Below the pieces are notes generated by a model. That model did not search any database. It had not been told where the DNA came from and saw only the letters and a list, made by a program, of their open reading frames with translations. The translations under genes were made by a program, and so were the position numbers. Below, piece after piece: positions 1 to 64,000 of a DNA stretch of 64,000 nucleotides (the stretch's first letter is position 1; each line of letters begins with the position of its first letter). The stretch is from Candidatus Hydrogenedentota bacterium. GTDB taxonomy: Bacteria; Hydrogenedentota; Hydrogenedentia; Hydrogenedentales; JAGMZX01. Location: the NCBI GenBank assembly GCA_029556545.1, contig JAKQEQ010000017.1, positions 1 to 64,000 of the forward strand, in the 5' to 3' direction.

Positions 1-351
1 CACCGGGTCCACCACCCGCAGCGCCGCCTCCGCAAGCCGCGCGTGGCCCACCGACACCGAGAACGCGTCCGACTTCGCATACGGCTCCCCGAGCACCTCC
101 GCCGCGCGCCCGTTCGCGACCCGATACGCGAACAGCATCGGTTCGAGGTGGTCCTCCGCCTGCGCGTAGCCGAACGCGAACGCCAGCGCCCGCGGGTGCC
201 CCGCGTACACGTGCGGCACGCCCCACTCGTCCCGATACAGCGTGGCGTCCCGCCACAACAGCGCCGGGTCCGCCTGCGCCCCCGCGATCGCCGGCGCGCA
301 AATCGCCAACACCACGGCGCGCGAAACCGCCACGCGGACCACGGAACCCAT
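1..351 (-). CDS. Penicillin acylase family protein, N-terminal part (cut by window edge)
   Basis: The first 117 residues are present, read leftwards from an ATG at 351; the rest lies outside the window. The start has a secretion-signal-like stretch of Val/Ala-rich residues ending near AIAGAQA. It is followed by YRDEWGVPHVYAG and FAFGYAQAEDHLEPML, the typical N-terminal signature of the penicillin/AHL acylase family of Ntn hydrolases. Members cleave amide bonds of acylated substrates after autocatalytic processing in the periplasm. The catalytic N-terminal serine of the beta subunit would lie beyond position 1 and cannot be seen, so activity and substrate are unknown. Confidence 0.8.
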   Translation of the reverse strand, partial: MGSVVRVAVSRAVVLAICAPAIAGAQADPALLWRDATLYRDEWGVPHVYAGHPRALAFAFGYAQAEDHLEPMLFAYRVANGRAAEVLGEPYAKSDAFSVSVGHARLAEAALRVVDPV

Positions 352-469
352 GATCTCTGTCCATCTACTCACAGCGTACGATTATAGCCGCGGCCCACGC
401 GCCGCGGCCACGCGCCCCTGCCTTCGAAGAAGCGACGGCGGACACGCGGGAGCCCGGCCACAACAAACA

Positions 470-588
470 CTCCCTCTCCCCGCAGGAGAGGGCCGGGGTG
501 AGGGTTTCTTACTCCCTCTCCCCGCGGGAGAGGGTTGGGGTGAGGGTTGGGTGAGCTTTGGGTGAGCGTTGGGGTGAAGGTTGGAGAT
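470..588. repeat. Two direct copies of a palindromic CCCTCTCCCC repeat plus a degenerate GGGTGAG tandem
   Basis: Units at about 470-506 and 512-548 each contain CTCCCTCTCCCCGC-GG-GAGAGGG followed by a GGGGTGAGGGTT tail. The sequence then decays into imperfect GGGTGAG-type repeats to 588. The block lies between divergent genes, in a 450-base stretch that holds no gene. Related fragments occur at 8370-8405 and near 56814-56880, so this is a dispersed intergenic repeat family. Confidence 0.75.
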
Positions 589-715
589 GGAGACTACGCA
601 CGGTGCGTGCTCCGAAAACCGTCCCATTACGCGTTCCGCGTTCCATTCGCGGGCAACATGATGGAACCACTAAAGCATTAGTGCGTCAGCACTTACATAG
701 TTCCACACATCCCTC

Positions 716-744
716 TTGACAAAATGCGTTCTTGGGAGTAGTAT
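716..744 (+). promoter_or_regulatory. Sigma70-type promoter for the gene at 807
   Basis: TTGACA (716-721), a 17-base spacer and TAGTAT (739-744) form a near-consensus promoter, in a locally AT-rich patch of an otherwise GC-rich window. Transcription should begin near 751, about 55 bases before the start codon. Confidence 0.75.
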
Positions 745-806
745 GGAGACACAGTAAGTCGTTGGGCTGAAGTGACACGGGCTCAACAACGAAAGGGGAT
801 GTGCCA

Positions 807-2177
807 ATGAGACACGACTTACCCGGCCTATTGCTTTTCTCCGTAACCCTGATCGCCGCCGCGCCCGCCGCCGCCCAATTTCAGGCAACCGTCGCCGCCG
901 CCGAGGCCCAAGCGCACCAGGAACTCACCTCGGGCGCGGTCCACGACGGCGCGGTGCGCCTCGTGGAATTGTTGCGCGACGCGCCCGGGGACGACGCCGC
1001 GGTAGCCGACTCCTTCGTCGGGCCGTCGCAACTGCTGGGATTCGCCATCGCATCGCTGATGACTTGGCCAGACCGAGGCAGGTTGGGCGAAATCCTCAAG
1101 CCGGACGAATACCCGACGGACAAGCTGCTGATCGCCGTCATGCAGGCCGGCTCCGGCATGCAGAATCTGGCGCTGCCGGCGCGGAAAACCCTCGAGGACC
1201 TCGCGAAGCTCGATCATCTGGCGGTGCGCGTTACGGCGCTGTACATCCTCGGCGGGCCGTATTACTACAGGGGGATGCCACCACAGAAGCCATCTGTGGC
1301 CGAAATGGTGCTGAGCTACCCCGAACTCGAATTCTCCCGCTGCCTCATCGAAATGCCCGTGTATTATACCCTCGATAAGATCGCCAAGACCGGCGATGTG
1401 GACCGCTATCTCTTCGAGGACGTGATCTACTGGGGCGGCCGTAAGGAGTTTGTGCTCCAGGCGTCTCCAGGACTGGCCCGGGCGGCGGAGGCGTTGCCCT
1501 CCATGCACTCCCGCGATCTGAATGATGAGGTGGCGGAACGATGGGCGGACGCGCTGAGCACGGAGGCAAATCCGCGCGCGCGGTACACTATCGTGTCCAT
1601 GCTCGCGAAGACCTGTGGCACGCCCGAACGACGGGCCAGAGTCCGGGCGGGACTCAAGGCGCTCGCGGATATGCCGCCCGCCTCGCCGGACGTGCTCCGC
1701 GCGCGCATGCTCCTTGCCGAGCACGCCCGAGCGGACCACGACCCGCGGACCCTGCTCGGACTTGTCCAGGGGCTCCTGCGGCTGGGCGTACTGCCCTGCA
1801 CCGCGGAGCGCAGCATGTACGAGGCCGTGATGCAGACGGCACAGCATGCAACCCGGTATTTCACGCGCCTCGGCTGGCACGCGATGGCGATCCAGGCACA
1901 TGAGGCCCTTGCCGCCAAGTTTCCCGATACGGTTCTCGCCGAAGCCGAGTTGAAGCAGGCGGACGCGATACGCGCGGATGGCCTCAAAGCCAGCCTCGAT
2001 CTCATCGCCGGGGAGATGGACGCGCCCCTTCGTAACGGTGACCTCGATACGCTCCGAGACCGCTACCGCGACATCATCGAAAACACGGCGCATGGTCCCC
2101 TCAGGAGCATTCTCCGAGAGCAACTCGAAAAGATCGAGCGCGATGCGACGAAATCTGACGGTGCGACGGGTTTCTAG
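807..2177 (+). CDS. Secreted protein of unknown function, 456 aa
   Basis: I do not recognise this protein. It begins with a clear Sec signal peptide (charged MRHDLPG, then a hydrophobic LLLFSVTLIAAAPAAA stretch with an AQ-type cleavage site). The remaining ~430 residues look largely alpha-helical, with regular amphipathic segments resembling HEAT/TPR-like solenoids. No catalytic motif is visible. The ATG at 807 is chosen over the in-frame GTG at 801 because an AGGGG ribosome site ends nine bases before it. A consensus promoter lies upstream. The next gene starts 30 bases after the stop, so both may be co-transcribed. Confidence 0.7.
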   Translation: MRHDLPGLLLFSVTLIAAAPAAAQFQATVAAAEAQAHQELTSGAVHDGAVRLVELLRDAPGDDAAVADSFVGPSQLLGFAIASLMTWPDRGRLGEILKPDEYPTDKLLIAVMQAGSGMQNLALPARKTLEDLAKLDHLAVRVTALYILGGPYYYRGMPPQKPSVAEMVLSYPELEFSRCLIEMPVYYTLDKIAKTGDVDRYLFEDVIYWGGRKEFVLQASPGLARAAEALPSMHSRDLNDEVAERWADALSTEANPRARYTIVSMLAKTCGTPERRARVRAGLKALADMPPASPDVLRARMLLAEHARADHDPRTLLGLVQGLLRLGVLPCTAERSMYEAVMQTAQHATRYFTRLGWHAMAIQAHEALAAKFPDTVLAEAELKQADAIRADGLKASLDLIAGEMDAPLRNGDLDTLRDRYRDIIENTAHGPLRSILREQLEKIERDATKSDGATGF

Positions 2178-2207
2178 GGCGCGCCTGAGCCACGGGGAGA
2201 TTCGACT

Positions 2208-4097
2208 ATGCGAGACCGCAACATGGGAAGAATGAACGGGCTACGCGCCGGAGCGGCGCTGGCGCTGACGGGACTTGCCTTGGTCTTTGTCACGCCCCCA
2301 GCCCATGGAAACATCGGCGTCGAGTGGGAGCCCTGCGAGTGCGGCGGGCCGACCTACACCCTGACGGTCAACACCCTTGGTTATGGGACAGCCAGCAAGA
2401 GCCCGGACAGGCCGAGCTACAATAAGGGCGAATCCGTTATCGTCAGTTTCACCCCCAACGCGGACAGGGTATTCTGGCTTTGGTACTGTATCCCGCCCTC
2501 CCACCTTGCCAGCCTTTCGGAGGAAACGGCCGCCGTCGTCTTTATGACCGCCGACACGACACTGACCGCATTCACCCGCGCGAAGACACAGACCCTGTAC
2601 GTGGATTGGGACCCTTCCTTCGGCACGGTCGAATTGCCGCCCGGCGGACAGGGCGGCGGCGGCGCGTTCACCGTCCCGGTGGACTATGATGACACGATCA
2701 CGCTGACGGCCACGCCGAACAGCGGCTATTACACGGTGTGGGTGGGTTATAACGGCACGTGGGGCGGCGAGCGCTACGGGAACAGCGTAAACGTAAAGAT
2801 GCAAGGCACGAATCGCGTCCGCGCGACCTTCCGGCCCAACGCCGGGTATCCGCCGTCCATGAACACGCTCACGCTCGATACCACCGGCGGCGATTGTGAC
2901 GTCTTCTGCTCCGGCGCGCCCACCAGTTCGTTTCAGCCCGGACCGTATCCCTACCTGTCCGCCACGGGACCGTACCGCTTCTCGTTCTTGTTTTCGCCCC
3001 GGAAGGGCTATGCGTGGAAGTATCTTACATGGGAGTACGGCGGACAGACCCGCTACACCACCAGTACCGGCGTGGTGTATTATCCCAGCGGCGAGTTCAC
3101 AGGCCACCTCGTCGACAAGATCAGGCTGAACATCGAGGTCGAGGGCCAAGGCGTGGTCGCAAGTCCGCAATTCTCGTATTGGTGGAATCCGCAGCCCTAT
3201 TATCCCGTCGCGCTGACGGACCCGCCCGCGACGTCGGTCACCCCGCTCGCGACGGGCAACCAGGTCGTCATGACGCCGTCCGCCTGCCCCGGCTGGTCCT
3301 TTGACCACTGGGAATACAAGAACGCCCAAGGCCAATGGATCAGCACCCCCGGCAACCCCCTCCAGGGCGGCGCCCTCACTGTCTACATGAACTGGTGGAC
3401 CGGCGCCGGCATCCATGTCCCCGACGGCCACATGGTCTTCCACGTCAAGGCGGTGTTCGTGGAACGCGGGGTCGACATATCGCTCTATGCAACTATTGAA
3501 GGATGCTTCCAAGGTTACGCCGAGCGCCTAACGGGAGGCAACAGCTATGCGTTCACGTCTGGAGAACAGGCGTTGGAAGCCCTACAACAAGCCACAAGCC
3601 AACATTGTGCGATTGGCAACTTATTCATTTTATCACATGCGTGGATATATAACTCGATTTCCGGGCAAATTCATGGTGGCGGCTTTTACAACGATCCCCA
3701 GTTTGATAATGGAGTTTACGGAACCTCTTCGGGGTATGACCTGCCGACAGCCCGGTACCTATCTGACTTTCAGGCGGCCATCAACAATGGAAGCATCAAG
3801 TTCGCAGACAATCCTAATCTTCGCGTGTTCCTGGAGGGCTGCCGAATTGGAGAAACCGGCAGCACGATTGCCATCCCCAGTTCGTTTGTGTCGGGACTTG
3901 CTGGAATAGCGGGACGCCCCGTCGTCGCTGCCTGCGGTGGGAGTTCCGAGGCGCAGCTTACGCCAACTACCGTGAAATTCTTAAGTGCACCGGGGGGGAC
4001 GCTTGAGCTGAACGACGAACGTTACGATGGTTGGATTGAAAACGGAACTGAGGAAGGCCGGTACTGCACTGTGCCAGGCTTCTTGTTTGAGAACTAG
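2208..4097 (+). CDS. Secreted beta-repeat protein with a C-terminal caspase-fold (DUF4347-like) domain
   Basis: This 629-aa protein has a signal peptide (residues ~7-35). It continues with several beta-rich repeats of the divergent InlB/'bacterial repeat' type, recognisable by YTLTVNTLGYG, SYNKGESVIVSFTPN and similar threonine/aromatic-rich strands. Residues ~310-420 are encoded by the block duplicated at 5198-5527. The last ~200 residues differ from the downstream copy. They contain LFILSHAWI and RVFLEGCRIGE, a His and a Cys placed as in DUF4347/caspase-like cysteine peptidases, followed by FVSGLAGIAG and a VVAACGGSSEAQ segment. The repeats suggest cell-surface display and the C-terminal domain may be a peptidase; both functions are inference. 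The start has a GGGGAG site eight bases upstream. Confidence 0.7.
   Translation: MRDRNMGRMNGLRAGAALALTGLALVFVTPPAHGNIGVEWEPCECGGPTYTLTVNTLGYGTASKSPDRPSYNKGESVIVSFTPNADRVFWLWYCIPPSHLASLSEETAAVVFMTADTTLTAFTRAKTQTLYVDWDPSFGTVELPPGGQGGGGAFTVPVDYDDTITLTATPNSGYYTVWVGYNGTWGGERYGNSVNVKMQGTNRVRATFRPNAGYPPSMNTLTLDTTGGDCDVFCSGAPTSSFQPGPYPYLSATGPYRFSFLFSPRKGYAWKYLTWEYGGQTRYTTSTGVVYYPSGEFTGHLVDKIRLNIEVEGQGVVASPQFSYWWNPQPYYPVALTDPPATSVTPLATGNQVVMTPSACPGWSFDHWEYKNAQGQWISTPGNPLQGGALTVYMNWWTGAGIHVPDGHMVFHVKAVFVERGVDISLYATIEGCFQGYAERLTGGNSYAFTSGEQALEALQQATSQHCAIGNLFILSHAWIYNSISGQIHGGGFYNDPQFDNGVYGTSSGYDLPTARYLSDFQAAINNGSIKFADNPNLRVFLEGCRIGETGSTIAIPSSFVSGLAGIAGRPVVAACGGSSEAQLTPTTVKFLSAPGGTLELNDERYDGWIENGTEEGRYCTVPGFLFEN
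3136..3465 (+). repeat. Duplicated block, copy 1 (inside the full-length gene)
   Basis: About 330 bases nearly identical to 5198-5527. The homology starts abruptly at AGGTCGAGGGCCAAGG and fades after GGCGGTGTT. It encodes one beta-repeat unit, including FSYWWNPQPYYPV and FDHWEYKNAQGQW, immediately before the variable C-terminal domain. Confidence 0.9.
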
Positions 4098-4128
4098 ATG
4101 GCTGACTTGAGCCGAAGGGTACTATGTC

Positions 4129-5157
4129 ATGAACGCGCTGGCCTATATTTTGTGTGCGTTGCTGTGTGCCGAGGTCACGGTAGAGGATTCCTTTCGAGTG
4201 GAGCACATCCGCAATGCGGTCCTGGCTGCTCTTGGTCAACGCGATTTGCGCGCCGAGGATGTTAATCCCGATGATGTGCGCTATCTTCACTTTTCACAGG
4301 ACATTTGTTCCGAGAGTGTCGTCCCCGTGAATCTGCTCGCCCCATTTACTCATCTGCGATCCATCACTGCGGGAAACGTCTCGTTCACCGGTATGGACGC
4401 GCTTTCGCAGCTTGAGGATTTGCGTGCTCTGGTGCTCTGGGACGTGAATCTAGACGCACCGCGCGCTATTCCAAGTCTCAGACATCTGACTTATCTCACC
4501 ATGCGCGCCATGAGCCTGACCGATGGCGACATGGCGGCGCTATCAGTATGCCAAGAGCTTCGCTTCCTGGACCTGCGGAACAATGAAATTGTGTCTCTTC
4601 GCGCATTCAAGAACATGGAGCGACTAGAGAGGCTCGATGTCTGCGGGAATCCGGTTTCTTCTGATGAACTGCTCGCCTTCGCAGCGGAACGGCCCACGGT
4701 GCGGATTCTTTCAGGCGCACGGCCGGCACCCGACCAATACGTTCGCCGCGCATGGCTTAGTAGTCTGTTTGTCTGTGAGCGCAATTGCCTGGGGCGCATC
4801 ATCGGATACAAACAGCAAGGGCCGTGGAAGGGCCACCTCCCCTGGATCGGCGAAGCGGAACAAAGTTATCGCCTGCTGGACAGTGCAGGCGAAATGGATT
4901 ACTATGCGGGGTGGGCGGCAGTCATTGTCCGGTACGCGGTCTATTTTCGGGGCCAAGCCATGCCTGACTACCACTTCCAGCCCGAGGACCCGTATTTCGC
5001 TTGGTTTCGCGATTACACCGAGATACCCCCCAATGCGGACGGCGTTTACTCGCTTGACCATGTTGTTCAGTGGATTGGCAAACACAAGGACTCGGACCGT
5101 CTTCCGCCATCGCTGTTGCTCGACGATATGCTTGATTCGTGGTTTGATACGGAATAA
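4129..5157 (+). CDS. Secreted leucine-rich-repeat protein, 342 aa
   Basis: A short hydrophobic N-terminus (ALAYILCALLCAEV) suggests export. Residues ~75-200 carry leucine-rich repeats such as LEDLRALVLWDVNL, LRHLTYLTMRAMSL, LRFLDLRNNEIVSL and LERLDVCGNPVS. These form a binding surface rather than an enzyme. The C-terminal third (WLSSLFVCERNCLG onward) is not recognised. The gene sits 31 bases after a gene with a swappable C-terminal domain and directly before the orphan copy of that domain junction. By analogy with toxin/immunity cassettes it could be the binding partner of the upstream C-terminal domain; this is inference. Codon composition is less GC-biased than in neighbouring housekeeping genes. 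Confidence 0.65.
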   Translation: MNALAYILCALLCAEVTVEDSFRVEHIRNAVLAALGQRDLRAEDVNPDDVRYLHFSQDICSESVVPVNLLAPFTHLRSITAGNVSFTGMDALSQLEDLRALVLWDVNLDAPRAIPSLRHLTYLTMRAMSLTDGDMAALSVCQELRFLDLRNNEIVSLRAFKNMERLERLDVCGNPVSSDELLAFAAERPTVRILSGARPAPDQYVRRAWLSSLFVCERNCLGRIIGYKQQGPWKGHLPWIGEAEQSYRLLDSAGEMDYYAGWAAVIVRYAVYFRGQAMPDYHFQPEDPYFAWFRDYTEIPPNADGVYSLDHVVQWIGKHKDSDRLPPSLLLDDMLDSWFDTE

Positions 5158-5197
5158 ATAGGGACTCGTGCCATCTATATTGCCATTGATCACAGGA

Positions 5198-5527
5198 AGG
5201 TCGAGGGCCAAGGCGTGGTCGCAAGTCCGCAATTCTCGTATTGGTGGAATCCGCAGCCCTATTATCCCGTGGGGTTCACGGACCCACCCGCGACCTCGGT
5301 CACGCCCCTCGCGACGGGCAACCAAGTCGTCATGACGCCCTCCGCCTGTCCCGGCTGGTCCTTTGACCACTGGGAATACAAGAACGCACAAGGCCAATGG
5401 ATCAGCACCTCCGGCAACCCCCTCCAGGGCGGCGCCCTCACCGTCCACATGAACTGGTGGACCGGCGCCGGCATCCACGTGCCCGACAGCCACATGGTCT
5501 TCCACGTCAAGGCGGTGTTTGCGGAAA
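5198..5527 (+). repeat. Duplicated block, copy 2 (start of the orphan C-terminal cassette)
   Basis: Near-identical to 3136-3465, with scattered mismatches such as GTGGGGTTCACG for GTCGCGCTGACG. It begins about 40 bases after the LRR gene stop and stays in the same reading frame as that gene. The coding content upstream of the junction (signal peptide, earlier repeats) is missing here. Confidence 0.9.
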
Positions 5528-6111
5528 CCGGCTACGGCGTAGCGAACATGCCATTTAAATATAGACTCTCGCAGAATGGCGCAACGATATCGGGTGTGAG
5601 GCAGTTTTGGAACGTTGCCTATAACGAGTCTACGCCAACTTATTGCTGTCAGAATCACCGAGACCCAGATGGGAACAAGTACTGTCACGCGCATCTGCCT
5701 CACGGGTTTCCGTTCGATTGCCAGGGCACGACGATTACGCAGCAGATGTCCGATTGGGCATGGGATGCAGAATACGCGAACCAGACACGGCAATCCGGCT
5801 CCACGTTTCGTCACAACTGTTACTCCTATTCCTGCGATGCTCCGACGGTCATGTTCCATGAGGCGTGGTACAACAACTTCACTTTGTCCAGCAGTCTTTC
5901 GGAGGCTACGACACAAATTCGCTCCTTTGGGGATGACGATCACGTCATTCGAATTACGGGGATATACAACAAAGGCACTGAACAGAACCCGGAATACGTT
6001 GTGTCACACAGCGTCGAAAAGAATGGTTCCAGCGGCATCTATTCCGGCGCGTGGCTTCCAATGGGACTTGAAACCTTCGGCAGTATCCGAAAGCTGAAGC
6101 CTGGGAGTTAA
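5215..6111 (+). CDS. Orphan cassette: shared beta-repeat plus a different, Cys-rich C-terminal domain
   Basis: The first ~105 residues duplicate residues ~315-420 of the protein encoded at 2208. The remaining ~190 residues are unrelated to its C-terminus: they are rich in Cys and aromatic residues (TYCCQNH, KYCHAHLPHG, FRHNCYSYSCDAP), and no family is recognised. There is no signal peptide and no convincing ribosome site; GTG at 5215 is simply the first usable codon, and the open frame extends upstream to the LRR gene's stop. It may therefore be a silent cassette expressed only after recombination with the full-length gene, or a 5'-truncated duplicate. The following gene starts five bases after the stop. 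Confidence 0.6.
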   Translation: MVASPQFSYWWNPQPYYPVGFTDPPATSVTPLATGNQVVMTPSACPGWSFDHWEYKNAQGQWISTSGNPLQGGALTVHMNWWTGAGIHVPDSHMVFHVKAVFAETGYGVANMPFKYRLSQNGATISGVRQFWNVAYNESTPTYCCQNHRDPDGNKYCHAHLPHGFPFDCQGTTITQQMSDWAWDAEYANQTRQSGSTFRHNCYSYSCDAPTVMFHEAWYNNFTLSSSLSEATTQIRSFGDDDHVIRITGIYNKGTEQNPEYVVSHSVEKNGSSGIYSGAWLPMGLETFGSIRKLKPGS

Positions 6112-6115
6112 AGGT

Positions 6116-7132
6116 ATGGTCATGAACACAGATCGAATGCGGACGCTTGTTGTCGTGATGGCTATTACAGGCGCGCTGAGCCTCGCCGCACGAGGGATCG
6201 CGCCGGGTGAGACTCCGGCCCGTGAAGAGCCAACGGGCAAGAAGTACCTTGCACAGGATTCAGACTTCCCCTCGAATCCGACCCGCGCCGAACAGATAGC
6301 AATGCTGAGAACAGAATCGCTTGAACAGAGTCTCTACCGCCTGAAGAACATCAACATGTTCTTTAGCCCGGGCCCTGTCGAGCCGGGCGACGCCTCGATC
6401 GAGCCACGGCGCGAATGGCCCTTACCGGACGAATTGGAACTCTACAGCGTCGACGTCATCATGGGTAATCGGCGGGTGCTCAAACTTCATCGGGATTTGG
6501 CCGCGTTACCACACGATGTTGCCGCCAACTTGGTCAGTCGCCGGCTTCAGGACGCACTCGCGGCCTACCGCGCGGCTTATGCGGCTGACGAGCAAATCCA
6601 TAATCCCCACGGTTTCACAAGGGAAAGCGCCGAAAGGGCCCGCTCCACGCCTGGCGGCAGCCTGACCGGCGTCGGTTTTATCTCGCGGACGCCCGACCCG
6701 AATGAAGTGACGCTTTCAGGGCTTCGGTATGCCGTGTTGTCACTGGTATGGCTGGCGGGGGCGTTGGAACTCGAGGGTGTCCGCGATGCGATAATCGAGG
6801 TGTCCGAGGAAGCCGTGAGCCAGCGCAACACACTCTACGAGGATCAGACTCATCACGACCTTTACAAGGCATCGATTCTCAAGTATCTCTCATTGTATAG
6901 CCGGACAATACTTGGCACGGCATTGCTTCGCTTGTCTCCCGAAGGGCTGGAATCGCAGGAGATCGCCGCGGAACGCAGGACTTTTCGGCAGACAGCCTTT
7001 GACGCGCGGCAGACTGCCACCGATCGGGCTGGCCCGCCCGACTTCAGTCGAGGCGAAATCACTGTCGAATACTTCGTCGGAATCACCGATGCCGTGTTCG
7101 ACGACATTCTATGGCGCGCCAAGTCACCATAG
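6116..7132 (+). CDS. Secreted/periplasmic protein of unknown function, 338 aa
   Basis: The N-terminus has a hydrophobic segment (LVVVMAITGALSLAARG) suggesting a signal peptide or anchor. The rest is mostly helical with no recognised motif. The gene follows the orphan C-terminal cassette by five bases, in the same relative position that the LRR gene holds after the full-length gene, so it may be a companion of that cassette. Only that positional argument supports a partner role. Confidence 0.6.
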   Translation: MVMNTDRMRTLVVVMAITGALSLAARGIAPGETPAREEPTGKKYLAQDSDFPSNPTRAEQIAMLRTESLEQSLYRLKNINMFFSPGPVEPGDASIEPRREWPLPDELELYSVDVIMGNRRVLKLHRDLAALPHDVAANLVSRRLQDALAAYRAAYAADEQIHNPHGFTRESAERARSTPGGSLTGVGFISRTPDPNEVTLSGLRYAVLSLVWLAGALELEGVRDAIIEVSEEAVSQRNTLYEDQTHHDLYKASILKYLSLYSRTILGTALLRLSPEGLESQEIAAERRTFRQTAFDARQTATDRAGPPDFSRGEITVEYFVGITDAVFDDILWRAKSP

Positions 7133-7296
7133 TCGGCCCGAGCAAGCGGCAGCGCTGCCTACAATTCCGGGTCGTCCGCCTGCTGCCCCGGCGGGCGATG
7201 GCCGCCATGCGGCAAGACAGGGCTAGCGCCCCCTATTGGTCCACGTTGAGCGGAAAGGACGCCTTGCGTGTCCTGAAGTCCGGCGAGGACCGGTCT

Positions 7297-7710
7297 TCAC
7301 GCCGCGACGCTGATCATCCACGACACGCCGAAGCGGTCCGCGACTATGCCGAAGCGCGGGGACCAGAAGGTCTTGGCCAGGGGCATCTGGACCTGCCCGC
7401 CTTCGCCCAGCGCCGCGAAAAGGCGCTCGGCCTCGGCCTCATCTTGCACCGCGAGCGACAGGGAGAAGCCCTGGAAGCGGGGCTGTCCCGCGCAAAGGCC
7501 GTCCGAAGCCATCAGCGTCGTATCCCCGATGCGGAGAACGGCGTGCATGACCTTGTCCTCGCTGCCGGGCGGATTCGGGCAGTCTTCGCCCGCCGCGGGA
7601 TTCTCCTTGAAGCGCATCAGCGCGCCGATCTCGGCGCCGAGCGTGTTGCGGTAGAATTCGAGCGCCTCTTCACAGCGGCCGTCAAAGAAGAGATAGGTTT
7701 CGACTTGCAT
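7297..7710 (-). CDS. PhnB-like VOC/glyoxalase fold protein
   Basis: The 137-aa protein begins MQVETYLFFDGRCEEALEFY, the hallmark of the PhnB/'3-demethylubiquinone-like' branch of the vicinal oxygen chelate superfamily. HAVLRIGDTTLMASDG and the C-terminal WSPRFGIVADRFGVSWMI also match. These cytoplasmic proteins bind small molecules or metals; the substrate is usually unknown. A much longer open frame extends upstream, but the start at 7710 matches the family length and has an AAAGGGA ribosome site. The gene is convergent with the upstream 6116 gene. Confidence 0.85.
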   Translation of the reverse strand: MQVETYLFFDGRCEEALEFYRNTLGAEIGALMRFKENPAAGEDCPNPPGSEDKVMHAVLRIGDTTLMASDGLCAGQPRFQGFSLSLAVQDEAEAERLFAALGEGGQVQMPLAKTFWSPRFGIVADRFGVSWMISVAA

Positions 7711-7874
7711 GGGTGTCCCTTTCCTGGCTGATTGAAGCAACACGCTGACGCGCGCCGGCATTTCCGTCCCGTTCCCATTCCGGGGCGACACAACCTGTCT
7801 GGCCGCGCCACGAGCGTGTCCGTGAGGTCTTGCGGCGTCTCGCAACCCCTTGCTATGCTGCCGCCGGAACCTCC

Positions 7875-7909
7875 GGGGACTGGCACATCTTCGAGACGTG
7901 CCTGTCCCC
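7875..7909. repeat. Palindromic GGGGACTGGCAC / GTGCCTGTCCCC repeat
   Basis: Two 12-base arms (7875-7886 and 7898-7909) pair at 11 of 12 positions around an 11-base loop. A related element with the arms in the other order lies at 45945-45996. It is a dispersed intergenic hairpin family and lies in the divergent gap before the HNH gene. Confidence 0.75.
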
Positions 7910-7945
7910 GAACCCCTTTTGATAAGAAGCCTCGAGGTCGTAACC

Positions 7946-8341
7946 GTGCGCCCCAGAAAGCCCCGTCCTGACCCGGAAAAACGGGCCGAAATCCTCGCCG
8001 AGGTGCATCGCAACCGACTGCTGCGCGAGCAAGGCTACCGCGAACAAGCGCTCAGGCTTTTCCCACACGTCTGCGCGCGATGTGGCCGCGAATTCTCGGG
8101 GAACGAGCTCCGGGAACTCACCGTGCATCACAAGGACGGTAATCATCTGAACAACCCGCCCGACGGCGGCAACTGGGAACTCCTCTGCCTCTACTGCCAC
8201 GACGCCGAACACCAGACGCCGTTGCAGCGAGCGCATTACGAGAGCGATCCGCTCGCCCGCGGCACTGAGCCGCCCCTCACCTTCCGCGCATTCGAAGGAC
8301 TGAAGGACCCGCCGACGCCCGAGAACGGGAAGACCGACTAG
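7946..8341 (+). CDS. HNH endonuclease family protein (YajD-like)
   Basis: This ~131-aa protein has a zinc-binding CARCG ... CLYCHD pair and a central LTVHHKDGNHLNNPPDGGNWELL motif, the ββα-metal HNH core with its catalytic His. It resembles the small stand-alone YajD group, whose biological role is not settled. The start is taken as GTG at 7946 (MRPRKPRPDPEKR), with GAGG eight bases upstream, because residues from the earlier ATG at 7850 would translate the palindromic repeat. No mobile-element context is seen. Confidence 0.8.
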   Translation: MRPRKPRPDPEKRAEILAEVHRNRLLREQGYREQALRLFPHVCARCGREFSGNELRELTVHHKDGNHLNNPPDGGNWELLCLYCHDAEHQTPLQRAHYESDPLARGTEPPLTFRAFEGLKDPPTPENGKTD

Positions 8342-8369
8342 GCAGCGTCCCCGCTTCTCCGCTCTCTTC

Positions 8370-8405
8370 CCCCTCACCCTGCCCCTCTCCCACGGGGCGA
8401 GGGAA
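8370..8405. repeat. Fragment of the CCCTCTCCC/GAGGG dispersed repeat
   Basis: The stretch CCCTCACCCTGCCCCTCTCC followed by CACGGGGCGAGGGA resembles the units at 470-548. It sits in the convergent gap after the HNH gene. Confidence 0.6.
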
Positions 8406-8471
8406 GAAGGCGTGATTCCTCCCCCCTTATGGATAAGTGCGCGGCTACGTGCTCCGGAGAAGAAAAGCGGA

Positions 8472-8495
8472 CCCTCGCAAGGGGGCTTGCGAGGG
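8472..8495 (-). terminator. Intrinsic terminator of the porin gene
   Basis: A perfect 10-bp stem CCCTCGCAAG / CTTGCGAGGG with a four-base loop is followed, in minus-strand reading, by CCGCTTTTCT. It lies about 30 bases after the stop of the gene ending at 8527 and may also stop convergent transcription. Confidence 0.8.
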
Positions 8496-8526
8496 TCGCG
8501 CGTGTGTTCGACGGACGAGGAGCGGC

Positions 8527-9867
8527 TCAGAAGCTGATCTCCGTTTCCACGAACAAGTAGTGATAGTTGTCGTCCTTGTCGCCCAGATGCGGCACGAGCC
8601 CGTTCGAATTGATCAGGTTCAGGTCCGCGATGCCGTCATCGGCGAAGAAGTGGGCGTACCCCGCGCGGAAGACCAGGTCTTCGCTGTACTGATAGTCGGC
8701 GTAAAGCCCGGCTTCGAGACCGAGGTCCTCATCGGCCGTCCACTTCCAGAACCACCAGCCCGCCTCGCGCGGCTCATCCACCTGGAAGTAGGTGAGGGCC
8801 AGGAGCAGGCTGAGGCTCTCGGTCGGCTGCGCGCTCAGACCGGCCCGGTACACGAACACGTTCGACAGGTCCGTGTTCTCGATGAACTCGGTGTACTCCC
8901 AGTTCGAGAAGATCCGGTTGAAGCTCAGGTCGTCGTACGTGTGCACACCCAACGGCCACGAGTTGCTGTCGTCCGCGCCTTCAAGCCAGGCGAAGCCGAG
9001 GTAGATGCGCGGCTGCCAGCTCGCGTCGAAGGTGTAGCCGAGTTCGAGGTTGACTCCGAAGGCGTCATAGTCGAAGTCGTTGTCCCACCAGAGGAAATTC
9101 GGCAAGTCGGCCTCGCCGAACTGGTAGGCGACTTCCGCCTCGAAGTCGAACGCGCCGATAGTACCCGATCCGCGGAGGCCGACGGTGTGCAGGTCGATGT
9201 CCGGAAACGCCGGCGAATATGCGCCGGACTCATCGTCCCGGATAAACAGCCAGTAGGCGTCGATGACAACGTCCTCGAGGCCGAGGTAGCTGCCGTAGAT
9301 GCCGTACAGGTCGACATCATCATCGCCGAAATCGCTGAAGGTCTCGGCGAGTTTCGCCGCGAAGGCGCTGATGCTGACCAGGTCCGTGCCGTAATTCAGC
9401 AGGATGGCGTCATACGACAAGCCGGGGAAGAACGCCGCCGTGTCGTTCGTGCCGAGCAGCCATTCACTGCCGAAAGACAGTTCCTGACGACCGACCCGCA
9501 GCCGCAACGGCGTGTCCCACATCTCGCTCGCCTCGATGTACGCCTGGTAGATTTCCACGTCGTCCACACTCGCCGCGCGGCCGTCCACGCCGGTGATGTA
9601 GTTCGACCGGAAGTCCTCGCCCCAGACGTCGTAGCTGTCGAGTTCGATGAACGCGCTGACGTTCTCCGTGAAGTCCGCCTTCACGCTCAAGCTCGCGCGC
9701 TGCTCGACCCACGCCGCATCCGGCAGGGTCACCGATTTGTCGTGGTCGTACATGTTCCCGCGGATGCGCAACGACCCGCCCACGGAAACGTTCTGCAATT
9801 CAGCGAATGCGCCGAAACTCGTGCACACCACGAGCGCGGCCACAACACACATCTTGAAGATACGCAT
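8527..9867 (-). CDS. Outer-membrane beta-barrel porin, alginate-export (AlgE-like) family
   Basis: The 446-aa protein has a signal peptide (MRIFKMCVVAALVVCTSFG to AFA) and then alternating aromatic/hydrophobic strands typical of a large outer-membrane barrel, ending in a terminal Phe (VETEISF) as needed for BAM-dependent assembly. Segments LRLRVGRQELSFGSEWLLG and GRAASVDDVEIYQAYIEA match the alginate-export domain group. Other members export or import anionic or neutral solutes, so the substrate is uncertain. The start at 9867 has an AAGGAG site; the 14 extra codons upstream belong to a palindromic repeat. A hairpin terminator follows the gene. Confidence 0.8.
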   Translation of the reverse strand: MRIFKMCVVAALVVCTSFGAFAELQNVSVGGSLRIRGNMYDHDKSVTLPDAAWVEQRASLSVKADFTENVSAFIELDSYDVWGEDFRSNYITGVDGRAASVDDVEIYQAYIEASEMWDTPLRLRVGRQELSFGSEWLLGTNDTAAFFPGLSYDAILLNYGTDLVSISAFAAKLAETFSDFGDDDVDLYGIYGSYLGLEDVVIDAYWLFIRDDESGAYSPAFPDIDLHTVGLRGSGTIGAFDFEAEVAYQFGEADLPNFLWWDNDFDYDAFGVNLELGYTFDASWQPRIYLGFAWLEGADDSNSWPLGVHTYDDLSFNRIFSNWEYTEFIENTDLSNVFVYRAGLSAQPTESLSLLLALTYFQVDEPREAGWWFWKWTADEDLGLEAGLYADYQYSEDLVFRAGYAHFFADDGIADLNLINSNGLVPHLGDKDDNYHYLFVETEISF

Positions 9868-9890
9868 AACGCGATTTCTCCTTCTAGGAG

Positions 9891-9941
9891 GTGGGGCGTC
9901 CCGCCCCACGGTCCTTCCTCGGAGCCGGGGCGTCCCGCCCC
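9891..9941. repeat. Two GGGGCGTCCCGCCCC palindromes
   Basis: GTGGGGCGTCCCGCCCCAC (9891-9909) is followed by a second GGGGCGTCCCGCCCC core at 9927-9941. Relatives with the core GGGCGTCCCGCC occur at about 30063 and 56785. They lie just upstream of the porin gene and look like REP-type elements. Confidence 0.7.
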
Positions 9942-10470
9942 TTGACTCCGTTTCCCTCGCACGCGGTACCCGCTACACCGCGGGCCCGCATCGAGAGCAT
10001 CCTTATGATCACATCGCGTCCGCCCGACGCCTGGAGATGGCGTTACGCCCACTGAATGGCATCCCTCCTTTCGCCTCCGGTGTTGCCATCGGGCCGGATG
10101 AAATACGCTTCGCCGCGCAAAGACACACTTCACGCCCTACCAGAATGGAATGCCAAAACTCTCACCCCCCTTGCCCGCGCCTACCCTAGCAGACCCGCGC
10201 GCGCATGTCAAGTCCATCGCGCCCGGAAGGCGTAGTTTCACGGCGGTGGCGCGGGGCGGCGCGCCCGGTGGGCCGTTGACACCCACAAGGGCCTTATGTT
10301 ACGTTGAGCCTCGGACTTAGGTGGATGGCGTTTCTCGTGATCCCGTCCGTCCGGGCTCCGGTCACGGGCGAGGATCGCGGTGGCGGACTTCACCGGCGGA
10401 GGGTGTCCTGGAGTGCAACAACCACGGGCGGCATCAACCTGCGGGAAAAGCCGCGGCGGGAATCCGTCCA
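9942..10470. other. Long intergenic region, no gene seen
   Basis: About 530 bases separate two divergent secreted-protein genes. All open frames here have shadow-like composition and no ribosome sites. The only element I can point to is a possible plus-strand promoter: TTGACA at 10276-10281 with a weak TACGTT 18 bases further on, serving the gene at 10484. Confidence 0.5.
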
Positions 10471-10483
10471 TTGAGAGGGGCTT

Positions 10484-12106
10484 ATGACGCGCATCTCGAA
10501 ACTTGTAGTTCTGTCAGCGGTCCTGTGGGCGCTGGCTGTGCCTCCGGCCGTCGCATGGGGACCGCGCGCACAACGCAGCATTGCATACATGGCGCTGCAG
10601 GTCATCCAGAAAACCCACCCAAACCTGCTCCGCGAGTACGAGCAGGACCTCCTGCGTGGCAGCGAACAGGGGTTTGCCGTCATCGCGGACACCGTACCCC
10701 TCAATTCCGACGCGGAATCCATTATCGCGGTGCGCGGGCAAATCCAACTCCTGCGGAAAACACGCACCTATGGAGTGGGCAGTTATTTCGCCTACCGCAT
10801 GGGCGTTCTCGCCGCGATGACGGCGGATGTCATGCTCCCTTACGGTTTCGCCTGGACGCCCCAGGAACAGGCGCTGCGCGACCGCATCGCGCAGGACATC
10901 GACGAGCGACTGGACAGCTTCCGTTACAATGCGAATCCGCAGCGACGCGCCTATCTCCGCAACGTGCAAGCCTACTTCCAGGAGCGGCGCACGTTCTTCC
11001 TCGACAACAAGACGCTCATCGCCGACGACTATGCCACCGGAGACGCGTACAACGGGTACTTGTCCAACGCAGCCCCGGCCTACTTCCAGAAAGCCGTCGA
11101 GGCCGTCGCTGACGTCTGGTTCACTGTTCTAAGAACGGAACCGGACCCCAATGATGAAGACGTGTCCCGCACCTTGCTGACGTGGTATTTCGTGCGCGAG
11201 ATCGAGTACCTGCTCACGGTCAAGAAGAACCTTGTGCAGACGGACGTGACTTACGCCAACTTCGCCAAGACCAACCCCGGGATTATGGCGGCCTATGAGC
11301 GCGTCGGCGATCTCTATTACGCCTTCGGCACGGACCCCGCGATTGACCGCGCGGTGCGGGAATGGCGTGTGGCGCACGGTCTGGGCGGCGCCAATCGCGA
11401 CCGCGCCGGCAAGAAACTTGCCAACCACTACCTGATCGTCGGGCGGCGTCTTCTCGAAGCGGGCGTGCAGCCCCGTGCGAAGGAAACCGACCTGCCCAAT
11501 GCGTTGCAGGCGTTCCAGGATGCCCTGTACTTCGATCGCGGAAATCAAGACGCGGCCACGGGCGTACAGGACACCAATCGCGCCATCGAGGAGCGCCGTG
11601 AACTCCACGCAATGTATCTGGAGATTATCGCGAACGCCGAGCGGGTTCGCGAGGAGGCGGGCCGTGCATTTACGGAAGGCGACTACGGCACCGCAATCAC
11701 CACGTTTCGGAAAGCCGTCAGCCTCTTCGAAACCGTCGGCGATGACTTCGAGAAGCTGGCCGTCACCGCGCGCGAAGGCGCCAGCGCCGTCAAGAAGGAC
11801 GTCGCCAAGGTGGTACAGACCGTCATCGACAAAGCGACCGAGGCCATTGATGCCGGCGACCGCGCCCGAGAAGACCGAAAATACGACGAGGCGGTCCGCC
11901 TGTATGGGCAAGTGGAGATTGTCCTCAGTGAAATTCCCGCCGACGAGGAAAGCCCCACATTAGCCGAGGACAAAGCGGAACTCCTCCAGATGGCGCAGGA
12001 CAAGACCGCCCAGGCAAAACGGGAACAAGCGGACGCCATCGCGCGCGAGCGCGAGGCAGCCGCCGAGGCGGCCCGGCGCCCGGCCGGCCAGCCGGCCCCG
12101 CGCTGA
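10484..12106 (+). CDS. Secreted protein with P1-nuclease/phospholipase-C-like N-terminus and helical C-terminal repeats
   Basis: A signal peptide (ISKLVVLSAVLWALAVPPAVA) would be cleaved so that the mature protein begins at or next to Trp (AWGPRAQRSIAYMAL). A tryptophan or WG near the mature N-terminus followed by a helical 'H/R-x-IA' segment is characteristic of the zinc-dependent phospholipase C / P1-nuclease fold, but the first His is replaced here and I cannot place all zinc ligands. Residues ~320-400 resemble TPR units (ALQAFQDALYFDRGNQDAA) and the last 130 residues are a charged coiled-coil ending in an Ala/Pro/Arg tail. 540 aa; GAGAGGGG precedes the ATG. Confidence 0.6.
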   Translation: MTRISKLVVLSAVLWALAVPPAVAWGPRAQRSIAYMALQVIQKTHPNLLREYEQDLLRGSEQGFAVIADTVPLNSDAESIIAVRGQIQLLRKTRTYGVGSYFAYRMGVLAAMTADVMLPYGFAWTPQEQALRDRIAQDIDERLDSFRYNANPQRRAYLRNVQAYFQERRTFFLDNKTLIADDYATGDAYNGYLSNAAPAYFQKAVEAVADVWFTVLRTEPDPNDEDVSRTLLTWYFVREIEYLLTVKKNLVQTDVTYANFAKTNPGIMAAYERVGDLYYAFGTDPAIDRAVREWRVAHGLGGANRDRAGKKLANHYLIVGRRLLEAGVQPRAKETDLPNALQAFQDALYFDRGNQDAATGVQDTNRAIEERRELHAMYLEIIANAERVREEAGRAFTEGDYGTAITTFRKAVSLFETVGDDFEKLAVTAREGASAVKKDVAKVVQTVIDKATEAIDAGDRAREDRKYDEAVRLYGQVEIVLSEIPADEESPTLAEDKAELLQMAQDKTAQAKREQADAIAREREAAAEAARRPAGQPAPR

Positions 12107-12107
12107 G

Positions 12108-13412
12108 TCAGGCGAGACCCAGCTCCGCCGCCAGGTCGAGGACGGTCAGCCGGTTTCGGATGAAACGCGCGCGCCGCAAGGCGTTATAGTACTCTTCTGT
12201 CGAAGCGGTCATCGCTTCGGGGCGTGACGGACCGCCGGCCTCTTCAATACAACGCGCAACCACCCCCGCGGGCTCAAGTTCTTCGCTGAGCGCCGCGCGC
12301 AGTTCCGGAAGCTTGTCCCCGAACGTCCGCAATTCCTCTCGAAGGCCGCCGGGGGACAACGCCTTCTGCGACCACTGCGCCCATACTTCTTCGCCCACCT
12401 GTTCGCCCCAGTCCTCGATCACCCACGCCCGCACTTCCTCCTGCGACGGCTGCACGGCCGCCAGCGCCTCGATATCGAGGGCACGAGTGTCCACGGAAAG
12501 CACCTTTTCCCACAGCCCCAGGGTGTACACCGTCGCCACGCCCACCTGCGCCCCGTGCAAGTCCACCGGCGTGCCCCGTAGCGCGTGTTTCATGTCGAGG
12601 TAGTGCGAAATGAGGTGTTCGCCGCCGGACGCCGGCGCGGACGACCCGGCAATCACCATGCCGAATCCCGACAACATCAGCGCCTCGAGCACCAGTTGCA
12701 CGGCCTCCGGTTCGCCGCGCCCGATGGCTGGAGCGCGCTCGAAGATGCGCGCCTGGATGCCTTCGTTGAACTCGCGGGGCCGGGAACAGTAATAGCCGCC
12801 GCGCAGCACGTGGCCCACGCGCCAGTCCGCCGCGGACGAGCATTTCGACAGGAAATCCGCCACGCCCGCGGCGGTCATGCGCGGCGGCGCCGCGGCGGCG
12901 ATCTCCGGGTCGGCGAAGATGCCCGTGGCCGTCCTGCACGGCAGTGTGGCCTTGAGACCGCGCACTTTCAACGCGACAATCGCCGACGAATACCCGTTCA
13001 TCGACGCGGCGGTCGGATAGAGCAGGACGGGCTTCTCTTGCTTCGATCCCGCCGCTTTCGCCAAATCGCTCACGGTGCCCGATCCGACGGCCACGTAGAA
13101 ATCGCAGTCGCGCCCGGCTTCCGCCACCGCATCGGCGGTCTCGATCGTAGCGTCACAGGCGTCCGCCCGGAAGATATGTTCCTCGATCTTCTTGTGCGCC
13201 ATGCCAAGCAATGAAAGAGGCTTTTCGCCCGCCGCGGCGCGCGTGTTCTCATCCGAGACCACCAGGCATCGCTCGCCGCACCGCCCATGAGCAAATCGCG
13301 CCAGTTCCTCCGCGGCGTCCGTGCCGACGTGGCACGCCTCGATGGGCAACTCGTGCCGGATCCCGCATTCGCAGTCGAAAGATTTCCCAAGCGTGTGCCA
13401 ACCAAGTTTCAT
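12108..13412 (-). CDS. sn-glycerol-1-phosphate dehydrogenase family protein (AraM/EgsA-like)
   Basis: 434 aa, in the iron/zinc-dependent alcohol dehydrogenase superfamily. The NAD-binding motif VAVGSGTVSDLAK, the YPTAASMNGYSSAIVAL segment and the metal-binding SGGEHLISHYLDM and HGAQVGVATVYTLGLW motifs are all present as in glycerol-1-phosphate dehydrogenases. These reduce dihydroxyacetone phosphate to glycerol-1-phosphate, the archaeal-type lipid backbone; in Bacillus AraM the product feeds a heptaprenylglyceryl lipid. No prenyl-glyceryl transferase is adjacent, so its pathway here is unknown. It converges on the 10484 gene with a gap of only one base between the stop codons. Confidence 0.85.
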   Translation of the reverse strand: MKLGWHTLGKSFDCECGIRHELPIEACHVGTDAAEELARFAHGRCGERCLVVSDENTRAAAGEKPLSLLGMAHKKIEEHIFRADACDATIETADAVAEAGRDCDFYVAVGSGTVSDLAKAAGSKQEKPVLLYPTAASMNGYSSAIVALKVRGLKATLPCRTATGIFADPEIAAAAPPRMTAAGVADFLSKCSSAADWRVGHVLRGGYYCSRPREFNEGIQARIFERAPAIGRGEPEAVQLVLEALMLSGFGMVIAGSSAPASGGEHLISHYLDMKHALRGTPVDLHGAQVGVATVYTLGLWEKVLSVDTRALDIEALAAVQPSQEEVRAWVIEDWGEQVGEEVWAQWSQKALSPGGLREELRTFGDKLPELRAALSEELEPAGVVARCIEEAGGPSRPEAMTASTEEYYNALRRARFIRNRLTVLDLAAELGLA

Positions 13413-13482
13413 TCAGCGATTCTCTCTCGGATTGTACGACCCTGGAGTCCAGGCCGCCGCTAAGTGCACGGACCAGCAGGCC

Positions 13483-13962
13483 TCACGAATGTACGTCATC
13501 GCGGGATTCCAGCGGCCCCATGGCATCGCAATTATACGACGCCGTCACCGTGCTGGCCAGACCGCCGCGCGGCCTGCACGTAATCGTCACGGTCATACTC
13601 CGGGGCCGCGCGCAACGGACCAGGTCTTCGAGAACCTTATTGACCAGATGTTCGTACCATATGCCCACGTTGCGATAAGACAGCAGATAGTACTTCAACG
13701 ACCGCAGTTCGATACACTGGTGGTCCGGCACGTACCGTACCGTTACGTTCGCGAAATCCGGCAGACCCGAGAACGGACAGACCGACGTAAACTCGTCCGT
13801 GGCGATGACTACTTCCATGGCCGCGCCGTGCGGCGTATCTGCATACTCGTAGGGAAAGCATTCAAGCACGTCCGTATCGACCGCCTCCGGCCCCTGAAAG
13901 GGCAGGGTGCGATCCAGGGCCTTGAATTGGCCTGCCGCGTCCGATGGAGGTTTGGTGTCCAT
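13483..13962 (-). CDS. queF: NADPH-dependent 7-cyano-7-deazaguanine reductase
   Basis: This cytoplasmic enzyme reduces preQ0 to preQ1 in queuosine biosynthesis. The 159-aa short form is recognised by the catalytic EFTSVCPFSGLPDFA segment (nucleophilic Cys), CIELRSLKYYLLSYRN (substrate and NADPH binding) and the C-terminal ITCRPRGGL. Of two adjacent ATGs at 13965 and 13962, the second has the better seven-base spacing to AGGA. It lies about 30 bases after the RND pump gene. No other queuosine gene and no preQ1 riboswitch is visible nearby. Confidence 0.92.
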   Translation of the reverse strand: MDTKPPSDAAGQFKALDRTLPFQGPEAVDTDVLECFPYEYADTPHGAAMEVVIATDEFTSVCPFSGLPDFANVTVRYVPDHQCIELRSLKYYLLSYRNVGIWYEHLVNKVLEDLVRCARPRSMTVTITCRPRGGLASTVTASYNCDAMGPLESRDDVHS

Positions 13963-13994
13963 CATGGGGTCCTCTTGGCGGTCTCGCCCGCGCA

Positions 13995-16900
13995 TTATAG
14001 CAGCCGGGCCTTCGCCCCGTCCCGCGAGCCGGCGGCGCTCATGCGCGGCATGCTTCCGAGGAAACGCCAGCTCCAGACCCGCAGGTCGTCAATAAGGCTG
14101 TAAGCCAGCGGCACCAGGAACAAGGTCAGCGCCGTGCCCGCCGTAAGTCCGCCGACCAGCACCCGGCCCAGCCCGTCGAGCGCGCCTCCCGCGCCGGTCG
14201 CCCCAACGGCTATGGGCAGCACGCTGAGGATGGTCGTCATCGTGGTCATCAAGACGGGCCGCAGGCGGTCCAGGCCGCCCTGAAGCACGGCGGCGGATCG
14301 GTCAAGGCCGCCGCGCCGGAGCCGGTTGATGTGATCCACAATCACGATCCCGTTGTTGACAATCACGCCGCACAGAATTACCGATCCCACGAGGCCGATC
14401 GTGTCCAGCGGCGTACCGGTGAGATACAGCGCCCAGTAGACGCCCACGTACGCCAGCGGCACCGTCGTCAATACGGAAAACGGAAGCAGCCACGACTCGA
14501 AAAGGGCCGCGAGCACCAGGTAGATCAAGACAATCGACATGGCGACGGTCATTCGGAACTGCTGCATGGTTTCGTCGATGTGCGCCAGGTTCTCGTCCAG
14601 TTCGATCGAATACCCCCGAGGCGTCTCGAAATCCTCGATAATCCGGCTCAGCGCCGCGCGCACCGGCAACAGGTTCTTCTCGCTCACGCGGCCCCGTACC
14701 TCCGTGTAGCTCTTCGCGTTCAATCGATACGCGCTCGGAGGTGTCTCCGCCTTTTGCATATCGACCAGTTGGGACAACGTCATTACCTTGCCGTCCGGCG
14801 CGGGAAGCGCCATGGCCTCGAGGTCGCCTCGATTGCGTCGGTCGGAACCCGCGAGTTGTCCTCGAACCTCGATCTCCGCCCCGTCACGTCTAAGTCGAGG
14901 CAGATTGGTTCCCCGCAGCGCGAAATCCACCGACTGAGCGATGGCAAGAGCCGAAAGGCCGGCTGTGGCGGCCCGCTCTTCATCGACGTGCAGTTGGAAT
15001 TCATTCTGCTTGTCCGGCATGGTGGATTTCACGTCCGTCAGGTGCGGCGTGACGCGCATGCGCCGCATGAATTCATCTGCAATCTGTTCGAGTCGCTTCG
15101 TGTCGTCCCCGCGGAACCGGACCCGCACCTCGCTGCCTTCCTCGGCCGTCATCGAGGAGACACCGCAGTCGACGCGTCCCCCCGGCACCCGCACCGGCAG
15201 CAACGCGTGAATACGCTCACGTGCCTCCTCCGTCGTGCAAGGCAATTCCTGGCCCGGGGCCAAGTCCTCGGACTTCACCAGGTACGCATCGATCTGACCG
15301 CCCCAACCGCCGCTGTTGACGTACAAGTGCTTGATGCCGAGCGCCTCGCGCTGAGGCTCGATGCGCGCGAGCAGTTGCTCGACGGTGGCCACCGCGGCAT
15401 CCTGGCCGTAATTCGGGTCCGCCGCGAAGCGTATCCGAACGACGCGCAGGTCCATGTCCGGCAGACCGCGAAAGCCCGTCTCCTGATAGGGAACAAGGTA
15501 AGTCGCCAGGATCAGCGCCGTAATCAAGGCGATCGTGACGTGCCGGCGCGCAAGCGCGGTCCGAAGTCCTTCCCGATAATACGCCTGGAGGCGGAGAAAA
15601 GGCCGCCACGAACGCCGCGGCTCGCGTCGACGGCCCAAGCCCAGGCCCGCCAGCAGGCGCAACCGCTTGACGAAATCCGCGGCCCACCGGGCTTCCGCGT
15701 GGCACTCTACGACGGGTATCATCGTGAGCGCCAGCAGCAGGCTCGCCAGCAGCGCGCACGCTATCGGGCCCGCGAACTCGCGCATGATCGTGCTGAGTTC
15801 GCCCGCGGGCATGTAGATGATCGGAATGAACACAACCAAGGTGGTAAACGTCGAAGCCGTGATGGCCAGCGCCACTTCCGCCGCGCCGCGAACAGCGTTC
15901 ACGCGTCGATTCCGGGAAAGGGCGTTGTGGCGGTGGATGTTCTCGACCACCACGATCGCGTTGTCCACCAGCATGCCCACCGAGATGAGCATGGCCGCGA
16001 TGGTAACCAGATTCAGGCTGCGGCCGCTAAAGTAAATGAAAATGGGCGCGGCCACAAGCGAGCACGGAATCGCCGCGGCGACCACGACGGTGGGGCCCGC
16101 CCGCCGCAGAAAACCCCACAGCACCAGAATCGCAAGCAGCGCGCCGTATCGGCCGGCCAGGTAGAGACTGCTCAGCGCGAACCGGATGATCTCCGATTGA
16201 TCCTCGAAGACCAGCATCTCCGCGCCTCCGAACTCGGGCTCGCGCGTGATCTCGGCCAGCGTCGCGTGCACCCGGTCGCACGTCGCGACTGCGTTCGCGT
16301 CGGGTTCTTTGATAACTTCGAAGAAGACCCCGCGCTTCCCGTCTATCCGAAAACTCTCGGCGCCCGCAGGCGGCTGCGTGATTACCTCGGCTACGTCGCG
16401 CAGGCGAATACCCAGGGGAGAAACGATCGCCGCCCGGAGGTCATCGGCATGCGTGAACTCATCCACGACGCGGACGTGATACCGGCTCCTGTCGTCGCCC
16501 AAGCGCCCCACGCCCAATTCGACGCTCTGCGAGCGCAGCGCCGCCAATACTTCATACACACTGAGCCGGTGGGAAGCCAGCGCATCCTGGTTGAAATCCA
16601 CCGAAACCCGCTCCTCCGTGTCGCCCGAGATACTGACTTCCGCAACCCCTTCAATCCGCAGCAGGCGGTTGCGCAGCTTCGTCCGCGCGTACTGCGCCAA
16701 CTCATCGCTTTTCTCCTCGCGAAACAGGGCCATGCGCATCACCGGGATGGCCGTCATGCTGAAGCGCCGCAGAAACAGCCGGTCAATCTCGGGAGGAAGC
16801 CGCAGCTTGAGTCGTTCCATACGATCGCGGACTTCCGCCGAGGCGAGACTCATATCCGAGTCCCAATCGAACGACATCCAGATGTAGCACCCCCCGCCGT

Positions 16901-17207
16901 GCGAGTGCGTGGTGATACGCTTCAATCCCGTGACGGTCTTGAATTCGCCCTCGCACGGTATCGCCACCTCTTGCTCGACCTGCTCCGGCGTCGCGCCGGG
17001 ATACGGGATGAACACGCGCAACGCGGGGTGCGTGATATCCACCATGAAGCTCAGAGGCAATCGGGACCAGGACACGTAACCGAGGCTCAGGCAGGTCAAC
17101 GCCAGCATGAACACCGTTACCGGACGGCGCACCGCAAACGCCGGAAGCGATCCCCCACCGGACCACGCGTCGTGGGTCGTGGGCTCTTGTCGGGAATCAG
17201 CCGCCAC
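13995..17207 (-). CDS. RND-family efflux transporter (AcrB/HAE1-type inner-membrane subunit)
   Basis: About 1070 residues with the two-repeat RND architecture: an N-terminal TM (VRRPVTVFMLALTCLSLGYVSW), a large periplasmic loop, TM2-6 with GMLVDNAIVVVENIHR, a second periplasmic loop and TM8-12 with GVIVNNGIVIVDHIN and GGLTAGTALTLFLVPLAYSL. One proton-relay Asp of TM4 is present (VDNA) while the adjacent position is Val. The TM10 Lys of AcrB is Asn, as in several HAE1 subgroups. No periplasmic adaptor or TolC gene is adjacent, so the pump must recruit them from elsewhere. GTG at 17207 has AAGGAAGGGG eight bases upstream; an upstream GTG at 17216 would abut that site. Confidence 0.88.
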   Translation of the reverse strand: MAADSRQEPTTHDAWSGGGSLPAFAVRRPVTVFMLALTCLSLGYVSWSRLPLSFMVDITHPALRVFIPYPGATPEQVEQEVAIPCEGEFKTVTGLKRITTHSHGGGCYIWMSFDWDSDMSLASAEVRDRMERLKLRLPPEIDRLFLRRFSMTAIPVMRMALFREEKSDELAQYARTKLRNRLLRIEGVAEVSISGDTEERVSVDFNQDALASHRLSVYEVLAALRSQSVELGVGRLGDDRSRYHVRVVDEFTHADDLRAAIVSPLGIRLRDVAEVITQPPAGAESFRIDGKRGVFFEVIKEPDANAVATCDRVHATLAEITREPEFGGAEMLVFEDQSEIIRFALSSLYLAGRYGALLAILVLWGFLRRAGPTVVVAAAIPCSLVAAPIFIYFSGRSLNLVTIAAMLISVGMLVDNAIVVVENIHRHNALSRNRRVNAVRGAAEVALAITASTFTTLVVFIPIIYMPAGELSTIMREFAGPIACALLASLLLALTMIPVVECHAEARWAADFVKRLRLLAGLGLGRRREPRRSWRPFLRLQAYYREGLRTALARRHVTIALITALILATYLVPYQETGFRGLPDMDLRVVRIRFAADPNYGQDAAVATVEQLLARIEPQREALGIKHLYVNSGGWGGQIDAYLVKSEDLAPGQELPCTTEEARERIHALLPVRVPGGRVDCGVSSMTAEEGSEVRVRFRGDDTKRLEQIADEFMRRMRVTPHLTDVKSTMPDKQNEFQLHVDEERAATAGLSALAIAQSVDFALRGTNLPRLRRDGAEIEVRGQLAGSDRRNRGDLEAMALPAPDGKVMTLSQLVDMQKAETPPSAYRLNAKSYTEVRGRVSEKNLLPVRAALSRIIEDFETPRGYSIELDENLAHIDETMQQFRMTVAMSIVLIYLVLAALFESWLLPFSVLTTVPLAYVGVYWALYLTGTPLDTIGLVGSVILCGVIVNNGIVIVDHINRLRRGGLDRSAAVLQGGLDRLRPVLMTTMTTILSVLPIAVGATGAGGALDGLGRVLVGGLTAGTALTLFLVPLAYSLIDDLRVWSWRFLGSMPRMSAAGSRDGAKARLL

Positions 17208-17492
17208 GAAATACACCCCTTCCTTCAGGCCGGCGCCTCAATATAGCAGCGTGGCTCGGCCTGCGTCCAGATTTCGCGCCGTAATGGACTCGAACCGGCA
17301 TCGTGTATCGAGAATCTCCGGGTTCGCTGGGAACGTCCGGCGTTCATTCCGACTCACGAGACTGCCGCCGGGTTTTCGTTGCCGCGTCGCGCTCCGCCAT
17401 CGCTGCGGATGATCGCTATTCTGCCTTGGGGGCGGCGGCCACAGGGGCGATAGGCCGCAACTCGGCCGAGAGGCCGGGCACGACGCCGACGC

Positions 17493-18368
17493 CTACCACC
17501 CGTCGCCCGGGTCGTCCGCCTCGCCCGTGCGCAAGACCGACCGCTGCGGAGCGCTTGCTTTGTCGGTCGCCTCCTCGCGCGCATCGTCGGGGGCTTGGGT
17601 TTCAGCGGCCTCTTCATCGGCGGCGACCACCCGAAACAGGAACACGCGTGAATCGGTGCTGGTATAGCCTTGAAACGCGCCCCAGTGGACCGCGTAGGCG
17701 CCGGGCGCCAGCGGCGCGTCGAGGGACAGTTCAACCAGCAGGCGCTCGGGTTCGTCGATGGGTCGCGCGGCGATAGCGATGGGCCGCGCGGGCGCCCACA
17801 CCTTCTGCGCGTAGCTAGGGGTCTCAAGTTCCGGGTCGGACGCCTCGACTTCCTGCATCTCATGCATCTGAATGTCAAAACCGGGCATTCTGTGACAGAT
17901 GATCGCGGGCTGCGTGACCTCCGTCGCGAACACAATGTCCTTTTTCGCCGCGTGAACCAAGCCGAATTCCCGCGTAAGAAAGCGCTTCGGCTCCGTGCGA
18001 TCGAGATCAAGGTACCGGTTATTCTGAAGTAGATACACGCCCCGCGCGATCGGCAGCGGCCACAGCCGCGCTTGCACGGCCTCAGTCGTCCCCGGCCCCG
18101 CCGTCATGGCGATGCGACCCGGCGTGAACCCGGTCTTCATCAAGGTTAACTCGACGTCTCCGGGTACACAGCGAAGCTGATAGACGCCGAGTTCAGTACT
18201 GGTCGTCTGCACCTCCTGGCTTGGGATGGCGACGGCCACGCCCGGCAGCGCCTCGCCCGAGACATCCACAACCGTGCCCCGCACGACCGCGGTGCGGTCG
18301 CACCCGGCAACGAGGCACACAACAACGATACAAAGGCACGGTAGGCGCTGCTGCTCACGACTTCTCAC
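17493..18368 (-). CDS. Lipoprotein with carboxypeptidase-regulatory-like (beta-sandwich) domain
   Basis: 291 aa with an N-terminal lipobox (CIVVVCLVAGC) for lipid anchoring. Residues ~28-85 (VVRGTVVDVSGEALPGVAVAI ... STELGVYQLRCVPGDVELT) form a carboxypeptidase-regulatory-like seven-stranded domain, a non-catalytic binding module. The following ~150 residues are not recognised, and the tail is acidic and disordered. GTG at 18368 overlaps the end of the upstream PHP gene by 14 bases, implying coupling. The 285 bases between this gene and the RND start contain no gene I can support. Confidence 0.7.
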   Translation of the reverse strand: MRSREQQRLPCLCIVVVCLVAGCDRTAVVRGTVVDVSGEALPGVAVAIPSQEVQTTSTELGVYQLRCVPGDVELTLMKTGFTPGRIAMTAGPGTTEAVQARLWPLPIARGVYLLQNNRYLDLDRTEPKRFLTREFGLVHAAKKDIVFATEVTQPAIICHRMPGFDIQMHEMQEVEASDPELETPSYAQKVWAPARPIAIAARPIDEPERLLVELSLDAPLAPGAYAVHWGAFQGYTSTDSRVFLFRVVAADEEAAETQAPDDAREEATDKASAPQRSVLRTGEADDPGDGW

Positions 18369-20949
18369 GGCGATGTTCCCGATGGTTCATGGGCGGCGTA
18401 TGTTCGTGATAACGGCCCTCGCGGTGGAGCCGGTTATGGATTTCCCGGTGCGCGGCGGTAAGCACCAGTCGCATGCGCCGGGCCGCGGCCGGGTCTTCGC
18501 TCGTTGCCAACGTGTCAAGATAAGCGATGCTGCCCTCGATCTGCTCGAGGATCGTCAGCGCGTCCGCCGCCGCGAAAAACGACGACCCTTCGACCTCGAT
18601 CATAACCGGCGAACTATGGGCGACGATACTCTCCGGCTTGTCGGGATAATGCCCGCGCACGAGCAGCGCCGCCCAAGCGCTGCGGTCCACGCTTAGATTC
18701 CAATACCCTTCCGCGCGCCAGGGTTTCACACCGCGGCTCTCGCGCACCTCGCCGTTCACCACGAGGTCGACCCGCGACATGGGCACGGTCGCGCTCGCGG
18801 CTTCCCAGTGCACGCACACCTCGCCGCCGTTCCGGGTCATGCGGATGCGTCCGCCCGGCGGGTGTCCGTCCACGCCGAACTCGATCAGCGGGCCGTAGGT
18901 CACGAAGGTGCGCCCGGCCCGGACGGCGTCCATCCAGGCGCGGTAGTCGAAGGGCCGCCCGTCTTCGATGCGCGCGTAGGTGCGTACCGCGCCGACGGGC
19001 GTATCGGCGCTCATCTTGTCCGTGCCCGCGACCGCCGGCACGAAATAGCCGCAGTTGAGGTAGCGGTACCAGTCGGAAATCGAGTACGGGTTGATGCCGC
19101 TGTAAAGGTCGCCCCAGGAGGTCATCTCGACGGCGTCGATGTCGCCCTGCACAATGCACGAGGCGTTCTCGGCCCGTGGCTGCGCGAAATGGGGCAGCAC
19201 GACGATGCCGCCCTGCCGTTTGCACTGCCGCGCCCACTCGCTCATAACCACTTCGACGGGATCGCCAATCGCCGACTCGTCCGGACCGCCCGTGGTCAGC
19301 GGCAGGATCGGCTTGCCGCCGTAACCGAGCAGCGAGATGTGCCCCAGCACGTGCTGCCGGTTCTCCGTCCCGACGCGCAGGAGATACTCGCCGTCGCCGC
19401 CCGCATCGATCGCGCCGTGCGTCGTTCGTCCGTCAAAATCGCCGATGTTTGTGAAGAGCTCGCCCCACTGGCTCGCCAGCAGGTTCACCACGTTTACCCC
19501 CTCGGCCGCCCCCTCGAGCAGGCCCGTCGTGGGCGAAACGAAGTGGACGTGCGTGTCCGACGTCACCCAGCCGCGTTCACGCCACGGCAGCACGCGTTCG
19601 AGCGTGATGGTCAGCGTCTTGGTGCGCGGGCCGATATCGAATGTCTTGCGAACGGGCCGGATTTCAAAGCCTTTGCTGACCTCGACGTAAACGCGGCCCA
19701 ACGGCACGTCGATCGTGGTCTCGCCGTCGATATAGGTACAGTTGTGCAGCCCGCGATGCACGAAATCGACGCTGTAATCTTCGAACCACGCCGGATTCGG
19801 ATACCGATGCCGACCGCGCGGCGCGAGGTATTCGCCCGCTTCGCCATGGACGTGCAACTTCACCGCCACCGCTCTCCGGCTGCCCTTCTCCACGACGCGC
19901 AGCGTGACGCGACGCCGCGCGGGCGCCACCGGCGCGATCGGGATGCCCCGTTTGCCGACCCGCGCCACGGGAAGCGTGGTCCCGTCCCACAGGTGGAAAT
20001 GCGCCTCGGGATGGGCCGTGTACTCGATGAGCACCTCGCGATCACTCACCTCGGGAAGCGCGCTATTGTACGAGTCGTCCCACGTGGCGTCAGGATAGCG
20101 CTTGCGCGGCTCGGCGCGGATGATCTGGCCGAGATCGACCTGGATCTGTTCGAGCAATCCGGGCATATTCAATTCCGGCTTGAAGGCAACCCCCTCGGGC
20201 AGGCGCAGCACCGCTTTCTCGCGCCGCTCCCAACGGTAGGGAAGCGAGGTTACGTTGCCGGCGCTCAAAGCAAAGAGGATCACGCCGCCGTTGCGCGGCT
20301 CGACGCGCATGCCCGCAAGCGCCTTGCGCGGCCGCAGGTTTTCCCACGCCCACACCCAGTTGGTCCACGGCAAGAGATCGATGTGCGCTGTGCGCGTCTG
20401 CGAGGTTCCCCACCCGAAATGGTGTTCGGGGTCAAACGGGATTGGCTGCACCGGCTGCCTGCTGAGCGGGTACAAGGTGTACGGCTTGATGTGGGCGACG
20501 CATGCGAAGCTCGATTCCCCCCAGGGACGCTGGAATAGGTTGATCTCGTAACGTCTGCGGAGGGGCTGCCGCGCCTCCGTGCCGTCCGCGTACAGAAACA
20601 CGTAGTCCGCGACCGGCTCGCCGAGCAATCCGTAACCCTTCGCGGGCGCATACACCCCGTCGTCGCGCCGCGGGATTTCGACGGCGTCCGTCGTGTGCAG
20701 GAACGCGAGCCACGGCGCGCGCGTCGGTGTGAACTCAAGCGTGACAGGCTTGGTCAGCGCGGCCGCGATGCGCCCACCGACGCGAAACGGGATACCCCAG
20801 CACACACAATCGCCCTCGGGCGCGTAGGGCAGTGCGTCGCGCATCGCCTGCGAGACGCCCTGCGCGCCGAGGCGCGCCATCGCCGTGCCGCCTTGAAACC
20901 GTATAGGCGCAAACAACGGGGATGCGGGACCGTCGCATGGGGTCGGCAT
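18355..20949 (-). CDS. CehA/McbA-like PHP-domain metallohydrolase
   Basis: 864 aa. The C-terminal half holds a PHP-type metal-binding domain: WVTSDTHVHFVSP (paired His), GRTTHGAIDAGG, GGIVVLPHFAQPRAENA (His), VEMTSWGD and VPAVAGTDKM (Asp). This arrangement is seen in the CehA/McbA family, known members of which hydrolyse carbaryl and related esters; the physiological substrate here is unknown. The N-terminal half is beta-rich and unassigned. No signal peptide is seen. The start at 20949 has GGAGGGA seven bases upstream; 47 further open codons upstream lack a ribosome site. The gene lies about 100 bases after the zinc-transport genes. Confidence 0.78.
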   Translation of the reverse strand: MPTPCDGPASPLFAPIRFQGGTAMARLGAQGVSQAMRDALPYAPEGDCVCWGIPFRVGGRIAAALTKPVTLEFTPTRAPWLAFLHTTDAVEIPRRDDGVYAPAKGYGLLGEPVADYVFLYADGTEARQPLRRRYEINLFQRPWGESSFACVAHIKPYTLYPLSRQPVQPIPFDPEHHFGWGTSQTRTAHIDLLPWTNWVWAWENLRPRKALAGMRVEPRNGGVILFALSAGNVTSLPYRWERREKAVLRLPEGVAFKPELNMPGLLEQIQVDLGQIIRAEPRKRYPDATWDDSYNSALPEVSDREVLIEYTAHPEAHFHLWDGTTLPVARVGKRGIPIAPVAPARRRVTLRVVEKGSRRAVAVKLHVHGEAGEYLAPRGRHRYPNPAWFEDYSVDFVHRGLHNCTYIDGETTIDVPLGRVYVEVSKGFEIRPVRKTFDIGPRTKTLTITLERVLPWRERGWVTSDTHVHFVSPTTGLLEGAAEGVNVVNLLASQWGELFTNIGDFDGRTTHGAIDAGGDGEYLLRVGTENRQHVLGHISLLGYGGKPILPLTTGGPDESAIGDPVEVVMSEWARQCKRQGGIVVLPHFAQPRAENASCIVQGDIDAVEMTSWGDLYSGINPYSISDWYRYLNCGYFVPAVAGTDKMSADTPVGAVRTYARIEDGRPFDYRAWMDAVRAGRTFVTYGPLIEFGVDGHPPGGRIRMTRNGGEVCVHWEAASATVPMSRVDLVVNGEVRESRGVKPWRAEGYWNLSVDRSAWAALLVRGHYPDKPESIVAHSSPVMIEVEGSSFFAAADALTILEQIEGSIAYLDTLATSEDPAAARRMRLVLTAAHREIHNRLHREGRYHEHTPPMNHREHRREKS

Positions 20950-21052
20950 CGTGTGTTCCCTCCAAATCTCCGTTGAACATGCTACCTGAAACCTCCCCCT
21001 CGTTCCCAAATCTGCCGCCAAGACTATCCGCGCGCATCCGAGTGTGTCCGTG

Positions 21053-21916
21053 TTAGTCCGTGCGGGTCCGCGCCCATCCCCGGCGGACACGAACCCCGGC
21101 CAGTACCGCCAGGTACACGCCGCCGCTCAGCAGAATGATGGCCGGCCCGCTCAGCACTTCGAGACTGTAGCTGACGCCGAGGCCCGTCGTGACCACCCCC
21201 GCGCCGCACAGGACCGCGATCGCCATCATCACGCTCATCCGCCGCGCGAACTGCGCCGCCGTTGCCGCGGGCAGCGTCAGCAGCGCGATCACAAGCACGA
21301 TGCCGACGACAGTCACCAGCAGCACCACGGTAACCGCGGTGAGGCAGAGCAGCAGGAGGTAGTACGCTTCCGCGCGAACGCCGCGCATCCGCGCGAATTC
21401 GGCGTCGAAACAGACCGCCACCAGTTTATTGTGAAAGAACGCCGCCAAGGCGACCACCGCCGCGTCAAGGCCCAATATGAGCCAGAGGTCGCCGCGCGTG
21501 ATCAGCAGTATGTTCCCGAAGAGGTAGCTCATCGGGTCCTGATTGCCGGGCGTCCATTGCAGAAAGAGCAGTCCAATGCCCATCCCAATTGCCCAAACGG
21601 CCCCGATCACCGTGTCTTCCCGTTCCCCCGCGTAGAGAGTGGTCAACCCGATGATGACCGCGGACAACAACGCGGCGATCATGGCCCCGAACAAAGGGTC
21701 GCACCAATCCCAACCCAGGCGGTATTGCAGGAAGATAGCCCCGCCGATACCCCCGAGCACGCTGTGCGCTATCGCCCCGGCGATGTACGTAATACGCCGC
21801 GCCACGATGTACGACCCGATGACCCCGAATGGCACGCTCGAAAGCACGCCCGCCACGAAAGCGTACCGCAGGAACGGGACGCGCGGATCAAGCAAGGCGT
21901 CAAGCAGGTCACTCAT
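21053..21916 (-). CDS. znuB: Metal ABC transporter permease (ZnuB-like)
   Basis: 287 aa with about eight membrane helices and the ABC-3 permease pattern: FVAGVLSSVPFGVIGSYIVARR, the IAHSVLGGIGGAIFLQYRLG loop that contacts the ATPase, and VVGIVLVIALLTLPAATA. It is the inner-membrane channel of the Zn(II)/Mn(II) uptake system encoded with the two genes upstream. Its ATG overlaps the end of the ATPase gene by eight bases. Zinc is favoured over manganese because of the His-rich binding protein and the regulator in the same operon. Confidence 0.9.
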   Translation of the reverse strand: MSDLLDALLDPRVPFLRYAFVAGVLSSVPFGVIGSYIVARRITYIAGAIAHSVLGGIGGAIFLQYRLGWDWCDPLFGAMIAALLSAVIIGLTTLYAGEREDTVIGAVWAIGMGIGLLFLQWTPGNQDPMSYLFGNILLITRGDLWLILGLDAAVVALAAFFHNKLVAVCFDAEFARMRGVRAEAYYLLLLCLTAVTVVLLVTVVGIVLVIALLTLPAATAAQFARRMSVMMAIAVLCGAGVVTTGLGVSYSLEVLSGPAIILLSGGVYLAVLAGVRVRRGWARTRTD

Positions 21917-22832
21917 GGCGGTGCTGGTCCTCCGGGAATTGATGATCGTGCCGGATGATCCGGACATCCGAACCGTACAGGCCGCGGATGGCTTCGCTGG
22001 TTACCTCGCCCGTCGGATGCTGCGCCACGGTGCGGTTTACGCAGATGACGCTCCCCACGCTACTCGACACAAAGCTTAGATCGTGTGACACCATGATAAT
22101 CGTCATCCGCCCGTTCAGGCCGCGCAGTAGCTCAAAGAGGCGCTTCTCGATCGCCGCGTCGATACCCGCCATCGGTTCGTCCAGCAGGAGCAAGTCCGGT
22201 TCGCACGCCAGCGCGCGCGCGATGAGCGTCCGTTGGCGTTGCCCGCCGGAAAGACTCGCGAACGGCAAGTCGGCGCAATCCGACAGGGACACTTCCTCGA
22301 GGGCGCGCCGCGCGGCATTGCGGTCGCTCCTCGAGTATGGCCCGCCGAATCGACGCTCGATCCGCCCCATCAGCACGACGTCCAGCGCCGTTACGGGGAA
22401 ATGCGCGTCGAATTGGAGGTGCTGCGGCGTATATCCGATGCGCGCCCGCGCCTCATGCGGCGGCCGCCCAAACAGAAGCACCTGACCGCGGGTGGGCCGC
22501 AGCAGCCCGGCAATCAGCCGCAGCAGCGTCGTCTTGCCCCCGCCATTCGGTCCCACCACCACCGCGAAGTCGCCCTCAAGAATATCCAGGTTGGCCCGCT
22601 CGACCACCGGCGTCCCGTTGTATGCGAACGTCAGGTCTTTCAGGCACACGACCGGCGGCCCATTCCCCGTTACCCTTTCACTGTTGTGGCCGGTCTCCGG
22701 ACCTTTGTTGTGGCCGGTCTCCTGCTTGCCCGCCGAAACGTTTGTGAAGGCGGGACCGCGCCACCGGCCCGACCGAAGGTCTCCCGCCCCTGCCGCGTCT
22801 CTGTTCCCAGCATGCTCATCCCTCGGACACAT
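21909..22832 (-). CDS. znuC: Metal ABC transporter ATP-binding protein (ZnuC-like)
   Basis: The ATPase core runs from CLKDLTFAYNG with Walker A GPNGGGKTTLL, Q-loop YTPQHLQF, signature LSGGQRQRTL, Walker B LLLLDEPMAG and the switch His in VSHDL. If translated from the ATG at 22832 (17-base overlap with znuA), the first ~60 residues are encoded by a dispersed repeat and look non-native (RSGRWRGPAF ... GHNKGPETGHNSE). A GTG at 22649 would give a family-typical 246-aa protein. Which start is used decides whether the repeat is translated. Confidence 0.9.
   Translation of the reverse strand: MCPRDEHAGNRDAAGAGDLRSGRWRGPAFTNVSAGKQETGHNKGPETGHNSERVTGNGPPVVCLKDLTFAYNGTPVVERANLDILEGDFAVVVGPNGGGKTTLLRLIAGLLRPTRGQVLLFGRPPHEARARIGYTPQHLQFDAHFPVTALDVVLMGRIERRFGGPYSRSDRNAARRALEEVSLSDCADLPFASLSGGQRQRTLIARALACEPDLLLLDEPMAGIDAAIEKRLFELLRGLNGRMTIIMVSHDLSFVSSSVGSVICVNRTVAQHPTGEVTSEAIRGLYGSDVRIIRHDHQFPEDQHRHE
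22683..22785. repeat. Dispersed GTTGTGGCCGGTCTCC ... GACCGAAGGTCTCCC repeat
   Basis: The block opens with two copies of TTGTGGCCGGTCTCC and closes with GACCGCGCCACCGGCCCGAC-CGAAGGTCTCCC. It is a diverged member of the family found twice at 29972-30221. Here it lies between the end of znuA and the conserved core of znuC. Confidence 0.8.
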
Positions 22833-23763
22833 AATCGCTCCTTGATGTGTCAGCGGCCCCGAAGGCCGCGGCGAGTTCCTCGGCGATCCGCTCCAGATTT
22901 GCCAACACGTCTCGGGCCAACGGGTCCACCGCTACCACGCGTCCCCCAATACACGCGGCGACTGCCGCCGCGGCGTGGCGGGCAAACTGCGGCTGCACGA
23001 AAATCACATTGACCCGCTCCTCGATGGCCTGATGCACAAGCGCCCGCACGTGTCGCGGCGTCGGGCTCTTGCCGCCCGTTTCCACGGCTGCCTGCTCCAG
23101 ATCGAACGCGGAGGCGAAATACGTAAACGCCGGATGATAGACAAAGAAGCGCCGTCCCGCATACGGCGCAAGTTTCGCCGCAATACGCCCCTGCGCGGCG
23201 TCAAGCGCCTCAAGAAAGTCGTCGAGACGCGCTCGGTACACGGCGGCGTGCGCCGGGTCCGCCGCAACGAGCGCATCACAAACATTGTGCGCCAGTACGC
23301 GCAACTGCGGCGGCCCGAGCCACACATGGAGATCGAAATGCGCGTGTTCACACGCCTCTCCGTGCGCATGATTCCCATGATGCTCCTCGTTGGGCAGCAG
23401 CGCGACGCCGTCCAGTACGTCCACGACCCGCAGCGAAGCAGCCTGCGCCGTCGCCTTCTCGATAAGTCGCGTCTCGAAGGCAAGGTGGGTATTGAAGTAG
23501 AGATGCGCGCGATTCAGCGCCAGCACCTGTCTCGGCTCCGGATCAAACGTGTGTGGGTCCTGTCCGCTCGAAACCAACACGCGGACATCGACACGATCGC
23601 CGCCGACATGCTCGACGAGACCAGCCAACGGCGCAACGCCTGCAAAGACCGCGAGCTGATCCTCCCGGCACAATCTATCCTCCTGACATCCCAACACTAA
23701 AAAGCCGAGGCAAGCAAAGAGCGTGCTGCCCGTACGGATACGGCATCCGAACCCGCAGGTCAT
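22816..23763 (-). CDS. znuA: Zinc ABC transporter substrate-binding lipoprotein (ZnuA-like)
   Basis: 315 aa. A lipobox (CLGFLVLGC) anchors it to a membrane facing the periplasm. Cluster A-I binding-protein features follow: APLAGLVEHVGGDRVDVRVL, GQDPHTFDPEPRQVLAL (metal-ligand His), the His-rich loop NEEHHGNHAHGEACEHAHFD typical of zinc binders, DLHVWLGPPQ (His ligand) and FVYHPAFTYFASAFDL (His ligand). It delivers Zn(II) to the permease. The ATG overlaps the stop of the regulator gene as ATGA, so the two are translationally coupled. A longer upstream open frame merely shadows the regulator gene. Confidence 0.92.
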   Translation of the reverse strand: MTCGFGCRIRTGSTLFACLGFLVLGCQEDRLCREDQLAVFAGVAPLAGLVEHVGGDRVDVRVLVSSGQDPHTFDPEPRQVLALNRAHLYFNTHLAFETRLIEKATAQAASLRVVDVLDGVALLPNEEHHGNHAHGEACEHAHFDLHVWLGPPQLRVLAHNVCDALVAADPAHAAVYRARLDDFLEALDAAQGRIAAKLAPYAGRRFFVYHPAFTYFASAFDLEQAAVETGGKSPTPRHVRALVHQAIEERVNVIFVQPQFARHAAAAVAACIGGRVVAVDPLARDVLANLERIAEELAAAFGAADTSRSDYVSEG

Positions 23764-24059
23764 TGGCGGCGCCGCGCGGTCTTCTTGCCCCGCGCGCCTT
23801 TCCGCTGTTCCGAGCACACCAGATGAATCGCGTGGCAATCGTCGCACTCCTCGATGGCGTGCGTCTTGGTGAAGCTTTCCCAGTGTTTGCGTTGCGCCAC
23901 GGAAATGGTGCCTGCCCCCTGGCACAAGGGACACGCCCCCTCGAGTGCGGTGAGAATGGCGCCGCGAATAAACTCCGATCGGTTCGGAATGGACCTCAGC
24001 GCCTCCCACAGCGCCCCGTCCACCTTGAACGTAATGATCTCCTGCTTCTTTTCCGACAT
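23760..24059 (-). CDS. Ribbon-helix-helix regulator with zinc-finger-like cysteines, probable zinc-uptake regulator
   Basis: About 99 aa. The N-terminal EKKQEIITFKVDGALWEAL-SIPNRSEFIRGAIL is a CopG/NikR-type ribbon-helix-helix DNA-binding domain. A metal-binding-like tail follows: CPLCQG, then H-A-I-x-x-C-x-x-C-x-A-I-H-x-V-C. The gene is first in a four-gene zinc-uptake operon and is coupled to znuA by an ATGA overlap. I infer that it senses zinc through the cysteines/histidines and represses its own operon, playing the part Zur plays elsewhere. ATG at 24059 has GAGGAA seven bases upstream; the in-frame ATG at 24074 lacks a site. Confidence 0.75.
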   Translation of the reverse strand: MSEKKQEIITFKVDGALWEALRSIPNRSEFIRGAILTALEGACPLCQGAGTISVAQRKHWESFTKTHAIEECDDCHAIHLVCSEQRKGARGKKTARRRQ

Positions 24060-24086
24060 CCGGCGCTTCCTCATGGTTCAAGTTCG

Positions 24087-24116
24087 ATATTAGTACATTG
24101 TATTACCGAAAGCAAC
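24087..24116 (-). promoter_or_regulatory. Promoter and overlapping dyad operator of the zinc-uptake operon
   Basis: In minus-strand reading, TTGCTT (24116-24111), an 18-base spacer and TAATAT (24092-24087) form a promoter. A near-palindrome TAGTACATTGTATTA (24091-24105) with 12 of 15 positions symmetric covers the spacer and enters the -10 box, as expected of a repressor site. The region is strongly AT-rich against a GC-rich background. Confidence 0.65.
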
Positions 24117-24272
24117 TTCGCGGCACGCTCCGTAGTTCTCACGGATGCGCCCTGCCGTTTCTCCTTCTATGCTTTAGTCGAAGTTGCGTGCGGACGCCTT
24201 CCAGTGTAGGATACGTTCCTCATCGGCGAAGTCCCGCATGCATACCGAGACATAACGATAGGAGATGTGCGC

Positions 24273-25193
24273 ATGCAAGCCGTTGCGGAAAGATTCTCGA
24301 CCTTCCTTCAGGAAGAAAACATTCGGTGTCAGCTTGAAGCCCGGACGGGATCGGAGGCGATCGCCGAACTGGCGTACCTGCTCCACGCCAATGACGACGG
24401 CTTCGACTGCGAGGCCGTCATTGGCGCCTGCATGGACCGCGAACGCGCCGGCTCCACCATCATCATGCCGGGGCTGGCCCTTCCTCATGCGCGCATCGCG
24501 GACCTCGATCGCCTCGCGGTGGCCGTTGGCACGTCGGAAGCGGGCGTCTACTTCAATGGTTCCGCCGAAAGCGTCGCGCATATCGTTGTCTTGATTCTTA
24601 CCCCGGTGTCCGCGCCGGCGCAGCACTTGCAGGCCTTGGCCGCGCTCATGCAGCCCTTGAATCATCCCGACGCCGTGCGCGAGGTGGCCGCCATGACCGA
24701 CCCCGCCGACGTGTGCGCGTATTTCTCCGGGGTAGATGAAGTACTGCCGCCGTATCTCGAGGCCCGGAATATCATGGACCGGGACGTGCCTACGGTACGC
24801 GAAAGCGACGATCTGGAATCCATTATCGGCAAATTCTGCTCGAAAGGCGTACTTGATCTGCCCGTGGTGGACGAGGAAGGCGACCTCCGCGGCACCGTCG
24901 CCCTCGAAGACATTCTCAAGGTGGCGCTGCCCGAGCACCTCCTCTGGATGGAGGACCTCACGCCAATCATCCATTTCGAGCCGTTCGGAGACATGTTGCG
25001 GAAAGGCAAGGAAAGCAACGTGTCGGACATCATGCGCGACAAGTGCGTAACCGTCGGCCCGCGCGTGCCCGCAATGCTGCTGGCGAAGATGTTTCTCACA
25101 CATCAGGCGCGGCAAATCCTGGTGGTGGAAGGGCGGAAATTCCTCGGCGCGGTAAACCTTAACGCTTCCATGTCGAAGATTATCTGGGCGTGA
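24273..25193 (+). CDS. PTS EIIA (PtsN-type) domain fused to two CBS domains
   Basis: 306 aa. Residues ~1-145 are a type-2 EIIA domain with the phosphorylatable His72 in GLALPHARI. Residues ~155-215 (IMDRDVPTVRESDDLES ... LPVVDEEGDLRGTVALEDIL) and ~247-300 (VSDIMRDKCVTVGP ... ILVVEGRKFLGAVN) are a CBS pair that typically binds adenosine nucleotides. No sugar permease or HPr/EI gene is near, so a regulatory role is likely. The next gene, 165 bases on, is an ion/anion transporter that could be its target. ATG at 24273 sits eight bases after AGGAG. Confidence 0.85.
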   Translation: MQAVAERFSTFLQEENIRCQLEARTGSEAIAELAYLLHANDDGFDCEAVIGACMDRERAGSTIIMPGLALPHARIADLDRLAVAVGTSEAGVYFNGSAESVAHIVVLILTPVSAPAQHLQALAALMQPLNHPDAVREVAAMTDPADVCAYFSGVDEVLPPYLEARNIMDRDVPTVRESDDLESIIGKFCSKGVLDLPVVDEEGDLRGTVALEDILKVALPEHLLWMEDLTPIIHFEPFGDMLRKGKESNVSDIMRDKCVTVGPRVPAMLLAKMFLTHQARQILVVEGRKFLGAVNLNASMSKIIWA

Positions 25194-25358
25194 TTCGGCC
25201 CATGTCCTCGTAGTTTGCCCGGAGAATAGGCCGCCGAAACCGTCCTTTTCCCGGATGCGCGTCTCCCCCGACCTGCCTATCCTATAAGCGGGGTCGAAGT
25301 GCGACCGCGCGACGCCTCGAACACACGCACGCCATACTTATAAGGAGCCACCGCGACC

Positions 25359-26804
25359 ATGCACGGAGAGAACGGGCAGGAAATCAGTGTAGGAATGTTG
25401 CTGCGGCGCATGGCCGTGTTACTCACGCTGAGTATCTCCGTAGCGGTGGGCGCCGCGTACATCGGCCTCGAAATGCACCAATGCGTCGCCGTGGGCGTCT
25501 TTCTGGCCATCATTCTCGGCACGCTCTTTTTCTGGACCTTCCGCCTCGCCATCGCGTTCATAGGCGTCGCCGTGCTCATCTTTACGAAGTCCCTCAACAT
25601 CCCCCAGTTCGTCGAATCCTCGGCCCTCCCCGTAATCCTCTTCTTGGCCGGTATGATGATCATCGTGGGCGCCCTGCGCGACCTCGGCTTCTTCACTTGG
25701 GTCGTTCAGGTAATCGTCTCCATGCCGCGCATTACCGGCATAAAATTCATTGTCGCGGTCTCCGTGACCTCCGCGCTCCTCGCCTGCGCCGTGGACGAGG
25801 TAACCTCGATAATCTTTATCTCCGCGCTCGTGTTTCAGGTCTGCGACCGGCTGAAACTGAATCCCATGCCCTATATCATCATCTGCGTCCTCTGCACCAA
25901 CGTCGGCAGTGCGGGCACCATGCTGGGGAACCCCGTCGGCATCTACATCGGTACCCAGGCCGGCCTCGCCTTCCAGGACTTCATTGTCTGGGCGTTTCCG
26001 GTCATGCTGGTAGCGCTGGCCGTCACGGTAATCGTCACGGTGCTCTGGTATCGCAGCGAACTCCGGCTCTTTGACGAGCGCCTGCGCGAACGCCTCAGCC
26101 GCAACCTCAGCCTCGCGCCCCGCGTCGAAGTCCCCTATCGCAGCGGCCTCATCCTGCTTACCCTCACCATCGCCTTTATCGCGTCGCACCACCCCCTTGA
26201 AAAGGCGCTCGGCCTCTCGCCCAACAGCATCCTTCTCATCGCGCCGCTGGTCTGCTCCGGCATCATCATGATCCTCAAGCGCGAGCGCGCCCGACATTAT
26301 GTCGAGGCCGAGGTGGACTGGTGGACCCTGCTCTTCTTCATGCTCCTCTTCGCCATCGCCGGAACGCTCGAACACACAGGCGTCACCGAGTTCGCCGCCC
26401 ACAAACTTGCCCAGGGGTTCGGCCGCTCCGTGACCGTACTCGTGCCCGTCATCATGGCCACCACCGCGATCGGCTCGGCCTTTGTTGACAACGTCATCTT
26501 CGTCGCCGCGTTCAGCCCCGTCATCAAGGAGCTCGGCAAGGAAGTCACCGCCATGCCCCTGTGGTGGGCCCTCTTGTTCGGCGCGTGTTTCGGTGGCAAC
26601 ATCACCATGATCGGCAGCACCGCGAACATTGTCGCCTTGGGATTACTCGAAAAGCACAGCCGCACCAGCGTACAATTCTTCCAGTGGTTCAAGATCGGCG
26701 CGGCTTCCGCGCTGGTCGCCTGTCTCGTCGCCTGGGTGCTGCTTATGTTCCTGGCGCCATACATGCCGGAAATTGCCGCCCATGCGGCGGTCGGCGGCCA
26801 CTGA
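25359..26804 (+). CDS. SLC13/ArsB/NhaD-superfamily ion transporter
   Basis: 481 aa with about 11-12 membrane helices. Two inverted-repeat signature regions are visible: ACAVDEVTSIIFISALV with NVGSAGTMLGNPVGIYIG, and AFVDNVIFVAAFSPVIKELG with GACFGGNITMIGSTANIVALG. These hairpins are characteristic of the ArsB/NhaD/CitMHS group of the ion-transporter superfamily in the inner membrane. Substrate (Na+/H+ exchange, dicarboxylate, arsenite or sulfate) cannot be read from sequence alone; the preceding EIIA-CBS protein suggests regulated transport. TAAGGAG lies 12 bases upstream of the ATG. Confidence 0.85.
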   Translation: MHGENGQEISVGMLLRRMAVLLTLSISVAVGAAYIGLEMHQCVAVGVFLAIILGTLFFWTFRLAIAFIGVAVLIFTKSLNIPQFVESSALPVILFLAGMMIIVGALRDLGFFTWVVQVIVSMPRITGIKFIVAVSVTSALLACAVDEVTSIIFISALVFQVCDRLKLNPMPYIIICVLCTNVGSAGTMLGNPVGIYIGTQAGLAFQDFIVWAFPVMLVALAVTVIVTVLWYRSELRLFDERLRERLSRNLSLAPRVEVPYRSGLILLTLTIAFIASHHPLEKALGLSPNSILLIAPLVCSGIIMILKRERARHYVEAEVDWWTLLFFMLLFAIAGTLEHTGVTEFAAHKLAQGFGRSVTVLVPVIMATTAIGSAFVDNVIFVAAFSPVIKELGKEVTAMPLWWALLFGACFGGNITMIGSTANIVALGLLEKHSRTSVQFFQWFKIGAASALVACLVAWVLLMFLAPYMPEIAAHAAVGGH

Positions 26805-26816
26805 ATTCGGTCTCGC

Positions 26817-26885
26817 CGGGCGGATTCCCCGCCCGTAAGCGGATGCGGAACGGACCATAGGAACGCCGCAGGCGGATAAGCCGCC
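26817..26885. other. Two short GC palindromes after the transporter gene
   Basis: CGGGCGG-ATTCC-CCGCCCG (26817-26835) and GGCGG-ATAAG-CCGCC (26871-26885) are perfect inverted repeats in the 104-base gap before sodB. Neither is followed by a T-run, so they may be REP-like elements or factor-independent pausing hairpins. Confidence 0.55.
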
Positions 26886-26908
26886 CGGCACAGCATGGGG
26901 GACCGATT

Positions 26909-27499
26909 ATGGCCATTGTATTGCCGTCGCTGCCGTATGCCATGAATGCGCTCGAACCGGTCATCAGCGCCGAAACCATCGAGTTCCATCACGGCAAGCA
27001 CCACCAGGCGTATGTGACGAACCTCAACAAGTTGATTGACGGCACGTCGGACGCCGACAAGCCGCTCGAGGCCATTGTCCTGGCTTCGGAAGGCGCCGTC
27101 TTCAACAACGCCGCCCAAGTCTGGAACCACACGTTCTACTGGGACGGCCTCTCTCCCGAAGTGACCGCGCCCGAGAGCGCCCTCGCGGAAGCCATCGCGC
27201 GCGACTTCGGTTCGCTGGCCGCGCTCCAGGATCAACTGGCGAACACCGCGACGACGCAATTCGGCTCCGGATGGGCGTGGCTCGTCCTGGACGCCGGCAC
27301 GCTCAAGGTCACGAAGACCTCGAACGCCGATCTGCCGACGAAACACGGCCAGACAGCGCTATGGACCATCGACGTGTGGGAACACGCCTACTACATCGAT
27401 TACCGCAACGCCCGACCCAAGTATGTCGAAGCCGTGCTCGCGAATCTGGTCAATTGGCGCTTCGTCTCCGAAAATTACGCCCGCGCCCTCACAACTTGA
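26909..27499 (+). CDS. sodB: Superoxide dismutase [Fe/Mn]
   Basis: 196 aa, the usual length. It converts superoxide to oxygen and hydrogen peroxide. The N-terminal LPYAMNALEPVISAETIEFH (ligand His27) is present, as are FNNAAQVWNHTFYW (ligand His), WLVLDAG and DVWEHAYYIDYRN (ligand Asp and His). The AAQVWNHTFYW form is typical of the iron-type enzymes, but metal choice is not certain. No signal peptide, so cytoplasmic. Confidence 0.95.
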   Translation: MAIVLPSLPYAMNALEPVISAETIEFHHGKHHQAYVTNLNKLIDGTSDADKPLEAIVLASEGAVFNNAAQVWNHTFYWDGLSPEVTAPESALAEAIARDFGSLAALQDQLANTATTQFGSGWAWLVLDAGTLKVTKTSNADLPTKHGQTALWTIDVWEHAYYIDYRNARPKYVEAVLANLVNWRFVSENYARALTT

Positions 27500-27505
27500 C
27501 CGACG

Positions 27506-29518
27506 CTACGGCTCGATCACCAGGACATTGTGGATGGCCAGACCGGAAATCCGCGCGGTCAGCACGCCATCGCGCCAGGTCCATTCCAGTCCGGCTTCAT
27601 CCGGCGCGAGATAACAGCGGCGCGGTCGCTCATCGATCGGTACGGTCACAGTAAACGGACCGGTGTCGGGAACGTGCTCGACGGTATGGCGGTTCGGCGC
27701 CAGATACCCCGCCGCGCCCCGGTTCACGAACTGGACCAGCAATCTCCCGTCTCGTTGCCGCGCCGCCATCTCGATCCACCAAGGGCCTTCGATCCGGATC
27801 AGGCCCGGCGCGTCGAGCGCCTGGAACACGTCCCCGATAAACCGGCGCAGCCGCGGATAATGCGACTGGTGGTAGCTGCGAAAGACGGGGCCGTGCACCG
27901 CCGCAACCGCGCCGTCGCCGACGCGGTTCAGCGTAGCTGCTGCCGTGTCCCGTTGATTCAATTCCGGTTCCTGCTGGTACAAGAGCGGGGCCAGGGCGCG
28001 CGCCGTCGTTAGCGTCACCGCCTGGAACACGCCGCCGACCGTCGCCGCCCCGTTGTCCGCGGGAACCCAGCCGCCGTGTTGTTCCCCGGCGCGCGGCGCC
28101 ACGCCCGCGACCTCGCCGTACTGCTCGGCGACGTGCGCCCCGCTGATCAGCAAGCGCCCGCCCCGGCGCACGTACTCGCCAAGCGCTTCCTTCACCGTGT
28201 TCGGCACGTGTTCCTGTTCGGCGACCACGACCGCCTTATACGCGCCCAGCCGTTCGAGCAGCGCCCGTTCGTTCAGGATATCCACGCTGTACCCGCTTTC
28301 GAGCAGCGCGTGCAGCGCGCCTTCCATCGCCTGGTTCGCCGCCGCGAAATTGAACAGCGGGTCGTTGTGCATGTAGTAGGACGACTCGCTGTGCAGCAAC
28401 GCCACCTGCGGCACGGTCTGCGTATTGAGGCAATACTCCTGCCGCTTCCGGCAGAACGCGGCAACCTGCCCGAGCAGTTCCTGATGCCAGCGCGTAAGCC
28501 GTCCCGAACGCTGCGGGGTGTTATAGATGAATACCGAACCGCCCTGCGTCAACACCACCGACACCTCCTGACACAGGTGCGGCGTCGCCTTGAACGTCCA
28601 GCCCTGGCCGCCCGTGTTCAGGAAACTCCACGCCATGAGGTCCCACGGCATGCCGCGGCTTGATATAAATCGCGCCTCCGCGCACGCGCGCTCCGCGCCG
28701 AACGAGGGGTCGAAATCCCCGCTGAGGTAGTCGATGGGCGCCTCGACCGACTCCGGCTGCCGCACGCTGTACATCCAGTTGCTCGTCACCATGCAGGCGG
28801 GCTTGAGGTCGTGCACCGCGTTCACCACGTTGGTCACGTGCCGCGTGAACAGACCCCGGTGAAAGGCCAGCCAGTCATACCAGTGCGGCTCGCCCGCTTT
28901 CTTTGGAATCTCGGCGACGCCCGACGCCTGGGTAAACGCCGCCTTGCAGCGTTCGCACCAGCAAGGATGACTCGCCCAGTTTTCGCCGTCAATCCACATC
29001 CCGTCGATGTCGTACTCACGGACTACTTCGAGCAACTGCGGAATCATGAGTTCGTCGTCATACCCGCTCGTGCGGCACGTGTTGTTCGGGTCGGGCTTCC
29101 CCTCCGCGTTGATCCGCGCCCACTCCGGGCGCACCTCGATGGCGCGCGTGTCCCACACGCCCGAGTAGTGAATCGACAGGGGAATGCCCATGTCGCGCGT
29201 GACGTCGCGCCATACCCGCAGCGCGTCGCCCACGATGCCCGGCGATGACGAACCCACCTTCGTGGGATATCCCGTATAACCGGGATGCCCCTTGCAGTCG
29301 TACTGCACGAAGTCCGGCTTCACGATCTCGAGCATCTCGCGAATATGTTCGTAGGTCGTTTCCCGCCCGAGCTCCGTGTCGCCCGCGTTCGGGTGCAGGT
29401 CGTAGTGCAAACCGAAGAACGCGGTCTCGTGCCAATTCTCCGCAGCCATCGCAACGCCTCCCGCAAGCGCCAACAGCGCCATAACCAGACCGCAAACTCT
29501 CCCCGAACAATACCACAT
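27506..29518 (-). CDS. Secreted glycoside hydrolase-like protein (alpha-L-fucosidase/GHL-type TIM barrel with glutamine-amidotransferase-like domain)
   Basis: 670 aa. A signal peptide (CGLVMALLALAGGVAMAAEN) is followed by a TIM barrel with the fucosidase-like phrases TAFFGLHYDLHPNAGDTELG, VQYDCKGHPGYTG, ARINAEGKPDPNNTCRTSGY and YDIDGMWIDGENWAS, the last carrying a probable catalytic Asp. Residues ~410-480 (VAEQEHVPNTVKEALGEYVR, GGRLLISGAH) resemble the beta-galactosidase trimerisation/GATase-like fold. The C-terminus is a beta-sandwich. Substrate unknown. The ATG at 29518 has GGAGG eight bases upstream. The next gene upstream on this strand ends only about 50 bases away, so co-transcription is likely. 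Confidence 0.75.
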   Translation of the reverse strand: MWYCSGRVCGLVMALLALAGGVAMAAENWHETAFFGLHYDLHPNAGDTELGRETTYEHIREMLEIVKPDFVQYDCKGHPGYTGYPTKVGSSSPGIVGDALRVWRDVTRDMGIPLSIHYSGVWDTRAIEVRPEWARINAEGKPDPNNTCRTSGYDDELMIPQLLEVVREYDIDGMWIDGENWASHPCWCERCKAAFTQASGVAEIPKKAGEPHWYDWLAFHRGLFTRHVTNVVNAVHDLKPACMVTSNWMYSVRQPESVEAPIDYLSGDFDPSFGAERACAEARFISSRGMPWDLMAWSFLNTGGQGWTFKATPHLCQEVSVVLTQGGSVFIYNTPQRSGRLTRWHQELLGQVAAFCRKRQEYCLNTQTVPQVALLHSESSYYMHNDPLFNFAAANQAMEGALHALLESGYSVDILNERALLERLGAYKAVVVAEQEHVPNTVKEALGEYVRRGGRLLISGAHVAEQYGEVAGVAPRAGEQHGGWVPADNGAATVGGVFQAVTLTTARALAPLLYQQEPELNQRDTAAATLNRVGDGAVAAVHGPVFRSYHQSHYPRLRRFIGDVFQALDAPGLIRIEGPWWIEMAARQRDGRLLVQFVNRGAAGYLAPNRHTVEHVPDTGPFTVTVPIDERPRRCYLAPDEAGLEWTWRDGVLTARISGLAIHNVLVIEP

Positions 29519-29570
29519 AGTTGTAGCCTCCCAAGCCAGGCGAGCACATTCGCTTGTGCCCACTCTGTTG

Positions 29571-31949
29571 TCAGCCGGGATTGCGCTCCCGCCATTCCCG
29601 GCCATCCATCGATACTATCGTATCCTCTTCCGTTGACCGGATCCGCCATTCCTGTCCACAAGCGTCAGCAAATATCACAGCGCCGTCCTCGCGCACCGCC
29701 GCCGCATACGGCGCTTCCTTCTCGCCAAGTACTTGCAGTACCGTGACGAACCGCGCGCTCCGTCCCTGTTGACGCCGCAATACGAACGGCGTCCGCGAAT
29801 CCGACCCGATTGGCCCCGGCCCGGTTCCGGTCCAAACCTCCCCGGCGTCGAGCAACACAACGTGGAGCCGTGCGCCCTCGCGGAGCCGAACCTCGAACAC
29901 GGACGCCGCCGACGCTCGCCGCAAGTCTCGCATTTCGCGGTAGCCCGGCGCATCCGAGTTCAATCGTTGCGGTTGTGGCCGGTCTCCCGCGTGCCACGCC
30001 GAAGCGTCCCGCGAAGGCCGGGACCGCGCCACCGCCCCGACCGAAGGTCTCCCACTCGTGGCACGGGCGTCCCGCCCGTGATTCAAGACATGGGCAAGAT
30101 GCCCATGCCACCCTTGCTGTGGCCGGTCTCCCGCTTTGTGTTGTGGCCGGTCTCCCGCGTGCCACGCCGAAGCGTCCCGCGAAGGCCGGGACCGCGCCAC
30201 CGCCCCGACCGAAGGTTTCCCCTCCCATGTCATCTTGTCGCCGAAGTGCAGCGGCAGGTCGAATATCCGCGCCGTATCCGATACGCAATGGAATATGTCC
30301 ACCACGACATTGTCCCGGAGCATTACGGTCCGGTCCAGCGCCACGCCCGGATAAGCGTCCTCGCAGCTTGCGCGCACGAGCGACCACCCCTCCTCGGCCG
30401 CGAACGCGCGCACTGCGCCCCGTGCGGGCTGCTGGCTGGTCTCGTCCACGACGACCGTATTGTGCGCGACGGTCTGCCTGCACCAACCGGCGTGCAGGGG
30501 ATGTCCATAGGGCGCGCGCCCCGGATCGATGAGCCGGATGTCCCCCGCCGCGTAGATCACGACGTTCAGCTTCGCCGGTTGCACGTGGCCCGCCGATGCG
30601 GGGCCGTAATCGAGCAGGATCACGGTCTCGTTTGCGGCGTCCCGCAGCACGGCGAGCCCCTCGTCCGGGTCGTTCGACGAGGCCCACTCGAGCGCCGGAG
30701 GCGGCTCCGGCAGCGCCTCGACGCCCCAGAACAGGGCCAACGCCGCCGCTTCGAGCCCCAGCGCGCGCGATTCCGGCAGGTCCTCGGACTTGTGCAGGAT
30801 CGCCTCGCCCTCGGGGCGCGCGCCGGCGAACGCGGCATAGCGCGGGTCGCCATAGCGCCGATGCGCCACTTCGTAGTACCAGCGGTCGTCGGACAACGCC
30901 AGCCGGTCGCTGTCCTGTAGCGGCGCGAACGTCGCGTCGGGCAACAGGCCCCGCACAGGCGCGTCAAACATGCCGCGCACCTTCGGAAGCGCGTAGCAAT
31001 CGATTCCGGCGCGGGCCGCCGCCTCGAACAGGTAGACATACGCGTTGAGCGCGTACCAGTGATAGATGGGCGCGAGTTCGTGCCAGAGGCCGCTCGGCAA
31101 CAGCGAGTGCTCGAGTTGGAACAGCAGTCCGGACTGCCCGTTCAGCGCCCGGTCCACGAGCGCGCGGTCGCCGAGCAGGAACCCCGTCAGGCCGATGGCC
31201 GCGTTATGCCACGCCTGCCAGTTGGACCGGCCTGAGTCCCGCGCGCGAACCACCCGGACCATGGGCCGCAGCAGCCGCGCCGCGATCCGCTCCCGGTCCA
31301 CCTCCGAGAAACACGGCGCATCGTAAACAAGGTCGTATCCCGCGACGATATGACACAGGATCACCGCCTCGTCGAGCGTCTGCGCGAAGAGCCGCGCGCC
31401 GCGCCGGCTCCACGTCCCGCTTTTCGTGTGCTTCCACAGCCTCGGGTAAAAAGAGGCGTATTCGAGCAGGATTTCGCGCACCCGTTCCGCGTAGGCCGCC
31501 CGCGCCTCGATGGCGTACGCCATGCCCAGCGTCTGCACCCCGCGCAGCCAATAGCCATGGCGCATGCCCGTGTACGCCTCGTCATAGGGACTGCCCCGGT
31601 ACACCCGGCCCGTCCTCGGGTCGACGTGTTCCGTCGGGCCGCGGGGCACGAGCCGGTTCCCGGCCTCGCCCACGTACCAGTGCGACCACTGTCCCCCCGC
31701 CCGCGGGATGTCCAGCGGCGCGGCGGCGATGGCGTCGGCCTCCGCCACGAGCGCGTCCCGCACCTGCGCCGCCCACGGATCGCGCGCCACCCGCGCCCGA
31801 AGCGCCTCGCGCTCCGCCGGCGTCAAGAGAATGCGCGGTCGCTCCATCGCGATCGCCACGGGCAGCGATCGCGGCGGCGCCAAGTCAGCCCCCGCAGCCG
31901 ACATCCAGGCCGCCAGCAGCCACGCGCCCAGGAAATACGGCATCGCCAT
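29571..31949 (-). CDS. Secreted heparinase II/III-like polysaccharide lyase carrying in-frame repeat insertions
   Basis: About 792 aa. Signal peptide (PYFLGAWLLAAWMSAAGA), then an alpha-helical (α/α)n barrel (RILLTPAEREALRARV ... NWQAWHNAAIGLTGFLLGD ... LPSGLWHELAPIYHWYAL) and a C-terminal beta-sandwich typical of heparinase II/III-type lyases (DYGPASAGHVQPAKLNVVIY, HNTVVVDETSQQ). Such enzymes cleave uronic-acid polysaccharides by beta-elimination. Two 82-base repeat units at 29972-30221 are read in frame and add about 83 low-complexity residues (two copies of SVGAVARSRPSRDASAWHAG). The repeats fall in a loop of the beta-domain, and the frame continues beyond them with plausible strands. Confidence 0.75.
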   Translation of the reverse strand: MAMPYFLGAWLLAAWMSAAGADLAPPRSLPVAIAMERPRILLTPAEREALRARVARDPWAAQVRDALVAEADAIAAAPLDIPRAGGQWSHWYVGEAGNRLVPRGPTEHVDPRTGRVYRGSPYDEAYTGMRHGYWLRGVQTLGMAYAIEARAAYAERVREILLEYASFYPRLWKHTKSGTWSRRGARLFAQTLDEAVILCHIVAGYDLVYDAPCFSEVDRERIAARLLRPMVRVVRARDSGRSNWQAWHNAAIGLTGFLLGDRALVDRALNGQSGLLFQLEHSLLPSGLWHELAPIYHWYALNAYVYLFEAAARAGIDCYALPKVRGMFDAPVRGLLPDATFAPLQDSDRLALSDDRWYYEVAHRRYGDPRYAAFAGARPEGEAILHKSEDLPESRALGLEAAALALFWGVEALPEPPPALEWASSNDPDEGLAVLRDAANETVILLDYGPASAGHVQPAKLNVVIYAAGDIRLIDPGRAPYGHPLHAGWCRQTVAHNTVVVDETSQQPARGAVRAFAAEEGWSLVRASCEDAYPGVALDRTVMLRDNVVVDIFHCVSDTARIFDLPLHFGDKMTWEGKPSVGAVARSRPSRDASAWHAGDRPQHKAGDRPQQGWHGHLAHVLNHGRDARATSGRPSVGAVARSRPSRDASAWHAGDRPQPQRLNSDAPGYREMRDLRRASAASVFEVRLREGARLHVVLLDAGEVWTGTGPGPIGSDSRTPFVLRRQQGRSARFVTVLQVLGEKEAPYAAAVREDGAVIFADACGQEWRIRSTEEDTIVSMDGREWRERNPG
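29972..30221. repeat. Two 82-base copies of the GGCCGGTCTCCCGC dispersed repeat, 168 bases apart, inside a coding region
   Basis: Unit 1 (29972-30053) and unit 2 (30140-30221) differ at one base. Each runs from GTTGTGGCCGGTCTCCCGC to CGACCGAAGGT(C/T)TCCC. Between them lies a different palindrome-rich segment (CACGGGCGTCCCGCCCGTG, then CATGGGCAAGATGCCCATG). The 168-base period keeps the reading frame of the lyase. Confidence 0.9.
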
Positions 31950-32007
31950 TGTCCTGTTCTCCAGAATGTGGCATAGTGGGCACAGCATACAGAACACGAG
32001 GGCGAAC

Positions 32008-32949
32008 ATGGAACAGGACACGCTGCCGGGACCGCCGCGCATCCAGATACAGACGCAGGCAGGCTGTAACGGGCGCTGCGTATTCTGCCCGAACGAGGCC
32101 GTATTGGAGTCCGGTCTCGATCATGGCCGCATGTCCCTCGAACTCTTTCACAAAATCATTGACGAACTCGCGGAAACGCGCCCCCGCCGCATCTTGCCGT
32201 ACCTCCAGAATGAGCCGCTGAACGACAAGCGCATGCCCGATCTTGTCCACTACATCGCCGAACGGCTCCCGGACACCACCACGCTGATTACCACGAACGG
32301 GACCGGCCTCAGCGAGGAAATGGGCGATCAACTCATCGACGCCGGCCTCAAGCGCGTCAAAGTAAGCCTGCAATCGCTGGACGACGCCACGAACCGCGAG
32401 ATCATGGGATATGACGCGCGGAAAGTCATCGACAACGTCATCGCGTTCAACCGGCTGATCCGCGCGAAGCGCTCCCAACTCGACCTGCGCGTGTCCATGG
32501 TCGTCACGGCGAAAAACGAAGGGGAAATCGACGAGGCGCGGCGGTTCTGGAAGCGCCATGGGGTGCGGCTGGTCACATCGGTCCTCGAAAATCGCGGCGG
32601 CTTTGTCACGGATGCCGCGACGCTGAACGCGGGCCGGCCCATGAAGCCCATGAGCCACTGCATCCGCCCCTCGCGCGAGATGTGCGTGCTCTTCAACGGG
32701 CAGGTGGTCCTCTGCTGCGTCGACTGGTTCCGCACGGTCATCGCGGGCGACCTCAGCGCCGAGTCCGTCCGCGCCGTCTGGAACAGCCCGGTCTACCGCC
32801 GCATCCGCGAGGGCTTCGCCGAGGACGACGTCGCGAAACTCCCGGAAATCTGCCGCAACTGCACCGAAAGCGCCACGCCCGACGCACACCGCCGGGGTTT
32901 CACCGCCATGTTGAAGCGCATGCGCCGCGCCGTCCTCGCCCGCGCCTGA
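32008..32949 (+). CDS. Radical SAM protein with C-terminal SPASM-like cysteines
   Basis: 313 aa. The cluster motif C-NGR-C-VF-C near residue 18 binds the 4Fe-4S cluster that cleaves S-adenosylmethionine. PYLQNEPLNDKRM, TLITTNGTGLSEE and KRVKVSLQSLDD are typical barrel strands. The C-terminal region (CVLFNGQVVLCCVDWF, GDLSAESVRAVWNSP, ICRNCTES) matches a SPASM/twitch domain for extra Fe-S clusters. Such proteins modify peptides, proteins or small molecules; no precursor is adjacent. The start at 32008 has GAGGG seven bases upstream. It is transcribed away from the lyase gene across a 58-base gap. Confidence 0.88.
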   Translation: MEQDTLPGPPRIQIQTQAGCNGRCVFCPNEAVLESGLDHGRMSLELFHKIIDELAETRPRRILPYLQNEPLNDKRMPDLVHYIAERLPDTTTLITTNGTGLSEEMGDQLIDAGLKRVKVSLQSLDDATNREIMGYDARKVIDNVIAFNRLIRAKRSQLDLRVSMVVTAKNEGEIDEARRFWKRHGVRLVTSVLENRGGFVTDAATLNAGRPMKPMSHCIRPSREMCVLFNGQVVLCCVDWFRTVIAGDLSAESVRAVWNSPVYRRIREGFAEDDVAKLPEICRNCTESATPDAHRRGFTAMLKRMRRAVLARA

Positions 32950-33193
32950 CGCTGGACGTACCCGTCCCGATCAGTAATCTCACGGTCATCCCGAAACCGC
33001 CTGAGAATTCCGAGTGACGATGTTGCTGGACACACCGGCATGCGCTATCATCGTTTCCGCGTGGGTGCGCTCGGCGCGTTGTCGGTCACGGATGCCAACG
33101 TTAGGGCAGGTGGGGCGTGAGGCCGATCAGCGCGGCGTGGTCTGCTATGGATGAAAGCACCCGCGGAAGAGCCATGCGGAAGGAATTTCGACC

Positions 33194-33940
33194 ATGAGCA
33201 CCGGTATTCGCGTGACGGTATGGAACGAGGGCGTGCACGAAAAGGAACTGCCCCGCTGCAAGGAGTTGTATCCCGACGGGATGGGCCGCGCGATCGGGCG
33301 TTACCTCGAAAAGCAGCCGGGGATCGCGTCGGTGCGCTGCGTCGAACTCGATGACCCGGACCAGGGCCTTTCGGACGATATCCTGGACACCACGGACGTG
33401 ATGACGTGGTGGGGCCACTGCGCCCACGACCGGGTCACGGACGAGAACGCGGCGAAGGTGCAGGACCGCGTATTGAACGGCATGGGCCTCGTCGTGCTGC
33501 ACTCGGGGCATATGTCGAAGCCGTTCCGGCGGCTCATGGGCACGGGCTGCATGCTGAAATGGCGCGAGTGGCGGGGCGTGGGCGAGCGCGAACGCCTCTG
33601 GGTCGTCGATCCGGCGCACCCGATCGCCGACGGCATCCCCGAATACATCGAAATCCCCCACGCGGAAATGTACGGCGAGCACTTCGACGTCCCGCAGCCG
33701 GACCAACTCGTGTTTATCAGCTGGTTCCAGGGCGGCGACGTGTTCCGCAGCGGCTGCTGCTGGCACCGGGGCCTTGGCAAGGTCTTCTACTTCCGCCCCG
33801 GCCACGAGACTTTTCCCATCTACCACCAGGAAGAGGTGCTCGAAGTTATCCGCAACGGCGCGAAATGGGCGGCGCCGACCCGCGTCCGCGGCGGCGTGCA
33901 GCGGGGCAACATCGAGCCGCCGCTGGAACAAATCTCCTGA
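33194..33940 (+). CDS. ThuA-domain protein (trehalose-utilisation-type, GATase-like fold)
   Basis: 248 aa. The start IRVTVWNEGVHEK, the DVMTWWGHCAHDRV segment, MGLVVLHSGHMSKPFRRLMG and the C-terminal GLGKVFYFRPGHETFPIYH are the conserved strands and loops of the ThuA family. ThuA-type proteins act on trehalose-derived or other sugars in rhizobia; the exact reaction is not settled. There is no signal peptide. An AAGGAA site precedes the ATG. The 240 bases before it contain no gene. Confidence 0.85.
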   Translation: MSTGIRVTVWNEGVHEKELPRCKELYPDGMGRAIGRYLEKQPGIASVRCVELDDPDQGLSDDILDTTDVMTWWGHCAHDRVTDENAAKVQDRVLNGMGLVVLHSGHMSKPFRRLMGTGCMLKWREWRGVGERERLWVVDPAHPIADGIPEYIEIPHAEMYGEHFDVPQPDQLVFISWFQGGDVFRSGCCWHRGLGKVFYFRPGHETFPIYHQEEVLEVIRNGAKWAAPTRVRGGVQRGNIEPPLEQIS

Positions 33941-33964
33941 CAAGAGAGCAGGACGAAGCCCATA

Positions 33965-34690
33965 CTACAAGTGCAATGGCCCCAGCCGCCCGAGGTGGTG
34001 CTGGACCAGCGTGGCCGCGACGATGGCGGCGGTCTCCGCGCGGAAAGTGGTCGTTCCGAGGCTGATGGGGCGCGCGCCGCGTTCAAGCGCCGCGCGGATT
34101 TCCTCCGGCGTGAAGTCGCCCTCGGGGCCGATGAGAAGCGTCACCTCCGCGCCGCTGAGGGCCCGCGCCAGAGGAACGGGAGGCCCCTCGATTGCGGCGA
34201 CGATCAGGTCGCCGGACGCATCGCGCAGCACCTCCGCCAACGACGGCGCCACGACGAATTCGGGCAGCCAGAGGCGACCGCACTGTTTGCACGCCTCGAC
34301 GCCGATGCGGTCCCACTTCGGGTTGACGCGCGGCGCGCGTTCCGAGCGGTCGGCGCGGAAAAAGAGGAATCGGTCCACGCCCAATTCCGTGCCGATGCGC
34401 ACCAGCAACTCGACCGCCTTGTCCTGGTGCAGCCACGCCTGCGCGAGGGTGACGGCGGGCGCGGGGCGGGGCGCGCGCCGTTCCTCTTCGACGGCCACCA
34501 CGACGTCGCGCCGGTCCATCCGCGCGACCGCACCGACGAGTTCGCGGCCTTGGCCGTCAAGCAGCGCGACGCGGTCGCCTACGCGCAGCCGCAGGACCTT
34601 CAGCGCGTGGCGCGCTTCCTCGGGCGGCAACGCGACCTCGCCCGCGCCGGGCGTGTCGGCGGGCACATAAAAGCGATGCAGATGCGGCAT
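33965..34690 (-). CDS. rsmE: 16S rRNA (uracil1498-N3)-methyltransferase
   Basis: 241 aa. RsmE methylates U1498 of 16S rRNA using S-adenosylmethionine through a trefoil-knot SPOUT fold. Visible family marks are the N-terminal PUA-like part (HRFYVPAD ... HALKVLRLRVGDRVALLDG), QDKAVELLVRIGTELGVDRF and the knot motifs LLIGPEGDFTPEEI and ISLGTTTFRAETAAI. It is convergent with the ThuA gene. Confidence 0.93.
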   Translation of the reverse strand: MPHLHRFYVPADTPGAGEVALPPEEARHALKVLRLRVGDRVALLDGQGRELVGAVARMDRRDVVVAVEEERRAPRPAPAVTLAQAWLHQDKAVELLVRIGTELGVDRFLFFRADRSERAPRVNPKWDRIGVEACKQCGRLWLPEFVVAPSLAEVLRDASGDLIVAAIEGPPVPLARALSGAEVTLLIGPEGDFTPEEIRAALERGARPISLGTTTFRAETAAIVAATLVQHHLGRLGPLHL

Positions 34691-34719
34691 GTTCCTCCGT
34701 CATTGTCGCGAGGCGGGCG

Positions 34720-36516
34720 CTACGGCCTCTCGACGGTGTACATGTCGAACACGTTGCCGTCCCTGTCCAGCGCATCGAGCACGACGCGGGCCTCCTCGAT
34801 ACGGAAGCGCACGTACAACGCAACGCCGGGCTTCTTCATGACGGCGGCGTAATCCGGCTTGGGCGGCATGGCGCCGCCGTCATCGAGCGAAATGGTGATC
34901 AGGTAAGTCGTGCCCTCCGCCGGCGACGCCACACACTCCCCGCCCCGCATCGGGTGGGATCGCATGTACGTGTGGACGTGCCCCGCGAGGGCGAAATCCA
35001 CATGGTGCCGGTCAAGGACCGGAATCCAGGCCTCGCGAATCGCCGCCTCGCTGTCCTCGGGGAAATAGGGCGGGAAGTGCATGACCGCGAAATTCCATTT
35101 CGCGGAGGTTTGCTCGAGTTGCGCGTCGATCCACGACGTCTGCGCGGCAATCGGCTCGGTCACGTCCATCATGAGAAAGATCGCATTCCCGTACTCGAAG
35201 GCGTAGGTGCGCTGCGGCGCGAGCGACGCCGGGCCGTTCTCCGGCAACTCGAAATGGGCCAGGTACAGGTCCGCGCCGAGCCCGTCGATGGCATCGTGAT
35301 TTCCTATGGACGGCATCACTGGCCGCCGCGCCATGAACGGCGCGCCGTACGCGAAGAAATTGTCCCAGTCGTCGCGGTATTGGCCGGTGCCCACAAGGTC
35401 GCCGGAGATTAGCGCGAACGCGGCGTCCGGGTCCCGCGCGAGCGCGGCATCGAGCAACGCTCCGGCGGCGGGCGAGTTATGCGTGTCGCTCAGAAAGAAG
35501 AACGTGAACGGTTCAGGCGTCGCGGGCGCGGTCTGAAACGTCGCCGCGTCGCTGATCCGCTCCGATTCGGGGTCGCCGACGCGATAGGCATACGCCGTCC
35601 CCGGCTTCAAGCCGCTGAGCGTCGCCGTGAAGCGGTGCACGCGCCGCTCATTGATAATCAACGGGTCGTCGAGGGCCCGCATCGACGCGACGACCTCGGA
35701 CCACGGCGCGTCCGCCGCCGCGTCCGCCTCGCGATAGCACACGAACCCGCGTTCCGTGGAGGGACTCGTCCGCCATTGCACCGCCATGCTCGTGCGTGGA
35801 TCGCCGTTCCACGTGAGCAGCACTTGATCCGGGTCCGCCGCGGACGGGAACGCTGTCTCGCGGAACGCGCCGATCAGATGGGCCTCCCGCGCGCGGCCCC
35901 GGATGGTCGGCAGGAGCGCCTGCCCCTCGAGGGCTTCCGGGACCTCGGACAACACGAGTTCGGGCCAATCATGATAGATGCTCGCACCCACGCCCATTTC
36001 GAAGACCTGCTGGTCCTCGGGGACGAAGTTGGTCAGTTCGAGGCGGGCGTCGGGGTCTTGCGCGCCCACGGACACGAAGTAATGCGGCCGGTGCTTGTCG
36101 AAGCCATTGATCCCGAGACCCACCGATCCCGCGTCATAGGCCCGTTGCCACACTTCATAGGTCGTGTACTCGTTGCGCACGACCAAATCCGCCTTCGCGA
36201 AACCCGCCCCCTCGAGCCAGAACGGCAACGCCGTCTGATTCGCATCGCGCATCACGGACACCACAACGGGCACGTTGACGTCGAAACGCCAGTATTCCGA
36301 GGCCAGGGAGCGCAATTCCGCCGGTTTCACGAACGGGCGCAGCGTTTCCTCCGTCAGCCCGCGCAGTTCCTCCGGCGTGAACGCCTCCGTCAGCCGCCCC
36401 GCAATGGCTGACACCGTCGATTCGATCGGCGACGTCCCCTGCGCGACGCTTACAAGCAACGCCGCGACGCCGAGCAGTGTTATGCGCGATAACCAAGAAA
36501 TCGGTTTGACCTTCAT
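34720..36516 (-). CDS. Secreted purple-acid-phosphatase-like metallophosphoesterase
   Basis: 598 aa. Signal peptide (LSRITLLGVAALLVSVAQG), an unassigned N-terminal part, a fibronectin-like purple acid phosphatase N-domain (LTWNGDPRTSMAVQWRT) and a calcineurin-like catalytic domain with FFFLSDTHN, ALISGDLVG, PSIGNHDAI, FAVMHFPPY and ALAGHVHTY: the ordered metal-binding D-x-H, G-D, G-N-H-D, H and G-H-x-H blocks. It hydrolyses phosphate esters outside the cytoplasm. ATG at 36516 follows GGAGGAAAG. It is divergent from the peptide genes. Confidence 0.88.
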   Translation of the reverse strand: MKVKPISWLSRITLLGVAALLVSVAQGTSPIESTVSAIAGRLTEAFTPEELRGLTEETLRPFVKPAELRSLASEYWRFDVNVPVVVSVMRDANQTALPFWLEGAGFAKADLVVRNEYTTYEVWQRAYDAGSVGLGINGFDKHRPHYFVSVGAQDPDARLELTNFVPEDQQVFEMGVGASIYHDWPELVLSEVPEALEGQALLPTIRGRAREAHLIGAFRETAFPSAADPDQVLLTWNGDPRTSMAVQWRTSPSTERGFVCYREADAAADAPWSEVVASMRALDDPLIINERRVHRFTATLSGLKPGTAYAYRVGDPESERISDAATFQTAPATPEPFTFFFLSDTHNSPAAGALLDAALARDPDAAFALISGDLVGTGQYRDDWDNFFAYGAPFMARRPVMPSIGNHDAIDGLGADLYLAHFELPENGPASLAPQRTYAFEYGNAIFLMMDVTEPIAAQTSWIDAQLEQTSAKWNFAVMHFPPYFPEDSEAAIREAWIPVLDRHHVDFALAGHVHTYMRSHPMRGGECVASPAEGTTYLITISLDDGGAMPPKPDYAAVMKKPGVALYVRFRIEEARVVLDALDRDGNVFDMYTVERP

Positions 36517-36694
36517 CTCTTTCCTCCGGGTGTTTCCCGCAATGATAACGTCCCGCGCCTGCGGAGTCATCCCTGCGGTGTAACGCGGGCCACAGCTTCT
36601 GGTACACTGGATAACGGTAGCTGGTCCCTTACGGCCGTCGCCGCGAGGCTCGGAATGGCCGGAAAGAGCGCCGGCCGGGAGTAGGGAACGAAGT

Positions 36695-36835
36695 ATGATA
36701 CATGTAAAGACCATATCTATACAGTGGGACTATCTGGAGCAACCGACGCTGGGCCAGATTTTGTCGGTGGTCGCCCGCATGTTCACCATCGTGGGCACGT
36801 CCCTGGTGTCGAAAGAGGCGGAAGAGTCGGAATGA
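36695..36835 (+). CDS. Small precursor-like peptide 1, 46 aa
   Basis: The sequence starts MIHVKTIS, then has TLGQILSVVARMFTIVGTSL and SKEAEESE. The middle closely matches peptide 2 (GQI-[LI]-x-V-V-A-x-[ML]-x-T-[IV]-V), which shows that both are real genes and not chance frames. The lysine at 40 followed by Glu aligns with a K-[EN] pair in all five peptides. No cysteine. The gene stands about 300 bases before the other four; the AGGGAACGAAGT stretch before its ATG gives a usable ribosome site. Its own promoter is not obvious. Function unknown; a modified-peptide precursor is inferred from the downstream enzymes. Confidence 0.72.
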   Translation: MIHVKTISIQWDYLEQPTLGQILSVVARMFTIVGTSLVSKEAEESE

Positions 36836-37082
36836 CCCCGATATGCGCCCTGCACGCCGCCGCCGTGCGGTCAGAGCAAGGTCCATATCGTCTATGTCGT
36901 CCATACCGTCCTTACCCTCTTCGCGCCCGCCGCGGGTAGCCACAAGGAACTTCTTGGAGAACCGCGAGATCAAATAGCGCGCCGGAGATACTCGGCCAGA
37001 CACCGGTTGCACCCGCGTGGCAAGCCGCGCAAGTGCCCGGCGCTGTTGAAGTTATAAACCGTTGCACAAGGCGGCGAACTCA
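36836..37082. other. Intergenic stretch between peptides 1 and 2
   Basis: No gene is supported here. Positions 36881-36919 hold GTCCATATCGTC-type imperfect repeats (CGTCCATACCGTCC) that recur at 54550-54584 on the same strand. The remainder leads into the strong promoter at 37083. Confidence 0.55.
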
Positions 37083-37111
37083 TTGACTGACGGTATAGCC
37101 GGTGCTATACT
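37083..37111 (+). promoter_or_regulatory. Strong promoter with a perfect inverted repeat, start of the main peptide operon
   Basis: TTGACT (37083-37088), a 17-base spacer and TATACT (37106-37111) form a near-consensus sigma70 promoter. Inside it, GTATAGC-CGGT-GCTATAC (37093-37110) is a perfect inverted repeat that covers the spacer and five bases of the -10 box, a likely repressor operator. The expected transcript start is near 37118, 30 bases before peptide 2. Confidence 0.75.
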
Positions 37112-37147
37112 GCCGACGACATAGACCAAGGAGTCGGAAGGAACCCC

Positions 37148-37288
37148 ATGAAACACCTTGCGATCATTTCAGCGCGTCCGCGGCGAGCCTCACTAAACGC
37201 CACGCCCGGACAGATCATCGCGGTCGTGGCGCAGTTGATGACGGTCGTCGCGACGGCGCTTCTGGCCAAAGAAGGTACTACCGGCTGA
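37148..37288 (+). CDS. Small precursor-like peptide 2, 46 aa
   Basis: Begins MKHLAIISARPRRAS, then TPGQIIAVVAQLMTVVATAL and AKEGTTG. It shares the hydrophobic helix with peptide 1 and the N-terminal M-K-H-[LV]-x-x-[IV]-S motif with peptides 3 and 5. Lys41-Glu matches the conserved K-[EN] position. GGAGTCGGAAGG lies just upstream of the ATG. It is the first gene after the strong promoter at 37083 and so would be the most strongly expressed. Confidence 0.78.
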   Translation: MKHLAIISARPRRASLNATPGQIIAVVAQLMTVVATALLAKEGTTG

Positions 37289-37384
37289 ACGTTACGGTGC
37301 TGGCGCACTCCACAGGGTGTAAGGTATGCCCGACGTACCCTGCAACCGGCGGGTGTCCCGGCGGATGAATCGGGGACAGAAGTC

Positions 37385-37567
37385 ATGAAACACGTTGTGT
37401 CTGTATCGCGAACGCCTGCGGCCGCCTCCTCCGACCTGTGTACCAATCCCACGAGCGACCTGCAGGTCAAGCTCTGCTTCTTGTCAACGGTCCTGACCGG
37501 CTTCTTCGTTCCGGTCCTGGAGATCAAGAACTCGGTTCAACAGGACGACAACACGGACGCCGCCTAG
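37385..37567 (+). CDS. Small precursor-like peptide 3, 60 aa
   Basis: Begins MKHVVSVSRTPAAAS, has a hydrophobic block VKLCFLSTVLTGFFVPVLEI and ends KNSVQQDDNTDAA. The N-terminal motif agrees with peptides 2 and 5, and the R-x-P-A-x-A-S extension with peptide 4. The V-K-L-x-F start of the hydrophobic block is shared with peptide 4. Lys48-Asn is the conserved pair. Two cysteines (residues 19 and 31) are not conserved in the family, so they are unlikely to be the common modification site. Confidence 0.75.
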   Translation: MKHVVSVSRTPAAASSDLCTNPTSDLQVKLCFLSTVLTGFFVPVLEIKNSVQQDDNTDAA

Positions 37568-37606
37568 CCGCCCCGAGCGGCCGCAGTGGTCCAAGGAAGA
37601 CCCGTC

Positions 37607-37774
37607 ATGCAAAGGATACATCCGGTAACCCGCCTGCCGGCAGGCGCTTCCAACATTCCGCCGGAGGTCAAGCTGACGTTTGCGCGGGACCTTATCGAGA
37701 TTAGTATCCCGCTGTTTGAGAATAAGAACCCGAGCAATCCGTTGCCCGATACGGGCGGCGGGGATACAACGTGA
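37607..37774 (+). CDS. Small precursor-like peptide 4, 55 aa
   Basis: Begins MQRIHPVTRLPAGAS, continues EVKLTFARDLIEISIPLFEN and ends KNPSNPLPDTGGGDTT. The N-terminal block fits the family pattern (M-x-[HR]-[LVI]-x-x-[IV]-[ST]-x-x-P-A-x-A-S), and V-K-L-x-F is shared with peptide 3. Lys40-Asn is the conserved pair, followed by a Gly/Asp/Thr-rich tail. AAGGAAG seven bases before the ATG fixes the start, rejecting a GTG at 37586. Confidence 0.77.
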   Translation: MQRIHPVTRLPAGASNIPPEVKLTFARDLIEISIPLFENKNPSNPLPDTGGGDTT

Positions 37775-37874
37775 TTACGCGCCGCCTGGGGGTCCTGGCA
37801 TGCGCGAGACCCGCTCGAGGCGAAAGACAGTGTGTCGACCTGGATTCGGTAACGCGACGGTGTGGAGTAAGCTT

Positions 37875-37994
37875 ATGAGGCATTTGCGCACGATTTCGAT
37901 GGCGCCCGCGGACGCTTTCAACGACTTCATGAACGCGCTCTGGCGCGCGTGGCAAGATTTCCGGTACGAAAAGAACCGCGAAATCACGTTCTAG
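37875..37994 (+). CDS. Small precursor-like peptide 5, 39 aa
   Basis: Begins MRHLRTISMAPADAF and continues NDFMNALWRAWQDFRYE, ending KNREITF. It keeps the N-terminal motif (M-[KR]-H-L-x-x-I-S-x-x-P-A-x-A) and the Lys33-Asn pair but has an aromatic, Trp-rich core instead of the Val/Ala-rich helix. The ribosome site is weak (TGGAGTAAGCTT upstream). It is the last small gene before the enzymes. Confidence 0.7.
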   Translation: MRHLRTISMAPADAFNDFMNALWRAWQDFRYEKNREITF

Positions 37995-38040
37995 CGCGTG
38001 CGCGAGCCGCTTCCGCCCTGATCACCGGGCGGGCCGCCAT

Positions 38041-38066
38041 TCGGGTCCAGCTATCTGGATCCCCGA
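38041..38066 (+). promoter_or_regulatory. Hairpin between peptide genes and enzyme genes
   Basis: TCGGGTCCAG-CTAT-CTGGATCCCCGA can fold into a 10-bp stem with a two-base bulge. It lies 46 bases after peptide 5 and 120 bases before the first enzyme. No T-run follows directly (a seven-T run occurs near 38144), so partial termination or RNA processing is more likely than a full stop. Confidence 0.45.
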
Positions 38067-38185
38067 AAGGAATTCGCTGACCGTCTGAGAGTGACATCAA
38101 GCGCTTGTGTCGTTCTGCGTGCTTATTTGTTCTTGTGCGTCTTTTTTTGGGCGTTAGCGTCGCAGCGCCGCTGTCGAGGGGCCTC

Positions 38186-38704
38186 ATGATTCAAACACCC
38201 CATGGCTATATCCGCGCCGCTGAGCGGGAGGACGCACCAGCCTTGGCGCGGTTATACGATCCCGAGTATCCCCGTGCCGCGCTGCTCGACGCGAAGCGCG
38301 AGCCGATCATGCCCACGGAGGACGAAGTGCGCGAGTTGCTTTCGCGCAAGGAGGTCCAGCAGGGCGTGCTGTACGCCGTCGAGGATACGGCGGGCGTCGT
38401 GTGCGGGTTTTGCAGTGTGCGCGGCGTGAATCCTGAAGCGGGTTTCGGCGAAACCTCCCTGCTGTTCCTCGCGGACGCAACTTACGAGACGCCGCTGGCG
38501 GAAGACGCGCTGGGTTTCGTCCTCGAACGCGCCTTCGAGCGGCAGCGCCTGCGGAAGCTGCTCGCGAACGGTCTCGATGGTGAGACCGCGCTAAAGCAGT
38601 TTCTCCTCGGGCACGGATTCGAGAGCAGCGGCGTCCAGCGGAACGCGCTATACTCGTTGGGACAATGGCATAACCTCGAAGTATTCACCCGGTTCGCCGG
38701 GTAA
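38186..38704 (+). CDS. GNAT-family acyltransferase 1 of the peptide locus
   Basis: 172 aa. The GNAT fold is recognised from GYIRAAEREDAPALARLYDP at the start, VLYAVEDTAGVVCGFCSVRG (strands β2-β4), an acyl-CoA-binding-like region around LAEDALGFVLERAFERQRLRK and LKQFLLGHGFESSGVQRNAL at the end. It would transfer an acyl group from a CoA thioester to an amine. Its position right after five tandem small peptides suggests that they are substrates (inference). ATG at 38186 follows GAGGGG; an upstream GTG adds an unsupported hydrophobic stretch. Confidence 0.72.
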   Translation: MIQTPHGYIRAAEREDAPALARLYDPEYPRAALLDAKREPIMPTEDEVRELLSRKEVQQGVLYAVEDTAGVVCGFCSVRGVNPEAGFGETSLLFLADATYETPLAEDALGFVLERAFERQRLRKLLANGLDGETALKQFLLGHGFESSGVQRNALYSLGQWHNLEVFTRFAG

Positions 38705-38770
38705 GCGTTCGTTTCCGCACAACGGCGGGCGAGTACGAGTACGCGAACAAACACGAAATAAGGGCCGAGA

Positions 38771-39418
38771 ATGCCTCCTTCGTTGACTTCCTTCATTCGG
38801 CGCGCGGACCGTGATGATCTCGACACGATCGTCGGGTGGGTCGAGGACCCGGATTTCGCGCGCTTTCTCTACGGCGACCCGGCGCGGTCGCCGCGGCAGG
38901 TCCGCGAGCAGATTGTGTCCATGCTGGGCCGTACCGCGGGCCACACGATGCCGGGCGGTATTTACCTCATGATCGACTCGAAGGAACACGGCCCCATCGG
39001 GTTGTTGTCGCTCCAGCACATCAGTTGGCGCAACCGCTGCTGCTCGGTCGACTTCTACATCGGCAAGAAGGAACTGCGCAACGGCATCGTCGCCGGCATG
39101 GCCGCCTATCGCACCCTCGAGTACTGCTTCGACGAACTGAACCTGCACCGGGTCCAGGCGTACATCTACGCCTTCAACCGCGCGTCGTGGCGGCTGCTCG
39201 AGATGACCGGCGCGGTGCGCGAGTTGACACTGCGCGAACACGTGTCCCGCGACGGCAAACTGTACGACGTTTACGGCTACGGGCTTTTGCGACACGAATT
39301 CGAGGTGTTTCGCGAGCGCGTGGGCCGCATGCGGGGCGTGTCGCTGCAGGACATGGTCCGCGCGCTCGAGGAGGCGGCGCCCGAGGGCGGCGGCGCAGGC
39401 GCGGAGTCCAGCGCGTGA
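38771..39418 (+). CDS. GNAT-family acyltransferase 2 of the peptide locus (RimJ/RimL-like)
   Basis: 215 aa. SFIRRADRDDLDTIVGWVED, GPIGLLSLQHISWRNRCCSVDFYIG and FDELNLHRVQAYIYAFNRASWRLLE match the RimJ/RimL branch of GNATs, which acetylate protein N-termini or antibiotics. The usual Q/R-x-x-G-x-G/A loop is represented by LRNGIVAGMAAYRTL. The C-terminal ~35 residues are an extra, Gly/Ala-rich tail. The stop overlaps the next gene's GTG (GTGA), so the downstream protease is translationally coupled. Confidence 0.8.
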   Translation: MPPSLTSFIRRADRDDLDTIVGWVEDPDFARFLYGDPARSPRQVREQIVSMLGRTAGHTMPGGIYLMIDSKEHGPIGLLSLQHISWRNRCCSVDFYIGKKELRNGIVAGMAAYRTLEYCFDELNLHRVQAYIYAFNRASWRLLEMTGAVRELTLREHVSRDGKLYDVYGYGLLRHEFEVFRERVGRMRGVSLQDMVRALEEAAPEGGGAGAESSA

Positions 39419-40176
39419 AGGCGCTGTTCTGGACCTTGCTGTTCCTCTACACGGGCGTGTCGGTGTGGCGGCACGTCCGCGGCGGGGCCGCGGCGCCGCG
39501 TCCGGACCGGTTCCGCGCACTGGGGCTGCAAACGCCGCTGCTTGCCGTCGCGCTCTGGATCGCGGTCGAGCGCGGCGCGCTTTCGCGCGACCTTTTGTCG
39601 CCCTGGGGCATCGCCGCGGGGTTTGCCTGCGGCTATCTGATACACGCGGCGTCGTTGATGGTGACCAACGCCACGAAGGATCTGCGCGGCATCTTGCGCG
39701 CGCTGCGGGTCTACTTCTTCGGGAAATCCCGACGCGGGGCCGTCTTCGCCGACCAGCCCGGTCCGATGTTCGCGCTCTTCCAGAATAGCGTAGTCGAGGA
39801 GGTCATCTTCCGTGCGGTGGCGCAAACGTTGCTGATCGCGGCGACAGGCCGCGTCGGATGGTCCGTCCTCGCGGTGGCGGTCCTGTTTTCGCTGGGTCAC
39901 GAGCACTTTCTGCGGCGCCCCCGCATCGAGTCCATCGAATTTCTCGGCTATGCGGTGGCGCTCGGCGCGTTGTACTATTGGACGGGCAGCCTGATTCTCG
40001 TTATCGTGGCGCATACGGTCCGTAATTTTGAGTTGCAGTACCAGCAGCACCTTATCCGGATCGATGCCGCGCGGCGGCGCAAGCGGGCCGTGATCCTGCG
40101 GGTCCGACGCCGGTCGCGCGTCGCGCGGTCGTGGAATCGCGGCGAACGAACCCTGAGGTTATGGGCACACACATGA
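39415..40176 (+). CDS. CPBP (CAAX-type Rce1-like) membrane protease
   Basis: 253 aa, about six membrane helices. The three CPBP motifs are intact: EEVIFR (Glu128, Glu129, Arg133), F-SLG-H (Phe158, His162) and H-TVR-N (His200, Asn204). This family includes intramembrane glutamic-type proteases that cut prenylated proteins, and relatives that mature or confer immunity to bacteriocins. Between acyltransferases and an ABC exporter, it is a good candidate for removing the peptides' leader or protecting the cell. The GTG start at 39415 overlaps the GNAT stop by four bases, and its own stop overlaps the next ATG by four bases. Confidence 0.85.
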   Translation: MKALFWTLLFLYTGVSVWRHVRGGAAAPRPDRFRALGLQTPLLAVALWIAVERGALSRDLLSPWGIAAGFACGYLIHAASLMVTNATKDLRGILRALRVYFFGKSRRGAVFADQPGPMFALFQNSVVEEVIFRAVAQTLLIAATGRVGWSVLAVAVLFSLGHEHFLRRPRIESIEFLGYAVALGALYYWTGSLILVIVAHTVRNFELQYQQHLIRIDAARRRKRAVILRVRRRSRVARSWNRGERTLRLWAHT

Positions 40177-41225
40177 GCGCACAGCCCCTGGTGGAACTTG
40201 ATCACGTCGCCAAGACGTTTTACACGCGGCATTTCCTCCATCTGGACGAGGAAACGCGCCGGCGGCGGCTCTATGCCCGGCGCACCGTTCACGCCGCGCG
40301 CGACATCAGCTTCACGATTCAGCCGGGGGAGGTCTTCGGGCTCCTCGGACCGAACGGCGCCGGCAAGACGACGGCGGTCAAGATGATCTCGGGCTTGGTG
40401 CGGCCCGACGGCGGCGCGGTCTACGTGGACGGGCTCGACGTCGAACGGCGTCGCCGGCAGGTGCTGCGGCAGATCGGCGTCGTGCTCGAGGGCACCCGCA
40501 CCAGCATCTGGCCGCTTACGCCGCTCGAGAACCTCGCGTATTACGGCAACCTGAAGGACGTGCGCGGCGCGGAACTCAAGGACCGTTCGCATCGGCTCCT
40601 CGATTTCATCGGGCTGCGGGACAAGAAGAATGTGCAGGTGCGCCGCCTGTCGCGCGGTGAAAAACAGAAACTTGCCATTTGCATCGCCCTTATCGCTGAC
40701 CCGCGCATCATTCTTCTCGATGAACCGACCACCGGCCTCGATGTCCAGAGCAGCCGCGCCATTAAGGACCGCATCCTCGAAATGACGCGCGAACTGGGCA
40801 AGTGCGTGCTCGTGACGACCCACGACATGGCCGTGGCGCAGGAACTGTGCGACCGCATCGGTATCATCAACAAGGGCGAACTGGTCACGTGCCGCCCAAC
40901 GGCGGAACTGCTGGACCTGTTCTCGGAGCAGATATTCGCGTTCAAGCTCGATCGCGCCCCGGCGGCGGCGGAGTTCCAGGACATGCCGGGCGTGATCGCG
41001 GTCGAAGCGGAAAACGGTGAGGAGGGCCCCGCGCTCGCGCTGACCGTGGTGCGCGAAGCCGCCGGACGTTCCGAAGCCCTCTACGAAGTCATCGCGCGCC
41101 TGCGCCGGGGCGGCTATCAACTGCGCTCGATAAACCAGCGGCAGCAGACACTCGAAAACGTGTTCCTGCAATTGACCACGGACTTGCGGGAGTCCCCCGC
41201 GCCGTCCGGGAGAGAAACGAAGTGA
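40173..41225 (+). CDS. ABC transporter ATP-binding protein of the peptide locus
   Basis: 350 aa. Walker A GLLGPNGAGKTTAV, a degenerate signature LSRGEKQKLA, Walker B IILLDEPTTGLD and switch His in VTTHDM are present. An N-terminal insert (FLHLDEETRRRRLYARR) and a ~100-residue C-terminal extension set it apart from simple drug exporters and resemble CcmA/multidrug ABC-2 ATPases. It overlaps the protease gene (ATGA) and the permease gene (GTGA), so ATPase and permease are made as a pair. Probable role: exporting the modified peptide or providing immunity. Confidence 0.9.
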   Translation: MSAQPLVELDHVAKTFYTRHFLHLDEETRRRRLYARRTVHAARDISFTIQPGEVFGLLGPNGAGKTTAVKMISGLVRPDGGAVYVDGLDVERRRRQVLRQIGVVLEGTRTSIWPLTPLENLAYYGNLKDVRGAELKDRSHRLLDFIGLRDKKNVQVRRLSRGEKQKLAICIALIADPRIILLDEPTTGLDVQSSRAIKDRILEMTRELGKCVLVTTHDMAVAQELCDRIGIINKGELVTCRPTAELLDLFSEQIFAFKLDRAPAAAEFQDMPGVIAVEAENGEEGPALALTVVREAAGRSEALYEVIARLRRGGYQLRSINQRQQTLENVFLQLTTDLRESPAPSGRETK

Positions 41226-42136
41226 GAGGATTCTTCCTCGTACTCAAGGCGGAAATTGTGCGCTCGTGGATCATCACGCGGCGCTATTGGTTCCGCACGT
41301 TGACCGGCATCATCGTAGGCTACGGTATGCTCATGGCGCTGATTATCGGGTTCATGTCGCGCGGCGGCATGGACGCGGTGGCGCCCGCGGACGCGCCGCC
41401 GACCACGGTTGTCACGGAACAGGCTGCCCCGCCGCCGGGCGTGCCGGGGGGATTGGTCAGCGACCCCACCAAGGCCACGCGCTACGTGCTGGGGTTCATC
41501 ATCGGGTTGTTCGCCTTCGGCATCGTCGGCCTGTTCACGCAGGGGCTGCAAGGCATGGCGCAGATGGGCGTTCTCGAGCAGCTCTGCCTGAGTCCGCACG
41601 GCCTCGTGACCAATTTCCTCGCGCGGTCCGTCGTGGGCGGGGTCAACACCATCTTTTCCTCCGGGATCATGCTGTGGCTGATCACGTGGACCCTGCGCGG
41701 CACCCTCTATTGGGATTGGGTCGCCGCGCCCGTGCTTCTCGCGCTCACGTTCATCAACCTGCTCGGCTTCGGCTTCATGGTGGGCGGCCTCGTGCTTGTC
41801 TTCAAGCAGACGGGCCAGTTGGCGATCATCGTGCGACTCGTATTGTTTGGGCTTGCGCTCTTCGCCGAGGAGGGGCTGCTGCACGGGCACTGGCTCATGA
41901 CCGCGTTCCTCCACATGCTCCCCGTCACCGATGCCGCCATCTGCCTCAAATACGTGTTCATCCAGGGCCAGGGTGTGGCCACGGGAGGGCCGGTCACGTC
42001 GGTCTTCGCCTTTGAAGCGCCATATTGTTTCTATTTCCTGATCCTCAATTGCGTCGTGTGGACGGGGCTGGGCATCGTGTGCTTCAAGGTCATGGAGAAC
42101 CATAGCCGCCACAAGGGCACACTGGGGGCTTACTGA
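41222..42136 (+). CDS. ABC-2-type transporter permease of the peptide locus
   Basis: 304 aa with about six transmembrane helices: IVRSWIITRRYWFRTLTGII at the start, VLGFIIGLFAFGIVGLFTQG, LLALTFINLLGFGFMVGGLV, IVRLVLFGLALFAEEGLLHG and a final helix near CFYFLILNCVVWTGLGIVCF. It is the membrane partner of the ATPase encoded just upstream (GTGA overlap). The stop overlaps the ATG of the next gene in TGATG, linking the exporter to the pseudo-radical-SAM/GNAT protein. Confidence 0.87.
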   Translation: MRGFFLVLKAEIVRSWIITRRYWFRTLTGIIVGYGMLMALIIGFMSRGGMDAVAPADAPPTTVVTEQAAPPPGVPGGLVSDPTKATRYVLGFIIGLFAFGIVGLFTQGLQGMAQMGVLEQLCLSPHGLVTNFLARSVVGGVNTIFSSGIMLWLITWTLRGTLYWDWVAAPVLLALTFINLLGFGFMVGGLVLVFKQTGQLAIIVRLVLFGLALFAEEGLLHGHWLMTAFLHMLPVTDAAICLKYVFIQGQGVATGGPVTSVFAFEAPYCFYFLILNCVVWTGLGIVCFKVMENHSRHKGTLGAY

Positions 42137-44004
42137 TGGCGGCTCCGGCGCTCCATCGCTTCACCCACGGCGACAGCCGTTATGCGGTCGATCCCGAGTC
42201 GTGCTTCTGCTTCGAGTGCGATAAGGTTTCGTGGGACGTGATCGAGCACTATCCGCACGCCACCCCGAACCATATCGCTCACCAACTGCGCGACCGGCAC
42301 GACCCGAGGGTGGTCGGCGAGGTAATCAGCGAACTCGAATGGCTGCGCGCGACGAAGGCCATCCTGAAGTCGCCGGGACGGGAGGAATTCATCAAGCGCT
42401 TCGAGATCGAGCGCGGCGCGAAGCTGCTCACGCTGCGCCTCGGCGAGACGCCGCCGCGCCCCGAACTCATCCGCGACGCGGCGACGTTGTTGCTGGCGCG
42501 TTCGGCGGCGCAACAGGAACTTCGTCTCGTCGTCGAAGTCCCGCCCGCCGGATTCGCCGCGTCGCCGCTGGCGGAGGCCTGCGGGGAGGCGCTGCGGTTG
42601 GGCGCGCTCGCGGGGAAGCAACTGACCGTGGCCGTGCGCGTGGGGCCCTTGCCGCTCCGGGAGGCGGGGCCGCTTCAAGGGCATGGCTGCGCCATGCAAC
42701 TCGAACTGCGCGCGGGCGCGTCCGTCGCGGCGTCGCTCGAAAAGCTGGCGAAGTCGGGGCTTGATAGGCTAGGCCGCCTCGTCAAGGCCTTTGGCACCGA
42801 GAACGACGCCGTGACGGGGCGCATCATTCTGTCGCCCGGCGCGGCCTCGTTCGCGGATGCGGTCGCGGCTCTGGACAAGACCGGGTTCCCGGTAATCGAG
42901 ATTGATCTCGATGCGCTCTTCGCCGCGCTGCCGGGCGCCACCCCCGCGGCGGTCTTCGATGAACTGCGCCGCGCCGCCGTGTACTACGCGAATCGCCTGC
43001 TCGAGGGCCGCTACTTCCGCCTTGACCCCATCGCCCCGCTATTCCTCCGCATCTACCAGGGCGAACCCGTGCGGCGCACGGACCCCGTCGGGACCAATGA
43101 ACTCGCGGTGGATGCCTCGGGGGGAGTGTATCCGTCGCGACTCTGGATGGGCAACCCTGCCTTCCGCGCGGGAATCCTCGAAGAAGGCCGGCTGGACGAA
43201 GCCCTGCTGAAACGATTTGACGACGTGGGCGCGGTCACGACGCCGGCCTGTATGCGCTGTTGGGCGCGCGGTTTATGCGGCGGCGGCGTGGCGGCGGTGC
43301 ATCACGCGCTGTCGGGCAACTTCCGCTTGCCGCATGCGCCCTGGTGCGACGCGCAGCGCGCGTGGCTCGAGGCGGCGGTGGCCGCGTTCAATCTGCTGGC
43401 CGCGCGCGGCGTTCATTTCACGCGCATCTACCAGAACCTCGGGCGCGCGGGCCGTCCCTCGCTGTTTCAACTGGCGCGGGCGGCGTTCGGCGCACGGGTC
43501 GGCGTGCGTCCTCTCGAGGAGGGTGACGCGGAACTGCTGACCCGCTGGGAAAACTGGAACGAAGCCGCATATTTCCTCTGCACCGAATCGGGCATGTTCA
43601 TGGCGACGCGCTATGATCGTGAAATGGATTCCCTGTATCCGCGCGATTACGAGCGCGAATTCATGCTCCTGCGCAAGACCGGCGCGCCCATCGGCCTGAT
43701 GCGCGTGCGACCCGATCGCATCCCGCGGACTGCCCGCGCGTGGCTTTACCTCCGCGACCAGGCCGATTATGCGGACCGATCCGTGCACCGCGGGCTCCGC
43801 CACATTCTCGAGGAGGCCGCGAAACAAACCGCCGAAGGCGGACTGCGCCGCATTACCGTCCCGGTCAGCCCGAGCGAGGACGCCCTCGCCGGCTTTCTTG
43901 ATGCCCTCGGCTTCCAGCGCGAAGGCGTCGAGCGCGAGGCCCTGTACCTTCATGGCCGTTACCACGATGTGCGCATTTACGCATTGAATCTCGACACGCC
44001 GTGA
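42136..44004 (+). CDS. Degenerate radical SAM/SPASM peptide-maturase-like protein fused to a GNAT domain
   Basis: 622 aa. Residues ~1-85 (LHRFTHGDSRYAVDPESCFC ... DKVSWDVIEHY) resemble the N-terminal peptide-binding region of SCIFF-type SPASM maturases. Residues ~95-330 correspond to the radical SAM barrel, but the CxxxCxxC loop is absent: strand 1 reads KLLTLRLGETPPR with no cysteine. Residues ~325-410 keep SPASM features (LAVDASGGVYPS, VTTPACMRCWARGLCGGG with Cys372/375/381, PWCDAQR with Cys404), although Y-P-C is Y-P-S at 334 and CGGGC is CGGGV. Residues 456-622 are a GNAT domain (GVRPLEEGDAELLTRW ... FLDALGFQREGVERE). I infer a peptide-binding scaffold that presents precursors to acyltransferase activity. 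Confidence 0.8.
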   Translation: MAAPALHRFTHGDSRYAVDPESCFCFECDKVSWDVIEHYPHATPNHIAHQLRDRHDPRVVGEVISELEWLRATKAILKSPGREEFIKRFEIERGAKLLTLRLGETPPRPELIRDAATLLLARSAAQQELRLVVEVPPAGFAASPLAEACGEALRLGALAGKQLTVAVRVGPLPLREAGPLQGHGCAMQLELRAGASVAASLEKLAKSGLDRLGRLVKAFGTENDAVTGRIILSPGAASFADAVAALDKTGFPVIEIDLDALFAALPGATPAAVFDELRRAAVYYANRLLEGRYFRLDPIAPLFLRIYQGEPVRRTDPVGTNELAVDASGGVYPSRLWMGNPAFRAGILEEGRLDEALLKRFDDVGAVTTPACMRCWARGLCGGGVAAVHHALSGNFRLPHAPWCDAQRAWLEAAVAAFNLLAARGVHFTRIYQNLGRAGRPSLFQLARAAFGARVGVRPLEEGDAELLTRWENWNEAAYFLCTESGMFMATRYDREMDSLYPRDYEREFMLLRKTGAPIGLMRVRPDRIPRTARAWLYLRDQADYADRSVHRGLRHILEEAAKQTAEGGLRRITVPVSPSEDALAGFLDALGFQREGVEREALYLHGRYHDVRIYALNLDTP

Positions 44005-44124
44005 GTCGTATTCCATGGTGTCCGCGGGAGACGGCGGCGCCGGGTTGACCGCATTCCCGTCGGAACCGTATGCTTGGGTTTTACGGCGCGTGCAAGACGC
44101 GCGATGCAAAGAGGAGGGTTTATC

Positions 44125-45174
44125 ATGACGGAAGTGAAGGGCATCTACCGGTTTTCCTTCGGACCGTGGAACATCGACGAGGGGGCGGACCCCTTCGGGC
44201 CGACGGTGCGCAAGCCCGTCGCACTGGCCAGGAAAATGGCCGCCGCCAAGAAGATGGGTTTTCAGGGCATGCAGTTCCATGACGACGACGCCGTACCCGA
44301 CCTTGACGGGAAGACCGCCGCGCAGATCGAGAAACAGGCGAAGCAGATCAAGAAGATGCTCTCGGACCACGGGCTCGTCGCGGAATTCGTCGCGCCGCGC
44401 CTGTGGTTCTCGCCGAAGACGATTGACGGCGCGTATACGAGTAACGACCCGAAATGCCGGAAGTACGCCATCGAGCGCAGCAAGGTCTGCATCGACATCG
44501 CGAACGTTCTCGGCGCAAAGAGCATCGTGCTCTGGCTCGCGCGCGAAGGCTCCTATATCCGCGAAAGCAAGAACCCGCGCATCGAGGTGCTGCAAATCCG
44601 CGACGCGATCAATGCCATGCTCGCGTATGATCCGAAGACGATGATTCTCATCGAGCCGAAGCCGAACGAGCCCGTGGACAGCGCGATCATCCCGACCATC
44701 GGCCACGCCGTCGGGCTGTCCTATATGACCGACGAACCGGACCGCGTCGGCGTACTCTGCGAAACGGCCCACTCGATTCTCGCCGGACTCGATCCGTCGG
44801 ACGACATGGCCTACGCCCTCGCGCACAGGAAACTGCGGAGCGTTCACCTGAACGACCAGGGCGGGCTCAAATTCGACCAGGACAAGTCGTTCGGCTCGTA
44901 CAACCTGCGTCGCGCGTTCAACCAGGTGCGCGTCCTCGAGGAATACGGCTATGGCCGCAACGGCGAGTGGATCGGGCTCGACGTGAAGACCATGCGCACA
45001 CAGAAGCAGGACGTGAACACGAAACACCTCAGCAACAGTCTTGCCACGTTCAAGTTCCTTGTGCAGAAGGTTCGCACGTTGAACAAGAAGCTCGAGGCGC
45101 AATTGATTGCGGCCCGCGACTACGAGGAACTCGACCGCTATCTCCTGTGCCATCTTATGGGCGTGAAGTATTAG
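44125..45174 (+). CDS. Xylose-isomerase-like TIM-barrel protein
   Basis: 349 aa. IYRFSFGPWNIDEGADPFGP, KMGFQGMQFHDDDAVPDLDG, MILIEPKPNEP, VGVLCETAHSILAGLDPSDD and LRSVHLNDQGGLKFDQD carry the barrel strands and metal-ligand carboxylates/His of the xylose isomerase/AP-endonuclease-2 superfamily. It is probably a sugar isomerase, but the exact sugar cannot be read; true XylA is longer. GAGGAGGG precedes the ATG at 44125. It is separated by 120 bases from the peptide locus and is likely a separate unit together with pdxJ. Confidence 0.82.
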   Translation: MTEVKGIYRFSFGPWNIDEGADPFGPTVRKPVALARKMAAAKKMGFQGMQFHDDDAVPDLDGKTAAQIEKQAKQIKKMLSDHGLVAEFVAPRLWFSPKTIDGAYTSNDPKCRKYAIERSKVCIDIANVLGAKSIVLWLAREGSYIRESKNPRIEVLQIRDAINAMLAYDPKTMILIEPKPNEPVDSAIIPTIGHAVGLSYMTDEPDRVGVLCETAHSILAGLDPSDDMAYALAHRKLRSVHLNDQGGLKFDQDKSFGSYNLRRAFNQVRVLEEYGYGRNGEWIGLDVKTMRTQKQDVNTKHLSNSLATFKFLVQKVRTLNKKLEAQLIAARDYEELDRYLLCHLMGVKY

Positions 45175-45202
45175 CGGCGGCGCGCGAAAAGGGCGAGGGA
45201 GC

Positions 45203-45934
45203 ATGATTGAACTCGGCGTGAACATCGACCACGTGGCGACATTGCGCGAGGCGCGCAAGGGCGCCGCGCCGGACGTGATCCTGGCGGCGAAGCTCTGCGA
45301 ATTGGCCGGTGCGCATCAGATTACGGTGCACCTGCGGCAGGACCGCCGCCATATCCAGGACCGTGACATCGAGCAGCTCAGGCAGGTCTTGCAGGTGCGT
45401 ATGAACCTCGAGATGGCGGCGGTGGACGAGATCGTCGCGATCGCGCACCGACTCAAACCGCACACGGTCTGTCTCGTGCCGGAGAACCGCCAGGAAATCA
45501 CGACCGAGGGCGGCCTCGATGTCGAGGCGCAGCAGGATCGGCTCGCGGAGGTGGTCGCGGGCATGCACGCGCACGGGATCAAGTCGAGCATGTTCATTGA
45601 TCCGGAGCCGAAGCAGATCGAGGCGAGCGCGGCCATCGGCGCGGACTCGGTCGAGTTGCACACGGGCGCGTATGCGAACGCCCGCGGCGCGGACGTTCAG
45701 CACGAGTTGCAGCGATTGGCGAAGTGCGCCGAATACGTGCGCCGATTCCCCGGCTTGGCGCTTCATGCCGGCCACGGCCTCACCGTGCGCAATCTGCGGC
45801 CCGTGGCGGAACTACCCGGCCTGCGCGAGGTCAACATCGGGCACGATATCATTGCCCGCGCGGTATTTATCGGCCTTGAGGCCGCCGTGCAGGAAATCCT
45901 CGACGTACTTGAGATGTACGCGGAGGAGGACTAG
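45203..45934 (+). CDS. pdxJ: Pyridoxine 5'-phosphate synthase
   Basis: 243 aa, the usual length. PdxJ condenses 1-deoxyxylulose-5-phosphate with 3-amino-2-oxopropyl phosphate, the ring-closing step of vitamin B6 synthesis. The start IELGVNIDHVATLREARKG, ITVHLRQDRRHIQDRD, CLVPENRQEITTEGGLDV, IEASAAIGADSVELHTGAYA and LHAGHGLTVRN-NL-like segments are diagnostic. It starts 28 bases after the isomerase-like gene. Confidence 0.96.
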   Translation: MIELGVNIDHVATLREARKGAAPDVILAAKLCELAGAHQITVHLRQDRRHIQDRDIEQLRQVLQVRMNLEMAAVDEIVAIAHRLKPHTVCLVPENRQEITTEGGLDVEAQQDRLAEVVAGMHAHGIKSSMFIDPEPKQIEASAAIGADSVELHTGAYANARGADVQHELQRLAKCAEYVRRFPGLALHAGHGLTVRNLRPVAELPGLREVNIGHDIIARAVFIGLEAAVQEILDVLEMYAEED

Positions 45935-45944
45935 ATGCGGCCTC

Positions 45945-45996
45945 GGGGACAGGCACGTCTCCCCCGCGCGGCGCGGGGTCGCTTGTGCCAGTCCCC
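45945..45996. repeat. Palindromic GGGGACAGGCAC / GTGCCAGTCCCC repeat
   Basis: The two arms (45945-45956 and 45985-45996) match those of the element at 7875-7909 in reverse order and enclose a GC-rich palindromic loop (CCCCGCGCGGCGCGGGG). It starts ten bases after pdxJ and may double as a terminator-like hairpin. Confidence 0.75.
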
Positions 45997-46082
45997 CGTT
46001 CCTCTGCATCATTGCGAATATTAGCTGTGGGTTCTTAGTAGTGCAACATCAATCCATGCGCTTGCATGGGAGGGGAAATGCC

Positions 46083-47543
46083 ATGCGGTTAAGAAATCGT
46101 CGTTTTGCTCTCATCGGGATGTTGGTCGTTGCCGCAATTGCCGGTGGATTTGCCGTTGCGGAGATGACCGTTACCGGCGGCCTGACGCCATACCAGGTGC
46201 TGCAATGCGACGCTTCCGGCGTCGCAAGCGTGTCCTGCGAAGGTGCGTGCTCCGGTCAGGGCGCCGCCTCGGTGCGCGGGCGCGTGATGAAGGCGGGTCA
46301 GCCCGTATTCGACTGGAAGCACGCGGGCGAAGCTTCGGCGGGCGCCTGGAAAGGGACGTTGACAGGTATTCCCGCCGGCGGGCCGTACACCATCGAATGG
46401 ATGGTCGGGGAGGAGAAGTGCGGCGTGTCCGACGTGCTGGTGGGCGATCTGTGGGTGCTTGCGGGGCAGTCAAACATGCAGGGCGTAGGCAACATGATCG
46501 ACGTACAGGACCCCGACCCGCTCGTCCATATGCTGGCCATGAATCACGAGTGGCGGATCGCGCGCGAGCCGCTGCACATTCTCGCGGAGTCGCCCGACCC
46601 CGTGCACTTCAAGCCGAAGAGCGACGAGGAACGCCAGGTTGCCATTGAGAATCACAAGAAGGGCACGAAAGGCGCGGGCCTCGGGCTGCCCTTCGCCGTC
46701 GAGATGACCCGGCGCACGGGCCGGCCCGTGGGACTCGTCTGTACGGCCCACGGGGGGACCTCGATGGACCAGTGGAGCCCAAGCCTCAAGGATCAGGGCG
46801 GCGAGTCGCTCTACGGCTCGATGTTGAAGCAGGTGGAAGTCGCGGGCGGCAAGGTGCGCGGCGTGCTCTGGTACCAGGCCGAGTCGGACGCGAACCCGGA
46901 GAAGTCCGCGGAGTTCAAGCAGAAATTCATCGATTTCGTAGCGGCGATCCGCGAGGATTTCGGGGACCCGAATCTGCCGTTCTACTATGTACAGATCGGG
47001 CGTTTCGTGACACCGTCGCCGACGGCGTTGTCGTGGAACCGCATCCAGCAACTGCAATTGGAGTGCGAGGCGCTGATCCCGAACAGCGGCGTGGTGGCGT
47101 CGATTGACCTCGCGCTGGACGACCTGATCCACGCCGGCACGCCGGGGCTCAAGACACTCGGCGCGCGGCTGGCAAGTCTGGCCGAGCGCGACCTGTACGG
47201 CGGCAAGACGCTGCGCGGGCCGCGCCCGGTCGAGGTCACGAGGCGTGAGACGCCGTACGGCAAGCAGATGCTGGTGAAGTTCAGGGAAGTCAACGGGCGT
47301 CTCGTTGCGCCGGGGCGGCCCGCCGGGTTCTTCGTCACCGCGGGACCGGAAGGCGCGCCCGTGCCCACGATTCTCAACCAGGAAATTTCTTCGGAATCGC
47401 CGGACACGGTGATCCTGTGGTACTGGCAGGATTTGCCTGAGGACGCGCAACTCTGGTACGGCTGGGGCTTTGACCCCTACTGCAACATCAGCGACGAGGC
47501 AGGCATGGCCGTGCCGGTTTTCGGGCCGATGCCGATTCCATAG
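46083..47543 (+). CDS. Secreted sialate O-acetylesterase-like (SASA) protein
   Basis: 486 aa. Signal peptide (FALIGMLVVAAIAGGFAVA). The SGNH-type esterase core shows LWVLAGQSNMQGVG (catalytic Ser), GLVCTAHGGTSMDQW and VLWYQAESDANPEKS, with the late DLIHAG carrying the Asp/His pair. Such enzymes remove acetyl groups from sialic acids or other sugars outside the cytoplasm. The N-terminal ~110 residues look like a beta-sandwich, and a C-terminal beta region follows (PVEVTRRETPYGKQML). Confidence 0.85.
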   Translation: MRLRNRRFALIGMLVVAAIAGGFAVAEMTVTGGLTPYQVLQCDASGVASVSCEGACSGQGAASVRGRVMKAGQPVFDWKHAGEASAGAWKGTLTGIPAGGPYTIEWMVGEEKCGVSDVLVGDLWVLAGQSNMQGVGNMIDVQDPDPLVHMLAMNHEWRIAREPLHILAESPDPVHFKPKSDEERQVAIENHKKGTKGAGLGLPFAVEMTRRTGRPVGLVCTAHGGTSMDQWSPSLKDQGGESLYGSMLKQVEVAGGKVRGVLWYQAESDANPEKSAEFKQKFIDFVAAIREDFGDPNLPFYYVQIGRFVTPSPTALSWNRIQQLQLECEALIPNSGVVASIDLALDDLIHAGTPGLKTLGARLASLAERDLYGGKTLRGPRPVEVTRRETPYGKQMLVKFREVNGRLVAPGRPAGFFVTAGPEGAPVPTILNQEISSESPDTVILWYWQDLPEDAQLWYGWGFDPYCNISDEAGMAVPVFGPMPIP

Positions 47544-47612
47544 GTCTTATACGACCAATAGGAGCCATTTGACTCAGGCTTCCAGAAAGAAGCGTGGGCA
47601 AGAGAAGCACAC

Positions 47613-48533
47613 ATGAGGGCAGAAACTATGCGAGCGGCGACCTGTCTGTTATTGGCGGCGGTACTCAGCGGCATCTTCGGCTGCGCGGGCCGCGCCGAGG
47701 AACCCGTCACGCTGCGGGTACTCACCTTCAACGTGCTGGTGGACTGGGAAACCAAGGAGGCCGTGCCTCCGTGGTCCGCGCGGCGCGACCTCTGCATCCA
47801 GGTGGTTCGCGAAGCCGATCCGGACCTCATCGGTTTTCAGGAGACATCTCCGGCGCAAGTGGACTTCCTCCGGGAAAGTCTGCCCGGCTACGGCATGGTA
47901 GGCGCGGTGGCGTTGACGGAGGACGACCTCGCGTATCTTACCGAGAAACTGCCGTTGATGGCGGCGCTCGGCGTGAGGACATTCACCGACGCGATGTTGT
48001 TCTATAAGGAGGCGGTCTTCGAGAAAGTCGACGAGGGCCACTGGTGGCTTTGTACCACGCCCGAGAAGCTCGCGATGGACCTTGGCAACGCGTTCCCGCG
48101 GATCATGGTGTGGGCGCGGCTGCGGCACAAGGCCACGGGCCGCGAAATGTACGCGATCAATACGCACTTCGACAACACGATGCCGTCGCAGGTGCGCATG
48201 GCCGCGCTGGCTCACGAGTGGATCGACCAACATCTCGACAAGTCGCTGCCGATGGTCTTCACGGGGGATTTCAACACCGATCCGAATCGCGGCGACTACG
48301 CTAGATTGACGGAAAGTCCCTGGCGCGACGCCTACCTCGCGAGTCCCTTGGCGAGTGAAACCGGCCACGACAACAACGTGCCCACGTCGCTCCACGGCAA
48401 TACGCGTATCGATCACGTCTTCTATCGCGGCGCGGCCCTCGATGCGAAGGAGTGGCGCCGTGTCGAGTCGCCCGACCCCTCGAAAAACTTGTCGGACCAC
48501 TATCCCGTGTTCGCCGTGCTCGAGTGGCGTTGA
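47613..48533 (+). CDS. Endonuclease/exonuclease/phosphatase-family lipoprotein
   Basis: 306 aa. A lipobox (VLSGIFGC) predicts membrane anchoring outside the cytoplasm. The EEP fold is complete: LRVLTFNVLVDW, DLIGFQETSPAQV (metal Glu), MYAINTHFDN (catalytic His), MVFTGDFNTDPN (Asp/Asn) and the final LSDHYPVFAVLEW (Asp-His pair). Relatives cleave phosphodiester bonds in nucleic acids, sphingomyelin or inositol phosphates; the substrate is unknown. Confidence 0.87.
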   Translation: MRAETMRAATCLLLAAVLSGIFGCAGRAEEPVTLRVLTFNVLVDWETKEAVPPWSARRDLCIQVVREADPDLIGFQETSPAQVDFLRESLPGYGMVGAVALTEDDLAYLTEKLPLMAALGVRTFTDAMLFYKEAVFEKVDEGHWWLCTTPEKLAMDLGNAFPRIMVWARLRHKATGREMYAINTHFDNTMPSQVRMAALAHEWIDQHLDKSLPMVFTGDFNTDPNRGDYARLTESPWRDAYLASPLASETGHDNNVPTSLHGNTRIDHVFYRGAALDAKEWRRVESPDPSKNLSDHYPVFAVLEWR

Positions 48534-48601
48534 CCGGCAGGAATGCCGCGCGCCCGCGCACTGTTTTCTGGAACGTACACGCAACCGGAAAGGAGTGCAC
48601 G

Positions 48602-49180
48602 ATGCGACGCACGGCGACAACGTTGCTTGCGGCGGCGATATTCGGAATGCTGGCGCCGGAGGCCGCGCCCGCGGCGGACGTCTATAAGTTGGACCCCGTC
48701 CATTCGGTCGCGGTCTTCAAGATCAAGCACCTTGGCGTCAGCTACACCTACGGTCTCGCGCCCAATCTCGAAGGCGAGTTCACCTACGACCCGGACAACC
48801 CGGAGGCGTGCGCCATCACGGTGACGGCCCCGGCGCTCGATATCACAACGGAACATCGCGAGCGGGACGACCATGTCCTCGGCGAGGACTTTCTGAACGC
48901 GGTCGAGCATCGCACCATGCAATTTCGCGGCACGGGTTTCAAGAAGACGGGCGAGAGCACGTATGAAGTCACCGGCGACCTGACAATTCTCGCCGTGACG
49001 AAGCCAATCACCATCGAGGCGGAATTTGTCGGGTGCGGCCCGGTGCAGGAGGGAGAGATTCGCTGCGGCTTCGACGCGCGCTTCACGATCAAGCGGAGCG
49101 ACTTCGGCATTTCCGCGTACCTGGGTCCGGTCGGCGATGAAGTAACGCTCATGGTCGGTATCGAGGGCATCAAGCAGTAG
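48602..49180 (+). CDS. YceI-family periplasmic lipid-binding-like protein
   Basis: 192 aa with a signal peptide (TTLLAAAIFGMLAPEAAPAA). YKLDPVHSVAVFKIKHLGVS, LDITTEHRERDDHVLGEDFL and ITIEAEFVG match YceI proteins, eight-stranded lipocalin-like barrels that bind isoprenoid quinones or similar lipids. Cellular role unclear. AAAGGAG lies six bases before the ATG at 48602; a longer upstream open frame overlaps the EEP gene and is rejected. Confidence 0.9.
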   Translation: MRRTATTLLAAAIFGMLAPEAAPAADVYKLDPVHSVAVFKIKHLGVSYTYGLAPNLEGEFTYDPDNPEACAITVTAPALDITTEHRERDDHVLGEDFLNAVEHRTMQFRGTGFKKTGESTYEVTGDLTILAVTKPITIEAEFVGCGPVQEGEIRCGFDARFTIKRSDFGISAYLGPVGDEVTLMVGIEGIKQ

Positions 49181-49224
49181 GGAATTGGGGGTTCTCGTCA
49201 TTCTTTCGCGGTCTTCGCGGCCCC

Positions 49225-49233
49225 TGTTATAAT
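49225..49233 (+). promoter_or_regulatory. Extended -10 promoter for the lptF-lptG pair
   Basis: TG-T-TATAAT (49225-49233) is a consensus extended -10 element. No good -35 box is seen, as is common for such promoters. The predicted transcript start is ~20 bases before the GTG at 49260. Confidence 0.6.
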
Positions 49234-49259
49234 GCGGCGCTTTTCAGGAAACACCTTCA

Positions 49260-50366
49260 GTGGCGCTGCTACATCGATATCTTCTGCGACAGGTCGGCCC
49301 GCCCGCGCTGATTGCGTTCGTCGTGATCGCGTTTCTGGCGATGATCGCCGGCCTGCGCCAGCAAATCTCGGAACTGCCGCTCGACCAGGTGACGCTGGGC
49401 GACCTGACGCGGCTCTCGTTCCTGTCCTTGCCCGCGCTTATTGCCTACATCGTGCCCATCACGTACATGATGGGCATACTTGCGGGGTTCGGCGGATTGG
49501 CGCAGGCAAACGCTTTCGTGGCGATGAAGGCGGCGGGCATCCCGATGCGGCGTCTCATTCTCTCCGTAATCGGGTTGGGCGCGTTGCTCAGCGTCGGCTG
49601 CTTCCTCGTCCAGGACCAGGTGCGCCCGTGGGCGATGCGGCAGGCGATCAGGCTCATTTACAGCGATCTGCCGCTGCGCGCGTCCATCGACCTGTTGCCG
49701 CCGGGCGTGATGCATGAGTTCGCGGACTGGCGCGTCTACATCGGCGATAAGGATACGCGGACGAACACGCTGCGAGATATTGTCATACTGCGTCCGGAAG
49801 ACACCGGCGAGACCTCCGCGTTCTACGCCGACAGCGCGCAGCTCGTGCGCGACCCGGCAGGCAGCACGCTGGTGCTGACGAACGGCTCGTGGATTCAGTC
49901 GCGCGGTTTAGACCGCGTTTTTCATGCCGAGTCGCCGCGGATGGAGCTTTCGGTGCCGAAACTGATGCCGAAGGAGCCGAAACGCGAACGCGAAGGCATG
50001 ACGCTTCGGGAATTGCTCTATAGCGAGGTGCAATTGGCGCAAACCTATGCGGAGACCCAGGCGCTGCCGACGTATGCGGCGCTCTTGCGCGAGCGCGGCG
50101 AAATCAGCGACCGGCTTGCGTTGCCGCTCATGTGTCTCGCGGTCAGCCTGGTGGCGGCGCCCTTGGCGGTGCGCTCGCCTCGGACGGGGCGCTCCTTCAT
50201 CTTTGCTATCGGCTTCGTCATGCTCATCAGCTACTTCACGCTGAACCGGCTCTTCGAACCGCGACTGTTGATGCCGTTGCACCAGGTCGTTCTCATGGGG
50301 CAAGCGCCCAACCTCGTCCTCGGCGCGGCGGGCCTCGTCTTCGTCTGGCGGGTGGACCGCGTATGA
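49260..50366 (+). CDS. lptF: LptF/LptG-family permease (LptF-like)
   Basis: 368 aa. N-terminal TM near ALIAFVVIAFLAMIAGL, TM2-3 region with LPALIAYIVPITYMMGILAG, a periplasmic beta-jellyroll-type domain in the middle, then C-terminal TMs (ALPLMCLAVSLVAAPLAVRS, FAIGFVMLISYFTLNRLF). This is the YjgP/YjgQ architecture: an inner-membrane subunit that, with LptG and the LptB ATPase, lifts lipopolysaccharide out of the membrane. No lptB is adjacent. GTG start; the end overlaps the next gene as ATGA. Confidence 0.87.
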   Translation: MALLHRYLLRQVGPPALIAFVVIAFLAMIAGLRQQISELPLDQVTLGDLTRLSFLSLPALIAYIVPITYMMGILAGFGGLAQANAFVAMKAAGIPMRRLILSVIGLGALLSVGCFLVQDQVRPWAMRQAIRLIYSDLPLRASIDLLPPGVMHEFADWRVYIGDKDTRTNTLRDIVILRPEDTGETSAFYADSAQLVRDPAGSTLVLTNGSWIQSRGLDRVFHAESPRMELSVPKLMPKEPKREREGMTLRELLYSEVQLAQTYAETQALPTYAALLRERGEISDRLALPLMCLAVSLVAAPLAVRSPRTGRSFIFAIGFVMLISYFTLNRLFEPRLLMPLHQVVLMGQAPNLVLGAAGLVFVWRVDRV

Positions 50367-51454
50367 GATTGACGTTGCTTGATCGCTACCTCTCGAAGCG
50401 CCTGCTGTTCACGCTGGCCAAGGTTGTCGTGGCATTATTGCTCATCGTGATCGTGGTGGATCTGCTTGCCACGCGCCGACGCCAAATCGAGAAGTATGAC
50501 GTGCCGTGGCGAATGATCCTGGAGTATTACGCGACCTTCGCGCCGACAGTCCTTTTCAAGTATCAGGCTGCGGCGGTCGGTATGTTGTTGTCCGGCCTCA
50601 TCGTCTTCGGGCGCGCCGCGCAGGACAACGAGATCACGGCGGCGCTCGCGGGCGGGGTCAGCCTCCGGCGCCTCGTGCGGACGCCCCTCCTTCTCGCCAT
50701 GCTGCTGACCGTTGGGACGTTCTTCGCGGTCGACACGCTCGGTGCGGCGGCGTACCGGCGTTTCGAGCGGCTCGACAACGAATATTTCCGGGGATTTTCG
50801 CCGGGAGCACGCCAGGGCGTGAGTTGGACCAACCTCTCCGGCGACTGGACCGCGCATATCCGGCAATTCAATCGCCGCGCCCTGACCGGCGAAGGCGTGA
50901 TCATTCATTCCGTAACGCCGGAACTGGTCCAGGACATCCAGGCGAGGCGCATCTACTGGGACGAGACGCGGGGAAAATGGATTATCGAGGATGGCCGGTG
51001 GTTCGCGTTTGACCGCGCCGCGCAGCTCGAACGCACAACGCGCATCACCCAGATACCCGCGCCGTTCGCCGAGCCGCCCGATCGTCTCTTCGCCCTCGAC
51101 GAATCGCCCGACGGCAAGAGCGCCGCCGCGTTGCGTCGCGACCTGCGCCTCGCGGGCGGACTCGGCATGCCGGTCCAGGCCCAGTGGGTCGACTATCACG
51201 CGAAATTCGCGCAGCCCGCCCTGTTGTTTATCATGCTGCTGCTTGCCGTGCCCTTCGCGCTGCGCGTGCGCCGCGGCGGCGTCGCCATCAGCTTCGGGCT
51301 GAGCATCGCCATTGGCCTCGCGTACATTCTGCTGTTTTTCATCGCCACCGGCCTCGGCCATCTCCAGCAACTGCCGCCGCCGGTCGCCGCGTGGCTGCCG
51401 AGCGCGCTTTTTCTCGGCCTCGGCGCATATCTGTTCCGGAAGACCCCGACCTGA
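50363..51454 (+). CDS. lptG: LptF/LptG-family permease (LptG-like)
   Basis: 363 aa. Same YjgP/YjgQ layout as its neighbour: LLDRYLSKRLLFTLAKVVVA at the N-terminus, IVFGRAAQDNEITAALAGG (loop before TM3), a periplasmic domain and a C-terminal helical bundle with KFAQPALLFIMLLLAVPFAL and IGLAYILLFFIATGLGHL. It pairs with the upstream protein for lipopolysaccharide export. The ATGA overlap makes translation coupled. Confidence 0.87.
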   Translation: MRLTLLDRYLSKRLLFTLAKVVVALLLIVIVVDLLATRRRQIEKYDVPWRMILEYYATFAPTVLFKYQAAAVGMLLSGLIVFGRAAQDNEITAALAGGVSLRRLVRTPLLLAMLLTVGTFFAVDTLGAAAYRRFERLDNEYFRGFSPGARQGVSWTNLSGDWTAHIRQFNRRALTGEGVIIHSVTPELVQDIQARRIYWDETRGKWIIEDGRWFAFDRAAQLERTTRITQIPAPFAEPPDRLFALDESPDGKSAAALRRDLRLAGGLGMPVQAQWVDYHAKFAQPALLFIMLLLAVPFALRVRRGGVAISFGLSIAIGLAYILLFFIATGLGHLQQLPPPVAAWLPSALFLGLGAYLFRKTPT

Positions 51455-51499
51455 CACCGCGGCGCACGGGGTATAGTCCCCAAGGGAAGGATAACCGGT

Positions 51500-52480
51500 A
51501 TGACGGGAATTTCGCGTCTGAGAATCATGATGCTGCTGGTCGTGACATGCGCGGCGGCTGCGGGGAGCGAGACCTTGCCGGTCGAGGCGACCGTGCCGGA
51601 TTTCGCGCTGACGGACTCGAATAACGCGCCGTTCTCGAAGGCGATGCTCGACGGGAAGGTCTGGGTCGGCTACTTCTTTTTCTCGACCTGTTCAGGGCCG
51701 TGCCCGCTCATGAATCGCGCGATGGCGGACGTTGCCCGTGAATTCGCGGATACGCCGGATGTCGCATTCGCGGGCTTCAGCGTCGATCCAAAGGTGGACA
51801 CGCCGGAACGGCTTGCGGAGTACGCCAAACAGTTCGACGCCGACACGACGCGCTGGCATTTTCTGACCGGCGACCTGAACGTCATCAAAGCATTAGGCGT
51901 TGCGCTGAAAGTCGGGGCCGCCGACGAGCCAATATTCCACAGCACGCGGTTCATTCTTGTGGACCGACAAGGGCGCGTGCGCGGCTACCACACGGGGACC
52001 GAGATCGACGGCGTGGCGCAACTGAAACGGGACATGCGCGTGTTGCTCGGCGAAAGGGACGCGCCGGCGTCGCAATTGCCGACGATCAACGCCATATTGA
52101 ACGCGGTCGCGGCGTGCTTCCTGCTCGCGGGTTGGATTGGCATCAAGCGATTCCATGACCCGACGTTGCATAAGAAGATGATGCTGGCGGCATTCTTCGC
52201 GTCTGTCGTCTTTCTCGCGTGCTACCTCTATTACCACGCGCAGACCGGCGCGCGGACGCCGTATCAGGGGGAAGGCGTGCTTCGCATGGTCTACTATACG
52301 ATTCTCTTCACGCACATCCCGCTGGCGGGCCTCATGGTCCCGTTCATTCTGGCCGCGCTCTATTTCGCCCTCCGGCGGCGCTTCGATCTCCATACCCGGA
52401 TCACGCGCTGGGTCTGGCCGGTGTGGATGTACGTGTCCGTCACCGGCGTGCTGATCTACCTGATGCTCTACCGCCTGTAG
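51500..52480 (+). CDS. SCO1/SenC copper chaperone fused to a DUF420 membrane domain
   Basis: 326 aa. Residues ~28-185 are an SCO thioredoxin-like domain with the copper-binding C-SGP-C (Cys64, Cys68), FSVDPKVDTPE and a later His in IFHSTRFILVD. Residues ~195-326 form four membrane helices of the DUF420/CtaM type (KKMMLAAFFASVVFLACYLY, VYYTILFTHIPLAGLMVPFI, WPVWMYVSVTGVLIYLMLY) with conserved histidines. Both halves act in cytochrome c oxidase assembly, normally as separate proteins. No oxidase subunit genes lie in this window. A signal-peptide-like start (LRIMMLLVVTCAAAAG) places the SCO domain outside the cytoplasm. Confidence 0.88.
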   Translation: MTGISRLRIMMLLVVTCAAAAGSETLPVEATVPDFALTDSNNAPFSKAMLDGKVWVGYFFFSTCSGPCPLMNRAMADVAREFADTPDVAFAGFSVDPKVDTPERLAEYAKQFDADTTRWHFLTGDLNVIKALGVALKVGAADEPIFHSTRFILVDRQGRVRGYHTGTEIDGVAQLKRDMRVLLGERDAPASQLPTINAILNAVAACFLLAGWIGIKRFHDPTLHKKMMLAAFFASVVFLACYLYYHAQTGARTPYQGEGVLRMVYYTILFTHIPLAGLMVPFILAALYFALRRRFDLHTRITRWVWPVWMYVSVTGVLIYLMLYRL

Positions 52481-52496
52481 TCCCCAAGGCCGCCGC

Positions 52497-54482
52497 TCAC
52501 TCGCGCTGGAACCAGATTTCGAGAAACGCCGTCAACCCCACGTCATATGTCGCCGTCTTGATGTTCATCCACGAGAGCTGGTCGCCGACGGCGAAGTAGA
52601 GGCGTGTCTTTCCGTCGATCTCGATGAGATCGGGGTCGGAGGCGTTGATGCCTTCATCGACGCCGAGCGGCGAGATCACGGGATTGCTCGCGGCCACGTC
52701 CCACGATTTCAGGTCTTTGGACCGGGCGATGTAGGTCTCGAAGAACCAGCGCGGCGTGCGGTGTTCGAGGTAGAGCAGATAGTAATAGCCGTTCGCGTAG
52801 CGAATGCACGGACACGCCGTGTATCGGTCCGTGCCGAACAGCGCCTCGGGAACCTTATCCCAGTGTTCGAGGTCCTTCGACTTCGCGAACTTGATCGTAA
52901 ACGCCGGATAGTCCGCATCGTTGCTCTCGTAAGCCATGACGTAGCCGTCCGGCCCGTCGCATACCGACGAGTTGAAGAGGTGCTCGTCGCCGTCCTGCTC
53001 GATGACGGTCCGCGTCGTCCAACGCTTGAGATCGGTCGACCGGAACAACGTCACGTCGTTCCAGTTGTTATTTTCGAAGCGCGAGGCGAAGGCGTAGAAG
53101 GTCTCGCCTGCGACGTGCGCGCTCGCAAGACTGTAACCTTCGGCAAAGCGGGCCAGTTCCTCGCCGCTATCGGCGTCCACGACCCGCAGGTGGTAATCCT
53201 CTTTGGTCCCGCCGCTCGCCGGGCGGATGCTCTCCATGTGGCGGAGGCGGTCCTGCCAGATGACGGGCGCGATTTCGCAGAGGTCGCGCCGCAACAGTTG
53301 GCGGTCCCGTGGGGCGGGGCGCATGTCCGGCGCGGGCGGCGGGATAATCGCGGCGAACACGTCCGCGGGCCAGTAATCGAGCCGGAAGAAGCCGGGCGGC
53401 GTCTCCTGCACGTATTGGACGTATGCCTGCACCGCGCCCCGGGTCGTGTAGGTAAGGTCCTTTACGGTCTCGGGGTTCTTGCGCACGCCGAAGACCTTGT
53501 AGCCCATGAGCGTGCAGGCTTCGAGGTCCACGTGCAGGAACTTCCCCTCGATCACGCTCTGGATGACGCCGTCGCTCGGCGTGCCGTGGGGCTGCGAGAA
53601 GTTGAGCGTAACGAGGCGGCAGCCCTTGAGGGCGACGCGCGTGTAGCCGTCGTAGCCGGGGTTTCCCGCCTTCAGCGAGCACTGGGGCCCCACGAGCGTG
53701 CAATCCTCCATGATCAAGTCCGGGTGATCGGGCATCGCCGGGTTTTCCGCGCGCACGTACATGCCCGAGGCGTCGCCCCACCAGTCAAGACTCCATAGTT
53801 GGCAGCGACGGAAGACCACGGGCTCGTCGCGCCGCGACACAAACGCCCCCACGATGCCGCCGAAGGCGCGACCAATCCCGAAGCAGTCCTCGACCAACAC
53901 GCTGAACTCGGCGCCCTTGTGGCACGTCAGGTCCCAGCCCATGCCGCCTTCCGCGCCCGTGGCGTACAAGCGCCGGAACTCCCAGCGGTCCCAGATGTCC
54001 GCCGAGAACTCCGGATCGCAGCGCCACGGCCCCCACCAATCGACGCTCTTCAGGCCCTTCTCCGGCCCGCCCGAGTCGAGAATCACGAACCCCGGGTTGC
54101 CGCCGCCGCCATGCGGGTCCGTGCGCACGACCACGTCGGGCACGCCCGAATCGATGACGGCCCAACCGGTCCGGCCCGACCCGTACTTCCCGTCGTAGTC
54201 GCCCTCGATCACGTTGTACGCGCCGGGCGCGCCGGCGAACGTCGGGTAAAGGTTCGCCTCCATGTAGGTGTCGGGCCGGATGATGACGCGGTGTCCGCCG
54301 TTTGCGTCGGGCACCGCCTGCAAGGCGGCCTGGATCGTCGTGAACGCCGTGCGCCACGACAAACCGTCCGCATTGTCGCCCAGTTTCGAGACATAGAGCG
54401 TCGCGCCGTGCGTGGCGACGCAGACGCCCATCGCCGCCGCTGCGGCCAGACACACCACGGACACACGTGCGGAAACTCGCAT
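52497..54482 (-). CDS. Secreted protein with pectate-lyase-like beta-helix and beta-propeller (GH43/GH32-like) domains
   Basis: 661 aa. Signal peptide (VSVVCLAAAAAMGVCVATHG). Residues ~30-330 show the DUF1565-like start LYVSKLGDNADGLSWRTAFT-TIQAAL and right-handed beta-helix repeats. Residues ~400-661 contain a five-bladed-propeller pattern (VTLFRSTDLKRWTTRTVIEQ, KFAKSKDLEHWDKVPEALFG, YIARSKDLKSWDVAASNPVI). Proteins of this sort bind or degrade plant or algal polysaccharides; catalytic residues were not assigned. Confidence 0.78.
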   Translation of the reverse strand: MRVSARVSVVCLAAAAAMGVCVATHGATLYVSKLGDNADGLSWRTAFTTIQAALQAVPDANGGHRVIIRPDTYMEANLYPTFAGAPGAYNVIEGDYDGKYGSGRTGWAVIDSGVPDVVVRTDPHGGGGNPGFVILDSGGPEKGLKSVDWWGPWRCDPEFSADIWDRWEFRRLYATGAEGGMGWDLTCHKGAEFSVLVEDCFGIGRAFGGIVGAFVSRRDEPVVFRRCQLWSLDWWGDASGMYVRAENPAMPDHPDLIMEDCTLVGPQCSLKAGNPGYDGYTRVALKGCRLVTLNFSQPHGTPSDGVIQSVIEGKFLHVDLEACTLMGYKVFGVRKNPETVKDLTYTTRGAVQAYVQYVQETPPGFFRLDYWPADVFAAIIPPPAPDMRPAPRDRQLLRRDLCEIAPVIWQDRLRHMESIRPASGGTKEDYHLRVVDADSGEELARFAEGYSLASAHVAGETFYAFASRFENNNWNDVTLFRSTDLKRWTTRTVIEQDGDEHLFNSSVCDGPDGYVMAYESNDADYPAFTIKFAKSKDLEHWDKVPEALFGTDRYTACPCIRYANGYYYLLYLEHRTPRWFFETYIARSKDLKSWDVAASNPVISPLGVDEGINASDPDLIEIDGKTRLYFAVGDQLSWMNIKTATYDVGLTAFLEIWFQRE

Positions 54483-54549
54483 GGTTCGTCTCCCCGGCCC
54501 GATTCCAGGCCGCCGCCATCCTATAGAAAACCCGAACTTTGTTCACCTC

Positions 54550-54584
54550 GTTCATATCGTCCGTACCGTCCATACCGTCCATCG
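54550..54584. repeat. Tandem CGTCCATACCGTCC-type short repeat
   Basis: TTCATATCGTCCGTACC-GTCCATACCGTCCATC is a run of imperfect nine-base units, similar to 36881-36919. It lies upstream of the beta-helix gene in the divergent gap. Confidence 0.6.
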
Positions 54585-54695
54585 CTGGAAACGCCGGTCG
54601 CTTGATTTCCGTCTCGCCACCTGCAATAACGGAGCGGACGGCGGGGCGCCGCCGCGCCCGTGCGCCCGACGTATTGCCGCCGAAGGGTCGAGCCC

Positions 54696-55319
54696 TTGGA
54701 TAACGTGCTGCAACTGAATCTCGATACGCTGCCGGACCTCGAGGCGCGCCTCGCGCTCGGGGCGCTGGCGGTGCTAGGCCTGCTCTACTGCTACTTCGGC
54801 TACCCGCTCTTTCGCGCGCTGCTGGCCTTGGCGGGTTTCATGCTCGCGGGCGGCGTGGCCGCGCTGCTGACGGGCTGGTTCACCGGCGGCAGTCTTCCGG
54901 CGATGGGTGTCGCGCTGCTTCTCGGCGGCATCTGCGGGGCGATGGCCTTGTACTGGCTCTATCGCGTCGGCGTGTTCTGCCTCGGCGTGCTCGGCGCGTT
55001 TGTTATCGCGCAGACCGTTTTGGGCGACCGGCCCGAGGAGTGGGCGCCCTACGCGGTGATTGGCGCGGCCATTGGCGGCGGCATTCTTGCGCTGCTGCTT
55101 GAACGCGCCGCCATGACCTTCGCAACGGCGGCGGTCGGCGCGTGGATCGCGGTGTACATGGCGGCGTTTATCGTGCTCGGTCTGGGCGTCGAGCCTTACC
55201 TCGACGATCCCGCGTGGCAAGCGCGCGCGCCGTGGATACTGGCAGGCTGTTGGATGCTGCTCGCGGTGACGGGCGCGCTCGTCCAGTTTCGCATGCGGCG
55301 GCGGCAAAAGGAGCGGTGA
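54696..55319 (+). CDS. Multi-spanning membrane protein (DUF4203/TMEM198-like)
   Basis: About 207 aa. Seven or so hydrophobic helices rich in Gly and Ala (ALGALAVLGLLYCYFGYPLF, GVALLLGGICGAMALYWLYR, GVFCLGVLGAFVIAQTVLG, YAVIGAAIGGGILALLLERA). The alternating Gly-rich helices resemble the DUF4203/TM7S3 group, of unknown function. TTG at 54696 (MDNVLQLNLDTLPDLEARLA) follows GAAGGG; a GTG at 54660 is an alternative. The stop is two bases from the sulfatase ATG, so the two are likely co-expressed. Confidence 0.68.
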   Translation: MDNVLQLNLDTLPDLEARLALGALAVLGLLYCYFGYPLFRALLALAGFMLAGGVAALLTGWFTGGSLPAMGVALLLGGICGAMALYWLYRVGVFCLGVLGAFVIAQTVLGDRPEEWAPYAVIGAAIGGGILALLLERAAMTFATAAVGAWIAVYMAAFIVLGLGVEPYLDDPAWQARAPWILAGCWMLLAVTGALVQFRMRRRQKER

Positions 55320-55321
55320 TC

Positions 55322-56758
55322 ATGGCAAGCTCGATGGACAGACGGCATTTCTTGACGTTGGCGGCGGGCTGCGCCGCGGGGATGTCGCCATGGCCGGCCT
55401 CCGGCGCGCGCGCGCAGGCGGCGGGCGGCCGGCGGCCGCCCAATTTCCTGGTAATCATGGCGGACGACATCGGCGCGAAGGAGTTGAGTTGTTACGGTCA
55501 TGCGACGCATCGCACACCGCATCTCGATGGCCTCGCGCGGGACGGCGTCCAGTTCCAGACGTGCTACGCGACGCCCATCTGCCACCCGACGCGGCTCATG
55601 ATTATGACGGGACAGTACGGCTGCCATAACGGGGTCTACAACTTCGCGGGGCGGCGCGGCGGCCCGGACCCCAACGACCCCGTCGAGGACATGACGAACC
55701 ACGTCAACTTCGCACAGATACTGAAGCAGCAGGGGTACGCGACGGCGCTCGCGGGCAAGTGGCAACTTTCGGGGAAAGTGCCGACGCTTATCCACGAATG
55801 CGGTTTCGACGACTATTGCTTCTGGGCGTACAAGCACAACCTGCCCGAGGGCGTCGAGCACACCGGCGCCTGGGAAAGTCCCGACAAGAACAAGCCGTCG
55901 CGCTACTGGCATCCCTCGATCATGAAGAACGGCGAATATGTTCCGACAAAACCCGACGACTACGGGCCGGACCTCTACGCGGACTTCCTAATCGATTTCA
56001 TGGGCCGCAACAAGGACCGGCCGTTCCTCGCGTATTACCCGATGTGCCTGACCCACGGGCCGCATGTGCGAACGCCGGACACGAAGGCGCTTGAGGACCC
56101 GAAATACGACAAGCCGCCCCGGGTCTATCAGGGCGCGGTCGAGTACATGGACAAGATTGTGGGGCGGCTCGCGGCGGCGCTCGACGCGCTCGGGCTCCGC
56201 GAGAACACGATCATCTTGTTCACGGGCGATAACGGAACCGGCGGCGACGGCAAGGGCGACCCGACGGAACTGGGCGCGCGCGTACCGATGATCGTCAATG
56301 CGCCGGGGATTGTGAAGGCGCGCGGCGCTACCGACGCGCTCACGGACCTGTCGGACGTGTTGCCGACCCTGTGCGCGTTCGCGGGCGCGCCGTCGCCCGC
56401 GGACCGGCCCATCGACGGGCGCTCGCTCGCGCCGTTCCTGCGCGGCGAGACGGACGCCGCGCGCGACTGGATTTTCAGCTACATCGCGGACCGGCGTATC
56501 CTGCGCACGTCGCGCTGGCTGCTCGAGGACAATTCGCCGCTGCACTACGGGCGGCTGTACGACTGCGGCGATTCGCGCGACGGTTCCGGCTACCGGGAGG
56601 TGACGGTTGCGGGGACGCCGGAGGTACTCACGATCAAGGAGCAGTTTGACGCGATTCTCGGGAAACTGCCCGCGCCGCACATTCCGGAGGAGGGCCATCC
56701 CGCCGCGCAGAAGAAGGCCGCGCGCAATGACCGGGGCCGGGAAAGGAAACGCCGGTGA
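55322..56758 (+). CDS. Tat-exported sulfatase (formylglycine type)
   Basis: 478 aa. A twin-arginine-type signal (MDRRHFLTLAAGCAAG) directs export as a folded protein. NFLVIMADDIGAKELSCYGH gives the metal-binding Asp pair. ICHPTRLMIMTGQYG is the Cys-x-Pro-x-Arg motif whose Cys87 is converted to formylglycine by a maturase not seen here. GKWQL and FTGDNGTGGDGKG supply further active-site residues. Substrate unknown, probably a sulfated polysaccharide. It follows the membrane protein gene by two bases. Confidence 0.93.
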   Translation: MASSMDRRHFLTLAAGCAAGMSPWPASGARAQAAGGRRPPNFLVIMADDIGAKELSCYGHATHRTPHLDGLARDGVQFQTCYATPICHPTRLMIMTGQYGCHNGVYNFAGRRGGPDPNDPVEDMTNHVNFAQILKQQGYATALAGKWQLSGKVPTLIHECGFDDYCFWAYKHNLPEGVEHTGAWESPDKNKPSRYWHPSIMKNGEYVPTKPDDYGPDLYADFLIDFMGRNKDRPFLAYYPMCLTHGPHVRTPDTKALEDPKYDKPPRVYQGAVEYMDKIVGRLAAALDALGLRENTIILFTGDNGTGGDGKGDPTELGARVPMIVNAPGIVKARGATDALTDLSDVLPTLCAFAGAPSPADRPIDGRSLAPFLRGETDAARDWIFSYIADRRILRTSRWLLEDNSPLHYGRLYDCGDSRDGSGYREVTVAGTPEVLTIKEQFDAILGKLPAPHIPEEGHPAAQKKAARNDRGRERKRR

Positions 56759-56778
56759 ATCGACTTGGGAGGGACGCG

Positions 56779-56880
56779 TGGCATGGGCGTCCCGCCGATG
56801 TTCTTGAACCCTCACCCCGATCCTCTCCCTCGGACAGATCGGACGGATCGGACGGGGCATTACCCTCGGGGAGAGGGAGT
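56779..56880. repeat. Composite of three dispersed repeat types
   Basis: GTGGCATGGGCGTCCCGCCG (REP-like), then CCTCACCCCGATCCTCTCCC and CCCTCGGGGAGAGGGAG (the family at 470-548), and between them a CGGACAGATCGGACGGATCGG run. All fall in the convergent gap after the sulfatase gene. Confidence 0.65.
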
Positions 56881-56884
56881 GTGA

Positions 56885-57376
56885 CTACAGCAGGTCTTCC
56901 GCGCGCTTGCGCAGGGCGAGCGCCGTGGCCCATGTATCGACCCAGAGATAGACGCGCTCCGCGATGAAGCCCAGGAAATACCATGCGGGAACAAATCGCA
57001 GCGAAATCTGCCCGTACAGCGCATAGGGGTCGCCTGAGTAGTCCCAGACGGCGGTTTCGCGGCTCCCGCCGATCTTGTTGAGTCCCACAGCGAGAAAGAT
57101 CATGCCGGAGACGAACTCGACGGCGAAAATGCCCAGCATGTAGACGACGGCGCGCAGGGGAAGGGGGATGCGCCACTCCCGCAGCCGCGCGGCGATGGGC
57201 CAGAAAATGACGCCCAGCATCCCGTACACCGGGATCATCCACGGCGAGGAATAACCCCGCATGACGATTCTGCCGCGCCGCAACTGGCTCAACCCCGTGC
57301 CGAACACCTCGAAGGCGAGGCCGAGCACGCCAAAGATGAGAAACCGAATCCATGTACGCCGCGCGTTCAACGACAT
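56885..57376 (-). CDS. Small membrane protein, ABC_trans_CmpB-like, copy B
   Basis: 163 aa with four hydrophobic segments: WIRFLIFGVLGLAFEVFGTG, YSSPWMIPVYGMLGVIFWPI, PLRAVVYMLGIFAVEFVSGM and RFVPAWYFLGFIAERVYLWV. The G-x-S-S-P-W-M-x-P-x-Y-G and VWDYS motifs match the CmpB/'putative ABC-transporter type IV' family, of unknown function. It is a close paralogue of the gene 25 bases upstream, from a tandem duplication. AGGAG precedes the ATG at 57376. Confidence 0.75.
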   Translation of the reverse strand: MSLNARRTWIRFLIFGVLGLAFEVFGTGLSQLRRGRIVMRGYSSPWMIPVYGMLGVIFWPIAARLREWRIPLPLRAVVYMLGIFAVEFVSGMIFLAVGLNKIGGSRETAVWDYSGDPYALYGQISLRFVPAWYFLGFIAERVYLWVDTWATALALRKRAEDLL

Positions 57377-57401
57377 AGTCAACGCTCCTTCGTTTCGCTA
57401 T

Positions 57402-57959
57402 TCATCGAGGACCTCCCTGTGCGAGCGCATCCGCGCCGCGCGGCGGAGGGGCACCGCCGCCGTAGTCGGTAAGCAGGGTATCCGCGCGCAGTTTGAGGGT
57501 GAGGGCCGTAGCGCAGGTATCGACACGCTTGTAAAGGAATTCGAGGGTCAACCCGAGCAGGTACCACGTCGGCGCCATCTCGATCGCGATCTGACCGTGC
57601 AGGTTGTATCGGGTCCATCCGTAGTCCCAGACGGTGTGCATGCTGCCCACGCCGCGCTTGTTGATGCCGATCGAGAGAAACATCATGCCGCAGACGTACT
57701 CGACCGCGAAAATGAGGAGCATGTAGACCGCCGCGCGGCATATCAGCGGCACGCGCCGTCGAATCATCGGGGCGGACACGGGTTCGAGAAGCACGCCGAT
57801 GAGGCCGTAGATGGGCAGCATCCAGGGCGAAGATGCGCCGCGCAGGCTCAGGTTCCCGCCCTTGCCCACGTGCCACGCCATGAGGCACACCTCGAACAGC
57901 ATGCCCAGCATGCCGAACAGCAGCCACCGAAAAAAGGCGCGTTTGTAAGCGACTGACAC
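57402..57959 (-). CDS. Small membrane protein, ABC_trans_CmpB-like, copy A
   Basis: 185 aa. Same plan as its downstream neighbour: FFRWLLFGMLGMLFEVCLMA, ASSPWMLPIYGLIGVLLEPV, CRAAVYMLLIFAVEYVCGMM, VWDYGWTRYNLHGQIAIEMA and VDTCATALTLKLRADTLL. The C-terminus has an extra proline/glycine-rich tail. GTG at 57959 is chosen because AAGGGGAAA lies upstream and the 24 earlier codons are charged and unlike the paralogue. Function unknown. Confidence 0.72.
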   Translation of the reverse strand: MSVAYKRAFFRWLLFGMLGMLFEVCLMAWHVGKGGNLSLRGASSPWMLPIYGLIGVLLEPVSAPMIRRRVPLICRAAVYMLLIFAVEYVCGMMFLSIGINKRGVGSMHTVWDYGWTRYNLHGQIAIEMAPTWYLLGLTLEFLYKRVDTCATALTLKLRADTLLTDYGGGAPPPRGADALAQGGPR

Positions 57960-58146
57960 AACTTTCCCCTTCCTTCGCACACGCGGCGTCGTGACAGGCG
58001 TACGACCCTGAGAGCAGGGGCACGGTTTCATCGCCTCGCGCCACGGGGCTGAAACGAGACCGGGGGATCAGCTGTATAATAAGGGAGATTCCACGAAGTA
58101 TCACACGGCAACGAGGGGTACTCGACCGGATAATGGAGAAGCCGAC

Positions 58147-58734
58147 ATGAAAAACGCGCATTTCCTCACAATTGTTGGCCTGCTGGGCGCCTGCGTCATG
58201 CTCCAAGGGTGTTTCCTGATTCCCTCGCCCGGTGGTCTCGAGGGTGTCTGGAAGAACGTCGGTGAAGATGACGATCCCGAGGATGGGGTCACTTCGCGAA
58301 CCACGACGAGCTACCAGTTCATCGGCAATCAGGTCACCCGCACCATCGAGCAGGTGCTGCGCGACGTCGCGAGCGGCGACCGTGTTACGCTGCTGGGGCG
58401 CGAAACGGGTACCTACGCCGTGGACGAAACCGTCGAACCGCACCGCATGGACATCATCGGCATACAGCGCACCGCCTATCCTTCCCAAGTGGCGTTCGGC
58501 GGCGCGGCGGCCCTGCTGGATATGCCCGCGGATGAGGTCCAGACTTTCTTCGACGAGGCGCTCGGCATCACCTTCCAACCCAAGGGCGTATACGAAAAGA
58601 GCGGGGAGGTGCTGCGCCTCCGGTTTGGAAGCGCCGCCGAGTATCCGCCTGACCTGGAGGGCGGGGTCGTTATTCGCGTCGAGCGCGCGGGCTGGTTCGT
58701 CAAGATGCTCGAGTGGGGCACGCTTGCCTTGTGA
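58147..58734 (+). CDS. Lipoprotein of unknown function, 195 aa
   Basis: A lipobox (GACVMLQGC, Cys22) predicts a lipid-anchored surface or periplasmic protein. The rest is a mixed alpha/beta sequence with LEGVWKNVGEDDDPEDG, similar in style to lipocalin-like 'GxW' beta proteins, but no family is assigned. TATAAT occurs at 58075-58080 without a clear -35 box. Confidence 0.7.
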   Translation: MKNAHFLTIVGLLGACVMLQGCFLIPSPGGLEGVWKNVGEDDDPEDGVTSRTTTSYQFIGNQVTRTIEQVLRDVASGDRVTLLGRETGTYAVDETVEPHRMDIIGIQRTAYPSQVAFGGAAALLDMPADEVQTFFDEALGITFQPKGVYEKSGEVLRLRFGSAAEYPPDLEGGVVIRVERAGWFVKMLEWGTLAL

Positions 58735-58764
58735 AGGCAAGCCTCTCTCTCGGGGAGCGGGAAG

Positions 58765-59607
58765 TCAAGGCGTGTGCGCGCGAATCCAGGAGACAATCCC
58801 GTCAATTGCCTCGTCCTTGCACAGGTCGTTCCAGACTTCGTGATAGGCGCCTTCATAGATGCGCAGTGTCTTGTCTTCCGACTTCGCGCGATCATGCAAT
58901 AGGCGGCTTCCCCTGACGGGGACGAGTTTATCATCCGTGCCGTGAAGAATGTAGAGCGGCGCGTCGATGGCCTCCATGTTCGCCGCGATGCGGTCGATGG
59001 CGCGTTTGAACTGCGCGCCCGTGCGCGCGCGCACGCTGCCGTGATAGCTGAGCGGGTCCTCGTCCGCGGCTCGGACGACCGCCGGGTCCCGCGACAGCGT
59101 TACAGTACTCACCGAAGAAACAGGCAAGCAGGGAAGCACCGCGCCGACGACGCCCGACAACGCCACCAGCAACTCTGGAACATCGTCGTTGAACTGCACG
59201 AACGGGCTGCTCAGGACAAGGCCGCGCACGGCGGGCCGGCGCGTGATGTAGTGGAGCGCCACGAATTGTCCGCCCATGCTGTGGCCCATGATGAAGAATG
59301 GCTTGTCCGCGATACGCGGTTGAATGTGCGCCAGGAAAGCGTCGAGGTCGCGCAGCCATACCTCACAGTCGTGAATGTACGCGCGTCTGCCGGGCGAATG
59401 GCCGAAGCCGCGCTGGTCGTAGCTGTGGACCGTGATGCCCGCCTCGTTCATGGCGCGCGCCACGTGATCGTAACGGCTGCAATGCTCGCCGTAGCCGTGG
59501 ACGAGGGCGAGATGGGCCCGGGCGTCGCCCGGGGCGTCCCAGCACCGCTCGAACAGTTCCACGGCGTCGAAGGTCTTGAAGCGGCCGGAATTTGGAATGG
59601 GTTCCAT
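58765..59607 (-). CDS. Alpha/beta-hydrolase, monoacylglycerol-lipase-like
   Basis: 280 aa. LALVHGYGEHCSRYDHVARA (oxyanion region), SYDQRGFGHSPGRRAYI, FFIMGHSMGGQFVALHYITR (nucleophile Ser in GHSMG), LYILHGTDDKLVPVRGSRLL (acid Asp) and IYEGAYHEVWNDL (catalytic His) match the Hydrolase_4/serine aminopeptidase S33 group, whose best-known members are lysophospholipases and monoglyceride lipases. No signal peptide. AAGGAG lies upstream of the ATG at 59607. Confidence 0.9.
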   Translation of the reverse strand: MEPIPNSGRFKTFDAVELFERCWDAPGDARAHLALVHGYGEHCSRYDHVARAMNEAGITVHSYDQRGFGHSPGRRAYIHDCEVWLRDLDAFLAHIQPRIADKPFFIMGHSMGGQFVALHYITRRPAVRGLVLSSPFVQFNDDVPELLVALSGVVGAVLPCLPVSSVSTVTLSRDPAVVRAADEDPLSYHGSVRARTGAQFKRAIDRIAANMEAIDAPLYILHGTDDKLVPVRGSRLLHDRAKSEDKTLRIYEGAYHEVWNDLCKDEAIDGIVSWIRAHTP

Positions 59608-59767
59608 GGTGTTTGACTCCTTGGCGGCAACCTCGCGGGGGAACAAACCGACGCGCGACTCCCGCGCTTTCCGCGTGTTAGAGTATGGGGCCGGGGCCAT
59701 GAGAATGCAACGCGGCGCGTTCGGAGTGCGGGCTCTGGCCCGCCCCGTGTTGGAACGGAGACAACTC

Positions 59768-60529
59768 ATGTGGATTGCTTGCCTGCTGACCGTGCTTTGG
59801 ACCGGCATGAATGCTCCAGACGCCGTGCCCCCGGACAGCGCGACCGGTCCGTGTCTGTCCGTGTCCGTCCCTGTTCCTTCAGACGAACCCAACTGCGCGA
59901 TCACCGGCGTCGTGCGCTACGAGGGCAAGCCCGCGGCGATGCGCCCCATCAACATGGACGCCGACCCGACCTGCGCCGAGAAGCACGCCCATGATCCGGC
60001 GCTGAACGAATCGCTGGTGGTCGGCGACGACGGCGGCCTCGCCAACGTCTTCGTGCAAGTAACCGACGGCGTGCCGGACAAGGTCTATCCCGTCCCCGAA
60101 ACGCCCGTGACACTCAGTCAGGCCGGTTGCGTCTACCGTCCGCGCGTGTTCGGCGTTCGCGCGGGACAGACCCTCCGGCTCCTGAACCCCGACGGCACGA
60201 TGCACAACGTGAACGCCATGCCGAAGGTCAACCAAGGTTTCAACAAGCCGATGGACCGCGAGACCGAGCAGTCCGAGACGGTCTTCGCGCGACCGGAGCC
60301 GATCTTTCCGATCAAGTGCGACGTGCATCCGTGGATGCGCGCGTATTGCGCGGTCATGGCGCATCCGTTCTTCGCCGTCACGAAGGAGAACGGCGCGTTC
60401 TCGATTGCGGGACTGCCTCCGGGCGAATACACGCTCGAGGTCTGGCACGAGCGCCTCGGAACACAATCCACGCGGGTTACGGTGACGGCGGACGCGACGG
60501 CGCAAGTGGACTTCGTGTTCGCGCGGTAG
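59768..60529 (+). CDS. Secreted cupredoxin-like protein with a C-terminal carboxypeptidase-regulatory-like domain
   Basis: 253 aa. Signal peptide (WIACLLTVLWTGMNAPDA). The central part has a plastocyanin-like arrangement: a first copper-ligand His in LNPDGTMHNVNA and a C-DV-H-PW-M segment (FPIKCDVHPWMRAYC) that could supply Cys, His and Met. The last ~70 residues (NGAFSIAGLPPGEYTLEVWH) form a CarboxypepD_reg-type beta-sandwich. Similar proteins occur as periplasmic electron carriers; the redox partner is unknown. GGAG precedes the ATG. Confidence 0.75.
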   Translation: MWIACLLTVLWTGMNAPDAVPPDSATGPCLSVSVPVPSDEPNCAITGVVRYEGKPAAMRPINMDADPTCAEKHAHDPALNESLVVGDDGGLANVFVQVTDGVPDKVYPVPETPVTLSQAGCVYRPRVFGVRAGQTLRLLNPDGTMHNVNAMPKVNQGFNKPMDRETEQSETVFARPEPIFPIKCDVHPWMRAYCAVMAHPFFAVTKENGAFSIAGLPPGEYTLEVWHERLGTQSTRVTVTADATAQVDFVFAR

Positions 60530-60544
60530 GCATGGAGGTTCTTT

Positions 60545-61594
60545 TTGGCGATGTTATCGGCGATTCTGGAAGACTTGAACCGATTGACGCTGAGAGAGCA
60601 GCCGATGCCCGAGACCGGCGACGACGAGGCGCTGCTGCGCGTCGAGGCAGTCGCCATCTGCGGGTCCGACGTGCGCATTCTTCATCACGGCAACCCGCGG
60701 GTGAAGCCGCCGGCCGTCATGGGCCACGAGGCGGCGGGCGTCATCGTCAAGGCGGGCAGCCAAGTCACGCGCGTGAAGGAAGGCGACCGCGTCGCGCTCG
60801 GAGCGGACGTGCCGTGCGGGCAGTGTTCGTGGTGCCGCAACGGCCTCGGGAACAATTGCGCGATCAATTATGCGATCGGCTACCAGATTCCCGGCGCGTT
60901 CACGCAATACATGAAGCTGCCGCGGCTGGTGCTCGAAGAAGGTCCGGTCACGCCGTTCGGCGACGCGCTCTCCTTCGAGCACGCGGCGCTCGCGGAGCCG
61001 CTGGCGTGCGCCATCAACGGCCTCGAACTGGTCAACATGTCGCTCGGCAAGACCGTCGTGATCCTCGGCTTGGGCCCGATCGGCGCCATGATGATCGACC
61101 TTGCGCGCGTCATGGGCGCGACCAAGGTGATCGCGGTGCAGCGCAGCCACAAGCGCATGGAGATCGCCCGCGCCTACGACGCCGACGTTTACGTCGCCTC
61201 CGAAGAGGAAGACGTCGTGGCCCGGTGTCGCGAGGAAACCGGCGGCGAAGGCCCGGACATCGTGGTCACGACGTGCGGGTCCGTCGAGGCGCACGAGCAG
61301 GCCATCGAGATGGTCGCCCACCGCGGTTACGTCAACCTCTTCGGCGGCCTTAAGGAGGACGCGCGCCCCCTCAGTGTCCTCTCGAACACCATTCACTACA
61401 AGGAGTGTTTCGTCACCGGCTCGCATGGCAGCGTCCCGCGCCAGCACGAACTGGCGGTGCGCCTGCTTGAAAAAGGCATGGTCCGCGTGGCGCCCATCAT
61501 CACCCACCGTTTCCCGCTGACCCGCATCCACGACGCCTTCGCCGCCATGGAGTCGCGAGAGGGGATGAAGATCATCGTGCAACCGCACGGGTAG
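60545..61594 (+). CDS. Zinc-dependent medium-chain alcohol dehydrogenase (sorbitol/threonine dehydrogenase-like)
   Basis: 349 aa. Catalytic zinc ligands are in ICGSDVR and MGHEAAG, the structural zinc site is C-GQ-C-SW-C-RNGLGNN-C, and the NAD(P)-binding motif is VILGLGPIGAMMIDLARVMG. Substrate not assignable beyond polyol or amino alcohol. TTG at 60545 is six bases from GGAGG; the ATG at 60551 is the alternative. It starts 15 bases after the cupredoxin-like gene. Confidence 0.88.
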   Translation: MAMLSAILEDLNRLTLREQPMPETGDDEALLRVEAVAICGSDVRILHHGNPRVKPPAVMGHEAAGVIVKAGSQVTRVKEGDRVALGADVPCGQCSWCRNGLGNNCAINYAIGYQIPGAFTQYMKLPRLVLEEGPVTPFGDALSFEHAALAEPLACAINGLELVNMSLGKTVVILGLGPIGAMMIDLARVMGATKVIAVQRSHKRMEIARAYDADVYVASEEEDVVARCREETGGEGPDIVVTTCGSVEAHEQAIEMVAHRGYVNLFGGLKEDARPLSVLSNTIHYKECFVTGSHGSVPRQHELAVRLLEKGMVRVAPIITHRFPLTRIHDAFAAMESREGMKIIVQPHG

Positions 61595-61623
61595 CGACGG
61601 AGAGCGAGTGGGGAGCGGGTGGG

Positions 61624-61660
61624 CGAGGACGAGGACGAGGACGAAGAAGAACGGAGCAGG
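61624..61660. repeat. Short GAGGAC/GACGAG low-complexity tract
   Basis: GAGGACGAGGACGAGGACG is a simple six-base tandem in the convergent gap after the dehydrogenase gene. Confidence 0.6.
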
Positions 61661-61688
61661 TCATCGCTGGCGAGGTGACGCGGCGCTT

Positions 61689-62648
61689 TCAAAGCAGCAG
61701 GGCCAGTAGGAGCGGTACGGTTAGCAGGGCGAGCACGTGGGTGAGGAGCACGGAACCGCCCATGAGCGCCTTGTCGCCGCCGTAGACCTCGCTGAACATG
61801 AGACTCGCGATCGAGACCGGCATAACCGCGACGATGATCATCACCGCCGCGTGCATGGGCTCGAGCGGCAGCATGCGCAGGGCCGGCACGGCAAGCAGCG
61901 GAATGCCCACGAGCCGCAGCAGGCTGACCAGCCATACGTGGGCGGTGCGCAAGTCATCCGGGACAAGCTGGGCGATGCGCGCGCCGCCGATAATCATCGC
62001 CACGGGCACCGTACACGCGCCTATCGCCTTCGCGGTCCCGTGCAGCGTCGCCAGCGCCGTCCCGCGCGCCGTGAAGACCGCGGGGTCAATGCCCGCCGCA
62101 TCGAACACGGCGAGGCACGCGAGGGAGGCGTAGAGGGCCAGGAGCGCGGGGCTCAACAAGTGTTTCAGCGCCGCTTTTCCGGGCGGCGCGCCGCTCAGGG
62201 TCATGACGCCGAGGGTCCACATGGCGGCCTCGGCGCCCAGCGTCGAGAAGATGAGCGCGGCGACCCCTTCCGGTCCGTAGAGCTGCGCCACGAGGCCCAT
62301 CGGGAAAAACGAGTAGTTGTTGACGGTGGTCTGAAAGAGAAACGCGCGGCGATGCGCCTCCCCGGGGAACCGGAGCCGCCAGCAAACCAGGCGGCCCACG
62401 GCGTAACCGACCAGCATGATGATCACGGTCGCCGCCGGCAGCGGCCAAGCCCGCAGCAGCTCCCGCCACGTGAATTTCTCGGTCACGGACGTAAAGATGA
62501 GGCACGGGTAAATCACGTTGATCATGAGCCGCGAGAGCGACATGATGCCTTCCGAGCCCATCCAGGCGCGGCGTATCGCGGCGTATCCCGGCACCATCAT
62601 CAGGAACACGCAGGCCACAATTATGAAGAGCGAGAAGACCATGGACAT
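61689..62648 (-). CDS. AEC-family transporter (auxin efflux carrier-like)
   Basis: 319 aa with about ten membrane helices in two inverted halves: LFIIVACVFLMMVPGYAAIR, LSRLMINVIYPCLIFTSVTE, AFLFQTTVNNYSFFPMGLVA and the second half with VPVAMIIGGARIAQL and VMPVSIASLMFSEVYGGDKA. Matches the AEC/membrane transport protein family; known bacterial members carry malate and other organic acids. Located in the inner membrane. The ATG at 62648 is preferred to an upstream in-frame start. Confidence 0.85.
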   Translation of the reverse strand: MSMVFSLFIIVACVFLMMVPGYAAIRRAWMGSEGIMSLSRLMINVIYPCLIFTSVTEKFTWRELLRAWPLPAATVIIMLVGYAVGRLVCWRLRFPGEAHRRAFLFQTTVNNYSFFPMGLVAQLYGPEGVAALIFSTLGAEAAMWTLGVMTLSGAPPGKAALKHLLSPALLALYASLACLAVFDAAGIDPAVFTARGTALATLHGTAKAIGACTVPVAMIIGGARIAQLVPDDLRTAHVWLVSLLRLVGIPLLAVPALRMLPLEPMHAAVMIIVAVMPVSIASLMFSEVYGGDKALMGGSVLLTHVLALLTVPLLLALLL

Positions 62649-62772
62649 TCGTGCGCGGCTCCCCGGCAAGAACACACTCGCCACAACGTGGGGCGTAGCC
62701 TATCCGCGCCACACGCGCCGGTCAAGTAGATGACGACAGGTGAATTCCGGCCACCGATTCCGGAACACGCGA

Positions 62773-63159
62773 TCATGTCTTCGGCGGGAACTTGCGCATG
62801 CGGTAACGGGATTCCTCGACGACTATTACGGATGCCGACGCGAGCGCCGCTCCCGACACGTCCAGTAGCCCCGCAAGGCGATCGATCACGTGAGGAGCCC
62901 GCGTATTGCGCAATCGAAACACGACAACGGGAAGCGCCGTACCATGGGACATTGCGACGATTTCACCGAAATCCAGGTCGAAGGTTAGTACGATGCGGCG
63001 CTCCCGCGCGGCCTTTGCGAAAATCTCACCATTTGCCGACCGTTCCAGACCCTGCTCCGCGAGGTGGACAGCGTCGTATCCTTGCTTGCGCAACCAGGCA
63101 ACCACGCCGGTACTGACCCCCATGTCGGCAAGGAATCGCAGTTTCTCTTTCAGAGACAA
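62773..63159 (-). CDS. DUF5615 PIN-like toxin of a toxin-antitoxin pair
   Basis: About 128 aa. KEKLRFLADMGVSTGVVAWL, RIVLTFDLDFGEIVAM and FRLRNTRAPHVIDRL are the conserved blocks of DUF5615 PIN-fold proteins; the two Asp residues of LTFDLDFGE probably bind metal. These are predicted ribonuclease toxins. The TTG at 63159 overlaps the antitoxin's end by ten bases and has GAGG just upstream, so the toxin is translated after the antitoxin. Confidence 0.82.
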   Translation of the reverse strand: MSLKEKLRFLADMGVSTGVVAWLRKQGYDAVHLAEQGLERSANGEIFAKAARERRIVLTFDLDFGEIVAMSHGTALPVVVFRLRNTRAPHVIDRLAGLLDVSGAALASASVIVVEESRYRMRKFPPKT

Positions 63160-63365
63160 TGCACCTCTTCCTGCGCAAGCCAAGCCGCGTAATCAAGAGC
63201 CTGTTGAATGTCCTCGCGTTCGAGCGTCGGATATCCTCCGAGTATTTCCTCGATGCCGGCCCCGTGAGCAACCTGCCCGACAATGACGGATACGGGAATA
63301 CGCATTCCCCGAATACAGGCGCGACCGCCCATGATATTGGGGTCGAAAGTGATACGTTCAAACAT
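63150..63365 (-). CDS. DUF433 antitoxin
   Basis: 71 aa. ITFDPNIMGGRACIRGMRIP, the V-IVGQVAHGAGIEEIL helix-turn-helix part and YPTLEREDIQQALDYAAWLA are the complete DUF433 domain. This small DNA-binding-like protein is usually paired with a DUF5615 PIN protein, as here. GGAG lies seven bases before the ATG at 63365. Confidence 0.9.
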   Translation of the reverse strand: MFERITFDPNIMGGRACIRGMRIPVSVIVGQVAHGAGIEEILGGYPTLEREDIQQALDYAAWLAQEEVHCL

Positions 63366-63405
63366 GTGTAAACTCCAGAGAGTCCGACTCATTCGTCGCC
63401 AGTAC

Positions 63406-63414
63406 ATTCTAGCA
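63406..63414 (-). promoter_or_regulatory. Extended -10 promoter of the toxin-antitoxin operon
   Basis: Read on the minus strand, TG-C-TAGAAT is an extended -10 element about 40 bases before the antitoxin start, in an AT-rich patch. No -35 box is evident. Confidence 0.55.
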
Positions 63415-63442
63415 TATATGACAGGATTTGCCCGCCGCGCCC

Positions 63443-64000
63443 CTACTCCGAAGGCCCGATCATCTTGCTCGGATCGACGATAACGTCGAATTCCTCGGCG
63501 CCCACGAGACCCAGCCGGACGGCCTCCTCGCGCAGGGTCGTGCCGTTGGCGTGGGCGGCCTTGGCCACCTTGGCGGCGTTGTCGTAGCCGATGCGCCGAT
63601 TGAGCGCGGTCACGAGCATGAGCGAGTTTTCGAGGTGTTGCCGAATGCGCGCTGCGTTCGCCTCGATGCCGACGACGCAGTGCTCGCGGAATGAGTCCGC
63701 CGCGTCCGCGAGGAGGCGGACTGACTGGAGCAGATTGTAGATGATCACCGGCTTGAACACGTTGAGTTCAAAGTTGCCGGAAGCGCCCGCCACGTTGATG
63801 GTCACGTCGTTGCCGATGACCTGCGCCGCCACCATCGTCAGGGCTTCGCACTGCGTCGGGTTGACCTTGCCGGGCATGATGCTCGAGCCCGGTTCGTTCT
63901 CGGGCAGGACCAATTCCCCGATGCCGCAGCGCGGCCCGCTGCCCAGCCACCGGACATCGTTCGCAATCTTCATGAGGCTGCACGCCACCGTTTTCAGCGC
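63443..64000 (-). CDS. fumC: Fumarate hydratase class II, C-terminal part (cut by window edge)
   Basis: 186 residues of the C-terminus are present; the gene continues beyond 64000. The class II fumarase/aspartase signature [16 protein letters not shown] contains the catalytic-loop Ser, and [19 protein letters not shown] precedes it. [19 protein letters not shown] and the final [16 protein letters not shown] are typical FumC C-terminal blocks. The enzyme interconverts fumarate and malate in the citric acid cycle. Aspartase is a related alternative, but GIGEL and the C-terminus favour fumarase. Confidence 0.92.

Follow-up and report, generated by a model that had tools for sequence, protein, structure and literature searches.

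A candidate peptide-processing and export locus with a pseudo-radical-SAM/GNAT fusion protein, nearly universal in Hydrogenedentota

Introduction

In the window analyzed here, a 64,000-nucleotide stretch of a Hydrogenedentota genome, five small peptide genes lie on the forward strand upstream of six large genes, those for GNAT1, GNAT2, a CPBP protease, an ABC ATPase, a permease and a fusion protein. The question that this locus raises is whether the peptides are substrates of the proteins encoded beside them, and what those proteins would do to them. A preliminary description had proposed an undescribed precursor, protease and exporter system in which acylation is the main modification.

Results

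Gene content and distribution of the locus. All five peptide frames and all six large genes were found at the positions and in the order given in the preliminary description (Table 1), and the GTGA, ATGA, GTGA and TGATG overlaps that it reported from GNAT2 onward are exact, read directly in the sequence; its assignments to the GNAT, CPBP and ABC families are backed by Pfam and NCBIfam matches. A scan for sigma-70-like promoters gave a candidate graded as weak (2 observed versus 0.5 expected in the region), and no Rfam RNA was present within positions 36400-38300.

Table 1. Features of the peptide locus, in window coordinates
Feature	Position	Strand	Description	Evidence
pep1	36695..36835	+	46 aa, leader MIHVKTIS, hydrophobic helix then K40-E	ORF
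Candidate promoter	37083..37111	+	sigma-70-like, TTGACT-17-TATACT with TG, upstream of pep2	consensus scan
pep2	37148..37288	+	46 aa, leader MKHLAIIS, GQI helix then KE	ORF
pep3	37385..37567	+	60 aa, leader MKHVVSVS, two conserved Cys then K	ORF
pep4	37607..37774	+	55 aa, leader MQRIHPVT, PEVKLT and NKNP motifs	ORF
pep5	37875..37994	+	39 aa, leader MRHLRTIS, aromatic amphipathic helix NALWRAWQDFRYEK	ORF
GNAT1	38186..38704	+	stand-alone, kin to the GNAT domain of the fusion; CoA loop degenerate	PF13420 8.1e-9
GNAT2	38771..39418	+	SpeG/RimJ/RimL-like, highly conserved	PF13302 1.6e-17; PDB SpeG matches
CPBP	39415..40176	+	Rce1-like intramembrane protease	PF02517 8.3e-12
ABC ATPase	40173..41225	+	DrrA-like exporter ATPase, start ATG 40173, ATGA overlap	TIGR01188 4.1e-71; PF00005
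Permease	41222..42136	+	ABC-2 type	orthologue family matches
Fusion	42136..44004	+	pseudo-radical-SAM/SPASM-GNAT, 622 aa	
Fusion, N terminus	42148..42360	+	RRE-like domain, aa 5-75, invariant FCxEC	CteB RRE alignment
Fusion, barrel	42373..43065	+	degenerate radical-SAM barrel, aa about 80-310, CxxxCxxC deleted	CteB alignment
Fusion, half-SPASM	43087..43365	+	Aux II ligands C372, C375, C381, C404	
Fusion, C terminus	43495..43995	+	GNAT domain, aa 454-620	PF13420 1.9e-5; RimL/SpeG fold matches

The fusion protein occurs in 62 of the 68 Hydrogenedentota genomes searched, with roughly one system to a genome, and searches outside the phylum gave no full-length relative; this near-universal distribution had been missed in the preliminary description. 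Order and strand of the six large genes are the same in 36 loci and in 13 more that contig ends truncate; the sole exception (L023) lies near a contig end. Orthologues of the five peptide frames, too, form families found throughout Hydrogenedentota. The most conserved of them, pep5, has profile matches in most Hydrogenedentota genomes and follows the fusion whether linked to it or not: genomes lacking the fusion gave no strong pep5 match, and six fusion-positive genomes also lacked one, perhaps owing to MAG fragmentation.

Peptide genes do not adjoin the enzyme genes in several genomes of one family. In one subclade the enzymes come after mnmE with no adjacent peptide genes, and a profile search places the peptides at a different locus, next to a gene resembling glucan phosphorylase; orphan tag-bearing peptides, sampled through profile hits only, occur elsewhere in the same genome. 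Homologous loci lacking peptide genes, which the preliminary description named as evidence against a peptide system, do therefore exist, but in their genomes the peptide genes lie at a different locus, and we rejected missing peptides as a refutation.

The peptides share an N-terminal tag and a core lysine. A known family as the identity of these peptides was rejected, since none of them had a relevant Pfam or NCBIfam match even at E 10, in agreement with the earlier statement that they lack Nif11/NHLP leaders; a PDB search with one peptide returned nothing meaningful. Chance small ORFs are ruled out by orthology (the pep1 orthologue in L022 is 55% identical) and by dN/dS ratios of 0.06-0.17, obtained from pairs with dS near saturation (pep1 0.12, pep2 0.17, pep3 0.13, pep4 0.13, pep5 0.06). 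All five peptides are thus under purifying selection, far from the ratio near 1 that the preliminary description regarded as contrary evidence. Given recurring peptide orthologues, purifying selection and constant gene order, the arrangement of the locus is more than chance.

The tag consensus common to the five peptide types is MKH[I/L/V]xx[I/V][S/T], or MKH[I/L/V]xx[I/V][S/T]xxPxxA in its longer form; the common motif claimed earlier stands, except that pep4 is only a loose fit. This single N-terminus precedes four different core types, giving the conserved leader and variable core that RiPP precursors have in general, in a pooled set of 143 peptides for which the leader motif was part of the selection. 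One pep5 homologue (L036) has an insertion between tag and core. Every core carries a lysine after the helix, a universal feature that the preliminary description did not note, invariant within each type in 131/131 peptides (34/34 for the pep1/2 type, 21/21 for pep3, 28/28 for pep4 and 48/48 for pep5). Only the pep3 type has a conserved Cys pair, with each Cys present in 20/21. Where a hydrophobic helix ends, however, a lysine may do no more than mark the membrane boundary, which counts against the explanation we favor below.

The fusion protein and its descent from CteB. Residues 4-418 of the fusion align to CteB with an E value of 8.9e-44 over 415 positions, and CteB is also its best PDB fold match (E 3.7e-18); fold and alignment uphold the earlier identification of a pseudo-radical-SAM/GNAT fusion and indicate that it descends from this SCIFF thioether maturase. 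Residues 4-75 align with the CteB RRE, the N-terminal domain has winged-helix-like secondary structure in the model, and the fusion keeps a predicted leader-binding domain (RRE). In CteB this domain binds residues 1-21 of CteA as a beta strand (PMC8326336). A leader recognition element in a maturation protein is a general RiPP criterion, and the predicted RRE would supply one here.

The CxxxCxxC motif is absent from 46/46 fusion orthologues and the Aux I ligands are lost, with the four Aux II cysteines kept; as had been claimed, the unit contains no active radical-SAM enzyme. An intact SCIFF-like radical-SAM enzyme is encoded in one genome (G008), and no tag-bearing peptide adjoins it. The SCIFF/CteB descent, the predicted RRE and the retained Aux II site were all overlooked previously. 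The peptide tag resembles the SCIFF leader KHIxx[I/V], which, scored with an offset-tolerant pattern (gapless scoring missed leaders starting MKKH), is found in 15/15 SCIFFs versus 0.04% of other ORF starts. The resemblance is short, which also counts against our favored explanation.

Protease, exporter and GNAT domains. The CPBP protein has EExxxR, FxxxH and HxxxN/R-type motifs, and its catalytic residues (E128, E129, R133, F158, H162, H200 and R203) are invariant in 34/34 orthologues, in keeping with the intact motifs first reported. The permease itself has no family match and no sequence match in PDB; among its orthologues 14/28 match ABC2_membrane_3 (PF12698) and one matches PF01061. An undescribed precursor, protease and exporter system is supported.

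GNAT2 is among the most conserved proteins of the set, has many invariant polar residues, and by PDB matches resembles the SpeG polyamine N-acetyltransferases, whose substrates are primary amines. None of the three GNAT domains has, in any of the orthologues compared, the CoA pyrophosphate-loop motif where it should lie ([Q/R]xxGx[G/A], the acyl-CoA P-loop as given in PMC13060382, which a selidamide GNAT would carry), and CoA binding and acylation may therefore be lost; in GNAT2, Arg103 is kept and the loop Gly is lost. Acylation as the main modification is thus not established, and acylation of the lysine is unproven but plausible, because the lysine is invariant and the fold is SpeG/RimL-like.

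The same leader-guided processing and export could instead proceed without acylation, the GNAT folds being pseudo-enzymes that hold a sticky amphipathic helix and CPBP proteolysis before export being the sole chemistry. This would fit the loss of the loop glycine from all three domains, an intact CPBP and a fusion whose radical-SAM part, judged by its missing cysteines, is already a pseudo-enzyme, but strong conservation of GNAT2 with its invariant polar residues suggests catalysis and no peptide type shows variation at the core lysine, and we consider this reading somewhat unlikely.

Discussion

We give about an even chance to leader-guided processing and export in a pathway descended from SCIFF/CteB and lacking radical chemistry, with RRE docking, a lysine probably acylated, CPBP trimming and ABC-2 export. 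The N-terminal tag of the precursor would bind the RRE of the fusion, which, with its one remaining SPASM [4Fe-4S] site and its GNAT domain, would serve as a docking scaffold and present the helical core to the GNATs. Modification would then fall on the invariant lysine that follows the helix, most likely as N-epsilon-acylation with GNAT2 as the likeliest catalyst. CPBP would next cut off the leader or trim the peptide within the membrane, and export would be through the ABC-2 transporter. The parts, their conservation and co-occurrence, the fusion's descent and the universal lysine are read from sequence; we infer that the leader binds the RRE, that acylation takes place, where and at what stage proteolysis occurs, and that the peptide is exported.

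The peptides could instead be small membrane or envelope proteins merely sharing an operon with enzymes that act on something else. The separate peptide locus near the glucan phosphorylase-like gene speaks for this reading, and membrane peptides often have a lysine behind a hydrophobic helix. We find this improbable, given one tag on otherwise different cores, the insertion between tag and core in the L036 homologue, the orphan tag-bearing peptides, a predicted RRE homologous to that of CteB that points to a substrate-enzyme pair, and the lack of strong pep5 matches in fusion-less genomes. Antagonistic peptides are usually patchy and diversifying. A multicomponent bacteriocin system, with CPBP and ABC proteins for export and self-protection, would match the small amphipathic or hydrophobic peptides, the CPBP protein, the ABC-2 exporter and the similar parts list of the Bacillus subtilis skf operon (PMC8172795), but conservation in nearly all phylum members at about one system per genome argues against it, as does strong purifying selection on each peptide, core included, and we hold it very improbable.

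Among known systems, the SCIFF/ranthipeptide pathway (CteA-CteB; TIGR03973/TIGR03974) is alike in its short precursor with a KHIxx[I/V]-type leader, its RRE, barrel and SPASM maturase homologous to that of the locus, and its near universality in a large clade, which for Clostridia has been argued to speak against an antimicrobial role. In contrast, the Hydrogenedentota cores lack the six cysteines and have no NCBIfam SCIFF match, the fusion lacks the radical-SAM CxxxCxxC and Aux I ligands and has a fused GNAT domain, and the operon has several peptide types, CPBP and an ABC-2 exporter. In the selidamide and nostolysamide systems, too, GNAT genes accompany precursor peptides and an exporter, with lysine a possible acyl acceptor, but the locus lacks a Nif11/NHLP leader and a C39 peptidase transporter, its GNAT CoA loop is not conserved, and it adds the pseudo-radical-SAM fusion. 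The sporulation killing factor operon skfABCEF shares a precursor, an RRE/radical-SAM-type protein, a putative protease (SkfC is a CPBP protein) and an ABC exporter; however, SkfB is an active radical-SAM enzyme, the product is a killing factor and GNATs are lacking. SpeG, RimJ and RimL are alike in fold and weakly in sequence to GNAT2 and the fusion C terminus, but differ in operon context and in that the locus GNATs have an eroded CoA pyrophosphate loop.

The gene set is undescribed and looks like a new kind of peptide-processing pathway, and its product probably serves the cell as a housekeeping signal or as part of the envelope, not as a weapon. Our literature search found no study of peptide-based physiology in Hydrogenedentota, a phylum known chiefly through metagenomes in which the locus is nearly universal; the locus also supplies small test peptides. 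Because searches for RiPP maturases rely on active enzyme signatures, radical-SAM or other, they would overlook a pathway that depends on a pseudo-radical-SAM protein; the fusion is a clear case of a peptide maturase that lost its catalytic cluster and apparently kept substrate recognition. Tentatively, and with slightly less than even confidence, we propose a phylum-defining, near-universal ribosomal peptide system built on a radical-SAM maturase that became a scaffold for non-radical processing, retained a single Fe-S site and gained an acyltransferase domain. This scaffold would direct several amphipathic peptides toward modification at one universal lysine and toward export, the product serving as a housekeeping signal or as part of the envelope.

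A conserved cassette across the Hydrogenedentota

All eleven genes of the cassette lie where the preliminary description had placed them, and the translational overlaps claimed for its distal genes were read directly from the sequence. Family searches back the assigned identities, with PF13420 and PF13302 matches for the GNATs, PF02517 for the CPBP protease, a DrrA-like assignment for the ABC ATPase, and, via matches of its orthologues, the ABC-2 permease. The borders of the cassette are marked by the unremarkable genes around it in the window, which are purple acid phosphatase-like, xylose isomerase-like, and PdxJ.

Gene overlaps and a conserved motif within the cassette, in window coordinates
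Feature	Sequence	Position	Basis
GNAT2 end/CPBP start overlap	GTGA	39415-39418	sequence
CPBP/ABC ATPase overlap	ATGA	40173-40176	sequence
ABC ATPase/permease overlap	GTGA	41222-41225	sequence
Permease/fusion overlap	TGATG	42134-42138	sequence
Motif in fusion RRE-like domain	FCxEC	42205-42219	

The fusion protein (pseudo-radical-SAM/SPASM-GNAT) is present in 54 of 60 relatives and in 62 of the 68 Hydrogenedentota genomes examined. A scan of 84,980 GTDB species, requiring one of two short conserved patterns, returned full-length relatives that nearly all carry Hydrogenedentota titles; the others were a few "uncultured bacterium" entries and one "Nitrospiraceae" record (L125), which may be G054, a genome grouping with Hydrogenedentota. 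Beyond the phylum, the same scan found no full-length fusion, and its hits were confined to the SPASM part of ordinary radical-SAM proteins. The six large genes keep a constant order and strand in 36 loci, plus 13 that reach contig ends, with a single exception (L023) close to a contig end. Four loci of one family (L025, L026, L035, and L038) carry a second GNAT2-like gene between GNAT1 and GNAT2.

Precursor peptides and their linkage to the enzymes

Searches of Pfam and NCBIfam (NCBIfam alone for pep5) assigned none of pep1 to pep5 to a family, in agreement with the reported absence of a Nif11/NHLP leader. Similar peptides do recur beside the enzymes: tblastn recovered orthologues upstream of GNAT1 in 20 relatives, in the same order wherever several were found. 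Nei-Gojobori dN/dS between near pairs (pep1, 0.12; pep2, 0.17; pep3, 0.13; pep4, 0.13; pep5, 0.06) is far from 1 and indicates purifying selection; these values are rough owing to high dS, with pN/pS below 1 in every pair. A wider collection of 143 distinct tag-bearing peptides, chosen by leader pattern (pep5 profile and tblastn matches were obtained independently of it), has the consensus M-K-H-[ILV]-x-x-[IV]-[ST], in most cases continuing with PxxA, and cores of four types (pep1/2, pep3, pep4, and pep5) plus 12 others. An 18-residue insertion precisely at the tag/core junction of the L036 pep5 homologue suggests that leader and core are separate modules.

Enzyme loci without peptides, which would have weighed against the proposed system, do exist in one subclade, where the enzymes lie directly 3' of mnmE with no peptide genes between, but a pep5 profile search located peptides at separate loci there (G027, G035, G038, G043, G045, G051, and G057). 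By our tally, with pep5 presence called at E below 1e-10, fusion and pep5 co-occur in 48 of 60 genomes; another 6 carry just the fusion, the remaining 6 lack both, and pep5 never occurs by itself. The naive Fisher value of 1.8e-5 ignores kinship, and since a single family accounts for five of the six negatives, the absences perhaps represent two independent losses. Orphan tag-bearing peptides occur far from the operon at L116:1998 (+), L117 (-), and L118 (-) (for example, MKHLKRITLQQAQAKDGEEIIFFQLYFTVLAFMISAALGDK), the first two in the window's own genome. Unlinked peptide loci in three genomes (L104, L105, and L106) adjoin a glucan phosphorylase-like gene, and prepilin-like genes lie close to L106 and L110.

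Descent of the fusion protein from a SCIFF-type maturase

An AlphaFold model of the fusion built from 18 orthologues (mean pLDDT, 84; pTM, 0.70) has as its best PDB match the SCIFF thioether maturase CteB (E 3.7e-18; TM-score on target, 0.66 to 0.68), with GNATs, RimL and SpeG among them, ranking next. A profile search aligned residues 4 to 418 with CteB (E 8.9e-44). The CteB stretch CNLRCKYC falls within an insertion missing from the fusion, and none of 46 orthologues contains CxxxCxxC, which upholds the view that the unit encodes no active radical SAM. Four cysteines stay invariant in the alignment, those of CxxCx5C together with the distal one (C372, C375, C381, and C404), and we take them from the anSME structure to be Aux II ligands. 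The Aux I cysteines of CteB (in TGC, YPC, and GGC) are substituted in the window fusion, a loss that would fit with loss of thioether chemistry; the open cluster of CteB touches a substrate cysteine (PMC8326336). The FCxEC motif is invariant in the fusion and absent from CteB, and is possibly an extra metal or disulfide site.

The CteB RRE holds substrate residues 1 to 21 as a beta strand (PMC8326336). SCIFF peptides of Syntrophomonas relatives start with M[KN]KHI.T[IV] or MKHI.T[IV], and the pattern M.?[KR]H[ILMV]..[IVLM] matches 15/15 SCIFFs, 110/143 peptides here, and 11/28,790 other open-frame starts. Given so short a motif and SCIFFs from a single family, this likeness is supporting evidence only; taken with the maturase alignment, it suggests that the leader/RRE pair was inherited from a SCIFF-like ancestor.

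An invariant core lysine as a candidate acylation site

Every one of the 143 peptides has a lysine beyond residue 20, a residue that played no part in choosing them. In the type alignments the core lysine is invariant (pep1/2, 34/34; pep3, 21/21; pep4, 28/28; pep5, 48/48) and, besides Met1, is the sole position invariant across all four types; 77% of peptides have E, N, or D directly after it, versus 22% when shuffled. By sequence and fold, the nearest kin of GNAT2 are polyamine and ribosomal-protein acetyltransferases, which act on primary amines, so the lysine would suit this enzyme. Acylation, the main modification originally proposed, gains a plausible target in this way, but the GNAT P-loop motif [Q/R]xxGx[G/A] (PMC13060382) is missing at the expected loop position from GNAT1, GNAT2, and the fusion GNAT. 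GNAT2 retains R103 in 34/35 sequences, with a nearly always bulky residue at position 106, and no glycine pattern is present at the CoA loop of GNAT1 or of the fusion. Catalysis by the three domains is therefore uncertain, and the possibility that they hold the peptide instead is a serious rival to acylation.

Class and likely role

The locus appears to operate like a RiPP pathway, as first proposed. We rejected the ranthipeptide class, since both an active radical SAM and a six-Cys core are missing, and the selidamide class, since the Nif11/NHLP leader and P-loop are both absent. Separately, one relative (G008) encodes an intact radical-SAM maturase of SCIFF/QhpD-like type and, after it, a 428-residue cysteine/aspartate-repeat protein (L206:1390-4163; units like CxNDxCxxDSSGxC) that looks like a large multi-thioether substrate. 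Within the paper library searched, none of the papers naming both Hydrogenedentes and RiPP, or both Hydrogenedentota and biosynthetic gene cluster, seemed by title or abstract to report a system of this sort, and the one phylum paper searched for RiPPs makes no mention of them; the locus is real and conserved and apparently new to description.

An antagonistic role for the peptides is disfavored, because the system is near-universal in the phylum, occurs about once per genome, and has conserved cores. The closest functional precedent is SCIFF, which is widespread among Clostridia and reported to be involved in quorum sensing (PMC8326336), and we suggest that the product is exported and serves as a housekeeping signal or as part of the envelope.
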